A stretch of DNA of 42,492 nt, from the IMG/VR virus record IMGVR_UViG_3300009174_000010, positions 1-42,492 of that record. One strand, given 5' to 3'. This document shows, piece after piece, positions 1-42,492 of this stretch. The stretch is from a virus. Numbering within the stretch: position 1 is the first letter of the stretch; the number at the start of each line of letters is the position of its first letter. Below the pieces are notes generated by a model. That model was not told the origin of the DNA. It saw nothing but the letters and a program-made list of their open reading frames with translations, and did no database searches. Both the position numbers and the translations under genes were made by a program.

Positions 1-165
1 AGCGCGAACCTCGGCGGCGCGGACCTCGGCAGCGCGGACCTCCGCAGCGCGGACCTCGGCGGCGCGAACCTCCGCAGCGCGAACCTCGGCGGCGCGAACC
101 TCGGCGGCGCGAACCTCGGCGGCGCGAACCTCGGCGGCGCGAACCTCCGCAGCGCGAACCTCGGC
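1..165 (+). repeat. Tandem 15-bp coding repeat (11 units)
   Basis: Eleven head-to-tail 15-base units of the form GGCGCGAACCTCGGC, differing mainly at A/G in the Asn/Asp codon and G/C in the fifth codon. They encode the pentapeptides of the protein that starts left of the window. The near identity of the DNA units suggests recent expansion by slippage or unequal recombination. The array continues past the left edge. Confidence 0.9.
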
Positions 166-615
166 GAGATCAAAGCTGATCTATTCGCGGTGCTCGCGAA
201 GTCGCCTTACGAAGTGCTTGGCCTGCTCTCGGCGCTGCGCGACGGGCGCGTCGACGGTTCGACCTATCACGGTAAGTGCGCGTGCCTCGTGGGCACACTC
301 GCGAACCTGCGTAAGTGCGACTACGACGCAATCCCAGACTTGCGCCCTGATTCGTCGCGCCCGTCCGAAGTGTGGTTCATGGGCATTCGCTCTGGCGACA
401 CGCCAAGCAATTCGCAAGTCTCTAAACTGACCGAGGGTTGGGTCGTCGAGTGGCTGCGCGCCGAAGGTGATGACGCGGTACGCGTCACTCTCGACGCAGA
501 CGACACTCTTGCAAAAGAGCTAGCGCGCATTGCTGTCATTCGCAGTGAGCGGCTGACACGCCACGAAACCGCCGCGCTCTCGAGCATGACCGAGCAACTT
601 GCGGCGGTGCAGTGA
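1..615 (+). CDS. Pentapeptide-repeat protein with C-terminal domain (5' truncated)
   Basis: The frame is open from base 1, so the gene begins outside the window. The visible part has 204 residues. The first 55 are eleven pentapeptides of the A(N/D)LxX type, which in this family fold as a right-handed quadrilateral beta-helix. After residue 55 comes a non-repetitive domain of about 150 residues beginning EIKADLFAVLAKSPYEV and containing LVGTLANLRKC and WVVEWLRA. I recognise this combination from phage early regions but know no defined activity; some family members mimic DNA and bind gyrase, which is not shown here. Its stop overlaps the next gene by one base. The first complete-looking ATG (190) lies inside the fold and is not the real start. 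Confidence 0.85.
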   Translation, partial: SANLGGADLGSADLRSADLGGANLRSANLGGANLGGANLGGANLGGANLRSANLGEIKADLFAVLAKSPYEVLGLLSALRDGRVDGSTYHGKCACLVGTLANLRKCDYDAIPDLRPDSSRPSEVWFMGIRSGDTPSNSQVSKLTEGWVVEWLRAEGDDAVRVTLDADDTLAKELARIAVIRSERLTRHETAALSSMTEQLAAVQ

Positions 616-983
616 TGTCCCTGAAACTCGACTTTCAAACGGTGCGCATCTTCTCGGATGTCACGGTCAGCCCGCAAGCGTGCGCCGCGCTCGCACGCAT
701 CGAAGAAGCAATCGAGAAAAACACGGGTGACCCCTTCCCTGTCGGCCTCACTCCCGAACAGATTGACCTCGCACTGCGCGAGTCGAAAGCTTGGGAAGTC
801 TTCGAGCGTTGGGTGCTCGACGACCGCAATTCGCGCGATGTGTCTATCGGTCCGCGCTACCACGCGGAAGGCTGGCACTGCACGCTCTCGGGCCTCAAGG
901 TCACCGCGGGCAGCTTCATCGGCATCACTCGAATCGAAGCAATCGAGAAAGCCGCCGCTTGGTGCGTGGCGCAGCCGTCATGA
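615..983 (+). CDS. Hypothetical phage early protein, 122 aa
   Basis: I do not recognise this protein. It starts at the ATG in TGATG, sharing one base with the upstream stop; a GTG at 612 is an equally possible start and adds one residue. It has no membrane segment and no Cys cluster. A predicted helical part (ALARIEEAIEKN) and two short aromatic patches (WEVFERWVLDD and YHAEGWHC) are visible. The C-terminal phrase GITRIEAIEKAAAWC suggests a compact alpha/beta fold. It overlaps the resolvase gene by four bases, so it is co-translated within the left-arm chain. The composition matches its neighbours and nothing suggests a broken gene. Confidence 0.7.
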   Translation: MSLKLDFQTVRIFSDVTVSPQACAALARIEEAIEKNTGDPFPVGLTPEQIDLALRESKAWEVFERWVLDDRNSRDVSIGPRYHAEGWHCTLSGLKVTAGSFIGITRIEAIEKAAAWCVAQPS

Positions 984-1477
984 TCGTCGCGCTCGACACG
1001 GGAAAGGCGCGAACGGCCGCCGCGTACTTCGAAGGCGAGATCTGCGTCAAGGTCGGCTTTCTCGTTCCGCCGACCGCCATGTATGTGCACACGCCTTCGG
1101 CCGTGTCTCTCGTCGTCGTTGAAAAGCCGCGCATCAACAGCGACACGCCCAATTGGGAGAGCGTCTTTGATTGCGGCTGGTACGGCGCGCTCGTCGTCGG
1201 CGCCTTCCGTGCGCCCGTCGTCGAGTACTCGCCGAGCGGTTGGAAGGCATCGACTAAGAAGCCGCTACATCACAAGCGGCTTTGGCGCGTGATGCTGCCG
1301 AGTGAACGCGCGCTCTTCCCAGAAGACACGTGGGACGTCATCGAGCACGCGTGCGCCGGCTACGCGCGCACGGGCAAAGTTACGAAGTACTCGCACGAAT
1401 GGCACAACACGCTCGATGCCGTGGGCATCGGGCTTTTTCACTTCGGCCGAACCGGCCGCGGAGGGTCCAAACGATGA
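980..1477 (+). CDS. RuvC-like Holliday junction resolvase/nuclease
   Basis: This 165-residue protein has the layout of RNase H-fold resolvases. It begins MIVALDTG, giving the first acidic residue (D6) at the end of strand 1. VVVEKPR supplies E48 after the fourth strand. TLDAVGIGLFHF near the C terminus gives D146 in a DAxxIAL-type helix, as in RuvC. A basic middle (WKASTKKPLHHKR) fits DNA contact. RuvC enzymes cut four-way junctions symmetrically; here the likely job is resolving recombination or replication intermediates before packaging. The ATG at 980 overlaps the preceding stop (ATGA). In-frame codons further upstream are shadow sequence of the preceding gene. Overall similarity to bacterial RuvC is low, so the exact substrate is inferred. 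Confidence 0.7.
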   Translation: MIVALDTGKARTAAAYFEGEICVKVGFLVPPTAMYVHTPSAVSLVVVEKPRINSDTPNWESVFDCGWYGALVVGAFRAPVVEYSPSGWKASTKKPLHHKRLWRVMLPSERALFPEDTWDVIEHACAGYARTGKVTKYSHEWHNTLDAVGIGLFHFGRTGRGGSKR

Positions 1478-1689
1478 AAACGCCTTTGGTTAGCGATCTC
1501 GAAGTGCTGCGCATCCAAGTCGCTAGCGCCGAGATCAACGGCGGCTTTCCGCTCGATGCTCGCACCATCCGAAAAGCCTACATCGCTCCCGGCTCGGTGT
1601 ACCCGTCCACCCGCGTGCGCGTTGAGCGTGCAGCAATACAAGCGAATGTCGGCACACCTGCTCAACGTCGAGCAAAGGTTATTAAGTGA
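1474..1689 (+). CDS. Hypothetical small basic protein, 71 aa
   Basis: The 71-residue product begins MKTPLVSDLEVLRIQV at an ATG that overlaps the resolvase stop by four bases. It contains GGFPLDARTIRKAYIAPGSVYP and a basic C terminus (RRAKVIK, pI clearly basic), so nucleic-acid binding is possible, but I see no recognised fold. The four-base overlap on both sides is the main evidence that it is a gene. It sits with the resolvase and the following coiled-coil peptide in one translational chain. Confidence 0.65.
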   Translation: MKTPLVSDLEVLRIQVASAEINGGFPLDARTIRKAYIAPGSVYPSTRVRVERAAIQANVGTPAQRRAKVIK

Positions 1690-1865
1690 AGGTCGTCAGT
1701 CTGGATGGCTATCGCCAGAAGAAAGCTGAAGAAGACGCGCGGCGCGCGGACATCAAGGCGCGGTCGCAAGCATACGACGCGCTGGTCGACGACCTGTACG
1801 CGACGCTTGAGCACGCGGCGCGTGTCATCGAACGAGAACGCTCGAAACCGAAGGACAAACAATGA
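1686..1865 (+). CDS. Small charged helical protein, 59 aa (GTG start)
   Basis: This short gene begins with a GTG that overlaps the preceding stop (GTGA) and ends in TGA overlapping the next ATG (ATGA). The product starts MKVVSLDGYRQKKAEEDARR and is highly charged. It is probably one long helix of mixed acidic and basic residues ending in ERERSKPKDKQ. I assign no function. Small MKVVSLDxYR-type peptides recur in phage early operons next to HTH genes. The exact junctions at both ends make it hard to dismiss despite its size and alternative start. Confidence 0.65.
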   Translation: MKVVSLDGYRQKKAEEDARRADIKARSQAYDALVDDLYATLEHAARVIERERSKPKDKQ

Positions 1866-2068
1866 AAAACATGCCCACGTCCAAAAAATGGACACGTCTC
1901 GACTACATCAAGATAGCCGCACGCGCCGAGGTCGACCCTCGCACGGTTGAAAAGTACCTCAAGCACGAGAGCGACCCTCGACCCGCCGTTTTGCAGTCGA
2001 TTCGCCGTGCCTTGAAAGGCCTAGGCCTGGTCGATCCGCGCGACGCTGAACTGCGGGGTGTGCTGTGA
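1862..2068 (+). CDS. Small helix-turn-helix protein, 68 aa
   Basis: The product contains a plausible HTH: YIKIAARAEVDPRTVEKYL, with helix 2 AARAEV, turn VDP and recognition helix RTVEKYLKH, followed by RPAVLQSIRRALKGLGL. This resembles LacI/XRE-type DNA-binding segments. The phrase AxVDPRTVxxxL recurs in the protein at 33141-33338 on the other arm, so the two may be paralogues. There is no effector or dimerisation domain. It is likely a small transcriptional regulator or accessory DNA-binding protein. Start and stop both overlap neighbours by four bases. Confidence 0.7.
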   Translation: MKNMPTSKKWTRLDYIKIAARAEVDPRTVEKYLKHESDPRPAVLQSIRRALKGLGLVDPRDAELRGVL

Positions 2069-2370
2069 TTGGCGCGCCCGTCGCGCCCATCGCGGTCACT
2101 CAGGACAACTGCCTTGCGGCGCTCGGCATTGAGCCACGGCGCTTTCTGGCGTTGATTCACGAGCGGCAGATCCAGCACACGAAGCTCGGCAAGCTGCGGC
2201 TCGTACGCGTCGAGCACCTGCTTGCGGCTCTCGAGGCGGAGCCCGCGCGCGCTGCTGTCGTCGAAGGCCAGGGCGCGCGCCTTGGTCGCGCTGCGGGGTT
2301 CGCACATGAGATTGAAAAGCTCGGAATATCAGACTCGAGCAAAGCCAAACCGAGGACTAAAAAACGATGA
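2065..2370 (+). CDS. Excisionase-like HTH DNA-binding protein
   Basis: The 101-residue protein has an N-terminal winged-HTH-like pattern: TQDNCLAALGIEPRRFLALI, then a basic wing HTKLGKLRLVRVEHLLAAL. This order (helix, recognition helix, short strand, 'v.v..ll.al') is typical of the HTH_17/MerR-like excisionase family. The C-terminal 45 residues are Ala/Arg-rich and end KAKPRTKKR. The start is GTG, overlapping the upstream stop (GTGA). It could be a second Xis-type architectural protein or a local regulator. It lies far from the integrase, so excision is not the only possibility. Confidence 0.65.
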   Translation: MIGAPVAPIAVTQDNCLAALGIEPRRFLALIHERQIQHTKLGKLRLVRVEHLLAALEAEPARAAVVEGQGARLGRAAGFAHEIEKLGISDSSKAKPRTKKR

Positions 2371-2594
2371 AAACGCTTTTGCTGCTGATTGCTTTCTCAC
2401 TGCTCGCCATGGCTTGCGGCGGCGCGCCGTCTCCCGAAGACTTGCCGCCGTGCAAGTACGCGGACATCACGAAAGAAGACAACTACTGGAAAGTCACGGG
2501 TTACGTGCCGTCGCAGGCCGGCGCGCCCGACGAGATCGAAGGCTCGCCCTTCTGCAAGTGTCCCGCCGGCGGGTGTGCGAAGGCGTTACCGTGA
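2367..2594 (+). CDS. Small lipoprotein, 75 aa
   Basis: A clear lipoprotein signal opens the protein: MKTLLLLIAFSLLAMAC, with lipobox LAMA-C at residue 17 and Gly-Gly after the Cys. The mature part is short, acidic and rich in Pro and Cys (CKYADI and FCKCPAGGC), so disulphides in the periplasm are likely. An exported phage lipoprotein in an early operon suggests an envelope-modifying job such as superinfection exclusion, but nothing in the mature sequence is diagnostic. ATG overlaps the upstream stop by four bases. Confidence 0.75.
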   Translation: MKTLLLLIAFSLLAMACGGAPSPEDLPPCKYADITKEDNYWKVTGYVPSQAGAPDEIEGSPFCKCPAGGCAKALP

Positions 2595-3196
2595 GCAAGC
2601 CCAATCCCGTCGCGCCCGACACGCTTGCCATCGGCTACGCCGCAGCGTTGGACGAGCTCAAGTCGCTCGACGGCATCGACATCGCAAACGATGAAGATGC
2701 CGAAGAAGCGAATACCTACCTGCGTGATCGCCTCAAAGAGCGCGACTTCTTCGAGCGCTTGCGCAAAGAGCGCGTTGCGCCCATCAACGCAGAGCACGCG
2801 CGAGTGCAGGCCGAATTCAAGCCCGTACTCGACCTGTACGATACGATCGCGAGCACCATCAAAAAGGCCCTCGGCAAGTTCATGCTCGCGAAGCAAGCCG
2901 AGCAGAAGCGGCTGTACCAGGAAGCAGCCAAGGCGGCTCAAGACGAAAGCCCGCAGGCCCTCACTGCGGCGCTCGTCGCTGCCGACGAAGCCGAGCCGGT
3001 CAAGCTCGAGGGCTCGAGCGTCCGCGGCGTGTGGCGCGTCAAGCGGGTGCTCAAAGACATGCTGCCGCTCGACTACTTGATCGAAGACACGAAGAAGATC
3101 GAGGCTTTCGCGCGCCAACATGGGGCCGACGACCGCCCGGTTATCCCCGGCGTTGTCTTCGAGCTCGAGGCCGTTGTATCTGTGCGGCGAGCGTGA
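2591..3196 (+). CDS. Phage coiled-coil protein, possible recombination accessory
   Basis: The 201-residue protein starts at a GTG overlapping the lipoprotein stop. Residues from about 50 to 125 are strongly helical and charged (LKERDFFERLRKERVAPIN to QAEQKRLYQEAAKAAQ), consistent with a coiled coil. The last 60 residues have the layout GSSVRGVWRVKRVLKDML then VIPGVVFELEAVVSVRR. I know this layout from phage proteins encoded near ssDNA annealing and nuclease genes ('GVSVRTTWKAEV...PGVR...'). The role of the family is not established. Context with a resolvase fits a recombination or DNA-metabolism accessory. Confidence 0.65.
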   Translation: MSKPNPVAPDTLAIGYAAALDELKSLDGIDIANDEDAEEANTYLRDRLKERDFFERLRKERVAPINAEHARVQAEFKPVLDLYDTIASTIKKALGKFMLAKQAEQKRLYQEAAKAAQDESPQALTAALVAADEAEPVKLEGSSVRGVWRVKRVLKDMLPLDYLIEDTKKIEAFARQHGADDRPVIPGVVFELEAVVSVRRA

Positions 3197-3378
3197 TGCC
3201 CGACACCGAACGCCCCGAATGGGTCACTTGCGTCGTCGTACAGGGCCGCAAAACCGAGTGCGGTCGTCGGGTATGTTTCGAGTTCACCTTCGTTAGTTGG
3301 GAGCACGCCGAAGCGAACGAAGCCGCCGGCGGTATGCTCGTCACGTGTCCGGAGTGCAAGGCGGCTCGAAGGACTTGA
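3196..3378 (+). CDS. Small zinc-ribbon-like protein, 60 aa
   Basis: The product begins MPDTERPEWVTCVVVQG and carries four Cys in two groups, TECGRRVC-type and VTCPEC, around an acidic FTFVSWEHAEANEA stretch. The CPEC knuckle and overall length resemble a small Zn ribbon, so binding of nucleic acid or a protein partner is plausible. The ATG lies in TGATG, sharing one base with the upstream stop. It is followed by another short Cys-rich gene in the same chain. Confidence 0.6.
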   Translation: MPDTERPEWVTCVVVQGRKTECGRRVCFEFTFVSWEHAEANEAAGGMLVTCPECKAARRT

Positions 3379-3578
3379 CCGACAAGGGCTGCGCCTGCTG
3401 GCTTTGCCTAGATTGCGGCTGGCGCAGCTGGACGGCGCTCGCCGTCGGTCTCGAAGCCGGCGTCGTCTGCGAGCGCTGCGGCTCGATGCTTTTGACCTGT
3501 TACCGCGGCGAAGACGGCACCAGCCGGCAGGCTTTGCAGACATCTGCTAGCTTTTCCGGTCATGAAAAACGCGGCTAA
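3375..3578 (+). CDS. Small zinc-ribbon protein, 67 aa (TTG start)
   Basis: From a TTG that overlaps the preceding stop (TTGA), the product reads MTDKGCACWLCLDCGWRS and later VVCERCGSML, giving a CxxC...CxxC zinc ribbon with an extra CAC. The start is chosen for the overlap; an in-frame upstream start at 3297 would overlap the previous gene by 82 bases. Its 3' end overlaps the next gene by 17 bases and also carries the GCAGACATCTGC dyad described as a separate feature. Function unknown. Confidence 0.55.
   Translation: MTDKGCACWLCLDCGWRSWTALAVGLEAGVVCERCGSMLLTCYRGEDGTSRQALQTSASFSGHEKRG
3533..3549 (+). promoter_or_regulatory. Dyad motif TTTGCAGACATCTGCTA upstream of lipoprotein gene
   Basis: The core GCAGA-CA-TCTGC is an inverted repeat ending 15 bases before the ATG at 3562. 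The sequence TGCTAGCTT that follows looks like an extended -10 element only 8 bases from the ATG, which would give a nearly leaderless mRNA. Related copies occur at 28610-28626, 28669-28685 and 35453-35469, each shortly upstream of a gene start. This is a pattern seen by eye; no binding protein is known. Confidence 0.45.
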
Positions 3579-4194
3579 GTTCTTGGGCGGGAGTCTCGCG
3601 ACCTACATCATGATTGCCGCCTGCTCGTCGAGCACGGCGCCAACGGTAGCCGTCGCGAGCGCGGGAGGGGCCGCCGGCGCGTCTTCAGGCGGCTCGGACG
3701 CCAGCGCCGGCGACGCCGCCACGAATGGCGGCTCGAGCTCGGCAGGCGCGAGCGCAGGAGCACCCGCAATGCCGACCGACGGCTCGCGGTTGAAAGCGGT
3801 CTACCTCAAGGGCTCTGACGGTTCGAACCAATTCGTTTCTTGGTACGATTCGCAGCGCGACGAAGAGTGCAGCTTCACTTCGTTTGGCTCGAGCCTGCGG
3901 TGCGTGCCGCCGACGGTGACGCTTTCGGCACCCGAGACCACGATCTTTTCTGATACGAAGTGCATGTCGCCCGCGCTTCGTGGCTACTCGCAGAATTGCT
4001 CTGCGGCCTACGGCGCCGTCACGGATGCGAATGGCTGCGCGAGCGCCGTGTACAAGCTTGCGCCTGCGGATGCTGTGTTCATCGGCACGCCGACGAGCTG
4101 CAAGCCCTACCCGAATTCAGAGCATGCGGTGTTCTACAGCGGCGCGGAAGTCCCGCTCTCGGCGTTCGTCGCCGCAACGAAGGAGCACGCCTAA
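3562..4194 (+). CDS. Exported lipoprotein cargo gene (moron), polyangial type
   Basis: The 210-residue protein has a lipoprotein signal (MKNAAKFLGG...MIAAC, Cys near residue 21). A linker of about 50 residues made of Gly, Ala, Ser and Asp follows. The globular C-terminal domain begins GSRLKAVYLKGSDGSNQFV and has SWYDSQRDEECSF, LRCVPP and further paired Cys. Signal, GSA-linker and this 'RLKA.Y..G.DGS...F...YD...', 'C.F...', 'C.P' domain are, to my knowledge, typical of exported proteins in polyangial myxobacteria. Acquisition from such a host is my inference. The gene carries its own promoter-like sequence and ends with its stop interleaved with the stop of the opposing lysis-cluster gene. Confidence 0.75.
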   Translation: MKNAAKFLGGSLATYIMIAACSSSTAPTVAVASAGGAAGASSGGSDASAGDAATNGGSSSAGASAGAPAMPTDGSRLKAVYLKGSDGSNQFVSWYDSQRDEECSFTSFGSSLRCVPPTVTLSAPETTIFSDTKCMSPALRGYSQNCSAAYGAVTDANGCASAVYKLAPADAVFIGTPTSCKPYPNSEHAVFYSGAEVPLSAFVAATKEHA

Positions 4195-4616
4195 CGGCTG
4201 TGCAGCGCAGCCGTCAAGAGCGCCTGCGTCTCGCCGTTCTTGGTCTCGAGCGTGCTGACCCGTTGAATTAAGAGCGCCGTCTGTAGCTTTCGGTCCTGCT
4301 CGTTTGCGTCGATGCTGCGTTGCAGATCGGCGAGCTTGTTCAAGACGACATCGTTCGGTGGGGTCGCGGCTTGTGCGGTGTGCGCGCCGTAGTAGGTGCC
4401 GAGCGCAGTAATCACGGCCGCGACGACGACCCACGGAATGACGATCCGCAGTCTGCCGTGTTGCACGTGCACGGCTTTGCCGAAGTCGACGACGCTCGCG
4501 CGGTCCTCCGCTTCTTCGACCACGCTCTCTACTTCCGCCGCTCGAGCTCGAGCACGGATCTCCGAATCGCTAAGCCGATGCTTGCCCGGCACGCCTTGGT
4601 AGTCGGGCGGAGACAT
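4191..4616 (-). CDS. Single-pass membrane protein of lysis cluster, 141 aa
   Basis: The protein starts ATG directly after the upstream TAG. The N-terminal 55 residues are charged and cytoplasmic-looking. A hydrophobic segment follows (IVIPWVVVAAVITALGTYYGA, about residues 58-78), then a helical coiled-coil-like periplasmic part (LADLQRSIDANEQDRKLQTA). One transmembrane helix plus a periplasmic coiled coil is the layout of an inner-membrane spanin or an accessory to the holin. It is the last gene of the late transcript and overlaps the convergent lipoprotein gene by four bases. Confidence 0.6.
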   Translation of the reverse strand: MSPPDYQGVPGKHRLSDSEIRARARAAEVESVVEEAEDRASVVDFGKAVHVQHGRLRIVIPWVVVAAVITALGTYYGAHTAQAATPPNDVVLNKLADLQRSIDANEQDRKLQTALLIQRVSTLETKNGETQALLTAALHSR

Positions 4617-4886
4617 CTAGCGCAGCGCCTCGCAGGCCAGACCGATGAACGAAGCGACCAGAGCCATTGCTGCGACCATCGCCGGCCACCTAAAGCCGAC
4701 GCGTTTGATTTCCGCGACATCCGATTCGAGCTGCTCGACGCGGCGCACGAGTGGCTGCACGAGCTCGTAAGTCTTGAACGCCCAATCCGCTGCTGCGTTG
4801 GACTTCTCCGTGTTCGCATCGATAGACTTGCGCATCGCAGTCAGCGAGTCCGGCGGTGTTCTGTCGTCCCATTCTTTTTCAGACAT
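4617..4886 (-). CDS. Tail-anchored membrane protein, putative holin-like
   Basis: An 89-residue product beginning MSEKEWDDRTPPDSL. The middle is a helical coiled-coil region (LVQPLVRRVEQLESDVAEIKRVG), and the C terminus is one hydrophobic segment (WPAMVAAMALVASFIGLAC). This resembles the small XhlA-type membrane proteins found with endolysins, which have a coiled coil followed by a C-terminal transmembrane helix. A good ribosome binding site (AGGGG) lies about 10 bases upstream. Role in lysis is inferred from topology and position. Confidence 0.6.
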   Translation of the reverse strand: MSEKEWDDRTPPDSLTAMRKSIDANTEKSNAAADWAFKTYELVQPLVRRVEQLESDVAEIKRVGFRWPAMVAAMALVASFIGLACEALR

Positions 4887-4911
4887 CGTCGTAGACCCCT
4901 AGAAGGGAGGC

Positions 4912-4939
4912 GCGAGCGCCGACACGATACGGCGCTCGC
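4912..4939 (-). terminator. Perfect 9-bp stem-loop in the lysis cluster
   Basis: GCGAGCGCC and GGCGCTCGC form a perfect 9-bp stem around a 10-base loop. It sits in the 70-base gap between two late genes on the - strand. No run of U follows the stem in the direction of late transcription, so it is an attenuator, RNA processing site or RNA-stabilising element as much as a true intrinsic terminator. Confidence 0.5.
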
Positions 4940-4956
4940 TATCTCTTGCGCGTTGT

Positions 4957-5316
4957 TCAGACCGCCGGCGGTGCGTCGACGGGAGGCGCAACGGGCGCTG
5001 GCGTTGCCGTCGCGACGGCGGCGGTGACCTTGGCCGCTTCCGCTTCGATGCGTGCGCTCAGTGCGTCGAGCTTCGACGTGTCGACGCCAGAAGAGGACAA
5101 CTCGGCGAGGGCAGCGTCGAGCTCGGTTTTCACGGTCCCGAGCGCGGTGACGCTCGATTCGCAGGCCGCGAGCAGGCCTTCGCACTTGGTGGTCAGATTG
5201 TCGAGTGATGCTTGCAAAGCTTGTGACATTCGTTCGATCCTTTTGTTGATGCGTCGGAGCTCGCGGTAAGCGAGTCCAAACGTGAGCAGGGCCAGAAGCA
5301 CGCGCGGCAGCATCAC
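4957..5316 (-). CDS. Membrane-anchored coiled-coil protein, putative spanin or holin accessory
   Basis: The 119-residue product (GTG 5316; ATG 5313 is equally possible) opens with one hydrophobic helix (MMLPRVLLALLTFGLAY). Basic residues follow (RELRRINKRIERM), then a long helix-forming stretch from about residue 30 to 100 and a Pro/Ala tail. N-terminal anchor plus long coiled coil, directly downstream of the endolysin, is the arrangement of Rz-type inner spanins. No lipoprotein Rz1 is nested inside it, and candidate partners are the lipoproteins upstream. The start overlaps the endolysin stop. Confidence 0.6.
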   Translation of the reverse strand: MMLPRVLLALLTFGLAYRELRRINKRIERMSQALQASLDNLTTKCEGLLAACESSVTALGTVKTELDAALAELSSSGVDTSKLDALSARIEAEAAKVTAAVATATPAPVAPPVDAPPAV

Positions 5317-6140
5317 GCCTCGCTCGGCTCGATGGGCGGAGCAGGGTCCGTCGGGCGCTCGTCTTCGGCGACGTCGCGTGCCGCGTGTCCTGCGACGTCG
5401 ATGTCGGTCGTGAAGGCTGCCAAACGTTGCGCTACGTGGTCGTCGTGCGAGTGTTCGGGCGCGTCGTCGGGCGCCGGCGGGGTACTACCGGAAGCGCCCG
5501 GCACGCGCGTGCACACCGGCAAGGGCACGTCTGCGCGATTCTGGTCGAGCAGCTGCGGCTTGAACGCGCCGCCGTCGCCGTTCGGCGCGAACGGCCCGAC
5601 GCGGTGTTGCCAGATGCGCCAAGGCTTGTCGCCCGGCGTCGCGGGCTTCGCGCTCGCCGTGTAGTGCGCCACCCAAAGCGGGCGCTCGAGCACCCACGAT
5701 GGCTTCCCGAGGCGTCCGAAGTCTCGCTGTGTGATGTACACGAGCGCTTCACCAAAACTCGCGACGAGTCCAGAGATCAACGCGTCGGCGGCCGTGTTCC
5801 AGCTCGGAGACATCGCCGGCGGTCCGGGCTCGTCTTCGATGTCGAGCGCGGGGCAGATGTCACCCGCACGGATGCCGCAGGCGAGCGCTTGCGCGTTGAA
5901 CGCCGCAAGCTGGTCGGTCACGTTCTGACCAACGCGGAAGAAGTGGTAGAGACCGACCTGCAACCCAACGGCTCGAGCGGCTCGAACGTGCGCGACAGCG
6001 CTCGGGTCGCGGAAGGTGCCGTAGGTCGCGCGGACCATCACGAACGAGACGCCGCTCGACTTGAGCAGCGACCAAGGCACGCCGGCCGGCGCTGCCGTGC
6101 TCTGGTAGTGCGAGACGTCGATGCCGTACGCGTGCGTCAT
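5313..6140 (-). CDS. GH25 muramidase endolysin
   Basis: This 275-residue enzyme matches glycoside hydrolase family 25 (Chalaropsis-type lysozymes), which cleave the beta-1,4 bond between MurNAc and GlcNAc. It shows GIDVSHYQ (D8 of the signature), FVMVRATYG, GLYHFFRVG (64-71), PALDIEDEPG with the catalytic D-x-E at D100 and E102, VYITQRD, and WVAHYTA. The catalytic domain ends near residue 205. The rest is a Pro/Asp/His-rich tail without a recognised wall-binding repeat. There is no signal peptide, so release depends on the small membrane proteins encoded around it. Both ends overlap neighbouring genes by three to four bases. Confidence 0.92.
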   Translation of the reverse strand: MTHAYGIDVSHYQSTAAPAGVPWSLLKSSGVSFVMVRATYGTFRDPSAVAHVRAARAVGLQVGLYHFFRVGQNVTDQLAAFNAQALACGIRAGDICPALDIEDEPGPPAMSPSWNTAADALISGLVASFGEALVYITQRDFGRLGKPSWVLERPLWVAHYTASAKPATPGDKPWRIWQHRVGPFAPNGDGGAFKPQLLDQNRADVPLPVCTRVPGASGSTPPAPDDAPEHSHDDHVAQRLAAFTTDIDVAGHAARDVAEDERPTDPAPPIEPSEA

Positions 6141-6247
6141 CGGCTGGCCGTGTCCCAGATGGCTTCAGCGATGACGAGACAGAGCGCCGGGCCAAAGAGC
6201 AGCGTGAGCGCGACCGTCGCCGCCAATACTTTGAACTTTCGTTTCAC
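6137..6247 (-). CDS. Tiny single-pass membrane protein, 36 aa, before endolysin
   Basis: A GTG at 6247 overlaps the stop of the upstream gene (GTGA), and the TGA at 6137-6139 overlaps the endolysin ATG (ATGA). The product begins MKRKFKVLAATVALTLLFG and continues through PALCLVIAEAIWDTASR: a basic N terminus, one hydrophobic helix of about 22 residues and a short polar tail. Exact four-base overlaps on both sides support it as a real gene. Position directly before the endolysin and topology suggest a holin, pinholin or antiholin component. Confidence 0.65.
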   Translation of the reverse strand: MKRKFKVLAATVALTLLFGPALCLVIAEAIWDTASR

Positions 6248-6474
6248 TTGGGCTCTGCTTTCAACAGCTCGTCGGCGAGCTCATCCGTCGCCGCGTCGAC
6301 GGCATCGGCGAGCACGTTTGCCTTTGCTCGCTCGAGCGCGGCTTGCACGTCCGGCGCAGCGGCGACCGTCTTGACGAGATCTACGATGCCTGAGATCAAC
6401 GGCGCAGGCATCGCATAGAGCTCGTCGGCAATGACGGCGAGCGCTTCGTCGACGACCTTGCCTAGTACCGACAC
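6244..6474 (-). CDS. Hypothetical acidic helical protein, 76 aa
   Basis: Starts at GTG 6474, overlapping the preceding gene by 13 bases. It is predicted all-helical and Ala/Asp/Glu-rich, beginning MSVLGKVVDEALAVIADELY and ending ADELLKAEPK. A moderately hydrophobic patch (APLISGIVDLVKTVAAAP) is amphipathic rather than a clear membrane span. It is part of the lysis cluster chain. I cannot name a function; an antiholin or a structural packing protein are both open. Confidence 0.55.
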   Translation of the reverse strand: MSVLGKVVDEALAVIADELYAMPAPLISGIVDLVKTVAAAPDVQAALERAKANVLADAVDAATDELADELLKAEPK

Positions 6475-6734
6475 GCTGCCGCCTTTTCATCCGCCGCGCG
6501 CTTCGCTTTGAGCGCCGGCACAGCGGGACAAGTCGCGACGGTGAAGCCCTTGCACTGTGACAAGACAGCCTCGAGATACGCGGCCTCGATACGTGCCTGC
6601 GGCGCGCACGGCTTCGGCATGCTCGAGCAGCTGAACAGCAATCCGAGGAAAGCGGAATATCCAGCGACCGCCACGAGGTACACGCAAGCGGCGAGCGTGA
6701 TGTCGAGACCTCTATTCGAGAGCCTCGAGATCAC
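6462..6734 (-). CDS. Putative outer-membrane lipoprotein of lysis cluster, 90 aa
   Basis: Begins at GTG 6734, overlapping the upstream stop (GTGA). A long hydrophobic segment (residues 11-34) leads to GLLFSC, a plausible lipobox with Cys 36. The mature part reads SSMPKPCAPQARIEAAYLEA and contains three further Cys (CKGFTVATC and AAACRY). The short mature region with early Pro is reminiscent of outer spanins, but it is longer and Cys-rich compared with Rz1. The IEAAYLEAVLSQC...C.A pattern resembles lipoproteins of other deltaproteobacterial phages as I recall them, so the call rests on topology. Confidence 0.55.
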   Translation of the reverse strand: MISRLSNRGLDITLAACVYLVAVAGYSAFLGLLFSCSSMPKPCAPQARIEAAYLEAVLSQCKGFTVATCPAVPALKAKRAADEKAAACRY

Positions 6735-6964
6735 TTGGCGATGTCCTCGCTCGCACCCTGCTCGCCGTTCAGCTTGGGCCCATCGTAGGCCAACGCCTCG
6801 AGCTTCTTGCCGAGCACGACCAACGCAAGAATCTTGCGTCGCGCGCCAAGCGCCTCGAGCGCCGAGCCGGCCTTGCCTACCAGGAAGTAGGCGACGGACC
6901 CAACGACGGCCGTGGCTGCGGAAGCGAAAACGGGACTAGCGAGAAACGCTTGCACTGCTTGCAT
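6731..6964 (-). CDS. Small membrane protein, putative holin, 77 aa
   Basis: MQAVQAFLASPVFASAATAVVG leads into a hydrophobic stretch ending AYFLVGKAG (about residues 8-28), then a second weaker hydrophobic segment (KILALVVLGKKLEAL) and a charged C terminus ending GASEDIAK. It is the first gene of the lysis cluster after the spike-base gene. One strong membrane helix with a short N terminus is compatible with a class III or small class II holin. No Shine-Dalgarno sequence is obvious in the 69-base gap before it. Confidence 0.55.
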   Translation of the reverse strand: MQAVQAFLASPVFASAATAVVGSVAYFLVGKAGSALEALGARRKILALVVLGKKLEALAYDGPKLNGEQGASEDIAK

Positions 6965-7000
6965 GTCAACAGGCTAACCGCTTCGTTAACCTGCGGCAAC

Positions 7001-7019
7001 AAAAACAGCGCACATGCGC
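7001..7019 (-). terminator. Weak stem-loop with A/U tract between structural and lysis genes
   Basis: GCGC-ACAT-GCGC (7008-7019) forms a short stem, followed on the - strand by CTG and five U residues (7005-7001). It stands in the only gap (6965-7033) separating the spike-base gene from the lysis cluster. The stem is short, so partial termination or coincidence are both possible. Confidence 0.3.
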
Positions 7020-7033
7020 AAAACAGCGAGGTT

Positions 7034-7297
7034 TCAGCCGACGAGCTTGATACCCGTCGCCGTTGTGCCTGCATGTCGGATGACGCTGAAGACGAGACCG
7101 TGCGTCACGCCCGCGACAAGCGTCCAAGAGCTGTCGACGTCGTCATCGACGAGACGGCCAGCGACGACGCCGGCAACGTCGACGAAGATGCCGCGTACCG
7201 TGTTGACGGCGGTGTAGTCAACCGAACTCACGTCGACCGTTTCCTGATAGCGGCCACTGCTCTGCGAAAACGTATCGTTGGACTTTTTCTTTGCCAT
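7034..7297 (-). CDS. Spike base protein, RCAP_rcc01079-like
   Basis: The 87-residue product ends with the pattern GLVFSVIRHAGTTATGIKLVG, and has VDYTAVNTVRGIFVDVAGVVAGRLVDDD in the middle. This beta-rich 'TRGIFV..AG.V...L.D......W..V.AG....V....R..GTTATGI' layout is the one I associate with the RCAP_rcc01079 (spike base) family from gene transfer agents and phages. An AGGA ribosome binding site lies 8-11 bases upstream of the ATG. It is placed after the fibre genes, consistent with a tail-tip or fibre-attachment role. Confidence 0.6.
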   Translation of the reverse strand: MAKKKSNDTFSQSSGRYQETVDVSSVDYTAVNTVRGIFVDVAGVVAGRLVDDDVDSSWTLVAGVTHGLVFSVIRHAGTTATGIKLVG

Positions 7298-7306
7298 GAC
7301 TTTTCC

Positions 7307-8149
7307 TTACGGTGCCGCAACAATCACACCGCCGATTCCACTACCTATTATCGTCTGCGCCGATGTCTGAAAGTGCAAGTTGTCGCTGCCCGTCATGGTG
7401 AGACCGCCCGGCGGTTTGTAGGTCGCGATGCTGTTGGGCAGGATCCCGTTCTGTGTTGCAGCCCACGCGATCTCCGCGCCCTGCACATTGGGTGACGCAG
7501 GCGGCGACCATCCGGTAAACGCAGTTGCGGGCAAGTCAGGCAAAAGGCGCAGCAACATGCGAAGCGCCTTGGCGAATGTCAAACCGAGCCCTGCTGGCTT
7601 CGCACTAGTGAGCATTGAGATCATCGCGTTATAGACGGTGGTCATACCCGGCGACCAGTTGGGTGCGGTTGCCGTGGACGTTGCGTCAGTCTCGCCAATG
7701 TCGCCAATCAGGCAGAGGATCTTCGGATTCGGCAGGTTGCGCACAAGGTCGCGCAAGCGCAGCTCCCAAATCCCAAAAAGGCCGTTCGTTACTGGAGGCG
7801 CAGAACCTGCGCTAGTCGTCCACTGCGAAGTGGCTGTACCTCCTAAAGCCATACCGCACTCGATTAGGGAGTCGTTGTCTCCGTACACGCCGGCGCCGCC
7901 ATTCCACAATGCGTTCATCAGGGCCGGTGTATACGAATTCGTGCCAGCGTGAACTGAAGTCGTGTAGCGATTGTTCGTGTTGTCGCCTGCTGGGTCGGTA
8001 GCAACAACCAACTGCCCATCGTAGCGGTGGACGTAAGCACGCGGGGCCGTCACGGGCGTTGGCGTACCTGTGCCTCGGCCTTCAAGCGGTCCGTTGCTTT
8101 GGGCCGGCCCACAAATCACGAGATACTGAATTCCGCTGCCCCAGATCAT
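7307..8149 (-). CDS. SGNH/SASA-type esterase, probable tail-associated carbohydrate esterase
   Basis: The start is the ATG at 8149, overlapping the upstream stop (ATGA), with AAGGG about 12 bases upstream. The 280-residue product carries ICGPAQSNGPLEG, the nucleophile block of sialate O-acetylesterase-like SGNH hydrolases with S18. LIECGMALGG and GDIGETDA are possible blocks II and III, and DNLHF near the C terminus gives D256 and H259 of the catalytic dyad. These enzymes remove acetyl groups from carbohydrates. In a phage tail this would trim host surface polysaccharide during adsorption. No signal peptide is present and it sits within the fibre gene run, which supports a virion role. Confidence 0.7.
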   Translation of the reverse strand: MIWGSGIQYLVICGPAQSNGPLEGRGTGTPTPVTAPRAYVHRYDGQLVVATDPAGDNTNNRYTTSVHAGTNSYTPALMNALWNGGAGVYGDNDSLIECGMALGGTATSQWTTSAGSAPPVTNGLFGIWELRLRDLVRNLPNPKILCLIGDIGETDATSTATAPNWSPGMTTVYNAMISMLTSAKPAGLGLTFAKALRMLLRLLPDLPATAFTGWSPPASPNVQGAEIAWAATQNGILPNSIATYKPPGGLTMTGSDNLHFQTSAQTIIGSGIGGVIVAAP

Positions 8150-9051
8150 GGATTTAGGCCCTTCTTCCAGTTCAATCCAACTCGAGGCCAAGTCCAAGCC
8201 GCGAGATTCGTGATATCCGAGGCAGAAAAACCGGTCGTGATGCCGAAGGCGTTGATCGTGTACGAGGCGTTCTTGACATTGCCTCCGCCGGCGGGGCCGG
8301 ATGTCGTGCAACCAATTCCGAACTGATTGATCGCTATCCCTGCGTCAGTGCGAACTGGCGTGCTGCCCTGCGAAATCTCATCGGCGTAGATCGTCGTCAC
8401 GCCGCCGGCGACGCGGTCCCACCGCAGCAGCTGCGGACACATCGTCTGATATTCTGTGACACTGTCCGAGGAGTTAAGCGCCACACCATCGCGCAGCGCC
8501 ATGTTGTTCTTGACCGTCCCCGCTGGCAGGTAGCGCGCCTGAATGTACTCGGTCGTCGCGACAGTGGAGCCCGCGCCCCAGTAATTCGTCTGCACCGAAG
8601 AATCGAGTTGGCAGATCATCCAGACGCACCAAACCTTGTTGGTGCCGTTGAAAACGCCGCAGACCGTAGCGTCCGCAGTGAGACCTGCTCGAGCAGACAT
8701 CTTTAGTCCTGCTGTCTGCGTCGCCACGTCGCCTAGAAAAGAAGCGAGCTTGACGGTTCCGATATCTGTGTCACCGCTGAACGGACTCAGAATCGCACCT
8801 AGTTGCTGCCCAGTCCAGCTAGGCGCGACTACGCCATCGCCGAGCGCAACCAAACTTGCGATGTCCCAATACTCGACGCCTTTTGAGAGCTGAGCTGGAG
8901 TCCACGGCGGCGCGGACGACCCGCCCCCAGGGCTAGCGCCAATACCCATGCCGCCTATGCCGATAGAGAATCCGGGCATGTCTTGTCCTTCACCCGTTGA
9001 GCAGGCAGCGAGAGAAAGAGCGGCAAGCTTTATAAGTTCGCGCCGGAGCAC
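8146..9051 (-). CDS. Putative tail fibre/receptor protein with two possible starts
   Basis: The frame opens at GTG 9051, directly after the upstream stop. From there the first residues are MLRRELIKLAALSLAAC, a textbook lipoprotein signal with lipobox LAA-C at residue 17. A second in-frame start, ATG at 8979, has AAGGA 7 bases upstream and would give MPGFSIGIGGMGIG, a Gly-rich head suited to a tail protein. The body (WTPAQLSKGVEYWDIASLV and many beta-type Ser/Thr/Gly stretches) resembles LamG-like or fibre domains. Which start is used decides whether this is an exported lipoprotein or a virion protein. Context with the esterase favours the virion form. Confidence 0.55.
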   Translation of the reverse strand: MLRRELIKLAALSLAACSTGEGQDMPGFSIGIGGMGIGASPGGGSSAPPWTPAQLSKGVEYWDIASLVALGDGVVAPSWTGQQLGAILSPFSGDTDIGTVKLASFLGDVATQTAGLKMSARAGLTADATVCGVFNGTNKVWCVWMICQLDSSVQTNYWGAGSTVATTEYIQARYLPAGTVKNNMALRDGVALNSSDSVTEYQTMCPQLLRWDRVAGGVTTIYADEISQGSTPVRTDAGIAINQFGIGCTTSGPAGGGNVKNASYTINAFGITTGFSASDITNLAAWTWPRVGLNWKKGLNP

Positions 9052-9681
9052 TCACGAGCCGCCCTTTGAATTGTGCGCCAAGAGACGCGCTTCGACCTTC
9101 GAGCGCTTCGCTTGAATGGCGTCCGGCACTTTCGTGCGCAAAGCATGAGGCACCCAAGGTTTGCCTTCGTTTCTGAGATGCAGCTCTTGCTCGTGTTCGA
9201 TGCTGTGCGGCAACTCCGCCTTTTCGCCTTCGCGCGCGCCGCGGTGCAACGCTACTTGGTGAGCGAGCTCATCCGGATGAAGATGAGGCAAGCCATCGTT
9301 TACGCGATGATGGATCTCGATCTCTTCTTTCGTCGCGTGGCGCATCCAATGATGCGCACCGTCCGCATCCAAGTAGTGTTTGGCGTGCAATTCACGGAAC
9401 AACGATGACAAGCTATCCGCGTGTTGCGCGTGCTCCGTGAAAACGAGCAACGTCACCAAGTCAGCATGCGTCGTTGCTCCCGTGTCGAAGATGACGAATG
9501 TCGGCGCGTTAAAAGAGAGTGCAACGACCTCGGCAGAAGCGCCGATAGAATTCACAACCGAGAGCATCTCTTGCGAAACGCTCGCGTCTTCGCAGAACGC
9601 GAGAAACTGAACATTCGCGCTTCCCTCGTGCTCTCCTTCCCAGCGTACTTTTCTCGGCGTCGCGAAGTGATAGATATTCAT
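9052..9681 (-). CDS. Hypothetical tail-region protein, 209 aa
   Basis: Starts at ATG 9681 (MNIYHFATPRKVRWEGEHEG); codons upstream are shadow sequence of the fibre gene. The first 110 residues alternate hydrophobic strands and helices (VQFLAFCED and AEVVALSFNAPTFVIFD). The second half is unusually His-rich (KHYLDADGAHHWMRH, EEIEIHHRVNDGLPHLHPDELAHQ) and ends basic. A metal-binding or virion-associated role is conceivable but I do not recognise the family. It lies between the Gly-rich fibre and the two-start fibre gene. Confidence 0.6.
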   Translation of the reverse strand: MNIYHFATPRKVRWEGEHEGSANVQFLAFCEDASVSQEMLSVVNSIGASAEVVALSFNAPTFVIFDTGATTHADLVTLLVFTEHAQHADSLSSLFRELHAKHYLDADGAHHWMRHATKEEIEIHHRVNDGLPHLHPDELAHQVALHRGAREGEKAELPHSIEHEQELHLRNEGKPWVPHALRTKVPDAIQAKRSKVEARLLAHNSKGGS

Positions 9682-9692
9682 TGGTCCGACTT

Positions 9693-10889
9693 TCAAAGAG
9701 TCACAAGGCCCGCAGTGCCCGCGGTCCCGGCGCTGCCTGCGGTCGTCGCCGGCGTCGTTGCAGAACTTGCGACCACGCCCGGCGCGAGCTCTGCGGGCGT
9801 ACCCGTTGTCAGATTCAGAGTCAGGCACCGACCATTGGCGCTGCCGCAACCTCCTTGACCGCCTCTGCCTGTACCTATGCCGTTGCCTCCGTTTCCCCCG
9901 TCGCCGCCACTCACGTCAATCAATCCCGTTTTTGGTGCACCTGATAGCCCAACGTAGGCGATGAACGCAGAGCCGCCGCCGCCGCCGGGAGCTGCCGCTC
10001 CGCCGCCGCAATTACCCGCTGCGGCCGATCCGCCGTTGCCGCCACGACCGCCCTTCGCCTGGAAAGCGCCGGCGCCAGTCGTTGTGTTACGCGCGAGAAC
10101 GTTGCCCGAGCAATAGAGCGTGCCCGCGCCACTTGCTGCTGAGCCGCTACCTCCGCCCTTGTTGGTTCCGTCGCCTGCGCCAGCGCCGCCTCCTGGCCCC
10201 GAACAGCCACCACCTACGATCTGAATGCCAGATGACGTCACACGATAGAAATTGTCGACCCATCGGTATTGTGGCGTAACACCAAGTGGATTGTTGCCAC
10301 TGCGGAACGTCCCGCCGGCGCCAGACGAACCTAGACCGCCGGCGCCCGAAGGGCCTGCGGCGCCGCCGTTTGCAAGTTGCTGAACGGTTGCCGGCGGGCT
10401 GCCGCCAACGCCAGTCGTACCTGCAACACCAGCGAGACCAGGCGTCGACCCGCCCATCGTGTTGAACGGCGCGCCGAGCGGCGCTGTGCCTGCGACATCG
10501 GCAACGGCCGCAATACCATCGGGGCCATTCGACGTGACGCAGCTCGAAGGTGCACCCGTCGTGTCGAGCACGCCATTCCAAAAAAGACGGTAATCCGCGA
10601 CTGCTATCTGTGCCGTGCCCGTTGGGGTGACATTCGTATAGTTCGCGTCGCGCGTCAGCGTCGTCAGGCCGCTCGAAACCGTGAGTGCGCCATCGTGCCC
10701 GCTGCCGATGATCTGCACCGTCGTGACAGGCGTGCCGCTCGCAACCGCGACGGCCACGAAAGACTTAGTCGCAGCGTCCTGAGGATTAACCGGATCTTTG
10801 ACGTTCGGTATGACATTGCCTCCGCCATCAACGATAGACAGAGGGCTGCCGGCGTTCGGCTTCAACGTGCCAAAAATCTCGGTACTCAT
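9693..10889 (-). CDS. Glycine-rich tail fibre/adhesin
   Basis: The 398-residue product has an N-terminal head of about 170 residues (MSTEIFGTLKPNAGS, then DPVNPQDAATKSFV, a phrase common at the start of fibre proteins). A long Gly-dominated region follows with runs such as GGAAGPSGAGGLGSSGAGG, GGGSGSAASGAG and GGGGGSAFI. Repeated Gly-rich blocks of this kind form polyglycine-II sandwiches in gp38-type phage adhesins; whether this one does is inferred. It is the likely receptor-binding protein or carries its tip. ATG overlaps the upstream gene by four bases. Confidence 0.7.
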   Translation of the reverse strand: MSTEIFGTLKPNAGSPLSIVDGGGNVIPNVKDPVNPQDAATKSFVAVAVASGTPVTTVQIIGSGHDGALTVSSGLTTLTRDANYTNVTPTGTAQIAVADYRLFWNGVLDTTGAPSSCVTSNGPDGIAAVADVAGTAPLGAPFNTMGGSTPGLAGVAGTTGVGGSPPATVQQLANGGAAGPSGAGGLGSSGAGGTFRSGNNPLGVTPQYRWVDNFYRVTSSGIQIVGGGCSGPGGGAGAGDGTNKGGGSGSAASGAGTLYCSGNVLARNTTTGAGAFQAKGGRGGNGGSAAAGNCGGGAAAPGGGGGSAFIAYVGLSGAPKTGLIDVSGGDGGNGGNGIGTGRGGQGGCGSANGRCLTLNLTTGTPAELAPGVVASSATTPATTAGSAGTAGTAGLVTL

Positions 10890-11848
10890 GACACGACACC
10901 CGAGAGCGTGCCGTTCACCGGCGCGTCTACCTTGTAGTAGTTGTACGCTTCAGCAAAGCCCGATGCGTTCGTGAAAGAAGCCGAGCTAACGAGTGTGATG
11001 CTCACGCCAAAGCCAGTGTTTGCGTCTTTTAGCGTCGCAGCGCCGAAGCGTGCGGGCCGACCGAAGCCGAGTTGATGCGTTCCGTCATCAGTCAACGTGA
11101 AAGCGAAGGAGCCATCGACATCGAGCGCGTTGACGGTTGCCGAACCGACGAGCGTTGCGAAGCTCGCACCAATCGCGACGACTCCTGCGTAGTTTCGTTG
11201 GCCTCGAGTTTGCGTCGCCGTACGGGTCGCGGTCGGAGAGCCCGGCGCGTTGCCCGTCAGCGTGAACGTATCGACGTGACCCGGCGTGCTGCTCGTGTAC
11301 GACTGCGAGCTCGCCATGCTCGTCGGCGTCGTGTGTACGTCTTTGCTCTCGCCGTTCGCGTTGTTCGTGAGCAGCAACGACGTCGGCGCGAAGTTCTCCG
11401 CCGCGGTGAACGCTGGATTGACGACAGTCGCGCCGGTCTCGACTACCGGATTGACCGCGGCGAAAGCTGTGATAGCCAACGCGCTGCGTCCCGCCGTAAT
11501 CCACTGCGAGCCATCCCACGTAGGCACGTCGCCGAGCGCAGGCGTGCCGGTCACGATGAAACCGCCGGAACCAGGCGTTGCGCTTCCGGCGGCCATCAAC
11601 GACCCGACGGGGATCGTTGCGCCGGGCGCCGCATTGCCGCTAGCGCCGGTGTTCTTGAGCTTCACAGTATCGTCAGAGGTACGCTCGACGACGAGGTACG
11701 CCCCTCCGTTCTCGCAAAAGACAGCGAGACCAACAGGCATCCACGCCGACGAGTCCACGTTGACGATAACGTTGGAATCCGACGCCGGCTGCACGAATGC
11801 AACCGAAATCAGCGTGTAAGCGTTCAGCTTCGCGTCTAAGAGGCTCAT
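10886..11848 (-). CDS. Tail fibre-like structural protein, 320 aa
   Basis: Begins MSLLDAKLNAYTLISVAF with GAGGAC 7 bases upstream. The protein is beta-rich and dominated by Gly, Ala, Thr, Ser and Val. It includes GDVPTWDGSQWITAG, a phrase often seen where fibre proteins join modules, and TFTLTGNAPGSPTATRTATQTRGQ. A possible jelly-roll-like C-terminal domain follows (DGSFAFTLTDDGTHQLGFG). No enzymatic motif is visible. Position between two other fibre-type genes supports a tail-fibre or fibre-connector role. Confidence 0.6.
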   Translation of the reverse strand: MSLLDAKLNAYTLISVAFVQPASDSNVIVNVDSSAWMPVGLAVFCENGGAYLVVERTSDDTVKLKNTGASGNAAPGATIPVGSLMAAGSATPGSGGFIVTGTPALGDVPTWDGSQWITAGRSALAITAFAAVNPVVETGATVVNPAFTAAENFAPTSLLLTNNANGESKDVHTTPTSMASSQSYTSSTPGHVDTFTLTGNAPGSPTATRTATQTRGQRNYAGVVAIGASFATLVGSATVNALDVDGSFAFTLTDDGTHQLGFGRPARFGAATLKDANTGFGVSITLVSSASFTNASGFAEAYNYYKVDAPVNGTLSGVVS

Positions 11849-11854
11849 GTGTCC

Positions 11855-12523
11855 TCAGGCGTCGAAGCGGTACAGTTCCCAGGCGCCCGACGTAAAACGA
11901 AACTGAGCTTTTGAGACGAGTGCTCCCTGACGCATCGCTAGACCGCCGTTGACCGTCAGCACGTTGGTCCCTTCATCGGTCTGGATGAAGAGGGTGTCGC
12001 CTTCGACGCAGCCCGTTGTTCCAATGGTCGCGGTGCCTGTCGGCGAGCCCACGGGGTAGCGCCAATACTTCGCAGCGCGCACGTCAAGCGTCGCGCCCGT
12101 CGCGAAGTCCGCGTATCTCGGCACGATGCGACCTGAGTGCGAGAAAGAGATCGTGCTTTGCGTTTCCTGCGTGCTGCCGTTGACCTGCGCGCCGTTGACC
12201 GTGATCTGGCCAGTGTGCACTGTGTCGAAAAAGCACTCGCCGGAATCCGCATGCAAGTCGCCGCCGACCGTGCAGTCGTTGACGGTCGTCATGCTCTTGC
12301 AACTTACGTTGTTGGCGAGCGCAACGGTTGATCCGGTGCCGTCGCCAATCGTGCCGCCGGTGACGAGCTTCGCGGCAAGCGCAGCGAGATCAAGCAACGC
12401 CTGAAACGCGGCATACAGCCCGCCGATGACACGTGTCTCGGAACCAATGGGCAGAACCAGCGATAGTCTCGAAGTCGCGGCCGCCGGCGTCGTTGGCGCA
12501 GCACTGGTCAACGTTGTAGTCAT
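11855..12523 (-). CDS. Tail fibre/appendage protein, 222 aa
   Basis: The N terminus is Thr/Ala-rich (MTTTLTSAAPTTPAAATSRL), then a helical segment (YAAFQALLDLAALAAKLV). A series of parallel-beta-like short strands follows (VALANNVSCKSMTTVNDCTVGGDLHADSGEC, TGQITVNGAQVNG), as expected for a trimeric fibre shaft. The C terminus (TNVLTVNGGLAMRQGALVS then GAWELYRFDA) resembles fibre-associated domains. No catalytic motif was found. It follows the gpI-like baseplate gene directly, the usual place for fibre genes. Confidence 0.6.
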   Translation of the reverse strand: MTTTLTSAAPTTPAAATSRLSLVLPIGSETRVIGGLYAAFQALLDLAALAAKLVTGGTIGDGTGSTVALANNVSCKSMTTVNDCTVGGDLHADSGECFFDTVHTGQITVNGAQVNGSTQETQSTISFSHSGRIVPRYADFATGATLDVRAAKYWRYPVGSPTGTATIGTTGCVEGDTLFIQTDEGTNVLTVNGGLAMRQGALVSKAQFRFTSGAWELYRFDA

Positions 12524-12536
12524 TTCGTTGATTCTT

Positions 12537-13274
12537 TCACGAGATCGTTAAAAAGACAATGTCGCCGGCCCCGTCCCAAGTTCCGCCGTCATCCCAAGTG
12601 CTTGCGGGGAAGTCCCAAAGCTCTGCGCCGGGCGAAAGCAAAACGACGGTGCCAAGGCAGTGCGCTGCGTTCCAAGCCTGAGGCACCGCCAAAACTTCCG
12701 CTGCCTGCTCTGCCGATAGCCCGCTATCCCAAAGCGTTGCAGGTAGGTCCCACGTTTCTGTCAACGAATCCCATTGTCCCGCCGGCGGGATAGGCACAGG
12801 CCAGTGGTAGAACAAGCGCCAGCGCGCCCAACGCGCAAGGTCGCCGTCCGGCTCGCGCCAAGCCGTGAACGCGTAGGTTATCGTCCCGTCGACAGCGAGC
12901 GAGAACTGCAAACCCGAAGACGCGTACACGAGCTCTATCGGAAAGTTGTTCGGCGCGTAGTACAGGTACAACTGCTCGAGCAGCACGTAGGGATTGCCGC
13001 GTAGCCGATGCGCATCGAGCCAAGTAGCGAGCCGCGAAGCGTACACGTCTGACGGCTCGTTCGGCCCGCGGATGATCTTGCGGTCCGCGCCGATGTACGG
13101 AAGCGCATCGTACGAATTCGGTTCAGGGAAGCGCTTGCGCACCGCTTCGACAAGCAGGTCGCCAACTAGGTCGAAGTGCACACCGAACGCGTACAGCAGC
13201 TTTGCCGCTGTGCCGCGCTTGAGCCAACGCGGCACGAACGACGCGAGCCGGTCTCGGAAGGTCGGGCTCGTCAT
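12537..13274 (-). CDS. Baseplate/tail protein, gpI-like position
   Basis: The 245-residue product starts MTSPTFRDRLASFVPRWL. It has ALPYIGADRKIIRGPNEPSDVYASRLATWLDAHRLRG, which matches a common phage tail protein pattern ('lp.iG.dR.i.rG..E....Y..RL..W...hr..G'). The C-terminal part holds repeated Trp-Asp phrases (ETWDLPATLWDSG and ELWDFPASTWDDGGTWDG). It is encoded directly after baseplate J, where P2-like phages place gpI, so attachment of fibres to the baseplate is the likely job. The ATG overlaps the J gene by four bases. Confidence 0.7.
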   Translation of the reverse strand: MTSPTFRDRLASFVPRWLKRGTAAKLLYAFGVHFDLVGDLLVEAVRKRFPEPNSYDALPYIGADRKIIRGPNEPSDVYASRLATWLDAHRLRGNPYVLLEQLYLYYAPNNFPIELVYASSGLQFSLAVDGTITYAFTAWREPDGDLARWARWRLFYHWPVPIPPAGQWDSLTETWDLPATLWDSGLSAEQAAEVLAVPQAWNAAHCLGTVVLLSPGAELWDFPASTWDDGGTWDGAGDIVFLTIS

Positions 13275-14443
13275 AGCGAATCCTTGGCGACGAGTGAAAC
13301 CAAGCCCGTCACGGCGCCGAGCGTGAGCACTTGCCCCGGCGCGAGCGGCACGTCGACGGAGGGCAACGAAAACACGACGTGAAAGACGGAAGGCACCGCG
13401 GCCGTGATTGCCGCTTTGAGCTCATCGAGAAACACGTATCCAGGGCCCGCGACGAGCACATGGCCGCCGATGGGCAACCGAGCAAACAGCGTCGCCAGCG
13501 CAGTGGAGATCTGCGATATCACCAGCGCATTCGTCAGGCCGTTGACATTGTAGGCGTACGCCGTGAACGTGACGTCTTGCGGCACAGTAACCGCAGAGAA
13601 AGCGAACGGCGCCACACATAGCGGCGCGCACTGCTTGAGCATCGACAGACGGATCGCGCCAAGGTCCGTCGACGGGTCGTCTTGGTCGCCGGCGACGATG
13701 CCTGCCGGCGTTGCGAGCGTCACATAGACGTTTCCGTAGCCGTCGCGAGTGACGAGCACTCGATTGACGCCGATGCGCGAGCCGTCCGAGCGCAAAGCGC
13801 CTCGAGCGACGAAAGCGTAAGCGTCTGACGGCCCATTCGGCGAGAACGAGCCAAGCTTGTCGAGACAGCGAACCACGAGATCCGGGTCGAGCTCGTCATC
13901 GAGACCCACGACGGCGGTGACGTTCGTGCACGTGACGCCGACGAGAGCCGTCTGCAACGCAGTGATCGTGCCGATAATCGAAGTGCTCGCCGCTCCGACT
14001 TCATCCGCTACGATATCGATCGTGATGGTATCGCCGGGATTCAGCGTGAAAGAAGAGGCGTTGTGATACGTCTTCTTCGTGTCGAGATTGATGGCCGTCA
14101 GGTCGCCAGCGTCGACAGAGTACAGGCCGCCGGCGGTGTTCGTGAGACGCAGCACGCCAGTGCCAAACGTCGCAAGGTCGCGCTCGACGCCGTACACGTA
14201 GCGCGCCACGAGAGTCAGCCAAAAGCCACTCGACAGCGCCAGAAAACCGCTAGCTGCAATGAGTGGAATCAAAGACGAGAGCGCAGCGAGCACGATAGCC
14301 AAAGCCGCGATAATCGTCCGGACGACCGCGCCGGGTTTCCAAGTCGTGACATCGACGCCGACTTTGCCGAGCACGTTGTAAATGCTCTTTTTGAAGTCGT
14401 TCGAAGTGAGCGGCACGAGCAGCTGCGCGAGCGTTGCTTTCAT
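13271..14443 (-). CDS. Baseplate J-like protein
   Basis: The 390-residue protein fits the baseplate J/gp47 family. It has an N-terminal helical region (KPGAVVRTIIAALAIVLAALSSLI), then LARYVYGVERDLATFGTGVLRLTNTAGG and a beta-domain with GDTITIDIVADEVGAASTSIIGTI. A helical part containing RCLDKLGSFSPNGPSDAYAFVARGAL ('GG...ET.eeyr.R' position in the family) and the conserved-looking VNRVLVTRDGYGNVYVTLAT come next. These proteins form the wedge ring of contractile tails. Neighbours W/gp25 and gpI are in the standard order. Confidence 0.8.
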   Translation of the reverse strand: MKATLAQLLVPLTSNDFKKSIYNVLGKVGVDVTTWKPGAVVRTIIAALAIVLAALSSLIPLIAASGFLALSSGFWLTLVARYVYGVERDLATFGTGVLRLTNTAGGLYSVDAGDLTAINLDTKKTYHNASSFTLNPGDTITIDIVADEVGAASTSIIGTITALQTALVGVTCTNVTAVVGLDDELDPDLVVRCLDKLGSFSPNGPSDAYAFVARGALRSDGSRIGVNRVLVTRDGYGNVYVTLATPAGIVAGDQDDPSTDLGAIRLSMLKQCAPLCVAPFAFSAVTVPQDVTFTAYAYNVNGLTNALVISQISTALATLFARLPIGGHVLVAGPGYVFLDELKAAITAAVPSVFHVVFSLPSVDVPLAPGQVLTLGAVTGLVSLVAKDSL

Positions 14444-14919
14444 GTGGCACCTGCATTCAGAAGAGTGAAGAGCGTTTCGCCGTCAGTGACCGCGAGTACC
14501 AGGTCGAAGCCGCCAAGCGTCGGGTCTACCGGCGTGATTCGAATGACGATAGAGATGCTGCCGCGACCAACGACAGTCAGGTCGACCGTCGCCGAATCGA
14601 TTCGGTCGTCGAGCAGCACTTCGGAAGAGATGCCCGATTGCTCTGCGATGATGTCATCCGCGGAGAGCGGTCGGTTCAGCAGACGATAGATGTTTCGACC
14701 GCGACCCGGCGCGTCTGGGATGCTGTCGCGCTCCGTCGTGAGAAAGCGCACAACGCTCTCGCCGATGGCTTGCGGCGAGTTCGGGTCAACCTCGCGCATG
14801 TCTGGCGTGAGGTCCGACACGCAAGACAAGTCAGTGCCATAGCCGAAGGGCTCGGCCGGCACGGGCACCAGCGAATCAAGGGCCGCGATCTCCGCGTTGA
14901 TGATGTCTAGAAGGCTCAT
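14440..14919 (-). CDS. Baseplate wedge protein, gpW/gp25-like
   Basis: From ATG 14919 (MSLLDIINAEIAALDSL), which overlaps the upstream stop, the 159-residue product shows FGYGTDLSCVSDLTPDMREVDPNS, then a helix QAIGESVVRFLTTERDSIPDAPGRG. The last third is beta-rich (SATVDLTVVGRGSISIVIRITPVD). GTDLSC..D.........G......R.L.T..G....P..G is the pattern of phage gp46/gp25-type wedge subunits. Location immediately before baseplate J supports it. Confidence 0.7.
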   Translation of the reverse strand: MSLLDIINAEIAALDSLVPVPAEPFGYGTDLSCVSDLTPDMREVDPNSPQAIGESVVRFLTTERDSIPDAPGRGRNIYRLLNRPLSADDIIAEQSGISSEVLLDDRIDSATVDLTVVGRGSISIVIRITPVDPTLGGFDLVLAVTDGETLFTLLNAGAT

Positions 14920-15428
14920 GTTGAAAACACCGCCTGCATCGAAAGCCAAGTTGCCGGCTCGACTGTGGCGATGACGAGCGCGTTTGCGTGGTCAGTCGGC
15001 GCGCCGCCCGGGAAACCGCCCGCCGTCGCCGAAGTAAGCTGCGGCCCTAGCTCACTCGCGCGCCCGTCGAACGAATACAGATGCACGTTGCCGCCGAGCG
15101 GGAACTGCAAGGCGAGCTGCGCGTTGAGCACGCCGATCTGCGCCGTCAATTCGCCAATCAACGCGACAATCGCAGCGACCTGCAAAGTGATGACGGGCCC
15201 GCCTATCGATGCCTCGAGACGCGCGACGGTTTTGATCGCGCCTTCGATCGTCGCGGCGATTGTCGGCGGACCGACGGTGAGCGCGACTTGCATGCGGGCA
15301 AGCCCCTCGAGCTTCGCGCGGAGCTGCCCTATGCCGACGCCGACAGCGCCAACCAGCGCAGCATTGACCAGCGCCGCCAACGGCATCGCCTGGCCTAGCG
15401 AGAGCTCGCCGAGATAGCGCAGCGTCAT
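14916..15428 (-). CDS. Tail/baseplate protein of unknown function, 170 aa
   Basis: Starts MTLRYLGELSLGQAMPLAAL. It has long amphipathic helices (GVGIGQLRAKLEGLARMQVALT; TIAATIEGAIKTVARLEASIGG) and a C-terminal region HLYSFDGRASELGPQLTSATAGGFPGGAPTDHANALVIATV. The C-terminal phrase is one I associate with uncharacterised tail proteins between the spike and the wedge genes. No enzyme motif is visible. Four-base overlaps at both ends tie it into the baseplate operon. Confidence 0.6.
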   Translation of the reverse strand: MTLRYLGELSLGQAMPLAALVNAALVGAVGVGIGQLRAKLEGLARMQVALTVGPPTIAATIEGAIKTVARLEASIGGPVITLQVAAIVALIGELTAQIGVLNAQLALQFPLGGNVHLYSFDGRASELGPQLTSATAGGFPGGAPTDHANALVIATVEPATWLSMQAVFST

Positions 15429-16681
15429 CCGGAGCTCACTTTCGGCGAGCCCGAGTCAATTGCGCCGTACAGCGGATCGGCAGTCAACGGCGTCGGAGGC
15501 GTCGCAGAGAAAGAGATGAGGTACGGCAGACCGAGGCCGACGCACGGCGCGAGAGCCGCGGGCAGCACGCTACCGCCGGCCTCGAACGCCGGCGTAAGCG
15601 TGACGATCGTACCAACGCCTCCCGATTGCACCAAGTCACCCTGACGGCCGACGGGCGAGTCTCCGCCGCAGAGCGAAAGAGAAACCGGAACGTAGCCCGG
15701 TCCCTGCTTGCCTTGGTACTGCGTGATAATTGGAAGCGTCGGATCTCCGCCGTCCGCGAATTCCACGACGACGAGCGCGCCAGGCGTGAGCTCAGCGTGT
15801 GCGCCGGCGAGACCCGGCCACTGCTCGACAAGCAAAGCATCCGGCACGCCGGCGCGCTTGCTCACGGCTTGCAGATTCACCCGGCCGTCAGAGTTCATCG
15901 AAATGACGCGGTACCTGAAGGGGCCAAGCAATCGCCCATCCGTCGCGCGCTCGATGATCTTGCGCACGAGGTTTTCGATCTGCGACGTCGAATCAGGCGT
16001 CACACCGCAGTTTGCAATCATGCGCAGAGTCGTGCCCTTGAGCTCGAGGTCAAAACTCTGGATGGTCTCTTGCGTGTCGAGACGCGCGCTAATCACGCTG
16101 CCGACGCCGACGACGGCGAGCGAATCGACTGCAAGCTCTGCCACGTGGGTGCGCGGGTTGTACTCGAGCACTTCGTAGTCTTCAGCCGTCGGGGCATTAC
16201 CCGCTCGAGCCCCAACTTGCGTCAAACCGGAGTAGTCAACGTACCAAGGCACGTTGCCGATCACTTCCTCGAGTGCACGTGAAGCAAGCCCCGCGCGTCG
16301 GATGTAATCGACGCCGAGCAACGCCTTCTCCGGCACGAGTGCGCCGAACGACTCACCCACAGCAAGAGCGACATCGCGCGCGGCGGTGACCGCTTTGATG
16401 CCTGCGTCGTTGTGATAGCCCTTGCCGGCGATGAGCGTGCCCCACCCTCCGCCGCCGCCGATAATGCGAAGCTTCCGCTGCAAGCCGCGAGTGCCATTGA
16501 AGTCGGGCATCACGGAACCGCGCAGCGTCGTGTCCCCGATGAGCAGCACGCAAGCGCCTGCCGCGACGTCGCCGTCGTCTTCGAGGTCAATGTCTGCGAA
16601 CCACGCGCCGCGCGACGTCACGTGCAAAAGCATCGCTGCGACGGGCAAGTCGTTGACGAAGGCGAAGGCAGGCGCGGTCAT
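15425..16681 (-). CDS. Baseplate hub/spike protein (gp5/gpV-type OB domain)
   Basis: The 418-residue protein has an N-terminal hub-like region (VTSRGAWFADIDLEDDGDVAAG, then RKLRIIGGGGGWGTLIAGKGYHNDAG) and a middle helix/strand domain. A C-terminal segment, LAGAHAELTPGALVVVEFADGGDPTLPIITQYQG, matches the OB-fold pattern of phage spike proteins ('G..V.V.F..GDP..PVI'). The Gly/Val-rich tail after that could form the spike needle base. In contractile phages this protein sits at the centre of the baseplate and punctures the envelope. It follows the 174-residue gene after tape measure and precedes W/J/I. Confidence 0.7.
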   Translation of the reverse strand: MTAPAFAFVNDLPVAAMLLHVTSRGAWFADIDLEDDGDVAAGACVLLIGDTTLRGSVMPDFNGTRGLQRKLRIIGGGGGWGTLIAGKGYHNDAGIKAVTAARDVALAVGESFGALVPEKALLGVDYIRRAGLASRALEEVIGNVPWYVDYSGLTQVGARAGNAPTAEDYEVLEYNPRTHVAELAVDSLAVVGVGSVISARLDTQETIQSFDLELKGTTLRMIANCGVTPDSTSQIENLVRKIIERATDGRLLGPFRYRVISMNSDGRVNLQAVSKRAGVPDALLVEQWPGLAGAHAELTPGALVVVEFADGGDPTLPIITQYQGKQGPGYVPVSLSLCGGDSPVGRQGDLVQSGGVGTIVTLTPAFEAGGSVLPAALAPCVGLGLPYLISFSATPPTPLTADPLYGAIDSGSPKVSSG

Positions 16682-17202
16682 TTGGCTAACTTCTCGTTCA
16701 ACGCGCGCAGCTCTGCCTCTTTGAAAGCAATCTGCGCGTCAACCGGATCCGTCGGCGTTGCCTGCGCGCTCGTCGGCTTTGAAAGCGCGTACTTCACACC
16801 CCTGAACGCCTTGCAGGGGATGATAATCTGAGTGACGCCATCTTCAGTCATCTTCGGAAAGGCTGCATCCAACACAACGCACTTCGTGACGAAGTAGTCG
16901 GCGAGCCACGGGTGCACAACGTCGAGCACCTTGGGTCGAGCGTTGGCGGGCACAGCAATCACCTTCTGGAACGAAACCCAATCGTTCCAATCTTTGACCG
17001 TGTAGAGCTCGAGCAGCATGTCGAACGCCGCGAGACCCTTGCCGGTGAAAACGAGAGTGCTGCCGGTGAGGCCGTAGCCTCCGCGTTCATCCCACTTGCG
17101 CGGCGACCCGTTGTTGCCGGAGATCGTGAGAATGCCCGGCGTGCGCGTGCCGCCGAGCATCGCAAACGTGTAGGACCCCGGGTTCTCGATGGGGTTGGTC
17201 AT
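16678..17202 (-). CDS. Tail protein between tape measure and spike, 174 aa
   Basis: MTNPIENPGSYTFAMLGGTRTPG begins this mostly beta protein, with WDERGGYGLTGSTLVFTGKGLAAFDMLLELY and FQKVIAVPANARPKVLDVVHPWLADYF. 'Turn into pairing with ...Gt...pG' followed by 'GyglsGa...f.G..l..f...l.f' is seen in baseplate hub adaptors downstream of tape measure genes. I therefore call it a probable hub adaptor, without a firm family. The C-terminal 40 residues form a charged helix (DAQIAFKEAELRALNEKLAK). Overlaps at both ends are four bases. Confidence 0.6.
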   Translation of the reverse strand: MTNPIENPGSYTFAMLGGTRTPGILTISGNNGSPRKWDERGGYGLTGSTLVFTGKGLAAFDMLLELYTVKDWNDWVSFQKVIAVPANARPKVLDVVHPWLADYFVTKCVVLDAAFPKMTEDGVTQIIIPCKAFRGVKYALSKPTSAQATPTDPVDAQIAFKEAELRALNEKLAK

Positions 17203-19049
17203 TCGGTCGCGAGCTCCGCGCCCATGCTGGCCGCAACACCGGTCAGGATCTGAATCAATGCATCACGCGTCGACTCTGCGCGCTCGCGCGGTTCATCCTT
17301 GCCGTGGAAGTTGAACTCAGCATGAATAACGACGGGCTCTCTCGAGCTCGAGCGGCCTCGCCCTCCTTCGCCGCCCGGCTTTAGCCCCATATTCGCGCCA
17401 AAGCTGCCGATGACGTCGCTGCCTAGCCGACCCGCCGCCTTCGAAACGAGCGGTCGGCCGCGGTCGATGCCCTGCACAGCGCCCTGCGGCACGGTGAAAG
17501 CGACCTTATCTGCAAGTCGCGATGGCGAGTGACTATCGAGCGCGTGTTTGAGCGCGTTGATTGCGGCGCCGCCAAGCCCTTCGACGGCTTTGACGACCGA
17601 ACTAACGCCGCCTTCGATGCCTTCGACGAAGCCCGAGATCAGATTCTTACCCGACTCGCGCCAGCTGAACGAAGCGAGCTTCTTGCCGACGTATCCGATG
17701 AGCGCGACAATCCCAATAATTGGCGCGAACGAGATGAGCAAAGCCGCGCCCACGAGCGCGAGTGACAGCGCAATCTGCGCAAGCACGACACCAAAGGCGT
17801 ACATCGCGACTTTGCCGATCTCGAGAGCCGTCGAAGTCGCGTTGATGCCCTTGAGCACGTCCGAAGAGCCGAAGGTGCTGCGCAACCAAAGCCGCACTTT
17901 CTGCACGGCGATTGCGATGTCGAGCGCGCCGAGCACCATCCCTTGAAAGAAACGCTTAGCGATGGGCCCCGTCGCGCCGATCTGGTCAATCAGCGGCTGA
18001 AAAAGCGTCTCGACGAGCAGTTTCAACGCCTTGCCGCTCTCGCTGTTCTGCGAAAACAGATCAGTCACGTTTTTCAGCGCCTCTAGCGCACCGTCGACCT
18101 TGAGATCTTGGAAAAGCGCCGTGAAGCTCTCGTGCAGTTTCTTCGTCTGCACGTTCAGATCAAGCAATTGCGCCGACGCAATGCCGCCGAGACGCGCTTT
18201 CACGTCATCGGACAGACGCTTGACCGCGATGCCGGCGCGCGCAGCGCCCGCGGCCTGCGCTGCGAAGAGCCCGGCTTGCGCCTCGCCCTGCACGCTCGCA
18301 ACCGTCGCCATGCCCTCGAGCGCATCCGTGAGGTTCTGACCGCGTAGCCCTGTCTTGTAGAGCTGCTCTTCGTAGCCGACGAGCTGATCGCGGCCGATCG
18401 CAGTGCCCGCGGCTACCTTCGTGATGGCCGCCTGCATCTCGCCGGCGCTGCCGGCAGCCAAGCCGTAATAGTTTCGGACCTTGGTCAGGCCCTCGAGATG
18501 CAAAAGCTCAGAGCGGTACGCGTTGCCTGACGCAATGCCGTAGGCCGTGAGGGCGACGACGCCGGCGACGAGCGCCACGGTGAGCGCCACGACGGCCGCA
18601 GCGACCGCGACGGGGCCCGAGACGAGCGCGCCGCCGGCGAAGGTCTCGCCGAGCTCGCCGAGAGCTCCGGAATATTCGCCGAGAGGGCCGCTCGATGCCT
18701 TCAGCTGTTTGAACAACGCGCCGAGCATCGACTCGGCGCCCTCGCCTTCCGGCTTCAGCTTCTTGAACGTCCCGCCGAGCTCGAGATACCTGCTCTGCGT
18801 CTGCGCTACCGTCGCCTTCTGCGCCGCGATCTTGTCGCTCAAGTCTTTGAACTGCGCTGCGGTGACCGCACCGCCGCCTTTGAGGTTGCGCAGCGCCTTT
18901 TGCATGCCCGCGAGCGACGCAATATCGTCATCGAGCTTCGCGCGTAGCTTGTCCAACGCGCCGGCGGCGGACGCAGCGGGGCCCGTCAGGCCGTCGACCT
19001 GCATATCGACGGCAAACGTTGCAGTATCGTCGCTCGACGCGGTGCCCAC
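17199..19049 (-). CDS. Tail tape measure protein
   Basis: This 616-residue protein, the longest tail gene, follows the two chaperone frames. It shows an N-terminal coiled coil (GALDKLRAKLDDDIASLAGM), hydrophobic membrane-like segments (SGPVAVAAAVVALTVALVAGVVAL; LAQIALSLALVGAALLISFAP), and the C-terminal tape-measure phrase ALKHALDSHSPSRLADKVA with VPQGAVQGI. It determines tail length and may interact with the membrane at DNA entry. The start is GTG 19049, with GGAAGG 7-12 bases upstream and overlapping the chaperone extension stop. It is short compared with most tape measures, predicting a short tail. Confidence 0.85.
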   Translation of the reverse strand: MGTASSDDTATFAVDMQVDGLTGPAASAAGALDKLRAKLDDDIASLAGMQKALRNLKGGGAVTAAQFKDLSDKIAAQKATVAQTQSRYLELGGTFKKLKPEGEGAESMLGALFKQLKASSGPLGEYSGALGELGETFAGGALVSGPVAVAAAVVALTVALVAGVVALTAYGIASGNAYRSELLHLEGLTKVRNYYGLAAGSAGEMQAAITKVAAGTAIGRDQLVGYEEQLYKTGLRGQNLTDALEGMATVASVQGEAQAGLFAAQAAGAARAGIAVKRLSDDVKARLGGIASAQLLDLNVQTKKLHESFTALFQDLKVDGALEALKNVTDLFSQNSESGKALKLLVETLFQPLIDQIGATGPIAKRFFQGMVLGALDIAIAVQKVRLWLRSTFGSSDVLKGINATSTALEIGKVAMYAFGVVLAQIALSLALVGAALLISFAPIIGIVALIGYVGKKLASFSWRESGKNLISGFVEGIEGGVSSVVKAVEGLGGAAINALKHALDSHSPSRLADKVAFTVPQGAVQGIDRGRPLVSKAAGRLGSDVIGSFGANMGLKPGGEGGRGRSSSREPVVIHAEFNFHGKDEPRERAESTRDALIQILTGVAASMGAELATE

Positions 19050-19243
19050 TAGCTACCTTCCTTCTTCGTCAATGCCTTGCGCAGAATGCGCAGCTCGGCG
19101 ATGCCATCGGCGAGAACAATCGCGCCCATGAATGCTTGATCGAACTTTGCCCCGTCCTCCGGCGGGTTGGGGCAAAGCAAAGCGAAGAGCGCGTCGGCTG
19201 CGGCGCCGGGGTTGCGCTTGGTTTCAGCCCGGACCGCTCTTAT
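19049..19243 (-). CDS. -1 frame extension of tail assembly chaperone (GT-type)
   Basis: The -1 frame remains open from the end of the first chaperone gene to 19049 and encodes 64 residues beginning IRAVRAETKRNPGAAADALF and ending LRKALTKKEGS. There is no good start codon within it, so it is probably made only as a fusion by -1 frameshifting at AAAAA-TAA (19246-19240). This is the G/GT arrangement of lambda-like tail chaperones, placed as usual just before the tape measure gene. The combined product would have 210 residues. Confidence 0.65.
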   Translation of the reverse strand: MRAVRAETKRNPGAAADALFALLCPNPPEDGAKFDQAFMGAIVLADGIAELRILRKALTKKEGS

Positions 19244-19680
19244 TTTTCGACGCGCTTGCCGTACTCGACGCCCGCGAGCCGGCACACCGCGTCGATGGCC
19301 TCTTTGAGCGCGCCCGGTCGCTCTTTGATGATGCTCTCGTACTCGGGCAAAGTCGGGTAGCAAAGGCAGGCGCGGACGACCTTGTCCGATAGTACTGAAG
19401 TGATCTTGCCCGACTCTTGGAAGTTGCGGAAAAGCACTTGAGACGGCTTGTGCACGATAATCGCGCCGTTTGCCGAAGGCACGAGCTCGACAGCGTCTTC
19501 GCCGTGCTTGTCCTGCGCTTCCGCCAAGGCGGTCTCTTCTGCGAGCGCACGCTGCTCTTTGACGAGCGCAAGCGTCTCGGCGGCGGCTGCCGCCTTCTCT
19601 TCTCGAGCCTTAGCGAGTGCTGCGCGCTTGGCGCGTACTTCTTCCAGAGGGCTCAACTGCGTGTCATCTGCGTTTTTCAT
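19240..19680 (-). CDS. Tail assembly chaperone (G-type, zero frame)
   Basis: The 146-residue protein begins with a charged coiled coil (SPLEEVRAKRAALAKAREEK) followed by a globular part (NGAIIVHKPSQVLFRNFQES then LCYPTLPEYESIIKERPGALKEAI). Position between tube and tape measure, size and the overlapping -1 reading frame define it as the tail assembly chaperone, which coats the tape measure during assembly and is absent from virions. It ends EYGKRVEK with codons GAA AAA TAA, the probable slip site. It overlaps the tube gene by four bases. Confidence 0.75.
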   Translation of the reverse strand: MKNADDTQLSPLEEVRAKRAALAKAREEKAAAAAETLALVKEQRALAEETALAEAQDKHGEDAVELVPSANGAIIVHKPSQVLFRNFQESGKITSVLSDKVVRACLCYPTLPEYESIIKERPGALKEAIDAVCRLAGVEYGKRVEK

Positions 19681-20150
19681 TGCGGCGCTCCGTCAGTGTC
19701 GTCGTACAGGGTGAGGCCATCGCGTTTGATGCCCATGGTGTCGAACGTGATCTCTTCCGTCAGAAGATCCGTGTTCTCTTCGTGGTCGACGCCCTCTTCA
19801 CTCCAGGTCAGGCGACTCAAGTCGTCTTGGTGGAATTCGTTCGACTCTTCGAACTGCACGACGCCTTCGAACTCGACGTTGCCGTAGCTCGTGCCGCTCG
19901 CCGAGCGACGTGCGAGCGCAGCGCGCAAAGTCGCGATCTCCGACTTGTAGCCGGTGACTTTGACTTGGTCCGGCTCGTACTTGCCTGACGAGCGATGCGT
20001 CGGCGCGTGATGCCGGCCCGCGCTGTACCCCTTGGTGCGCGTGCGCTTGTGGCTGTACGAGATCTTCGTAAAGCCGTCGAAGAGCTCGCCGTCGACTTTG
20101 AAGACGATCGAGCCCCAAGAGAAATCGTTGCCGTTTACGCCGATGGTCAT
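19677..20150 (-). CDS. Tail tube protein
   Basis: A 157-residue product starting MTIGVNGNDFSWGSIVFKVDG. Strand-rich with VKVTGYKSEIATLRAALARRS, SYGNVEFEGVVQFEES and EITFDTMGIKRDGL. The layout, two antiparallel sheets with a helix near the middle, and its position right after the tail sheath fit the inner tube of contractile tails. It is the main distinction from siphoviruses, together with the sheath gene. The ATG lies one base past the sheath stop. Confidence 0.75.
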   Translation of the reverse strand: MTIGVNGNDFSWGSIVFKVDGELFDGFTKISYSHKRTRTKGYSAGRHHAPTHRSSGKYEPDQVKVTGYKSEIATLRAALARRSASGTSYGNVEFEGVVQFEESNEFHQDDLSRLTWSEEGVDHEENTDLLTEEITFDTMGIKRDGLTLYDDTDGAPQ

Positions 20151-20151
20151 G

Positions 20152-21921
20152 TCACACCTTCACGAGGTTGAGCGCAGGGTTTTCGAAGCCTGCCGTTAGG
20201 TCGACTTCGGTCGGGTACGCGTTCGAGACGATTCGGTAAGAACCGGTCAACGGCGCATCTTGGAGCAGAGCATCCGTGCGGCTGACCACGCAGTACGCGT
20301 TGGAGACTTTGCCGCCGAACGCCGCGAGCAGCGCCTTAGTCGCGCCGCTCTCGATCTCGTGCGCTTCGCTCTCGCGAATGAAACCCGTCTTCTTGTCTAC
20401 GCGGATCTCTTTGGCGAGACGACGCGCGAAGTACGGCCGCATCGTGCGGTGCGCGATGTTCATCAACCGCCGCTTGGGCATGATGTCGAAGTCCGAGCCC
20501 GCCGGCGAAAACAACGCCGGGTAATTCGGATACACGCCTTTGAATTCGTCCCACGTGCGCAGGACAGAAAAACCGATGTCTGACAGGCCGGGATTGATGC
20601 GCTCGTCGTGATACTTCGGGTTGCCCGACGTATCGAGAATCACACACGCAGGCAGAGGGCCGAGATTCGGATCCGCGACGTCGACGTCGGCATCGACACT
20701 GCACTCGAGCGGACCAATGGCGAACAGCGCAGAGCGCAGGTACGCACGTCCGTCGACGGCGCTAACAGTCTCGCAACTCCCCGAGCAGATCTCGCCGTAC
20801 AGCGTGCCGCCGTAGGCTGCCCAGGCAGCTGCAAGAGATGCCGTGTAGGTCGCGTCATTCTCGGTGCCGATGGGCATCCGGGTCTGACCGATCCACGCGT
20901 GTTTCTTGTCGTTGATATGCAGGTCGATGACGCCAGCGCTCGTCGGCGTAAGCGGGCCGGCAACCTCGAGCAGTTCCCAGTTGATCGCGTTGTTCTTGCA
21001 CGCGTCGATAGCCGTCGCGAGATCTGTGTTGTTCCACTGCGGCGCAACGCACTGAAACGCGACGGTCTGATTCGCGAGAATCGTACCCGCACCGAAGTCG
21101 ACTTGCACGCCGCCGGAATTGGGGAAAGTAAACGTGTTCGCGGTACCGAGAGCAGTGATTGCGCTCGGCGTGCGGCCTCCGTCAAGCGACCACGTGAACG
21201 TGATGCCCGGCGTGCCGATGGTGCCGCCTGTAACGAACGAGATGAAGGCCTGATAATCGTCGTCGCACGACGCAGCGCCGTCGATGGTGACCGCGCTCGA
21301 GCCGGCGCCCGTGATAACGAGAGTGCCCGCGCTTGCGATGACGGGCGCAGTCACAGTGAACGAGATGAAGTCGCCCGCGACGACCGTACCCGCGCCGATG
21401 TCGATGGTTACACCGGTGCCGTTGCCGATAGCAAAAGACGTCGCAGTGCCGAGCGCCTGAGGCGGTCCGAAAGATGCGCCGTTGTTTACAGACACTTGAT
21501 ACACGATGCCCGTCGTGCCGCGCGTACCGCCGACATTGAAGAGCACTTGCACTTGCGCCGCGATGGCCGGCACGCTGCCCACGTCATTCGTGAAAGCGCT
21601 CGAGCCGGTGCCTGTCTTCGTGATTGCGCCGACGCTGCCTGCAACGCCTGCAACCGAATTCAAGAACGAGCCCGGCACCGATTGGCCAGTGCGGCAGAAG
21701 AGCACGGGAATGCCGTACTTCTGCAAGATGAAAGCGGCGAGCTGCGGGCCAGGCCCGCGCGGGAAGTTGTTGAGCAACGCCTTCGGCGAACCGAAAGCGG
21801 CCGGCGTGTTCAGCGGCCCGCTCGAGGCGGTACCAATCACGCAAACAGCAGCTTTGGCCGAGCTCGGCAGAATCGCGAGAGCGCCGTCGATTTCTTGAAT
21901 GACTACTTTGGGAAGGGGCAT
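20152..21921 (-). CDS. Tail sheath protein with duplicated inserted domain
   Basis: The 589-residue protein opens MPLPKVVIQEIDGALAILPS and has sheath-type features: an N-terminal part with CVIGTASSGPLNTPAAFGSPKALL, and a C-terminal part with FSVLRTWDEFKGVYPNYPALFSPAGSDF, IAHRTMRPYFARRLAKEI and a final beta-strand domain. Residues about 103-194 and 204-295 are two copies of one beta-rich module, each starting TG(T/A)GSSA and including GITFTWSLDGG or GIVYQVSVNNG. The modules would sit on the outside of the sheath. AGGAG lies 7 bases before the ATG. Confidence 0.85.
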   Translation of the reverse strand: MPLPKVVIQEIDGALAILPSSAKAAVCVIGTASSGPLNTPAAFGSPKALLNNFPRGPGPQLAAFILQKYGIPVLFCRTGQSVPGSFLNSVAGVAGSVGAITKTGTGSSAFTNDVGSVPAIAAQVQVLFNVGGTRGTTGIVYQVSVNNGASFGPPQALGTATSFAIGNGTGVTIDIGAGTVVAGDFISFTVTAPVIASAGTLVITGAGSSAVTIDGAASCDDDYQAFISFVTGGTIGTPGITFTWSLDGGRTPSAITALGTANTFTFPNSGGVQVDFGAGTILANQTVAFQCVAPQWNNTDLATAIDACKNNAINWELLEVAGPLTPTSAGVIDLHINDKKHAWIGQTRMPIGTENDATYTASLAAAWAAYGGTLYGEICSGSCETVSAVDGRAYLRSALFAIGPLECSVDADVDVADPNLGPLPACVILDTSGNPKYHDERINPGLSDIGFSVLRTWDEFKGVYPNYPALFSPAGSDFDIMPKRRLMNIAHRTMRPYFARRLAKEIRVDKKTGFIRESEAHEIESGATKALLAAFGGKVSNAYCVVSRTDALLQDAPLTGSYRIVSNAYPTEVDLTAGFENPALNLVKV

Positions 21922-21929
21922 CGTAGCTC

Positions 21930-22547
21930 CTAGGGGATCGATGGGTCAGGGGCGATATCTACTTCGCCGTCGTCTGTCGTGATTGCGCCGCCCGAAACGG
22001 CAGCAATGCCGGTATCGAGCGCCGCCGTTGTATTCACCGGCGCGATGTTGATTGGCTGGTCAACAATCGCAGATTCTATTGTGAAAAGCGCCCGCAAGCA
22101 AGCGCCGTGGGGTCGCTCTGTCTTGTCGATAATCCAGACGAGTTTGACGAGCGCGAAGCGGTTGCCGCTGCCTATCGTTCGCGCCGCGTTGTACAGGCTG
22201 CGATAGAAGTAGTCGAAGAGCTCGCGCGCCGCAGTGTACTGCAAGATCTCGCTTGTGAGCTCGGCAGCGCCAAGCGTCGCGCCGTAAACGTAGACCGTGA
22301 ACTGCTCGCCAAGCGTCGCAAGTGGCCGCTCTGGCGTTCGGCCCTGGCGCACGGCGGGGCCTATCTGGCCCGCATCGCCTTGCGGGTCGCCTGGCACCCA
22401 ACACACTCGACCCGCCGTTGCCTTGGCGTTGTATGTCGGCGTGCGCCAGCCAAAAACGTTCGGTACCGGGTCGACAGATGCATCGGCCGCGTCGGCAGCA
22501 AAAGCGGCAGTAACCGCGTTGAATATCGATACGAGCGCGAGCGTCAC
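21930..22547 (-). CDS. Probable tail terminator/neck protein, 205 aa
   Basis: MTLALVSIFNAVTAAFAADA opens the product. It has RVCWVPGDPQGDAGQIGPAVRQ, LATLGEQFTVYVYGA and YFYRSLYNAARTIGSGNRFALVKLVWIID. A helix, then 'vyvWP..........G...R.l..l.E.f.v.v.' and a strand-rich end are typical of proteins encoded between the head completion genes and the sheath (tail terminator or gp37-like). I cannot fix the exact family. The ATG overlaps the upstream stop by four bases. Confidence 0.6.
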   Translation of the reverse strand: MTLALVSIFNAVTAAFAADAADASVDPVPNVFGWRTPTYNAKATAGRVCWVPGDPQGDAGQIGPAVRQGRTPERPLATLGEQFTVYVYGATLGAAELTSEILQYTAARELFDYFYRSLYNAARTIGSGNRFALVKLVWIIDKTERPHGACLRALFTIESAIVDQPINIAPVNTTAALDTGIAAVSGGAITTDDGEVDIAPDPSIP

Positions 22548-22951
22548 GTGCCGCCCATCACGTTTTTGAAGTGCTTGCCGAGCACGCGCTTGATTGCGAT
22601 GGTGAGCGGCTGCGGGATGCTCTTCACCGGAATGATGGGCCGGCGCTCGCCGCCCTTCACACGGCCACGATGGTGCTTGGCGTCGACGCCAGACACCCGA
22701 AACACGATGCGCGTGCCTTCCGCCTTCACGGTCACGTGTGACGCGGCATTGCGCAGCGGCGCGTCACCCGACTGCGTCTTCGCCCAAGGCGTGCCGTCCG
22801 GGCCTACCGCGCGCGCGACGTTGGCCGTGACCTCGGCAAGGCCCTCTTTGGCTATCTCCGGCCCGGCGCGCTTCACGAGCTCGACGGGCAGCGACCGGAT
22901 CCGGTCTATCTGCTCTTGGAGCCGAGCGAATCCTGCAGAATTGCTAGCCAC
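22544..22951 (-). CDS. Virion morphogenesis/tail completion protein (gpG/HK97 gp10-like)
   Basis: I place the start at GTG 22951, which has GAGG about 10 bases upstream and overlaps the preceding stop. The product then begins MASNSAGFARLQEQIDRI, 135 residues. A longer form from 23008 would add 19 poor-quality residues. It shows AGPEIAKEGLAEVTANVARAVGPDGTPWAKT, close to the 'G..W.pl...T' segment of Mu gpG-type proteins, and a basic C terminus. These proteins join or stabilise the tail at the neck. Confidence 0.65.
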   Translation of the reverse strand: MASNSAGFARLQEQIDRIRSLPVELVKRAGPEIAKEGLAEVTANVARAVGPDGTPWAKTQSGDAPLRNAASHVTVKAEGTRIVFRVSGVDAKHHRGRVKGGERRPIIPVKSIPQPLTIAIKRVLGKHFKNVMGGT

Positions 22952-23447
22952 GGGTCGTGCCTCGCCCGTTGCTGTCCTCGCGCGAAGCGTCGCACACTTG
23001 AACGTCACGAAAAACGTACGGGCTCGCCTCGCTGTAGACGAGCGGCCCGCCTCGCGAAACGCCGGTGCCCGTGAGAGCTCCGCCGCCCACGGCGAGCGGC
23101 AAGTCGAAGAGCCCCGTCACAGAATCAGCCGCCTCGTGTACCTGCGCCTCTGCCTTGTCGTGACGTTCTTTGATCTCTTGGAACTGAGCGTCGGTAGGCA
23201 GTACGCCGCGCTTGAGCATGGCGCGCAGCGTGACGATGTCACTGAGCCAACCGGTCACCGTCTCGGGATACGGCGCGACGAAGGGCGCGGCGTATCGCTT
23301 ACGCAGCTGCGAATCGATCCAACGCGATCGATTCGTGAGCTGACCGAGCAACCACCCGGGATAGTCCGTCTCCACTTCGTCGACGTGCGTGTCAGGCATA
23401 AAGGTCAAGCCTTTGAAGCCTGCAACGTCGAGATAGGGCGTGGACAT
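22944..23447 (-). CDS. Head completion protein (DUF1320/gp36-like)
   Basis: From ATG 23447 (MSTPYLDVAGFKGLTFMPDT) the product has 167 residues; a TTG at 23462 would add five. It contains EVETDYPGWLLGQLTNRSRWIDSQLRKRYAAPF and VTGWLSDIVTLRAML, matching the DUF1320 pattern of a short N-terminal helix, 'I...L..RY..P', and helix-rich remainder. Mu gp36 and relatives are head-tail joining proteins. The gene comes directly after the capsid gene, with a GNRA-capped hairpin between. Confidence 0.65.
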   Translation of the reverse strand: MSTPYLDVAGFKGLTFMPDTHVDEVETDYPGWLLGQLTNRSRWIDSQLRKRYAAPFVAPYPETVTGWLSDIVTLRAMLKRGVLPTDAQFQEIKERHDKAEAQVHEAADSVTGLFDLPLAVGGGALTGTGVSRGGPLVYSEASPYVFRDVQVCDASREDSNGRGTTRG

Positions 23448-23462
23448 CTTACACGCGCCCAA

Positions 23463-23490
23463 GCCCCCGGGCTCTTGCGAGCGAGGGGGC
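23463..23490 (-). terminator. Stem-loop with GCAA tetraloop downstream of capsid gene
   Basis: On the - strand GCCCCC-UC-GCUC-GCAA-GAGC-CC-GGGGGC forms a 6-bp plus 4-bp stem with a 2x2 internal loop and a GNRA-type GCAA loop. It stands between the capsid stop (23525) and the next start (23447). There is no U-tract after it. It may attenuate transcription or protect the capsid mRNA 3' end so that capsid is made in excess. Confidence 0.5.
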
Positions 23491-23524
23491 CAGGGTGCGC
23501 GAGCCGCGCTGTGTCGCTACTGCT

Positions 23525-24568
23525 TCAGGTCGCCTTGCACTTGAAGAGCAAGAACGGATGCCCGGGCGAGATCGAATTGCGACCGTCGACGTGCCACTCG
23601 AACTCTTTGAGCCGGTTCAACAGCGCATCCACGCCGGTACCGCCGCCGGTGCCCGTGTAGTACTTGATAGAGAACGGCTCTCGCTCCGTGTACACCGCAG
23701 CGCCTAGCTGCGAACCGACGCGCTGCTTCGCGCCGACGAAGTAGCTGGTGTCACTTTCGAAGCCGGCCATCTCATCGACGAGAATCGGAGTCGCGTAGCC
23801 GAGCGCCTTGATGATGGCTTCGACGTCCGCGCCGCCGCCGCCGCTCGACGCTGCTTGCGCCAAGAACTTGGCACTAGTCAGTTGCACGACACGCGGAAAG
23901 AGCTGCGGTCCGCAGTAGATATCCGCCGGCCGGATGCGCCGCGGACTGACGCCGTTTGGCATCTTGATCGACGCCATGCCCGCAAACACCTTGCCGAGAT
24001 TCTGCAAGGCGATATCAGGCGACACGCTGTAATCGATCGGCACCGCACCGGCGCCAGAGCCCGCCGTGTTGATGTTCGAGAAATTACCGAGTGACGTCTT
24101 GTACGGGTTGTACGGATGCGCGTTCGAGAAAAACGGCACGCCGTCGTAGCAGTTGTACTTGGCGGTGTGGCCGTTCAGCAGAAAGTCGGTTGCGAGCTCC
24201 TGCGGCCAATACGCCATATAATCGCCCATGTCTTGCGACCACTGCGCGGCCAAGTCGACGCCATTAGCATCCGTGTCCGTCAACTGGTCGACATGAAGAC
24301 GCAGCGCGGAGCCCGCGTGCGCCGTCGTGATCGTCTGCATCTGCGACACGAGATCTTCGAAGTGCTTGTTGCCGCCGACATCGCCCTCGGCACGAATCCG
24401 CGCGGTCGAAAGCAGCCACGTCAAGACTTCGGTGTGCGTTCCCGTTGTGCGGACCGCGAGCAAACGACGCCACCAAGTGTCGTTGTTCAGGCTCTCGTAA
24501 TTCCTCTGCGTGAGGAACTGCATCCGCGTTTCGAAATCCGCGAACCATACCGGGGTAATTGCGCCCAT
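23525..24568 (-). CDS. Major capsid protein (Mu gpT-like)
   Basis: The 347-residue product begins MGAITPVWFADFETRMQFL. It has a helical arm (NKHFEDLVSQMQTITTAHAG), then YNCYDGVPFFSNAHPYNPYK, where 'G..FF...HP' is the signature of Mu-type major head subunits. The core includes NLGKVFAGMASIKMPNGVSPRRIRPADIYCGPQLFP and ends GHPFLLFKCKAT. Length is close to Mu gpT (about 305) and to other gpT-like capsids. AGGA lies about 9 bases upstream. Decoration and protease/scaffold genes precede it in the standard order. Confidence 0.85.
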   Translation of the reverse strand: MGAITPVWFADFETRMQFLTQRNYESLNNDTWWRRLLAVRTTGTHTEVLTWLLSTARIRAEGDVGGNKHFEDLVSQMQTITTAHAGSALRLHVDQLTDTDANGVDLAAQWSQDMGDYMAYWPQELATDFLLNGHTAKYNCYDGVPFFSNAHPYNPYKTSLGNFSNINTAGSGAGAVPIDYSVSPDIALQNLGKVFAGMASIKMPNGVSPRRIRPADIYCGPQLFPRVVQLTSAKFLAQAASSGGGGADVEAIIKALGYATPILVDEMAGFESDTSYFVGAKQRVGSQLGAAVYTEREPFSIKYYTGTGGGTGVDALLNRLKEFEWHVDGRNSISPGHPFLLFKCKAT

Positions 24569-24602
24569 GTTCTTTTCCTATTGGCTTTCTTGGCTCAAGC
24601 GC

Positions 24603-25340
24603 TCAGGGCGCAGCAGCCCCGACCGCGGACCATTTGCCGTTGAGGCTCGTGATTTTGATGTTGAGACGCTTCGACGCAGTGAAAGCTGCGGTCAGATTCG
24701 TCGGACCCGTCGCGTCACGCACTTGCAGCGTGAAGCCATTCTTCGTGCCGTCCGCGACGATGGTTGCCTCGATGCCGTCGGGCGGCGACGCGGGCAGCGT
24801 CAACGTGCTGTTCGCCGCAAGCATCGGCACGTCGTAGATCGCGTCATTCGCAATCGAAGTCGGGATGATGTCGCCAGCGACGGGCGCAGGCAGAACGCCG
24901 GTCGGGTGCGTGCCCTGCGGATTGGACCGCAAAGTCTGCACTGCGACGCCGAGCGTTGAGTCGATAGCCCAGATGCGACCGGCAATCGAAGAGCCCGTCG
25001 CGTTCAAAGTTACCGTCTGGTCGTCGACGAAGTAGCAAACGCCGAAGACGTTGGCCGCCAGAATGCTGCCATCGTTGGCGAGCCATTCGACCTGGATTTC
25101 GGTATCCAGACGAACCGTGCACGTGACATCGCCAGACGTCGCGTCGTAATCCTTCGCGAACGTGCCGATCGCCATCAGGCTTGCCAGCGCGGAAGCCTTC
25201 ACGACCTTGCCGGCGGAAGCGCCGGCGAGCGAAGCGCAAGCTTGCCCGCCCTTCCACACCTTCGCGCTGCCCGTGAGCGTGAATTCGTGATAGCCCCAAG
25301 TCTCGTAGTCCCGAGACTTTTCTTTGGTCAGTGCGGTCAT
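24603..25340 (-). CDS. Head decoration protein
   Basis: The 245-residue product has SRDYETWGYHEFTLTGSAKVWKGGQA, a beta domain with SGDVTCTVRLDTEIQVEWLAND and VCYFVDDQTVTLNATGSSIAGRIWAID, then a second domain (YDVPMLAANSTLTLPASPPDGIEATIVADG). 'KVWKGG.......A.G...AS.....GTFAKDYDAT..D..V.V.L' is the pattern of capsid cement proteins of phages with Mu-like heads. The extra C-terminal domain resembles surface-exposed beta modules. ATG overlaps the protease/scaffold stop by four bases. Confidence 0.7.
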   Translation of the reverse strand: MTALTKEKSRDYETWGYHEFTLTGSAKVWKGGQACASLAGASAGKVVKASALASLMAIGTFAKDYDATSGDVTCTVRLDTEIQVEWLANDGSILAANVFGVCYFVDDQTVTLNATGSSIAGRIWAIDSTLGVAVQTLRSNPQGTHPTGVLPAPVAGDIIPTSIANDAIYDVPMLAANSTLTLPASPPDGIEATIVADGTKNGFTLQVRDATGPTNLTAAFTASKRLNIKITSLNGKWSAVGAAAP

Positions 25341-26044
25341 TTCGTCACCTGAACTTCAGCCGCAGGGCTGGCGTAGTTGGCCAACTTGAAAGTCAGCGTG
25401 CCGTTTTCTTTGATGATCTTGGTTTGCGTCGAAACAGCCTGAAGGCCCATTCGACGATCGAGCTCTGCCGACTCGTCAGTCGTCGTCACGCCGCCTTGGA
25501 GGTTGCCGCCAACCGTCGGCGCTGCGGCGCTAGTCGCGGCGGCGAGCGCTTGCTCTACCGGCGTCTTCTGCGCCGGCCCCTTGGGCAGCGTTTCGACCAT
25601 GTGCCGCACCGTCGCGAGCGGGGTGCGTTTCGGGTCGCGCAACACGGCGACGAGCTCTGCGGAGAAGTCAGGCCGCGAAGCAATCAGCTTGCGCCGTTCC
25701 TCCGCGCGTTCTTTCTTCGCCATGTCCGAGCGCAACGTGTGCACTTCGGCCAAGGCTTGCACCGCAGGATCGATGACGGCGGCAGGCGCTTGCGCGGCCG
25801 GCGCGGTTACTGCTGCGGCGGCGGCAGGCGCGTCGTCCTTCTTCTTCGGCGGCGCGTCGTCGTCTTCCTCTTCGGAATCTGACGAGGCCTCTTCGCCGTC
25901 CTTGTCCTTCGGCTTGTCGTCGTCTTCGGCAGTTGCCCAAGCCGCGATCATGCGCTTGGCGCGCGCAGCCTTTTTCGGATCGTCGCCGTTCGCATCGGCG
26001 AGCAGCGCAATCATCGTCGGATCGTCGTCTTTCTTATCAGCCAT
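25337..26044 (-). CDS. Capsid scaffold, nested in-frame start inside the protease gene
   Basis: An internal in-frame ATG at 26044, residue 254 of the protease, is preceded by AAGGA with 9 bases spacing. Translation from it gives 235 residues: MADKKDDDPTMIALLADANG, an acidic Asp/Glu/Lys-rich stretch, an Ala/Pro linker, a helix (VQALAEVHTLRSDMAKKERAEERRK) and a C-terminal ELDRRMGLQAVSTQTKIIKE. This is the arrangement of lambda C/Nu3, where the scaffold is made from the 3' part of the protease gene. Confidence 0.65.
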   Translation of the reverse strand: MADKKDDDPTMIALLADANGDDPKKAARAKRMIAAWATAEDDDKPKDKDGEEASSDSEEEDDDAPPKKKDDAPAAAAAVTAPAAQAPAAVIDPAVQALAEVHTLRSDMAKKERAEERRKLIASRPDFSAELVAVLRDPKRTPLATVRHMVETLPKGPAQKTPVEQALAAATSAAAPTVGGNLQGGVTTTDESAELDRRMGLQAVSTQTKIIKENGTLTFKLANYASPAAEVQVTK

Positions 26045-26803
26045 GGCTTGGAGTCCTTGTGGGTTGATCGTCAATGACGACACCAGCGCATCCAATGTCA
26101 TCACACCGTCAACAAGTTGTAAAGCTTGTGCGCGCGCACCGGTAAACGTATCGGCGTTCAGTTGACGAACAGCATCAACACTCAGAGCACGGCTCTCGCC
26201 AACGAAAGCAAAGAAGACGGCGGCCAGATCGTCGACGCGCGCCTGCGCTGCCGCGATGGTTTCATCCGTCAACGCGTTGTGCGGGTTGCCGTCCGTCTTG
26301 CGTGCGCCGCTCGCAATTAAGGCGAATTTGAGGCCATTCGACCTATCCGCAGCTGTCGCGTCGAGCACGCAATCAATGACGCCAATCGATCCGACGATAG
26401 CAGTTGCAGGGGCATGAATCGTCGAGCACGCGCACGCAAACGCGTACGCTGCGGAGCAACACTGGCCCTGCACGTATGCATGCAAAGTCTTGCCCGCAGC
26501 GCGCGCCATCTCTCGGATCTCCGCCGCCGTTTCGAAGCAGCCGGCGACAAGACCGCCCGGCGAATCGATAGCGAGCACGATTGCTCGAGCAGAAGAAGCA
26601 AGCGCAAAAGCAACTCGCATCTTGATTGCTTCGTAGCTGTCTCCCTCCCACGTCCGATGCTGCATCAACGGGCCGCGGATGGTGAGCACCGCGACAGTCG
26701 CTTCAGCTACCTGGCAAGCCTCAGGTGCGCAGATGTCGAACAGCTGACCAAAAGCCTGCGGCGCGAGCGCGAGCAAACCATGCGGTGCAAACGTCTGCTT
26801 CAC
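25337..26803 (-). CDS. S49 capsid maturation protease with C-terminal scaffold
   Basis: The 488-residue product has an S49 (SppA/lambda gpC) protease domain in residues 1-230. It shows VAVLTIRGPLM, IVLAIDSPGGLV (79-86), YVQGQCCSAAYAFACA with nucleophile S117, GSIGVIDCV, and SGARKTDGNPHNALTDE with catalytic K169. The Ser-Lys dyad is complete. The remainder, from MADKKDDD, is a scaffold region with its own start. These proteases cleave scaffold and capsid subunits inside the prohead. ATG overlaps the portal stop by four bases. Confidence 0.87.
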   Translation of the reverse strand: MKQTFAPHGLLALAPQAFGQLFDICAPEACQVAEATVAVLTIRGPLMQHRTWEGDSYEAIKMRVAFALASSARAIVLAIDSPGGLVAGCFETAAEIREMARAAGKTLHAYVQGQCCSAAYAFACACSTIHAPATAIVGSIGVIDCVLDATAADRSNGLKFALIASGARKTDGNPHNALTDETIAAAQARVDDLAAVFFAFVGESRALSVDAVRQLNADTFTGARAQALQLVDGVMTLDALVSSLTINPQGLQAMADKKDDDPTMIALLADANGDDPKKAARAKRMIAAWATAEDDDKPKDKDGEEASSDSEEEDDDAPPKKKDDAPAAAAAVTAPAAQAPAAVIDPAVQALAEVHTLRSDMAKKERAEERRKLIASRPDFSAELVAVLRDPKRTPLATVRHMVETLPKGPAQKTPVEQALAAATSAAAPTVGGNLQGGVTTTDESAELDRRMGLQAVSTQTKIIKENGTLTFKLANYASPAAEVQVTK

Positions 26804-28191
26804 GCTGCCTCTTCTTCGAAGTCGACATCTTCATCGAGCGACTCGTCGTTATCGTTCGCCGCTTCCGTATCGTCCGCGCCTTCGTCGATGAGCTCGTCCG
26901 GGATGCCGTCGCCGTCTTCATCGCCCTCGAGCGTGACATCGAACTCGAGGCAGTACGCCGCAACGTCGACCTTCTTACCGTAGGGTTTGAGCGCTTCCGT
27001 CCAAGCCGCGAGACCCTGCGCCGCAGAGAGCTTGGCATCCGCCGTCGCTTTGAGTTCCTTCGGCGGCTTGGTCGACCAAGACACGATCGCGCTATCGTCG
27101 AGCGCCTCGATACCAAAACGACGCACGACCCATTGCGGAAGGATCTGCGTGTTGACCGTATAGGCCAGAGCATCGGCGGTCTCTTTGATGATGTCGGCGC
27201 GGATGCTCTTGTGGATGTCAGCGTTGGCGAAGCCCGTGCCGCCGTCAGTCGTCACGGTTTGGCCCGCCGTCGCGACAATCATCTCGCGGTCACAGCGCAC
27301 GATGTTGGCTTCGAAAGATTCGTAGCCGACGCCGTTCGACTCGATGAGCTTCACGTCATAGCCCGGCTTCATGCCAAAGACCGTGTTGACGCCCCATGCG
27401 AGCACCGCGCGGAACCACGAAGCGCTTTGCTCTTCGGTAGAGCCCTGCGGCGACACCGCGACACGCGCGGGATTGGCGAGCTTCGACTGCCAATTGATAT
27501 CGTACATCATCGAATGCTCTTTCGAGATGTACGCGCGAGCGATGGCTTGCCAGATCCCGTCCTTCCACGGTGCGAGGCGTCCGCCCGGCACGTGCAGCAC
27601 CCAACGCCCGTCACCCGGCGTGATGGGAATCAGACCAACGATGCTTTGGTAGTACCATCGGTCTTCGGTCCAACGGTACACGAGCCACTGCGGGTCGAGA
27701 CGACACAGCACCGGATAGTCACGACCCGGCACGTGCAAAAGCTCACCCACGGACACGCCGAGTCCGCGACCGTCTGCGGCCATCTTCGCGAGCTCCGCAC
27801 TCGGGCACATTTCGTCGAAGACACTGCGTACGCTTTTGCTCGTCGTCTTCAGCGCGCGAACGATGTCCGCGCGGCCCTGGAACTTCTTCGGCAACGCGAC
27901 GAGACCGCCGGTGCTCGTACTCAGCACGCCGCGGAAAGTGCCGTCGCGTTTACAAGCATCCCAAAGGATTGCCGCGCGTTGTAGAAAACCGTTCTCGGCT
28001 TCGATGATCGCGCGCTCGAGGTCTGCTTGATACCAACGCGTCTTGGTCTGCGGCAACGGCGAGAGCTGACCGCCTTGGGCCTTGCGCCGCTTCTTGACCG
28101 CAGGCGTGTCGAGCGTCGGCGCGTTCACGTCCAGCGGCTTTTGGTAAGCCGAGACGCCGAGCAATCTCGCCGCAAACGTTCGCAGATTCAC
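26800..28191 (-). CDS. Phage portal protein, DUF935 (Mu gp29-like)
   Basis: The 463-residue product matches the Mu-type portal: YQADLERAIIEAENGFLQRAAILWDACKRDGTFRGVLSTST, MAADGRGLGVSVGELL, LDPQWLVYRW, WVLHVPGGRLAPWKDGIWQAIARAYI, YDVKLIESNGVGYESF, EMIVATAGQTVTTDGGTGFANADIHKSIRADIIKETADALAYTV. The GQT.T...G..A.A.vH..vr.di...da phrase is characteristic. The C terminus is very acidic. It forms the dodecameric DNA gate of the head. The start is GTG 28191 with a hairpin at its first base and no clear Shine-Dalgarno. Confidence 0.85.
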   Translation of the reverse strand: MNLRTFAARLLGVSAYQKPLDVNAPTLDTPAVKKRRKAQGGQLSPLPQTKTRWYQADLERAIIEAENGFLQRAAILWDACKRDGTFRGVLSTSTGGLVALPKKFQGRADIVRALKTTSKSVRSVFDEMCPSAELAKMAADGRGLGVSVGELLHVPGRDYPVLCRLDPQWLVYRWTEDRWYYQSIVGLIPITPGDGRWVLHVPGGRLAPWKDGIWQAIARAYISKEHSMMYDINWQSKLANPARVAVSPQGSTEEQSASWFRAVLAWGVNTVFGMKPGYDVKLIESNGVGYESFEANIVRCDREMIVATAGQTVTTDGGTGFANADIHKSIRADIIKETADALAYTVNTQILPQWVVRRFGIEALDDSAIVSWSTKPPKELKATADAKLSAAQGLAAWTEALKPYGKKVDVAAYCLEFDVTLEGDEDGDGIPDELIDEGADDTEAANDNDESLDEDVDFEEEAA

Positions 28192-28206
28192 GCCACGAGT
28201 GTGGCG
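28191..28206 (-). promoter_or_regulatory. Stem-loop abutting the portal start codon
   Basis: CGCCAC-ACTC-GTGGCG on the - strand forms a perfect 6-bp stem with a 4-base loop. Its last base is the G of the portal GTG. No usual ribosome binding site is visible there, so the hairpin could modulate portal translation. This is a sequence observation only. Confidence 0.4.
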
Positions 28207-28266
28207 GAACGCCCCGAGAGTGTCAAACCGCAGGTCAACCGCGGCGTATTTACGCTAACCGGCGCG

Positions 28267-28590
28267 CTAGAGGGTCTCGAATCGCGCGGCCTCGAGCACG
28301 TTGCGGATCGCACCGCCGAGGGTCTCTTGTGTCACGCTCGAGAAGATGAAACCACCGGCGACGAGTTCGATCTCGTAGTGGTCTTTGACCTTTGCCATGC
28401 GCCGCACGCTTCGCGACGTGCCCGGCGCGCGCAACCAAACGTCGAGCAGCTCGAGCGCCACTTCGTCGCCGGCGGCAACGGTCTCGCGCACCGCAATCTG
28501 CATCGCGGGCTCTGCGTGCGCTGCGGCACGAATGCCGCGCAAGTCGGTCAACACTTCAGCAAGTCGGCTTAGCGTTTGCGTTTGATACAT
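28267..28590 (-). CDS. Hypothetical protein between terminase and portal, 107 aa
   Basis: I choose ATG 28590 (MYQTQTLSRLAEVLTDLRGI), because the 17-base dyad motif lies just upstream. An open frame continues to a TTG at 28641 and would add 17 residues. The protein has a helical N-terminal half (AAAHAEPAMQIAVRETVAAGDEVALELLDVWLRAPG) and a strand-rich second half (VKDHYEIELVAGGFIFSSV). Its strand matches the late genes, but it has its own putative promoter region shared with a divergent regulator. Function unknown; a small head or packaging accessory is possible. Confidence 0.55.
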   Translation of the reverse strand: MYQTQTLSRLAEVLTDLRGIRAAAHAEPAMQIAVRETVAAGDEVALELLDVWLRAPGTSRSVRRMAKVKDHYEIELVAGGFIFSSVTQETLGGAIRNVLEAARFETL

Positions 28591-28609
28591 GCGGTCAACA
28601 TGCCACGCC

Positions 28610-28626
28610 TTGCGGATGTCTGCAAA
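28610..28626 (-). promoter_or_regulatory. Dyad motif TTTGCAGACATCCGCAA (- strand copy)
   Basis: On the - strand this copy of TTTGCAGACATCYGC ends 19 bases upstream of ATG 28590. The oppositely oriented copy at 28669-28685 serves the divergent gene at 28733, so the pair forms a symmetrical control region about 75 bases wide. Three other related sites are listed separately. Confidence 0.45.
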
Positions 28627-28668
28627 CTCCTTTGTTTTCAAAGGAATAGTTCGGCGGTTTCCGACGTA

Positions 28669-28706
28669 TTTACAGACATCCGCTAATCTGGTAGACCTGG
28701 ACTACC
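28669..28706 (+). promoter_or_regulatory. Control region of RHH gene: dyad motif plus TGGTAG-N7-CTACCA
   Basis: TTTACAGACATCCGCTA (28669-28685) is followed by an inverted repeat TGGTAG-ACCTGGA-CTACCA (28689-28707). A palindrome with 6-base arms close to a ribbon-helix-helix gene fits an autoregulatory operator. A further inverted repeat, CCTTTG-TTTT-CAAAGG, lies at 28629-28644. These are visual findings without experimental support. Confidence 0.45.
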
Positions 28707-28732
28707 AAACTGCAACAAACGAAAGGCCCGAT

Positions 28733-29110
28733 ATGGCGACCCGCCGCACTGCAAAGAAACGCTCCGCCGCTGCCGATGAGTTCAAATACATCACGATGGG
28801 CTTTCGCTGTTACCGCAAGCACGCGGACCTCATCGAGCGAGCTGCGGCGTTGGTTCCCGTGAGCAACTCGAACTACATGCGGCGCATCGTCATCAACCAA
28901 GCAGCGGCGGATCTCGACGAAACGCCTCCCGACTTCTCAGAGCTTGGAGGTAGCGCGAGCCTCATCTCTGACGCAGCGAAAAAACGCGGTCTGACTGTCG
29001 CCGAATTCACCAAGCAGGCCGCGCGCGCTGCCGCAGCCGCCGAGCTCTCGACGCCTCCCGACCCGCCGCCATGGCCAGCAGGCAGACTCCCGCCACGCGG
29101 CGGACGCTAG
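28733..29110 (+). CDS. Ribbon-helix-helix-like DNA-binding protein
   Basis: The ATG at 28733 has AAGG about 8 bases upstream; an in-frame ATG at 28589 would run through the promoter region and is less likely. The 125-residue product has a basic N terminus (MATRRTAKKRSAAADEF), then YITMGFRCYRKHADLIERAA (beta strand plus helix A) and SNSNYMRRIVINQAAADL (helix B), the order of Arc/MetJ or DUF1778 folds. The C terminus is Ala/Pro-rich. It is the only + strand gene inside the late block. Its stop interleaves with the terminase stop at CTAG. A regulator of late or lysogenic genes is likely. Confidence 0.65.
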   Translation: MATRRTAKKRSAAADEFKYITMGFRCYRKHADLIERAAALVPVSNSNYMRRIVINQAAADLDETPPDFSELGGSASLISDAAKKRGLTVAEFTKQAARAAAAAELSTPPDPPPWPAGRLPPRGGR

Positions 29111-31608
29111 CCATACGGGTCGATTGCGCCGCGGTTGCCGGCTGCCCCCGCATACGGATCCATCGACTCGCCTCGCCCGCGCTGGTTTCCCTCTGGCGCA
29201 GGCGGCAGCTCTTCTAAGACGCGCTGTTCCCAGCACGCAAGGGCGCAGGCGTCGTACCGGTCGGGGCTGCGATGCAGCACCTTGATCAATACATCCTTGG
29301 GCGTGAGCTTCGACCGCTCGCCCTTGGGCGTGAGCTTCATCTTCAGTTCTAGCGCATGCAGTTCCGGGCCGAGCTTCAGATCGGTAGGTATCGCGCCGCC
29401 GGCGCGCATCCAGCTCGCCATGTTGCCGGCAAGCTCGTCGCGCCACCGGTCATAAATCAGCGGCTCTCGCTGCGCGTTGCTCGAGCTGCGAATGCCAAAC
29501 ACACGCATCACGCCCGGGTTGCTCGCTTCATACTGACGAAAGCGAGAGACGATGCCGGCGCCAACGCCTTCCGAATCAATGTTCACCGTCGCCGTCTCGC
29601 CAGGTCTGCCTAACTCACGAAGCAAATTCAGGGCTTCGCTCAAGTGCCCATCTTCATCGAGACCACGCTTAGCGTACAGCTTCAGAATGCGCTGACCTCG
29701 TCGGGCGGCGAATGCTGACTCGTCGCCAACGCCGCTCGGCCCCGCAGGGTCGATGCCGATGAATAGCGGGCCATCGTCGAGCACGTCTTCGAAGCGCTCT
29801 TCTGCCTCGCTGATAAGCTGCATCGAGAAGAGCTTGCCATCTTCGCCGAGCGCGTGAAGGCCAAGCACGCGCACTTTGTAGAACGCTGAATCTTCGCCCC
29901 ATTCGAGCTTGCGCGCCTCACACCATTCGAGCGTTGCGAGTCCTTTGACGACGACACGCCCTTCGACGCAATTAGGCGTCTCGAGCGAGCTAATGCGCAT
30001 CGTCTTGTAATTGCCGTGCTGCGCTTGCGTCTCGTCGTCGCTCTTCTGCTTGCGATAAAACGCGTCGTAAAACTCGCCCTCGTTTCGCGTCGGATTGCCG
30101 ACGAGAAGCAGATGACCGCCGCCGGCAAGGTTGCCCTTCAACGCGATGAAGATCGAAGTACCAACGCCGCTCGCCTCTTCGACGATGAACATGATGTTCT
30201 CGCCAGCGAGACCCGCCGTGCTCTCTGCGTCCTTCGCCGTGAAGCCTGAGACCTGACGGAAGTCGTCCGAGTGCATGCCGCCCTTGGCTGACTCTTTGAC
30301 GTATCCTTCTATCTTCGCCGAGTGGTTACACGGCGCGTGGATGTAGTCGGCGCGTGTCGCCGTCTTGTTGAACTCTTTGCAATCGAAGCACACGCCGCTC
30401 TCGGCAATGCGCATCTTGAGCTCGCGCCAAACAACCTCGTTCAGCTGCCGATCCGTCGGCGCCGTGATGAACACGCGGGCATTAGGAAACGAAGAGTAAA
30501 ACCAGAGCGCTATCCCTGCGACCGAGTAGCTCTTCGACACGCGATGCCCCGAAGCGCAGGCGTTCCAATCGTTATCTTGCACATTGAGCAAGAGCTCTCG
30601 CTGCCGGTCCCACGGCTTGCAGCCGAGTATGTAGTAGAAGAAACCTTCGATGTCTTTTTGAAAGCGCACGCAAGGCCAAGTGATCTGACTCACGGCTTTG
30701 AGCTCGCGCAGCATCTCGACGGCGAAAGGCTCGGTCAACGGCGCAAGCGTCTCTTTGGCGCACTCGAGCGCCTCGAGATCTGCGCGGAGCACCGCGCCCG
30801 TGTCAAACACGGCTTGCTTCCACGTGTCCGTACCGAAGAGCTCCTTCAGAGTCGAGCCGCCGAGCGTCGCCTTCTTGAGCAGCCGCGCAACCGTGTTTGC
30901 CTGAACGTCGAACTTGCTTGCGCGCTGCACGTTGCCGAGCGCCATGCGCGCAGCGGCTTCCGTACGGAGCGACGTTTGCAGTCGCTCGAGCTCCTTACGA
31001 CACGCGCGCAGCTCGACGACGGCGCCGGCGGTTGGTTGGTCCGGAAGGGCTTCCAAGATGCCGGCGTGCAGTTGAGGGTCAACCGCGAGCAGTTCAACGA
31101 GTGCCTTCCGCATCTCGCGAAAGCCGACGTGACACACAACGCGCTCGCGCTCCGTAAGCGTCTCGAGCGCTTCGTCGATGCGCGTCGCGATGGCACGCAT
31201 CTCGATCTGATTGGCCGGCAGCAGCTCGGAATCAGTCAGCCCCGCTTTGCGCGCGAGCCTCATTCCCTCGAGCAACGTCGCCGGCGGGTCGACGGTATTA
31301 CCTCTTCGAGCGGCACGCGCGGTCAAGCGCTCGACGACGTTCGGCACCGCTCGAGTAGGTAGTACCGGCGTAGCGCGCTCGACCTGGTTGGGTAGTACCG
31401 GCGCCGGCGGCGCGCGCCGCCAAGCGGTTGGCGCAATTCCCCAAAGCTTGAAGAGCTTCGAAGCGAGTTCATCGAGCGGTTTGATCTCACCCTTCTCGAG
31501 CTTCGAAACGGCGGTACGCGACACGCCGAGCGCTTTCGCTTTCTTCACTTGGCTGAGTTCAATTGCAGCCAGAGCGACCGACCCTTCGCTCTCGTCGAGC
31601 TTGCCCAC
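29107..31608 (-). CDS. terL: Large terminase subunit with N-terminal XRE-type HTH
   Basis: I place the start at GTG 31608 with AGGGG upstream (833 residues); a TTG at 31692 lacks a ribosome binding site. Residues about 12-50 form an XRE-type HTH: IELSQVKKAKALGVSRTAVSKLEKG. A helical middle of roughly 250 residues follows. The ATPase has Walker A-like CASGHRVSKS (351-360), Walker B IMFIVEEA (472-479) and motif III LLVGNPT. The nuclease has FIGIDPAG (D620), GDESA, VNIDSEGVGAG (D678) and DRYDACA (D786). TerL motors usually have about 450-600 residues and recruit a separate TerS. I see no separate TerS gene here, so the N-terminal region may supply DNA recognition. Confidence 0.87.
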   Translation of the reverse strand: MGKLDESEGSVALAAIELSQVKKAKALGVSRTAVSKLEKGEIKPLDELASKLFKLWGIAPTAWRRAPPAPVLPNQVERATPVLPTRAVPNVVERLTARAARRGNTVDPPATLLEGMRLARKAGLTDSELLPANQIEMRAIATRIDEALETLTERERVVCHVGFREMRKALVELLAVDPQLHAGILEALPDQPTAGAVVELRACRKELERLQTSLRTEAAARMALGNVQRASKFDVQANTVARLLKKATLGGSTLKELFGTDTWKQAVFDTGAVLRADLEALECAKETLAPLTEPFAVEMLRELKAVSQITWPCVRFQKDIEGFFYYILGCKPWDRQRELLLNVQDNDWNACASGHRVSKSYSVAGIALWFYSSFPNARVFITAPTDRQLNEVVWRELKMRIAESGVCFDCKEFNKTATRADYIHAPCNHSAKIEGYVKESAKGGMHSDDFRQVSGFTAKDAESTAGLAGENIMFIVEEASGVGTSIFIALKGNLAGGGHLLLVGNPTRNEGEFYDAFYRKQKSDDETQAQHGNYKTMRISSLETPNCVEGRVVVKGLATLEWCEARKLEWGEDSAFYKVRVLGLHALGEDGKLFSMQLISEAEERFEDVLDDGPLFIGIDPAGPSGVGDESAFAARRGQRILKLYAKRGLDEDGHLSEALNLLRELGRPGETATVNIDSEGVGAGIVSRFRQYEASNPGVMRVFGIRSSSNAQREPLIYDRWRDELAGNMASWMRAGGAIPTDLKLGPELHALELKMKLTPKGERSKLTPKDVLIKVLHRSPDRYDACALACWEQRVLEELPPAPEGNQRGRGESMDPYAGAAGNRGAIDPYG

Positions 31609-31616
31609 TACATCGC

Positions 31617-31673
31617 CCCTGCAACCGCGCAACGTTCTGCGGGTTCTCTCGACGATTGCACCCTGCAACCGCG
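31617..31673 (-). repeat. Direct repeat CCCTGCAACCGCG x2 at terminase start
   Basis: The 13-base sequence occurs at 31617-31629 and 31661-31673, 44 bases apart (about four helical turns), just upstream of the HTH-terminase start. The distal copy overlaps a palindrome TTGCA-CCC-TGCAA (31656-31668). Such paired sites are candidates for operator or packaging-site recognition by the HTH of the terminase. Confidence 0.5.
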
Positions 31674-31751
31674 ACGCGAGAACCCGGCGCAAAATAACGC
31701 GCGGGGGGGCGCAGGGCCATCAGAGCGCCTGCACTGTTTTTGCGCACCTTT

Positions 31752-31763
31752 CGCACATGTGCG
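31752..31763. promoter_or_regulatory. Perfect 12-bp palindrome CGCACATGTGCG
   Basis: The palindrome CGCACATGTGCG stands in the gap (31609-31771) between the leftward control cluster and the terminase, about 145 bases before the terminase GTG. A dimeric regulator site is possible. No -10 or -35 boxes are clear around it. Confidence 0.4.
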
Positions 31764-31771
31764 CATGTCGT

Positions 31772-32104
31772 TCATCCTTCGAGCGGAGTCATGCGCTCGA
31801 GCGCGCGCGCTGCGGCAAGCCATGCATTGCAGCGCGCCGTAAGCCCATGCGCTGCGGCTTCTCTTGCTGCACGCAATGCTTCACGCCTCAACACTTCGAA
31901 CGGCGGCGCTTCATCTGCGCCGAGCAAAAGCTTCTGCGGTGCGCTCTTGTCGACGACACGCGCAAGACGCTCGACCGGCGTTGGCATTCGCGCGGCGTCT
32001 TCTGCGAGCACTTGAGGTAAAACCTCGGAGGTTTCCGTAGGCAAAGGCAGCACGCACACGCACGCAGCCATGCGGCAGCGTTTGCAAACGTCGAAGAAAC
32101 CCAT
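31772..32104 (-). CDS. Small Cys-motif protein, 110 aa
   Basis: Starts ATG 32104 in TGATG, sharing one base with the preceding stop. MGFFDVCKRCRMAACVCV gives a CxxC...CxC cluster at the N terminus, possibly metal-binding. The remainder is helical (ERLARVVDKSAPQKLLLG; EVLRREALRAAREAAAHGL). It is the last gene of the leftward control cluster and ends about 160 bases before the terminase start. I do not recognise the family. Confidence 0.6.
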   Translation of the reverse strand: MGFFDVCKRCRMAACVCVLPLPTETSEVLPQVLAEDAARMPTPVERLARVVDKSAPQKLLLGADEAPPFEVLRREALRAAREAAAHGLTARCNAWLAAARALERMTPLEG

Positions 32105-32271
32105 CACGGCCACCCAAAGAACCAACGCACGAAGAGCACGATACCTGCGCCAACACAGCCAAGCAGCACACTGCCAACGACCAACAACGCGCAAGCCGCG
32201 AGCATGCTGAACGCTTCGGCTAAGCCTTCGCCGTGCGCGCCGAAGACCCACACGAAAGCGCGGCGAATCAC
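32104..32271 (-). CDS. Small membrane protein, 55 aa
   Basis: The GTG at 32271 overlaps the stop of the upstream RHH gene (GTGA); a GTG at 32298 would add nine residues. The product begins MIRRAFVWVFGAHGEG and has a long hydrophobic stretch MLAACALLVVGSVLLGCVGAGIVLFVRWFF, long enough for one or two tight membrane helices. There is no signal cleavage site. A small inner-membrane protein in a control cluster may serve in superinfection exclusion; that is inference. Confidence 0.6.
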   Translation of the reverse strand: MIRRAFVWVFGAHGEGLAEAFSMLAACALLVVGSVLLGCVGAGIVLFVRWFFGWP

Positions 32272-32462
32272 GCCGCCGACCTGCGAGCTCGACCGCACGC
32301 GGCTTCGCGAATGAACACCGCGACATCCTTGCCGGCGGCTTCAGCGCCGCGACGAATCAACGCATCTTCGGCTTCGCTAAACCCAATCGTTCGGCGATGG
32401 TGCTGCCTTGGTTGATTGCGCTGGTCGTAGGGCCCGTACTTCTTGGCTCGCAGTTTCGACAT
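32268..32462 (-). CDS. Ribbon-helix-helix-like small regulator, 64 aa
   Basis: The product begins MSKLRAKKYGPYDQRNQP, then HHRRTIGFSEAEDALIRRGAEAAGKDVAVFIREAACG. RTIGFS would be the DNA-contacting strand, EAEDALIRRGAEAAG helix A and DVAVFIREAACG helix B. This is the size and order of CopG/DUF1778-type repressors, often antitoxins or phage regulators. No toxin gene is adjacent: the neighbour downstream is a membrane protein. It probably regulates its own cluster or the divergent replication operon. Confidence 0.6.
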   Translation of the reverse strand: MSKLRAKKYGPYDQRNQPRQHHRRTIGFSEAEDALIRRGAEAAGKDVAVFIREAACGRARRSAA

Positions 32463-32505
32463 GCCTGCGAATATGCGCCGACGCCAACGCGCCCGTCAAC
32501 AAGTA

Positions 32506-32727
32506 CTAGCGAACGTTGACGCAGACCCAAGAGCAAGCCGAGTCACTCGAGCCCGGACAGACGCAAAGCGCGCTCTGGTAGACACCACAAACCGGCGCGA
32601 CGTGCCGCAAACAAGAACCGCGCACCGCCGGCTCTGCGGAGCCCCGACCGGTCAACGCAACCCCGAGAGCGGCGACGAGCAGCACCATCAAAACGCCACG
32701 TCCCGTAGTGTGTTGTCGATGAGCCAT
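32506..32727 (-). CDS. Exported Cys-rich small protein, 73 aa
   Basis: MAHRQHTTGRGVLMVLLVAALGVAL is a plausible signal peptide with a cleavage region near GRGSAEP. The mature peptide of about 40 residues has six Cys (GSCLRHVAPVC, SALCVC, SACSWVC), suggesting disulphides outside the cytoplasm. Only a weak ribosome binding site is visible. It is the first leftward gene of the control region, next to the repeat array. Envelope function such as exclusion is possible but unproved. Confidence 0.45.
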   Translation of the reverse strand: MAHRQHTTGRGVLMVLLVAALGVALTGRGSAEPAVRGSCLRHVAPVCGVYQSALCVCPGSSDSACSWVCVNVR

Positions 32728-32775
32728 CCCTGACCGGTCTGCACTGCGCTCAACTTTCAGTCAAGCGGCTTGGAC

Positions 32776-32796
32776 GGGACCCCCTAAGGGAGTCCC
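32776..32796. repeat. Imperfect inverted repeat GGGAC...GTCCC
   Basis: GGGAC-C-CCC-TAA-GGG-A-GTCCC folds into a 5-bp plus 3-bp stem with one mismatch. It is located between the leftward gene start at 32727 and the CGACGACC array. It could be an operator or a structural part of the origin. Confidence 0.4.
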
Positions 32797-32807
32797 TAGT
32801 AGCCTGC

Positions 32808-33043
32808 CGACGACCGTCCGACGACCGTCCGACGACCGTCGACGACCCTTGTTTTAGGCTCGACGACCCAAACGACGACCGTCGACGACCGATCCGGGTC
32901 GTCGGCTATCGAATTCGAGAAATAGCGAGCTTTTTGCGTATGGTCACCCGACGACCGTCGACGACCCACCGACGACCCTATTTCTCTAGTGCTTTTTGAT
33001 ACTTTTTAGGCCCGCCGACCAATCGACTTTGACCCCTCACGAT
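32808..33043. other. Candidate replication origin: helically phased CGACGACC iterons with AT-rich segments
   Basis: The gene-free spacer has ten direct copies of CGACGACC, starting at 32808, 32819, 32830, 32840, 32861, 32873, 32883, 32949, 32959 and 32970, and one inverted copy at 32897. Most spacings are 10-12 bases, one helical turn. The array is split by an AT-rich stretch (32909-32940) and followed by another (32978-33008). GAGAAATAG (32917) and CTATTTCTC (32978) are inverted copies of each other, and GCTTTTTG occurs twice (32929, 32991). Downstream lies the primase-ATPase gene. Iterons plus unwinding elements next to a replicase are typical of origins; an operator for the divergent genes is the alternative. 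Confidence 0.6.
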
Positions 33044-33167
33044 TGTCTTGGGAACCGCAGGGCCGGACGCGCAAAAGCCCAATCCGCCGCGTCAACAATC
33101 TCGCTACTCTGTTGACGTTGCATGCAAGCATGTGTCATCAATGCTGCCCATGCTGACCCCTCACGAT
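33030..33167 (+). repeat. Direct repeat TGACCCCTCACGAT (two copies)
   Basis: Exact 14-base copies lie at 33030-33043 and 33154-33167, 124 bases apart. The second is inside the first codons of the small HTH gene. Between them is a perfect palindrome, TTGCATGCAA (33118-33127), next to TTGACG. Together they look like regulatory sites for the rightward operon. Confidence 0.45.
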
Positions 33168-33338
33168 CTGCGACGCCTCGCCGTCGCTGCCGCAGTCGAC
33201 CCTCGCACCGTAACGCGCTGGCTTGCGGGGCTCGCGGGGCCGGCGGACATCGACGCGCGTTTGACCAAAGCCGCAGCCGAGCTCGGCATTCAACGCAGCC
33301 CCGCAGCCGTCACCGCAATCAAGCCGCCGCGCGCCTGA
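33141..33338 (+). CDS. Small HTH protein at head of replication operon
   Basis: From ATG 33141 the product has 65 residues: MLPMLTPHDLRRLAVAAAVD, PRTVTRWLAG, then DIDARLTKAAAELGI. RRLAVAAAVDPRTVTRWLAG is an HTH with the turn at VDP, shared with the protein at 1862-2068 (AARAEVDPRTVEKYL). Other in-frame starts are TTG 33048, GTG 33132 and ATG 33150; none has a Shine-Dalgarno, so a leaderless mRNA is possible. It is three bases upstream of the primase gene start. Likely a repressor of the operon or an origin-binding accessory. Confidence 0.6.
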   Translation: MLPMLTPHDLRRLAVAAAVDPRTVTRWLAGLAGPADIDARLTKAAAELGIQRSPAAVTAIKPPRA

Positions 33339-33341
33339 CCC

Positions 33342-35432
33342 ATGCACGGCAAGCCACTACCCGCGGCGCAAGCTGCGGCGATAGAGTATTGCGCGCACGG
33401 TTGGCGCATCGTTCCGGTTTCGCGGCGCACCAAGCGCCCAACAGACGACGGCTGGCCTGAGAACCATTACGAGCCCGGCGACATCGGCGACGGAAACGTC
33501 GGCGTGATTCTCGGCCCCGTGAGCGGGCACCTTTGCGACGTTGATATCGACTCGCATTGGGCGCTCGAGCTCGCACCGTACTTTCTACCGCCGACGCTCA
33601 CGTTTGGGCGCGCGAGCAAGCCCGCGAGTCATTGGCTTTACGTGTGCGAAGGCGCACGCAGCATCAAACGCAAGTTCGCGCGCGAAGATTCAGTCGAGAT
33701 GATTGAGATCCGCGCCAAGAACGCAGCCAACGACAAGTGCGGACACCAGAGCGTTTTCCCTGGCTCCGTTCACGAGAGCGGCGAGTCGATTGAATGGTCA
33801 GAAGGCTGCAAGCACGAAGAGCCGCAACGCGTTGACGCCGGCGAGCTCTCTTGGTGCGTCGCAAAGCTCACGGTTGCAAGCATCATCGCCGAAGGATGGC
33901 AAGAGGGCTCGCAGCGCAACGCCAAGAGCATGGCCTACGCCGGCGGGCTGCTCGAGCGCGGCTGGAGCGCCGAAGAAGTGCGAGATCTGCTGCAAGCCGT
34001 GCGCGAAGTCGCGGGCGACGACGAGCAGAGCGCGCGCAAGAACGAAGCGGCCGTCGAGCGCACGATACTCGCGTACGAGAACGGCACGAAGGTCACGGGC
34101 TTTGGCTCCCTAGTCGCCGAAGGCGTCGTCGACAAGAGCGTCGTTTCGGATATTGAGAGGCACGCGAAGACGCCGGCGCAGCTGCAACGCGACCTGAAGC
34201 TCGCAAGCACTAGAGCAGGCAAGCAGCTGCTCGAGCGGATGATTGCCGAGGCGCAGGACACTGACGCGATGATGGGTGTTGCAGATCGCCTCGCCGAGAT
34301 TGCGCAGACGGGCAGCGCAAAAGTCGTCACGCCTACCGAAGGGGTTTCACGCCTCGGGCGCGTTGTGGACTTCACGACGGATGCCGAGCCCATCAAATAC
34401 GTGTGCGAAGGGCTAGGCATCGCGCCCGGAAAAATCTCTTCGATTGGCGGTTATCCAGGCACGGGCAAAGGCCCTTTTTTAGACCTGTTTGCGTTGTGCG
34501 TCGCAAGCGGTCGACCGTTCCTAGGTCACGCAGTCGAACGCCGAAAAGTTTGCTTCCTGGACGCAGAGACCGGCATGCTCGTGGAGACGCGCTTGAAACG
34601 AATGTGCAACGCGCTCGGCATTGACCGTGCTGCACTACAAGAGGGGGAATGGCTGACGCTGATTCACGCGCAGCCTCCGATTGACGACGAATATTGCGGC
34701 TTGCTTGAAACGATGCTCGAGCGCGACATGCTGCTCTGCATCGACAGCTATACGAGCGCCGTGCTCGGGGATCAGAACGATTCGACGATAGCCGAGACGG
34801 CGTTTCGTTTGGGCCGAATGAGCTCCGCGCTTGGTGTGTCTGTCGTTGTCGCGACGCACGAGAAGAAGTCGCAGAACGGCAAGCGCGTTGACGATCTCGA
34901 GATGGTCTCGGGACACAACGCGCTTGCCGCCTCGATGCAATGCGCGATCTCGCTGACCCGCCCCGACGACACAGACAAGAAGCTGATTGAAGTGCGGTGC
35001 GCTCGAGCACCGGAAGAGCCGTTTCAGACGTTCCGGATTAGGTGGGAAGACGTGACGGAGCCAGAAGCCAAAGACACACGAGGCGGCAAGCTCAAGGCAG
35101 AGAAGTGGGGCCTGCGCGCCGTCGTCGAAGCGAGCCTCGAGATTGCGCCGATGACGGTCGAAGAGATGCGCAAAGCAATCGAAGCCGAAGAAGGTCCGTT
35201 AATTGCTAAGATGCAAGCGCACTATCCGGGCGGTCAACAAGTGACTGTGTCCGAGCTCGTGGGCAGCTCCGGCAACAAGAACGCGAACAACAAGCGGTCG
35301 GCCGTGCGCAATCTCGTGCAGTCGGGTCGGCTCCTTGCCAATTACCATTGGAAGCAGGGGCGAGGCGTGCAGAAGAAACAACTCGTTTGGCTGCCCGGGC
35401 CGCATTCAGAGATCGGCGTAGTTCAGCGCTAA
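33342..35432 (+). CDS. Primase-polymerase/RecA-like ATPase replication protein
   Basis: This 696-residue protein has an N-terminal Prim-Pol (archaeo-eukaryotic primase) domain: GNVGVILGPVSGHLCDVDID (acidic D66, D68), KPASHWLYV (H97), EMIEIRAKN (E122) and CGHQSVFPGSVHESGE. A helical linker (about 190-330) follows, then a RecA-like ATPase with SSIGGYPGTGKGPFL (Walker A, K376), VCFLDAETG, and DMLLCIDSYTSAV (Walker B, D468). HEKKSQNGKRVDDLEMVSGHNALAASM resembles the motif III region of RepA-type helicases. The C terminus has winged-helix character (VSELVGSSGNKNANNKRSAV). It would unwind and prime phage DNA. The Walker A ends GKG rather than GKS/T. Confidence 0.87.
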   Translation: MHGKPLPAAQAAAIEYCAHGWRIVPVSRRTKRPTDDGWPENHYEPGDIGDGNVGVILGPVSGHLCDVDIDSHWALELAPYFLPPTLTFGRASKPASHWLYVCEGARSIKRKFAREDSVEMIEIRAKNAANDKCGHQSVFPGSVHESGESIEWSEGCKHEEPQRVDAGELSWCVAKLTVASIIAEGWQEGSQRNAKSMAYAGGLLERGWSAEEVRDLLQAVREVAGDDEQSARKNEAAVERTILAYENGTKVTGFGSLVAEGVVDKSVVSDIERHAKTPAQLQRDLKLASTRAGKQLLERMIAEAQDTDAMMGVADRLAEIAQTGSAKVVTPTEGVSRLGRVVDFTTDAEPIKYVCEGLGIAPGKISSIGGYPGTGKGPFLDLFALCVASGRPFLGHAVERRKVCFLDAETGMLVETRLKRMCNALGIDRAALQEGEWLTLIHAQPPIDDEYCGLLETMLERDMLLCIDSYTSAVLGDQNDSTIAETAFRLGRMSSALGVSVVVATHEKKSQNGKRVDDLEMVSGHNALAASMQCAISLTRPDDTDKKLIEVRCARAPEEPFQTFRIRWEDVTEPEAKDTRGGKLKAEKWGLRAVVEASLEIAPMTVEEMRKAIEAEEGPLIAKMQAHYPGGQQVTVSELVGSSGNKNANNKRSAVRNLVQSGRLLANYHWKQGRGVQKKQLVWLPGPHSEIGVVQR

Positions 35433-35452
35433 AACCGCGGTCAACAAAAAGC

Positions 35453-35469
35453 TTTGCAGATGTCTGACG
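35453..35469 (+). promoter_or_regulatory. Dyad motif TTTGCAGATGTCTGACG upstream of 35492 gene
   Basis: GCAGA-TG-TCTGA lies in the 59-base gap after the primase gene, 22 bases before the ATG at 35492. It fuses with GACGACCGT (35466-35474), which matches the iteron unit CGACGACCGTC of the candidate origin. A promoter or operator for the second half of the operon is plausible. Confidence 0.4.
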
Positions 35470-35491
35470 ACCGTGGCACTGTGACATCAAC

Positions 35492-35920
35492 ATGAACGAG
35501 AAAACGTTGACCTCGCCAGCCAATATCGCGTTCTTGAAAGCACGTCGAATCGAGACCGAAGATGCGCGTTGCGAGGCGTTGCTGCGTGACATTCAAAAGC
35601 TCGAGTTCCGCGCAGACGTCGAAGTTCCGACGTGGGACCCCCCCGCGATAGAAGAGCTCGAGACGAAGCTCGACGGCGCGCGCATCGCGTTATCGCAGGC
35701 GCTCGGCAACGACGAGCCATTCGATTGGGAAGAGCCGCGCGTCTGGCGCGAGCTGTACGAACACACTTGGCACGTTGCCGACAAGCTGCGGGAGATTGCG
35801 CAGAACCTTGACGACAAGCTGCGCGAAGCCTCCGTCGCAACCGACGACGAACGCAACGCGCTATCTGAGTTCCAAGAAGAGGCGCGACAGCTCGAGTTAG
35901 ACCTCGCTGTTTCGCTCTGA
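35492..35920 (+). CDS. Hypothetical helical protein, 142 aa
   Basis: MNEKTLTSPANIAFLKARRIE begins an acidic, almost wholly helical protein. LRDIQKLEFRADVEVPTWDPPAIEELETKLDGARIAL and HTWHVADKLREIAQNLDDKLREA have heptad-like spacing and may form a coiled coil. No motif is recognised. Lying between replicase and nuclease genes, it may be an accessory of replication. It starts 59 bases after the primase stop, the widest gap in this operon, which carries a regulatory dyad. Confidence 0.6.
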   Translation: MNEKTLTSPANIAFLKARRIETEDARCEALLRDIQKLEFRADVEVPTWDPPAIEELETKLDGARIALSQALGNDEPFDWEEPRVWRELYEHTWHVADKLREIAQNLDDKLREASVATDDERNALSEFQEEARQLELDLAVSL

Positions 35921-35964
35921 CACTTCGAGCCCCTCGATGGGCTTTCAACAACAAGGGAGAACAC

Positions 35965-36288
35965 ATGGGAACCAAGAAAAAGAAACGCATCCGCCCGTCA
36001 CGCGCCGAGCGTCAAACCAAGATGACGATGGCCAACGCGCTCGACGCTTCAGAGCTCGCGTTGATGACGGCTCGCAAGAACTACGACGAAGTAAGTGCGG
36101 CGCTATCGCGCACGTTGGCGGACTTAACCAACATGCGAACCAAAGCAGCGATGGCCGAGAAGGAGAACGCCGAGCTGCGAGGCATGCTCAACCGCATCCG
36201 CGACCGAGCTATCGAGCGCGTGCTCGAGATGCCCCGCGAGAGTCTGAACACGCCAGCCATCCGTTTCCCTTCGCTCTCGGGTCAGTGA
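35965..36288 (+). CDS. Hypothetical coiled-coil protein, 107 aa
   Basis: The ATG is preceded by CAACAACAAGGGAGAACAC, a leader seen before other genes of this operon, with GGGAG at good spacing. MGTKKKKRIRPSRAERQTKM is strongly basic. The centre forms one helix with heptads (SAALSRTLADLTNMRTKAAMAEKENAELRGMLNRIRDRAI). The C-terminal 20 residues are loose. The basic head plus coiled coil could bind DNA or RNA as an oligomer. I do not recognise the family. Confidence 0.6.
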   Translation: MGTKKKKRIRPSRAERQTKMTMANALDASELALMTARKNYDEVSAALSRTLADLTNMRTKAAMAEKENAELRGMLNRIRDRAIERVLEMPRESLNTPAIRFPSLSGQ

Positions 36289-36536
36289 TGTCTATACCCC
36301 GCCCGATCATTACCATTCCGCGCGTTCGCATCGGGCGAGGCAAAGACAGAACCAAGAACCTGCTTGGCAACACAGAGCTTGCCGGTTGGGAAGTAACGCG
36401 CGCCGCTCCGAGCATCGGTCACGGCGCGCGTTGGGTTTTCAAGCACAGCTGCGGAGCCGAGCGCATCATCGAAGCCAAGCAGTTTCGACAATACTTGCGC
36501 ACAGGCACTCGACCGCGCTGCGAGGCGTGCCGATGA
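36288..36536 (+). CDS. Small zinc-ribbon-like protein, 82 aa
   Basis: Starts ATG 36288 in TGATG, overlapping the upstream stop by one base. The product opens MSIPRPIITIPRVRIGRGKD and ends with FKHSCGAERIIEAKQFRQYLRTGTRPRCEACR. HSCG and CEAC form a half-ribbon pattern seen in small phage proteins that bind DNA. The N terminus is basic. It precedes the Cas4-like nuclease and overlaps it by four bases (ATGA), so they are likely co-expressed in fixed ratio. Confidence 0.6.
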   Translation: MSIPRPIITIPRVRIGRGKDRTKNLLGNTELAGWEVTRAAPSIGHGARWVFKHSCGAERIIEAKQFRQYLRTGTRPRCEACR

Positions 36537-37774
36537 GCTGTCCTGCGCGCAACGCGAGTTACAAGCCGCGCGAGCAGGCGTCGCCGTCGGCCATCTCGAC
36601 GGCAGAGCTTTGCGACCGCAAGTGGTTCTATATCTACGTCGAAGGGCGCAAAGAACTAAAGCTCACTTGGGCACAAGCGAAGCGCATCCCGAAACCGAAA
36701 GGCAAAGATGCCGTCAAGGCGTGGAACAAGCTGCGCCGGCCGGCTATCGGCCACGAAGGGCACAGCATCATTGAGCGCTGGTACGAGAGCTTCCGGCCGG
36801 GCGCGAAGCCCGCGGCTATCGACTGGAACGACCTACCCGGCCGCGTGATGCTCGCAGGCCTTCCGTTGTTGCCGCATCCTTCGACGCTGCGCGACTGGTT
36901 TCTCGAGCGCCCCGTAGCCAAAGACTTTACGTCGCGCGTCGTCCCCGGTTTGAACTACGAATTCAACGGCTACATCGATCTCGTGCCCGTCGGCAAAGAC
37001 GACACGTTTCGCGTCATCGATCACAAGACGACGAGCTCTTTCGATTGGGTGAAAACGCCGCAAGAGCTCATCGAAGACCCGCAGGGCATCGTGTACCCGC
37101 TCGACGTGATGCTGCGGCACAACCTCGAGCGCATCGCATGCCGTTGGGTCTACTACCGGACGGAAGGGACGCCGAAAGCACGCGCGGTCGACTTCATGGT
37201 CACGCGGGAAGGGGCGCTCAGGCGAGCCCTGCCGTTGGTCAACCGCGGCGCCGAATTGGTCAACAACATACGAAACAAGTTGACCGTTGACCAGATGCCT
37301 GCGAATACTGCGGCATGCGACCAATTCGGCGGTTGCATGTACCACCACTCACGAGGCGGACCGTGCGAGGCACGGCGCTCCGTGGGCAAGATCCTGCGCG
37401 TTATGCGCGCATCAACCAAAGCAGAGCAGGAGAGAACAATCATGGGCTTTCGTAAAAATGCACAAGCGGCCGGCGTTATCGGAGGCGGAGACAAGCCCGC
37501 CAACACTCGCGCAGCCGCGCCAGCCGAAGACGCCGCTTCAAGCGAGCCGGCGCAGGAACAAGGCGAGACGAGCGAGGCGCAGGATTCGCAACAGAGCGAA
37601 GCGCCAGCCCGCGGCGCCCGCCGTGGCGGTGCTCGTCGACGCGGCGCAAGCGATACCGACGCCGGCACCATCTCTCTCGTGTTCGAGAGCGGCGCGACTA
37701 TCGCGATTCCCCAAGGCTCGGCGCTGTACGAACAAGCGGCCGCGGTGCACTCGGCTTTCTTCCCTGCTGAGTGA
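36533..37774 (+). CDS. Cas4/RecB-like Fe-S PD-(D/E)XK nuclease
   Basis: The 413-residue product has the full Cas4/AddB-type nuclease layout: C27 (TAELCDRKWFY), H77 region (GHEGHSIIERW), YEFNGYIDLVPV with D149, FRVIDHKTTSS with D163 and K165, DPQGIVYPLDV with Q184 and Y188, and three C-terminal Cys (C262, C268, C278 in ACDQFGGCMYHHSRGGPC) for a 4Fe-4S cluster. Such enzymes resect DNA ends. Here this would support recombination with the SSB-like protein and helicase. From residue 304 (MGFRKNAQAAG) a low-complexity linker and short domain follow, which may also be made alone. Confidence 0.8.
   Translation: MSCPARNASYKPREQASPSAISTAELCDRKWFYIYVEGRKELKLTWAQAKRIPKPKGKDAVKAWNKLRRPAIGHEGHSIIERWYESFRPGAKPAAIDWNDLPGRVMLAGLPLLPHPSTLRDWFLERPVAKDFTSRVVPGLNYEFNGYIDLVPVGKDDTFRVIDHKTTSSFDWVKTPQELIEDPQGIVYPLDVMLRHNLERIACRWVYYRTEGTPKARAVDFMVTREGALRRALPLVNRGAELVNNIRNKLTVDQMPANTAACDQFGGCMYHHSRGGPCEARRSVGKILRVMRASTKAEQERTIMGFRKNAQAAGVIGGGDKPANTRAAAPAEDAASSEPAQEQGETSEAQDSQQSEAPARGARRGGARRRGASDTDAGTISLVFESGATIAIPQGSALYEQAAAVHSAFFPAE
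37442..37774 (+). CDS. Possible separately translated C-terminal segment (MGFR protein)
   Basis: In-frame ATG 37442 inside the nuclease gene has AGGAG with 9 bases spacing. The 110-residue product starts MGFRKNAQAAGVIGGG and ends TISLVFESGATIAIPQGSALYEQ. The start region and MGFR N terminus resemble the SSB-like gene at 39613 (AGGAG, MGFRQAASG). The segment may be a free protein, or a former gene fused to the nuclease. Evidence is the ribosome binding site and this resemblance only. Confidence 0.4.
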   Translation: MGFRKNAQAAGVIGGGDKPANTRAAAPAEDAASSEPAQEQGETSEAQDSQQSEAPARGARRGGARRRGASDTDAGTISLVFESGATIAIPQGSALYEQAAAVHSAFFPAE

Positions 37775-37781
37775 GTGAAAA

Positions 37782-39584
37782 ATGGCGCGCTCGGTTGGCA
37801 TCTCTGAAGACTTCAAACGCATCTGCGCTTTGCCGATGCGTGAGCTCACAGAGGAGCAAGCCGAGCGCGACAACGCCGCTTTGACGCCGTTGTTGACGAC
37901 GCCGCTCGGTCGCAAAGAGGGCGCGCACTTGGTCAACAAGCAGGGTACCGCATTGCGTGAGCTCTGCGAAGTCGGCGGCGCCTACTGCGGTTTGCCCGTC
38001 GGCGATGGCAAGACGCTGATCTTTTACCTCGCACCCTACGTGCTCGAGGCCGAGCGCCCGCTACTCATCATCCCGTCAGGCTTGCGCGAGAAGACGTGGA
38101 ACGAATTCGCAGGGTACGAGCGCCATTGGTTGCGCGGCAAGCCGATGCGCATCATGGGTTTCAACGAATTCACGCAAGACGAAAACCTAGACTTGTTCGA
38201 GCAGCTGAAGCCCGACTTCGTAGGCATCGACGAAGCCGACAAGCTCTCGAACCAAGAAGGCTCGGTTACCGTGCGGCTCGCGCGTTGGAAAACGAAGAGC
38301 GGCTGCAAGGTGCTCACGGGCACCGGGACGGGCACGCGCTTTTCAACGCAGCAGTTTTCGCACTTCTTGGTGTGGTGTCTCGAAGAGGGCGCGCCATGGC
38401 CGCTCGATCCATTCGAGAGCGATACGTGGGCGGCAGCACTCGACGAGAAGCCCGCCAAGTTCGCTCGAGGTCCACGAGGGCAACGCACGCGCGTCGGCGT
38501 GCTCGTGGACTTGGCGCGGATCGAACGTGTGCCGGACATGACGGACCGCGACATCGCGCGCGCCGCGTTTCAGAAACGGCTGTGCTCGACGCCCGGCGTC
38601 ATCATCTCGGATTCCGATTCTTGTGACCAACCGCTGTCGATTGAGCTGCGGTGCGCGCCCGAAGACGAAGAGCTGAACGAACGCTTTGACTTCTTCCGCA
38701 ACGAAGAAGAGACGCCAGATGGTTGGGAACTGCTCGAGACGCTCGACCGCTACGCGCACGAAGAGCAGCTAGGGCAAGGTCTCTACTTCAAGATCCATCC
38801 GAGGCCGCCGCTCGAGTACATCGAAGCGCGCCGCGCCGTTGCTCGTTTCATCTCGACGAAGATAGGCGGGACGCGGCACTACGCGCTGCCGGAATGCGAG
38901 CGCTGCGGCACGATTGCAAAGCGTGCTTCTGGCGTCTGCAAGCAGTGCGGTTTCAAGGTCTCGCGCCGCGTGCCGTTCGACACACCGGAAGCGGTGAAGA
39001 AAGCCTTCCGTGACCATCCAATCATCGTCGAGTGGTACGACGTCCAAGAACCCTCGTTCAAGATTCAGAGCGTTCCGACTTGGCTCTCTGCTTCGGTCGT
39101 GCACGCTGCGGCGAAGTACGCGCGCGAAAACGTGTGCTTGGTTTGGACCAAGTTCGAAGCCGTGGGCGAAGCTATCGCGAAGGCTGCGGGTCTCAAATAT
39201 TACGGAGCCGGCGGGCTCTCCGCGGACGGCGGCGCAATCGACCGACAGACGGGCGAGCGCTCGGCGGTGCTCTCGATTGCTGCGAACCTTCGCGGCCGAA
39301 ACCTGCAGATGTTCAACGACAACTATGTAGTAGGTGCGCCAGCGAGCGCGCGCGACCGTGAGCAGCTGTACGGACGCACGCACCGGCAGAAGCAGAAGAA
39401 GCCCGTGCGCTTCGTCGAGCTCGTGACTTCGGGGTTGTCTCGCTACTCGTTCGACATGGCGCGCAAAGAGGCCCACTTCGTCAAGCAGACGCAGGGGCAA
39501 ACGCAAAAGCTACTGCGCGCAGAGTTCAAAGACTGCGTGTTTCCGTCCGACGCTCTGCGTTGGCGTCGGAAGTATGCGGCCTAG
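37782..39584 (+). CDS. SF2/SNF2-like DNA helicase or translocase with zinc finger
   Basis: The 600-residue protein shows superfamily 2 motifs: I GLPVGDGKT (72-78), II DFVGIDEADKL (DEAD, 150-153), III LTGTGT (179-184) and VI DREQLYGRTHRQKQ (527-537). A Cys4 zinc finger, CERCGTIAKRASGVCKQC (372-389), is inserted between the two RecA-like lobes. The second lobe is marked by ENVCLVWTKFEAV, GLKYYGAGG and FNDNYVVGAP. SNF2-type phage helicases remodel protein-DNA complexes or promote strand exchange. It starts seven bases after the nuclease stop. Confidence 0.82.
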   Translation: MARSVGISEDFKRICALPMRELTEEQAERDNAALTPLLTTPLGRKEGAHLVNKQGTALRELCEVGGAYCGLPVGDGKTLIFYLAPYVLEAERPLLIIPSGLREKTWNEFAGYERHWLRGKPMRIMGFNEFTQDENLDLFEQLKPDFVGIDEADKLSNQEGSVTVRLARWKTKSGCKVLTGTGTGTRFSTQQFSHFLVWCLEEGAPWPLDPFESDTWAAALDEKPAKFARGPRGQRTRVGVLVDLARIERVPDMTDRDIARAAFQKRLCSTPGVIISDSDSCDQPLSIELRCAPEDEELNERFDFFRNEEETPDGWELLETLDRYAHEEQLGQGLYFKIHPRPPLEYIEARRAVARFISTKIGGTRHYALPECERCGTIAKRASGVCKQCGFKVSRRVPFDTPEAVKKAFRDHPIIVEWYDVQEPSFKIQSVPTWLSASVVHAAAKYARENVCLVWTKFEAVGEAIAKAAGLKYYGAGGLSADGGAIDRQTGERSAVLSIAANLRGRNLQMFNDNYVVGAPASARDREQLYGRTHRQKQKKPVRFVELVTSGLSRYSFDMARKEAHFVKQTQGQTQKLLRAEFKDCVFPSDALRWRRKYAA

Positions 39585-39612
39585 TTTCGTCAACAACAGA
39601 AGGAGAGTCATC

Positions 39613-40194
39613 ATGGGTTTTCGTCAAGCAGCATCCGGCGCGGCAGCGCCAGCAACACGCCCCGCGGCACGAGGTCAAGCGCCGGCTCGAGCGGCAACCA
39701 AGCCGAAGGTTCCCGGCGGACGCTACGCGGGGATCAAGGCCGCGCAGCCTTCAGCCGAGAAGTTGAAGCGCGGGCAGTACATCATCGAGTTTGTGCGCAG
39801 CGCGGCGAGTCGCACCGGCAGCACGTTGATGCTGTACGTCAAGGTCATCGAGAACAACGAAGATCCGGCAGCGACGCGCATCGGCGAAGAAGCACTCGTG
39901 ATGATCAACACGGGCGGCAAGAGCTACGACTCAGGCATGTCGCGCGTCAAGCAACTCACGGTCGCCGTGTGCGACTGCGCCGACGATGACGAGCTCGACG
40001 TCGAAGAGCCCGATTGGGGCGACTTGATTGACGCAATGTTCGGCGAGGCGGAAGGCGTCAAAGCGTTCGGCGCGAATCCCCTCGCCGGCAAGCAAGTCTA
40101 CTGCACGATTCAGCACTCGACGTCGCTCGACGAGAACGGCGAGCCTTACCAAAACTCTTCGTGGGAACGCCTCGAAGAAGCTGCACCGTTCTGA
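39613..40194 (+). CDS. Probable ssDNA-binding/annealing-associated protein, 193 aa
   Basis: ATG 39613 has AGGAG 7 bases upstream. After a basic Ala/Pro/Arg-rich head (MGFRQAASGAAAPATRPAAR) comes an OB-like beta domain: RGQYIIEFVRSAASRTGSTLMLYVKVIENN, EALVMINTGGKSYDSGMSRVKQL, then NPLAGKQVYCTIQHST and a short acidic C terminus, EEAAPF. The order 'G.Y...v.......s......v.v.V.......G' and 'F...k..' resembles phage ssDNA-binding proteins of the DUF669-like type. Its neighbours are a nuclease, helicase and exonuclease, which supports the call. No catalytic motif was found. Confidence 0.6.
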   Translation: MGFRQAASGAAAPATRPAARGQAPARAATKPKVPGGRYAGIKAAQPSAEKLKRGQYIIEFVRSAASRTGSTLMLYVKVIENNEDPAATRIGEEALVMINTGGKSYDSGMSRVKQLTVAVCDCADDDELDVEEPDWGDLIDAMFGEAEGVKAFGANPLAGKQVYCTIQHSTSLDENGEPYQNSSWERLEEAAPF

Positions 40195-40206
40195 AACCGA
40201 CGGCGT

Positions 40207-40228
40207 TGCCCCGGCCGTACACGGGGCA
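40207..40228 (+). terminator. Stem-loop TGCCCCG-N8-CGGGGCA after SSB-like gene
   Basis: A perfect 7-bp GC-rich stem with an 8-base loop stands 13 bases after the SSB-like stop, followed by CCTTTC. The tail is too short in U for a strong intrinsic terminator. It may attenuate transcription into the exonuclease/integrase part, or stabilise the upstream mRNA. Confidence 0.5.
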
Positions 40229-40252
40229 CCTTTCAACAGCTGGAGATAGACC

Positions 40253-40399
40253 ATGAAAGAAACGGCTCATGTCGCTTACGATGCGTATGGCGACTTCGTT
40301 GGGTGGAAGAATTACGCCGGCGCGCCGATGCCCCAGTGGCACGAGCTGCCCGACAAGATCCGCGATGCGTGGCGCGCTGCTTGCGAGGCGATTACGTGA
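40253..40399 (+). CDS. Small conserved-type phage protein, 48 aa
   Basis: ATG 40253 has GGAGA upstream (CAGCTGGAGATAGACC). The product starts MKETAHVAYDAYGDFVGWKN and includes GAPMPQWHELPDKIRDAWRAA. The phrase 'P.W..LP..iR.AW..A' is a common theme of tiny phage proteins of unknown function encoded in early operons. It overlaps the exonuclease start by one base (TGATG). Confidence 0.65.
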   Translation: MKETAHVAYDAYGDFVGWKNYAGAPMPQWHELPDKIRDAWRAACEAIT

Positions 40400-41061
40400 T
40401 GACCGAATCGCATATCATTCACTTCGTCGACACTGAAACGACGGGCTTGCTCGACAAGTACCCCGACTCGGAGATCATCGAGCTTGCGATCGTGAAGTGG
40501 CAAGACGGCGATACCGAGACCGTGCTGCACGCGTACATCCAGCCGAAGAAGCCGTGCCCGCCCGAGGCGGCCAAGATCAACCGTTACACGCCGGCGCGCT
40601 GGAAGGCCGAAGGCGCAGAGACTTGGGACATCGCGTGCTCTAAAGAGGTCTCGGCGATGTTAAAGGGCGCTTTCATGGGCGGCAGCAACCCGGCGTTTGA
40701 TCAACAGATGCTCAAAGTCGAGTGCTTCCGCACGGGCCAGCCAATGCCCGATTGGTCGCACCGCAAGCTCGACACGAGCGCGCTCGGCTACATCCTTTGG
40801 GTTTACGACTTGGTGCCGCGCACGGGCTTAGTGACGCTTGCCGAGTACTTTGGCATCGAGCACGACGCACACACGGCACTCGGCGATTGCCTCGCTTCTA
40901 TCAAAGTGTGGGAGTCGTTCTGCGAGCTGTTCATGTACCGCCCGCGGATGATGCGCGAAGCGCTCGAGGCCATCGAGCGCAACGTAGACAAGGCGCCATT
41001 GAGCGCGGCCAAAAACGTGCTGGTGCCAATCATCGAAAGTGGGCTGCGAGGCGAGGGGTGA
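40399..41061 (+). CDS. DEDDh 3'-5' exonuclease (DnaQ-like)
   Basis: The 220-residue protein (ATG 40399; GTG 40396 is possible) has the three Exo motifs: I HFVDTETTGL (D11, E13), II GSNPAFDQQML (D101) and III EHDAHTALGDCLA (H158 to D163, spacing HxxxxD). It is a stand-alone DnaQ-type 3'-5' exonuclease. These proofread for a polymerase or trim 3' ends in recombination. The phage has no family A/B/C polymerase in this window, so it may act with the host enzyme or the Prim-Pol. It overlaps the next small gene by four bases. Confidence 0.85.
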   Translation: MTESHIIHFVDTETTGLLDKYPDSEIIELAIVKWQDGDTETVLHAYIQPKKPCPPEAAKINRYTPARWKAEGAETWDIACSKEVSAMLKGAFMGGSNPAFDQQMLKVECFRTGQPMPDWSHRKLDTSALGYILWVYDLVPRTGLVTLAEYFGIEHDAHTALGDCLASIKVWESFCELFMYRPRMMREALEAIERNVDKAPLSAAKNVLVPIIESGLRGEG

Positions 41062-41165
41062 TTCACCTAGAGCAGGCGGTCGAGCTCTTCCCGTTCGCTC
41101 CGCTCGTGTTCTTTTGCGCTCTCGCTTTCATCGCAGCAGCCATCGCACCCGACGACGAAGAATGA
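41058..41165 (+). CDS. Tiny membrane protein, 35 aa
   Basis: GTG 41058 overlaps the exonuclease stop (GTGA) and the TGA overlaps the next ATG (ATGA). The product begins MIHLEQAVELFPFAPLVFFC and continues as a hydrophobic helix (ALAFIAAAIA) with an acidic tail PDDEE. One membrane helix with a defined topology is likely. Exact overlaps on both sides support the gene. Function unknown. Confidence 0.6.
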   Translation: MIHLEQAVELFPFAPLVFFCALAFIAAAIAPDDEE

Positions 41166-41569
41166 CCCAAACCGTGTCTGTCATCAGTCATCACGACTTG
41201 CTCACCCGGAGCGAGGCGGCAGACTATTGCCGTGTGAGTGTGAGCACTTTTGACAGACATCTGCGACCGCTCTTGACGCCGGTACGGATTGGCGCTCGCG
41301 TGTTGTACCCCCGTACAGCACTACAAGCATGTCTAGATACGCAGAAGGATGGCGCCTCCGACGCCCCAAAGGTCGAAAAGTCTGGATCGTCCGCTTCACG
41401 CACAACGGTGAAACGCATGACCGGAGCACGGGCACAGAGGATGAAAGAGAGGCAGGCAAAGAGGCTGCGCGCATCTACGCAGACCACGTCCAGCGCGAGC
41501 CCGCCAAGCGCCCCGTCATTCGCCGCGGTGATACCCCTCCACTCGAGGACCTCATCGACGAATGGCTAG
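41162..41569 (+). CDS. Excisionase-like HTH protein overlapping integrase
   Basis: The 135-residue frame starts at ATG 41162 (ATGA overlap). Residues 12-60 form an HTH_17/MerR-like fold: DLLTRSEAADYCRVSVSTFDRHL, then VRIGARVLYPRTALQACLD. This fold is common in Xis-type recombination directionality factors. From about residue 60 the protein is Ser/Thr/Arg-rich without structure, and this part overlaps the first 241 bases of the integrase gene in another frame. It likely controls integrase direction or expression. A copy of the dyad core (41253-41264) lies inside it. Confidence 0.65.
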   Translation: MTQTVSVISHHDLLTRSEAADYCRVSVSTFDRHLRPLLTPVRIGARVLYPRTALQACLDTQKDGASDAPKVEKSGSSASRTTVKRMTGARAQRMKERQAKRLRASTQTTSSASPPSAPSFAAVIPLHSRTSSTNG

Positions 41570-42459
41570 AGAGCGATTCAACCATCGACGTCGACACGGC
41601 GGACACGTGGGAAGTGTACGGCGGGCATTGGCTCGACCACTGGCAAACGCTGGTCGACGTCGCGGAAGTGACGGCGCTCGGCTACCGAAACAAGCGGCTC
41701 AAGGTCGTACTCGCGTCGACCGTCCGGAAGGAGCTGTCGGCGTTCCGGAGATTCCTGCGATGGTGCAAAGAGGCCGGCTACTTGCAGCGAGAGATCAACG
41801 TCCCCGGCGTCCCCGAAAAGACCACGGGGACGCGCTACGCGAAGCGCAGGCGCGGCGCGGCGCCGTCGTTGTCGCCAGAGCAGGCGCAAGCGCTCATCGC
41901 GGCCCTGCGTCCGTACAGCACGAGCCCGAACGTGCCGCCCTTCCCAATCCGCGACCGCTTCGTCGTCGCCTACGCGACCGGCCTGCGGCCCGGCACTCTC
42001 GACCGGCTCTCGTGTCCCGAGCACTACCAGAAGGGCGCCGAGACCCTGCTACTCACGGACGACGCGGACAAGATCCGATGGGGCCGAGAGCTGCCTCTGT
42101 CGAAGGCCGCGCGAGAAGCGCTCGACCGGGTGTGCCCCGAGCGCGGGCTGATCTTCGGCAAGCACGACTACCGCGATGCGCTCGAGCAGGCCGCGAAGTC
42201 GGCGTTGCCAAAGGCCATCGCGGACCGCTTCTGCGGCGCACACTTCCGCTCGGCGGCCGGTACGCACATGCTCGAGGAGAGCGGCAACCTCCCGGGCGTG
42301 CAATTTCTAATGGGCCACAAGCACGTGAGCACGACGGCGCGCTACATCCGTCCCTCGTTTCGCGCTGCGGCAGCAGCACTCCAGGGACGCTCTCAGAATA
42401 CCGGGGACGGCCGACGGACCCAAAAATCAAAAAACAGCGGTGCGAAGGAGAGGACTTGA
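41329..42459 (+). CDS. int: Tyrosine integrase
   Basis: The 376-residue recombinase has an N-terminal arm-binding domain (WRLRRPKGRKVWIVRFTHNGETHDRSTGT), a core-binding domain (about 68-160) and a C-terminal catalytic domain. The catalytic set is R220 (YATGLRPGTL), a possible lysine at K248, R307 in CGAHFRSAAGTHML, H330 in LMGHKHVSTTARYI and nucleophile Y339. The first His of the usual HxxR box is replaced by Ala304. There is no ribosome binding site, so translation is probably coupled to the overlapping Xis-like gene. Its final codons GAKERT and stop lie in the antisense of the tRNA-Leu gene. It catalyses integration into that tRNA. Confidence 0.9.
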   Translation: MSRYAEGWRLRRPKGRKVWIVRFTHNGETHDRSTGTEDEREAGKEAARIYADHVQREPAKRPVIRRGDTPPLEDLIDEWLESDSTIDVDTADTWEVYGGHWLDHWQTLVDVAEVTALGYRNKRLKVVLASTVRKELSAFRRFLRWCKEAGYLQREINVPGVPEKTTGTRYAKRRRGAAPSLSPEQAQALIAALRPYSTSPNVPPFPIRDRFVVAYATGLRPGTLDRLSCPEHYQKGAETLLLTDDADKIRWGRELPLSKAAREALDRVCPERGLIFGKHDYRDALEQAAKSALPKAIADRFCGAHFRSAAGTHMLEESGNLPGVQFLMGHKHVSTTARYIRPSFRAAAAALQGRSQNTGDGRRTQKSKNSGAKERT

Positions 42460-42492
42460 ACCTCCATGGGAGTTACCCCGCTAGCACCTCAA
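42441..42492 (-). tRNA. tRNA-Leu(GAG), 3' part, attachment site
   Basis: Read on the - strand, the window ends with the anticodon loop TTGAGGT (anticodon GAG), a long variable arm with GGGG/CTCC, the T loop TTCAAGT with its 5-bp stem, and the acceptor 3' half CCTTCGCA. CCA is not encoded. The 5' half lies beyond the right edge. The adjoining tyrosine integrase identifies this as the prophage attachment gene, with the core in the 3' part of the tRNA. Confidence 0.9.

Follow-up and report, generated by a model that had tools for sequence, protein, structure and literature searches.

A phage reading frame that probably joins a TerS-like part to the large terminase subunit

The locus and its terminase reading frame

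We analysed a virus record that is 42,492 bases long and classed as linear; it is referred to here as the window. Its late genes are read leftward and begin with the terminase, which is followed by genes for a Mu-type portal (PF06074, E 2.3e-38), for an S49 protease and for a head protein like Mu gpT; judged by their sequences, the genes that follow look like those of a contractile tail. Those read rightward encode, among others, a primase-helicase, exonucleases and an integrase. Iteron-like repeats of CGACGACCGT (32807-32979) occupy the region from which the early and late genes diverge; they are longer than the 13-bp pair described below and likely represent an operator or an origin. A gene weakly resembling ribbon-helix-helix mobilisation proteins (NikA-like, below cut-off) stands in the opposite sense between the terminase and the portal (28589-29110, plus strand); its start carries an inverted repeat of 15 nt (28612-28683). 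An array of eleven 15-bp units occupies the left contig end (2-166).

On the minus strand, positions 29107-31692 form one uninterrupted open frame of 861 codons. The preliminary description had placed the end of the gene at 31673, a position that is not a start codon. We regard the GTG at 31608 as the probable and best start; AGGGG at 31616-31620 provides a ribosome-binding site 7 nt upstream of it. The start is put there because the N-terminus of the fused protein can then be aligned with the N-termini of the separate proteins described below, which works only from this codon (SEGSVALAA with SEGQRMFL). Codons 1-28 of the 861-codon version contain the 13-bp repeats and lack the GC2 dip typical of most of the gene. 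Residue numbers in the text refer to the 861-codon protein (P0001), and those of structure models count from the GTG. The features are collected in Table 1.

Table 1. Terminase gene of the window, its predicted domains and the elements upstream of its start
Feature	Position	Strand	Remarks
Probable TerS-TerL fusion gene	29107..31608	-	Probable GTG start, 833 codons; 861 from in-frame TTG 31692
XRE-type helix-turn-helix domain	31417..31590	-	P0001 residues 35-92; Pfam HTH_3, separate-gene profile, five-helix model
Linker, partly disordered in model	31282..31416	-	pLDDT < 50 at model residues 73-87
R1, helical, resembles C-terminal domain of separate TerS-like genes	31045..31281	-	Residues 138-216; hhalign
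R2, probable second copy of R1-type helical domain	30745..31023	-	Residues 224-316; hhalign, model helix order
Large terminase, ATPase and RNase H-type nuclease	29110..30741	-	Residues 318-861; phrog_2
13-bp repeat, copy 1	31661..31673	-	Inside hairpin
13-bp repeat, copy 2	31617..31629	-	Overlaps ribosome-binding site
Imperfect inverted repeat, strong hairpin	31640..31686	-	Just upstream of start; arms 31640-31654 and 31672-31686, 87% complementary

The C-terminal part of the frame is a large terminase subunit (TerL), matched by phrog_2 at residues 359-853 (E 2.6e-29). The motifs SGHRVSKS (30529-30552), FIVEEASG (30166-30189) and GNPT, which we take to be the Walker A-like motif, the Walker B-like motif and the coupling region of a packaging ATPase, are present and align with those of relatives. 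Asp648 is conserved along with the ATPase motifs in the relatives that cover these positions, and D648, E708, D811 and D814, presumably the catalytic acidic residues of an RNase H-type nuclease, are invariant in four aligned sequences. The ATPase and nuclease motifs are kept, and the TerL is intact. TerL proper starts near residue 318, where a helix followed by 'ITWP' corresponds to the first helix and 'xRFP' of relatives (BLAST similarity is weak, best E 0.074). An ATG at residue 327, common to the window and to a second fused contig (L005), was considered as an internal start for TerL alone and rejected, there being no good Shine-Dalgarno sequence in either. The ATPase is related by sequence to the TerL structures 4znj (E 8.8e-5) and 4zni (E 7.4e-4), presumably of Thermus-type phages, whose chains of 274 residues are, however, without the fused N-terminal part.

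Ahead of the TerL, Pfam HTH_3 matches residues 46-83 above its curated cut-off (E 1.4e-5 with the whole protein, 2e-6 with the N-terminal part). Together with the phrog_2 match in the same frame, this agrees with the initial claim of an XRE-type helix-turn-helix (HTH) joined to TerL, and the middle region, which had been put at some 250 residues, measures about 225-245 residues between the HTH and the ATPase and is mostly helical. Of the families then suggested for a profile check, XRE was recovered through HTH_3, and phrog_4102, a small terminase subunit (TerS) family of PHROGs, gave no match. The long helical region expected before the ATPase was borne out by an AlphaFold2 model of the fused N-terminus (mean pLDDT 87), which is nearly all helix except for the linker.

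The TerS-like region and its separate counterparts

A scan with a profile built from the first four TerL sequences retained 80 viral loci. Among 97 TerL loci, whose records are partly redundant, a TerS-like part was counted at 56. In one of these (L005) it is fused, and at the other 55 (56 if L087, which was dropped by an overlap filter, is included) it is a separate gene upstream of TerL. These genes have about 180-255 codons. Their products start with an XRE HTH, whose end is marked by 'GIPxxAW', and a variable linker joins it to a C-terminal domain that is helical. Of the 55 genes, 37 end no more than 200 nt from the TerL domain, and 18 lie farther away, with genes or gaps between. The 41 loci without a TerS-like part are mostly distant TerLs; they include the filtered L087 and several that are truncated by the end of the contig. 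In uncultured phages and Myxococcota prophages alike (for example L009 3812-4408, L026 53-643 and L084, frame 2-652), the separate genes show the same order of HTH, linker and helical domain as the fusion and adjoin the same TerL family, but they have their own stop codon and one helical domain, compared with apparently two in the fusion.

A profile of 14 separate genes (A2), in which no window sequence was included, matched the window at 31045-31593 (E 9.5e-17) and the L005 record (E 2.6e-13), in both cases inside the TerL frame. At E <= 0.1 it matched all 51 records searched, 14 of which had supplied the profile, some matches in this count being a second HTH gene or a contig-end fragment. 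At the same threshold the window held no second TerS-like match, and none was found among 10 further ORFs that we examined. The absence of a separate small terminase gene noticed at first inspection therefore stands for the window, as searched with the 14-gene profile and with phrog_4102. None of the profile and domain libraries names the separate genes as TerS, and our comparison points to an unannotated TerS-like family in phages related to Myxococcota prophages. Two traits of a TerS were found, an N-terminal HTH and, in the relatives, a gene directly upstream of TerL; the helical domain after the HTH, seen in the model and by profile similarity to the separate genes, may correspond to the oligomerisation domain of a TerS. 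The relationship is detected by profiles alone: the window N-terminus as a single query gave no match to L002, L003 or L004, and tblastn with it or with the separate gene of L009 revealed no similarity to annotated phages (E <= 0.01, 50,697 records).

Several relatives depart from the usual arrangement. The helical TerS-like domain occurs without an HTH in L004 (7590-7910), the HTH and the helical domain are on two genes in L042 (1-291 and 993-1769), and a second small HTH-only gene with the same type of HTH lies just downstream of TerL in L007, L009, L016, L017, L040 and others. In L099, from a Myxococcota genome (G379), some 340 residues interrupt the TerL at Walker A; they bear LAGLIDADG signatures (PF14528, E 7.1e-12) and most likely represent an intein, in which leucine stands at the position expected for the first splice residue.

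The two halves of the TerS-like match differ in strength. The HTH half of the separate-gene profile matched at E 3.3e-12 in the window and 5e-12 in L005 (against 1000 shuffled copies, the values being scaled to 1000 sequences). The alignment with the 14-gene profile continues through to residue 216, the end of R1, but its C-terminal half alone did not score above shuffles, and significance there needed a profile of 43 genes, that is, of 43 helical domains. Against this profile R1 reached an hhalign score of 34.0, a value attained by none of 300 column shuffles (maximum 19.5), and R2 reached 25.7, attained by none of 600 (maximum 19.3); the maximum among 129 windows taken from other proteins of the window, which served as a natural control, was 15.9. 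Single-sequence scores were 31.6 for R1 and 10.6 for R2 in the window, and 19.3 and 27.1, respectively, in L005; the family match of R1 is thus mainly through the window sequence and that of R2 mainly through L005. Since the direct comparison of R1 with R2 was not significant (62 of 150 shuffles reached its score), we argue for a duplication from the family match of each copy. The middle region appears to contain two copies of the helical domain, of which R1 is clear and R2 moderate; we put the chance of R2 being a genuine second copy at little better than even.

The predicted structures fit the layout HTH-R1-R2-TerL. In the model of the fused N-terminus, five HTH helices are followed by the disordered linker, a helix at 87-101 and two runs of helices, 112-122, 126-149, 153-159, 161-176 and 178-187 in the first and 196-223, 227-247, 254-258, 261-275 and 278-288 in the second, in the same order. 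The model of the separate L009 protein (pLDDT 92) has the same five HTH helices and then helices in matching order (97-112, 119-153, 155-168 and 172-196). Foldseek found no match in the PDB at E <= 0.001 for either model. With VIA-align, the separate-gene model retrieved XRE domains, the best being P22 c2 (Z 8.3, 61 residues aligned, rmsd 1.8 Å), and the fused model retrieved designed helical repeats or 14-3-3 proteins, no better than chance for helical models. The PDB matches listed for the two models are general XRE and helical-bundle structures, the helical ones being unspecific, and include no solved TerS, which excludes nothing.

The fusion in L005 is 53% identical to that of the window over its whole length and 62% identical over 68 residues at the junction; its frame starts at the contig end, and its first residues lie outside the contig. 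A quick tree was computed from 82 TerLs, leaving out truncated, duplicate and interrupted sequences (L003, L033, L035, L038, L048, L053, L090 and L099). In it the window and L005 are sisters (support 100) within a set of 34 (support 98), no other row of which is fused. Because the two fused contigs thus form one clade nested among two-gene relatives, the fusion is, on the evidence of this tree, derived from the two-gene state and not an error, and as far as seen it arose once. Scans of viral contigs with the N-terminal alignment, R1 and R2 yielded no further fusion, only L005 and the separate genes of L084 and L085, and none was found in 377 Myxococcota genomes, 13 of which have a TerL at E <= 1e-10. 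No natural TerS-TerL fusion was found in the open-access literature, most subscription papers lying outside the scope of the search. By these comparisons, the fusion is seen in two contigs, and its relatives encode two proteins.

Upstream repeats and other readings of the N-terminal part

Before the start lies the exact 13-bp direct repeat CGCGGTTGCAGGG, its copies 44 bases apart from start to start, as the preliminary description had recorded. Such a repeat is unusual, since shuffling the 600-bp region 500 times produced one of 13 bp within 100 bp in 0.4% of cases, but the window has six more groups of such close repeats beyond its first 200 bases. The hairpin that encloses copy 1 has an RNA-fold z of -3.5, reached by none of 200 shuffles. 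Neither repeat nor hairpin was seen upstream of the 14 separate genes (three of whose start positions are approximate). Instead, L016 has a 9-nt inverted repeat, the near copies L012 and L015 have another 12-bp repeat common to both, and L040 and L022 have 10-bp repeats; L005, the sole fused relative, ends before the repeat region. The further proposal of a paired recognition site gained nothing beyond the presence of the repeat. A packaging site is unproven because the repeat was not detected ahead of the separate gene in these 14 relatives, and a function in expression is no less likely than one in recognition because copy 2 overlaps the ribosome-binding site. Operator, translational switch and packaging site are all conceivable roles for the repeats.

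The hairpin bears on the possibility that the N-terminal part is a transcriptional autoregulator, whose XRE HTH would bind 31640-31686 and repress the packaging operon in the manner of phage repressors. XRE repressors are indeed the nearest structures to the HTH, as the P22 c2 alignment of the separate-gene model indicates, and the inverted repeat with its strong predicted fold lies directly at the start. We nevertheless think this explanation unlikely: in L004 the helical domain stands beside TerL with no HTH at all, so that its link with TerL is independent of a repressor, and the repeat and hairpin of the window were absent before the 14 separate genes, although that of L016 is preceded by a 9-nt inverted repeat.

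The fused part could also be a packaging accessory, the true TerS being a phrog_4102-type or other gene outside the contig, which is classed as linear and may be incomplete. A phrog_4102 gene lies upstream of TerL in 11 of the 51 records, and in those relatives (L006, L007, L009, L011, L012 and six more) it and the HTH-helical gene both precede one TerL. However, it belongs to another family, and it was not found in the other 40 records, including those of the window, L005, L002 and the Labilithrix genome; those of its carriers that are in the TerL tree all fall within one set (15 rows, support 98) that holds no fusion. The HTH-helical gene, by contrast, is almost ubiquitous. From this distribution, the HTH-helical gene is the more constant partner of the window type of TerL, and we consider the accessory role improbable.

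We attach a lower probability still to R1 being a remnant of a sigma-70-like gene. Such genes separate the TerS-like gene from TerL in three relatives (L002 825-1688, L044 about 695-1324 and L051 about 544-1473), and the NCBIfam sigma70-ECF model matches P0001 at 147-275 (E 9.5e-5), the R1 segment (0.0019) and the L005 segment (0.088), but none of these matches comes near the family cut-off. Against this, Pfam Sigma70_r4 does not match R1 of either fusion, R1 scores much higher than shuffles against the TerS-like helical domain and lies at the place expected for that domain, and the sigma carriers form a clade of their own (support 100) outside the 34-row set that contains the fusions. Finally, a sequencing frameshift joining two overlapping genes, which in many relatives do overlap or touch in different frames, is hardly conceivable and is refuted by L005, unless two contigs of 53% identity with a conserved junction carry the identical error.

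Proposed working of the fused terminase

We consider it probable that the window encodes a natural fusion of the small and large terminase subunits in a tailed phage with Mu-like head genes. The suggestion of a motor with built-in DNA recognition held up: the N-terminus matches the separate HTH-helical gene of most relatives, and two independent contigs are fused, so that the presence of DNA recognition within the motor protein is well supported by sequence comparison. TerS is described as consisting of an HTH, oligomerisation helices and a C-terminal contact with TerL (PMC6854486, PMC9958956), and in P22 the C-terminus of TerS is reported to bind the N-terminus of TerL (PMC9611059). Because the TerS C-terminus contacts TerL, a junction between these two termini is geometrically natural. 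In the fusion, the HTH would bind the packaging-initiation DNA of the phage, the helical part would assemble the chains into a ring, as in TerS rings, and the covalent link would hand the bound DNA in cis to the ATPase and nuclease of the motor part, which from its anatomy would cut and translocate it. With recognition covalently linked to the motor, there would be no separate TerS to recruit.

The same arrangement would set the stoichiometry. TerS rings of 8 to 12 subunits are reported (PMC9611059), the lambda enzyme has been proposed to be (TerL-TerS2)5, with ten TerS (PMC10810279), and for HK97 an upper limit of 5 TerL per motor is given (PMC9410871). The manner in which the two subunits come together before packaging, and the ratio of TerS to TerL, are described in the last of these sources as still open, with 9:2 for P22 and 2:1 for lambda. 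A pentameric motor built from the fused TerL would carry five HTHs and, provided that both helical copies count as ring units, ten of the latter; five fused chains could thus form a ten-unit ring. The fixed TerL-TerS2 unit of lambda terminase (gpNu1 and gpA) resembles the possibly two TerS-like oligomerisation domains per fused TerL, but lambda uses two proteins and two HTHs per TerL, whereas the window fusion has one HTH. We put forward only tentatively, as a reading that may well prove wrong, a one-gene terminase in which a tandem-duplicated TerS ring domain is carried on TerL; its pentamer with a covalent ten-unit ring would be the (TerL-TerS2)5 of lambda in one polypeptide, and a single molecule would recognise, cut and translocate the DNA without turnover of TerS during packaging. 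During translocation the recognition part would stay on the motor, unless it is cleaved off or trails along.

A natural fusion would fix the ratio of TerS to TerL, and the disputed ratio would thereby become testable. It asks directly whether TerS can remain on the motor during translocation, and it would offer a single-chain holoenzyme for structure work.

Follow-up and report, generated by a model that had tools for sequence, protein, structure and literature searches.

The window, that is, the whole stretch of DNA analysed here, is the complete virus record IMGVR_UViG_3300009174_000010 (42,492 nt). Ten direct copies and one inverted copy of CGACGACC (exact matches, both strands) occupy 170 bp of it, at 32808-32977. 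As the first-pass annotation had placed it, the array lies between divergent operons and upstream of a Prim-Pol/ATPase replicase gene: late genes (terminase, portal, protease and head) run leftward from the array, and an early operon coding for a small helix-turn-helix (HTH)-like protein, the replicase, a PD-(D/E)XK nuclease (36386-37774, plus strand), a probable helicase and a DnaQ-type 3'-5' exonuclease (40303-41061, plus strand) runs rightward. The cumulative GC skew reaches its minimum at ~33 kb, a position confounded with gene direction. An Rfam search gave no match.

The small HTH-like protein (33141-33338, plus strand) is the product of the first gene of the replicase operon; its start codon is uncertain and its Pfam match sub-threshold. 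The probable promoter/operator of this operon (33091-33118, plus strand), recognized by reading with no scan hit, consists of the inverted pair CGTCAACA and TGTTGACG. An exact 14-nt direct repeat, TGACCCCTCACGAT, is found at 33030-33043 and at 33154-33167, the second copy lying at the beginning of the HTH gene. Close to where the leftward genes begin, a 64-aa ribbon-helix-helix-like protein (32268-32462, minus strand) matches the NikA-like family PF21983 under the cut-off (E 1.8e-4). Further along, the 861-aa terminase large subunit ORF (29107-31692, minus strand) carries an HTH_3 match (aa 46-83) and a sub-threshold ECF-sigma-like match (aa 147-275) ahead of the terminase part, and is possibly a small-terminase/regulator fusion or an ORF whose start was called too far upstream.

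The right end of the window holds a tyrosine integrase followed by the antisense 3' half of an apparent tRNA-Leu gene, to which the last 54 nt match at only 85-87%. This segment (42436-42492) is the likely attachment site, the other prophage end being outside the record. The integrase and the tRNA-Leu half at the right end therefore mark the window as an integrated prophage that is truncated at the left. There, at 2-166, lies the only other dense array of the window, a 15-nt tandem repeat that reads as pentapeptide-repeat coding sequence broken off at the contig end.

The replicase gene (33342-35432, plus strand) starts 364 bp past the end of the array. Its product combines an N-terminal Prim-Pol domain (PF09250, aa 13-159; 42.4 bits against a curated cut-off of 22.8) with an AAA_25/DnaB-like ATPase domain (PF13481, aa 344-511) whose Walker A motif is GYPGTGKG and which matches DnaB structures in Foldseek. 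Among 57 relatives, the Prim-Pol residues D70, H97, R124 and H144 are invariant, and D66 and D68 nearly so. The C-terminal region (aa ~600-690) is modelled as helix, strand, helix, helix and two strands, as in winged helices, with a mean pLDDT of 58; this part is also of low confidence in the full-length model, and a fold search with the region modelled alone gave no significant structural match. It is a candidate iteron reader.

The octamer array and its AT-rich blocks

The copies of CGACGACC form two clusters read on the plus strand. The left one (32808-32904) comprises seven direct copies, starting at 32808, 32819, 32830, 32840, 32861, 32873 and 32883, and the inverted copy at 32897-32904; the right one (32949-32977) comprises three direct copies, starting at 32949, 32959 and 32970. 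These exact positions agree with the copy number and with the spacings of 11, 11, 10, 21, 12, 10, 66, 10 and 11 reported at first pass. The accompanying claim that the copies mostly face the same side of the helix holds inside each cluster. The best resultant length for helical phasing is 0.965, a value matched by none of 2000 random placements, yet it is independent evidence only in part because tightly packed 8-mers must sit close together. Eleven of the 24 occurrences of the octamer in the 42.5-kb window fall within these 170 bp. In order-3 Markov genomes, the maximum number of copies of any octamer per ~220 bp was three when one strand was counted (20 genomes) and four when both were (40 genomes).

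Two AT-rich modules had been described along with the array. Both are real, but their AT richness is unequal: 54.5% in the spacer between the clusters (32905-32948) and 69.7% in the block that follows the right cluster (32978-33010), against a window average of 37.8%. The latter block is a putative DNA unwinding element; no 30-bp window of the entire contig is less stable than 32979-33008, which directly follows the last iteron. The feature as a whole was initially given an end at 33008 and reaches ~33010, two bases further. Direct search bore out the presence of GCTTTTTG in both blocks (at 32929-32936 in the spacer); an 8-nt word common to the two arises in 1.6% of shuffles of these blocks. 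The 9-nt inverted pair formed by GAGAAATAG (32917-32925) and CTATTTCTC (32978-32986) was likewise found as described, and such a pair arises in 0.2% of shuffles.

Arrays beside replicase genes in relatives

Single-protein searches with the replicase returned no relatives in viral or genome contigs, and alignments were needed. Of three alignment-based searches, the first yielded 80 viral loci, the second 80 bacterial loci and the third 59 viral loci, 12 of which had come up in the first. The Prim-Pol domain is common to these relatives and the helicase domain varies (VapE, DUF5906, D5 or AAA_25). A DNA scan for two CGACGACC copies 2 bp apart retrieved 64 viral contigs, none with a comparable array. 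A 50-kb relative found through its terminase was set aside, as it offered a weak ATPase match only and one weak 4-copy array.

With an array defined as at least four identical octamers and counted within 700 bp of a Prim-Pol replicase gene, arrays were found at 18 of 67 viral loci (0.236 per kb, versus 0.046 per kb elsewhere) and at 22 of 80 bacterial loci (0.224 versus 0.016 per kb), a density 5 to 14 times that elsewhere. When one mismatch was allowed and shuffled controls were used, the 3' flanks of 28 of 117 replicase genes carried an array, compared with 2 of 249 flanks of other genes (P=3e-13); one of these two exceptions (L139) adjoins a replicase region with a broken reading frame. In the new loci of the third search, a few of which are closely related, the corresponding figures are 16 of 38 and 0 of 58. 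Long intergenic stretches make up the 3' flanks of other genes less often; when intergenic gaps of 100 bp or more serve as the control, the enrichment drops (16/101 versus 13/268, P=0.001). In most of the replicase flanks tested, an array was not found.

Both orientations of the repeat are used in 33 of 38 arrays. Frequently, a cluster of direct copies is followed, after a gap, by a cluster of inverted ones, as in a Myxococcales locus (L202) with three copies of TGCGGGGA, ~60 bp, then three inverted copies. The repeat unit differs by lineage and the spacing is often 9-10 bp; upstream of another Prim-Pol replicase (L134:3083-3570), copies of ACGACTGA form a long array and are often 23 bp apart. 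Array-bearing flanks tend to hold unstable DNA, intergenic DNA being generally AT-richer anyway. Most array-bearing relatives have their array just 3' of the replicase gene, behind the stop codon, whereas here it lies 5' and no array follows 35432. At two loci (L166 and L214), TGCGACGC arrays lie within the replicase reading frame itself, towards its 3' end and ~200 bp before the stop. Across loci, iteron similarity follows replicase similarity (Mantel P=0.0005); this test did not tell whether it is the C-terminus or the N-terminus that varies with the iteron. A GGT/ACC core shared among iterons was rejected as weak (P=0.012 for the word, 0.055 once selection of the commonest word is allowed for).

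Among loci with the same architecture as the window, one from Planctomycetota (L173) reproduces its order: copies of GCGCCAAC stand upstream of a small HTH gene, which the replicase gene follows. Four others have arrays 3' of the replicase gene, made of CCGGGACA in one case (L076; the others are L163 and L164, which are Methylobacterium or Methylocystis loci, and L170), and no array was found at L091, L118, L128, L129, L145, L158 and L181.

The nearest relative found (L236) has a replicase that is 49% identical end to end, preceded as in the window by a small HTH gene (37% identity over 51 aa). At the promoter/operator place of its HTH-replicase operon stand TGTTGACAACG and the palindrome GTAGATGCATGCATCTAC. 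The last 127 nt of its contig repeat the first 127 nt in direct orientation, and this 41-kb genome is therefore most likely a complete circle; gene order is the same as in the window for its early operon and for some genes of the left end. The presence of an array at the matching place in a relative with the same replicase had been set beforehand as a test, and this genome has one, built on another unit: eight copies of CTWAAACCCA lie within 226 bp, with none elsewhere in the 41 kb, in a stretch that is among the least stable of that genome. The array stands where the leftward late genes begin; counted across the contig ends, the replicase follows ~3.0 kb further on. Location at the junction of late and early genes is thus preserved, with changes in sequence and distance.

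Other features of this relative deserve mention. Between divergent genes, at L285:1765-1822, lie three tandem palindromes GGACAGGTGTCC with a 21-bp period, which are absent from the window and are probable repressor operators. Repeated CCCGGCACAAC words adjoin the iteron array (L285:205-270). Finally, a family A DNA polymerase (L283:9385-11616) is found where the window has its integrase and attachment site.

A probable replication origin and its alternatives

In our view, replication of this temperate phage probably starts at the array. The first-pass annotation had proposed origin function as an inference, and the arrays of relatives, together with their enrichment beside Prim-Pol replicases, now lend it support. 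The array itself displays several features of an iteron origin, with mostly direct repeats near one helical turn apart, an AT-rich neighbour and an adjacent replicase gene. No DnaA box (TTWTNCACA, up to one mismatch) was found within 1 kb of it; such boxes are common, not universal, in plasmid iteron origins and are not required of iteron origins broadly.

The strongest rival is an array for transcriptional control, in which a repressor or activator, either the HTH protein (33141-33338) or the ribbon-helix-helix protein (32268-32462), would bind the octamers at divergent early and late promoters. The array does sit between divergent genes, each neighbour coding for a small, putatively DNA-binding protein, and arrays of short repeats are bound by ribbon-helix-helix proteins, omega among them; the array of the nearest relative, too, is found where its late genes begin. 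However, most array-bearing relatives have theirs behind the replicase stop codon and not at a promoter, and the inverted pair of the HTH-replicase promoter in the window is a separate one, over 100 bp away from the array. Moreover, the divergent promoter region of the nearest relative lies elsewhere, seemingly with operators of its own (the three tandem GGACAGGTGTCC), and the ribbon-helix-helix gene has no match in that genome. We regard transcriptional control as unlikely.

That the array stands where the leftward late genes begin, in both the window and its nearest relative, could suggest another phage function close to the late operon, such as packaging or recombination at a site that only neighbours the replicase; in many loci, it is around replicase genes that arrays are enriched, and we give this explanation very little credence. 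Scarcely any is given to a partition site serving an extrachromosomal prophage. A resemblance to parC-type sites lies in direct repeats phased at about one helical turn, and the genome of the nearest relative assembles as a circle, but no ParA-, ParM- or ParB-like protein, nor a ParR-type partner, was found among the early genes scanned (Pfam, PHROGs), and this prophage, having an integrase and a tRNA-gene end, needs no partition.

If the array is an origin, several copies of an initiator would bind the phased CGACGACC iterons in the two clusters, and the bound array would strain and melt the AT-rich 33 bp at 32978-33010. The Prim-Pol/DnaB-like replicase, coded 0.4 kb downstream, would then be loaded at the opened DNA, where it would unwind and prime. 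By analogy with SaPI Rep and SCCmec Cch2, the chances are about even that the initiator is the replicase itself, acting through its C-terminal region; the small HTH protein (33141-33338) is a second candidate. Should the replicase read the iterons, a quick change of specificity would be needed, since the enzymes of the window and of the nearest relative are 49% identical and their iterons differ. Their C-termini share A.RNLVQ.G and differ in the preceding stretch (GNKNANNKRS versus TRPARAK), a change that would suit altered iteron specificity. In another pair of relatives (L135 and L146), with similar iterons, the C-termini (0.49) are more alike than the N-termini (0.22), a pattern that fits C-terminal reading of iterons and is only suggestive. 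The origin logic of most array-bearing relatives may not carry over to the window because their helicase types differ (D5, VapE, DUF5906).

More tentatively, and with some doubt on our part, Prim-Pol replicases of phages and further mobile elements in many bacterial phyla might travel with private, fast-changing arrays of ~8-bp iterons read by the replicase itself. A single protein would then be origin-binding protein, helicase, primase and polymerase, the iteron and its reader would change together within a lineage, and origins could be predicted from the gene alone. The origins of most environmental phages are unknown, and a recurrent array beside a widespread class of replicase offers a simple sequence-based means of predicting them. 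Natural pairs of iterons and replicases (the window and L236; L135 and L146) provide material for understanding how origin specificity changes. If the replicase is its own origin reader, one phage gene and ~200 bp could constitute a self-contained replicon.

Comparison with known replication systems

Replication proteins of related kinds are known from phages and integrating elements. Corynephage BFK20 gp43 is, like the replicase of the window, a phage replication protein of the Prim-Pol clade, and the part of the published account drawn on here describes no iteron array for it (PMC4538821). In AICEs such as SLP1, PF09250 Prim-Pol genes are replication genes of integrating elements, as in this prophage, but the Prim-Pol and the putative replication protein are encoded separately (PMC3218068); the term iteron is absent from that paper. 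PrimPol-PV1/PolpTN2-like replication proteins, known from mobile elements and to which the PF09250 Prim-Pol of the window is treated as a related AEP family, have a primase fused to RepA/DnaB, VirE, D5 or other ATPases (PMC5862659). A C-terminal winged helix is frequent among them, and for PolpTN2 the authors suggest that it may serve in origin recognition, in a text where the term iteron does not occur (PMC5862659).

Phage SPP1 has, at oriL and oriR, direct repeats and an AT-rich unwinding element, with gp38 as origin-binding protein and a DnaB-family helicase (PMC6316719). The window resembles it in the repeats, the AT-rich element, a presumed origin-binding protein and the DnaB-like helicase part. 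Unlike the window, SPP1 uses a separate origin-binding protein, loader and helicase together with the host primase, and its oriL lies inside gene 38.

Closest in arrangement are the origins of staphylococcal elements. According to PMC7581432, which cites Ubeda et al. 2007, the SaPI origin has iterons directly downstream of rep; they are bound by Rep, which carries a DUF927 or D5-type helicase. SaPIs and the window share short iterons beside the gene for an initiator helicase (in the window, a candidate one) that works with, or is fused to, a primase; the window differs in having its array upstream and a DnaB/RecA-like AAA_25 domain fused to the Prim-Pol. In SCCmec, the isolated C-terminal domain of Cch2 binds direct-repeat iterons beside the helicase gene (PMC7581432). 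There too, iterons adjoin a helicase gene and an AEP polymerase works with the helicase, but the iterons are three in number, 5 nt long and downstream, the polymerase is separate and the helicase is of D5 type. As the array departs from the SaPI and SCCmec origins in position and helicase type, it is classed, as a probable origin, under the broad kind of iteron origins.
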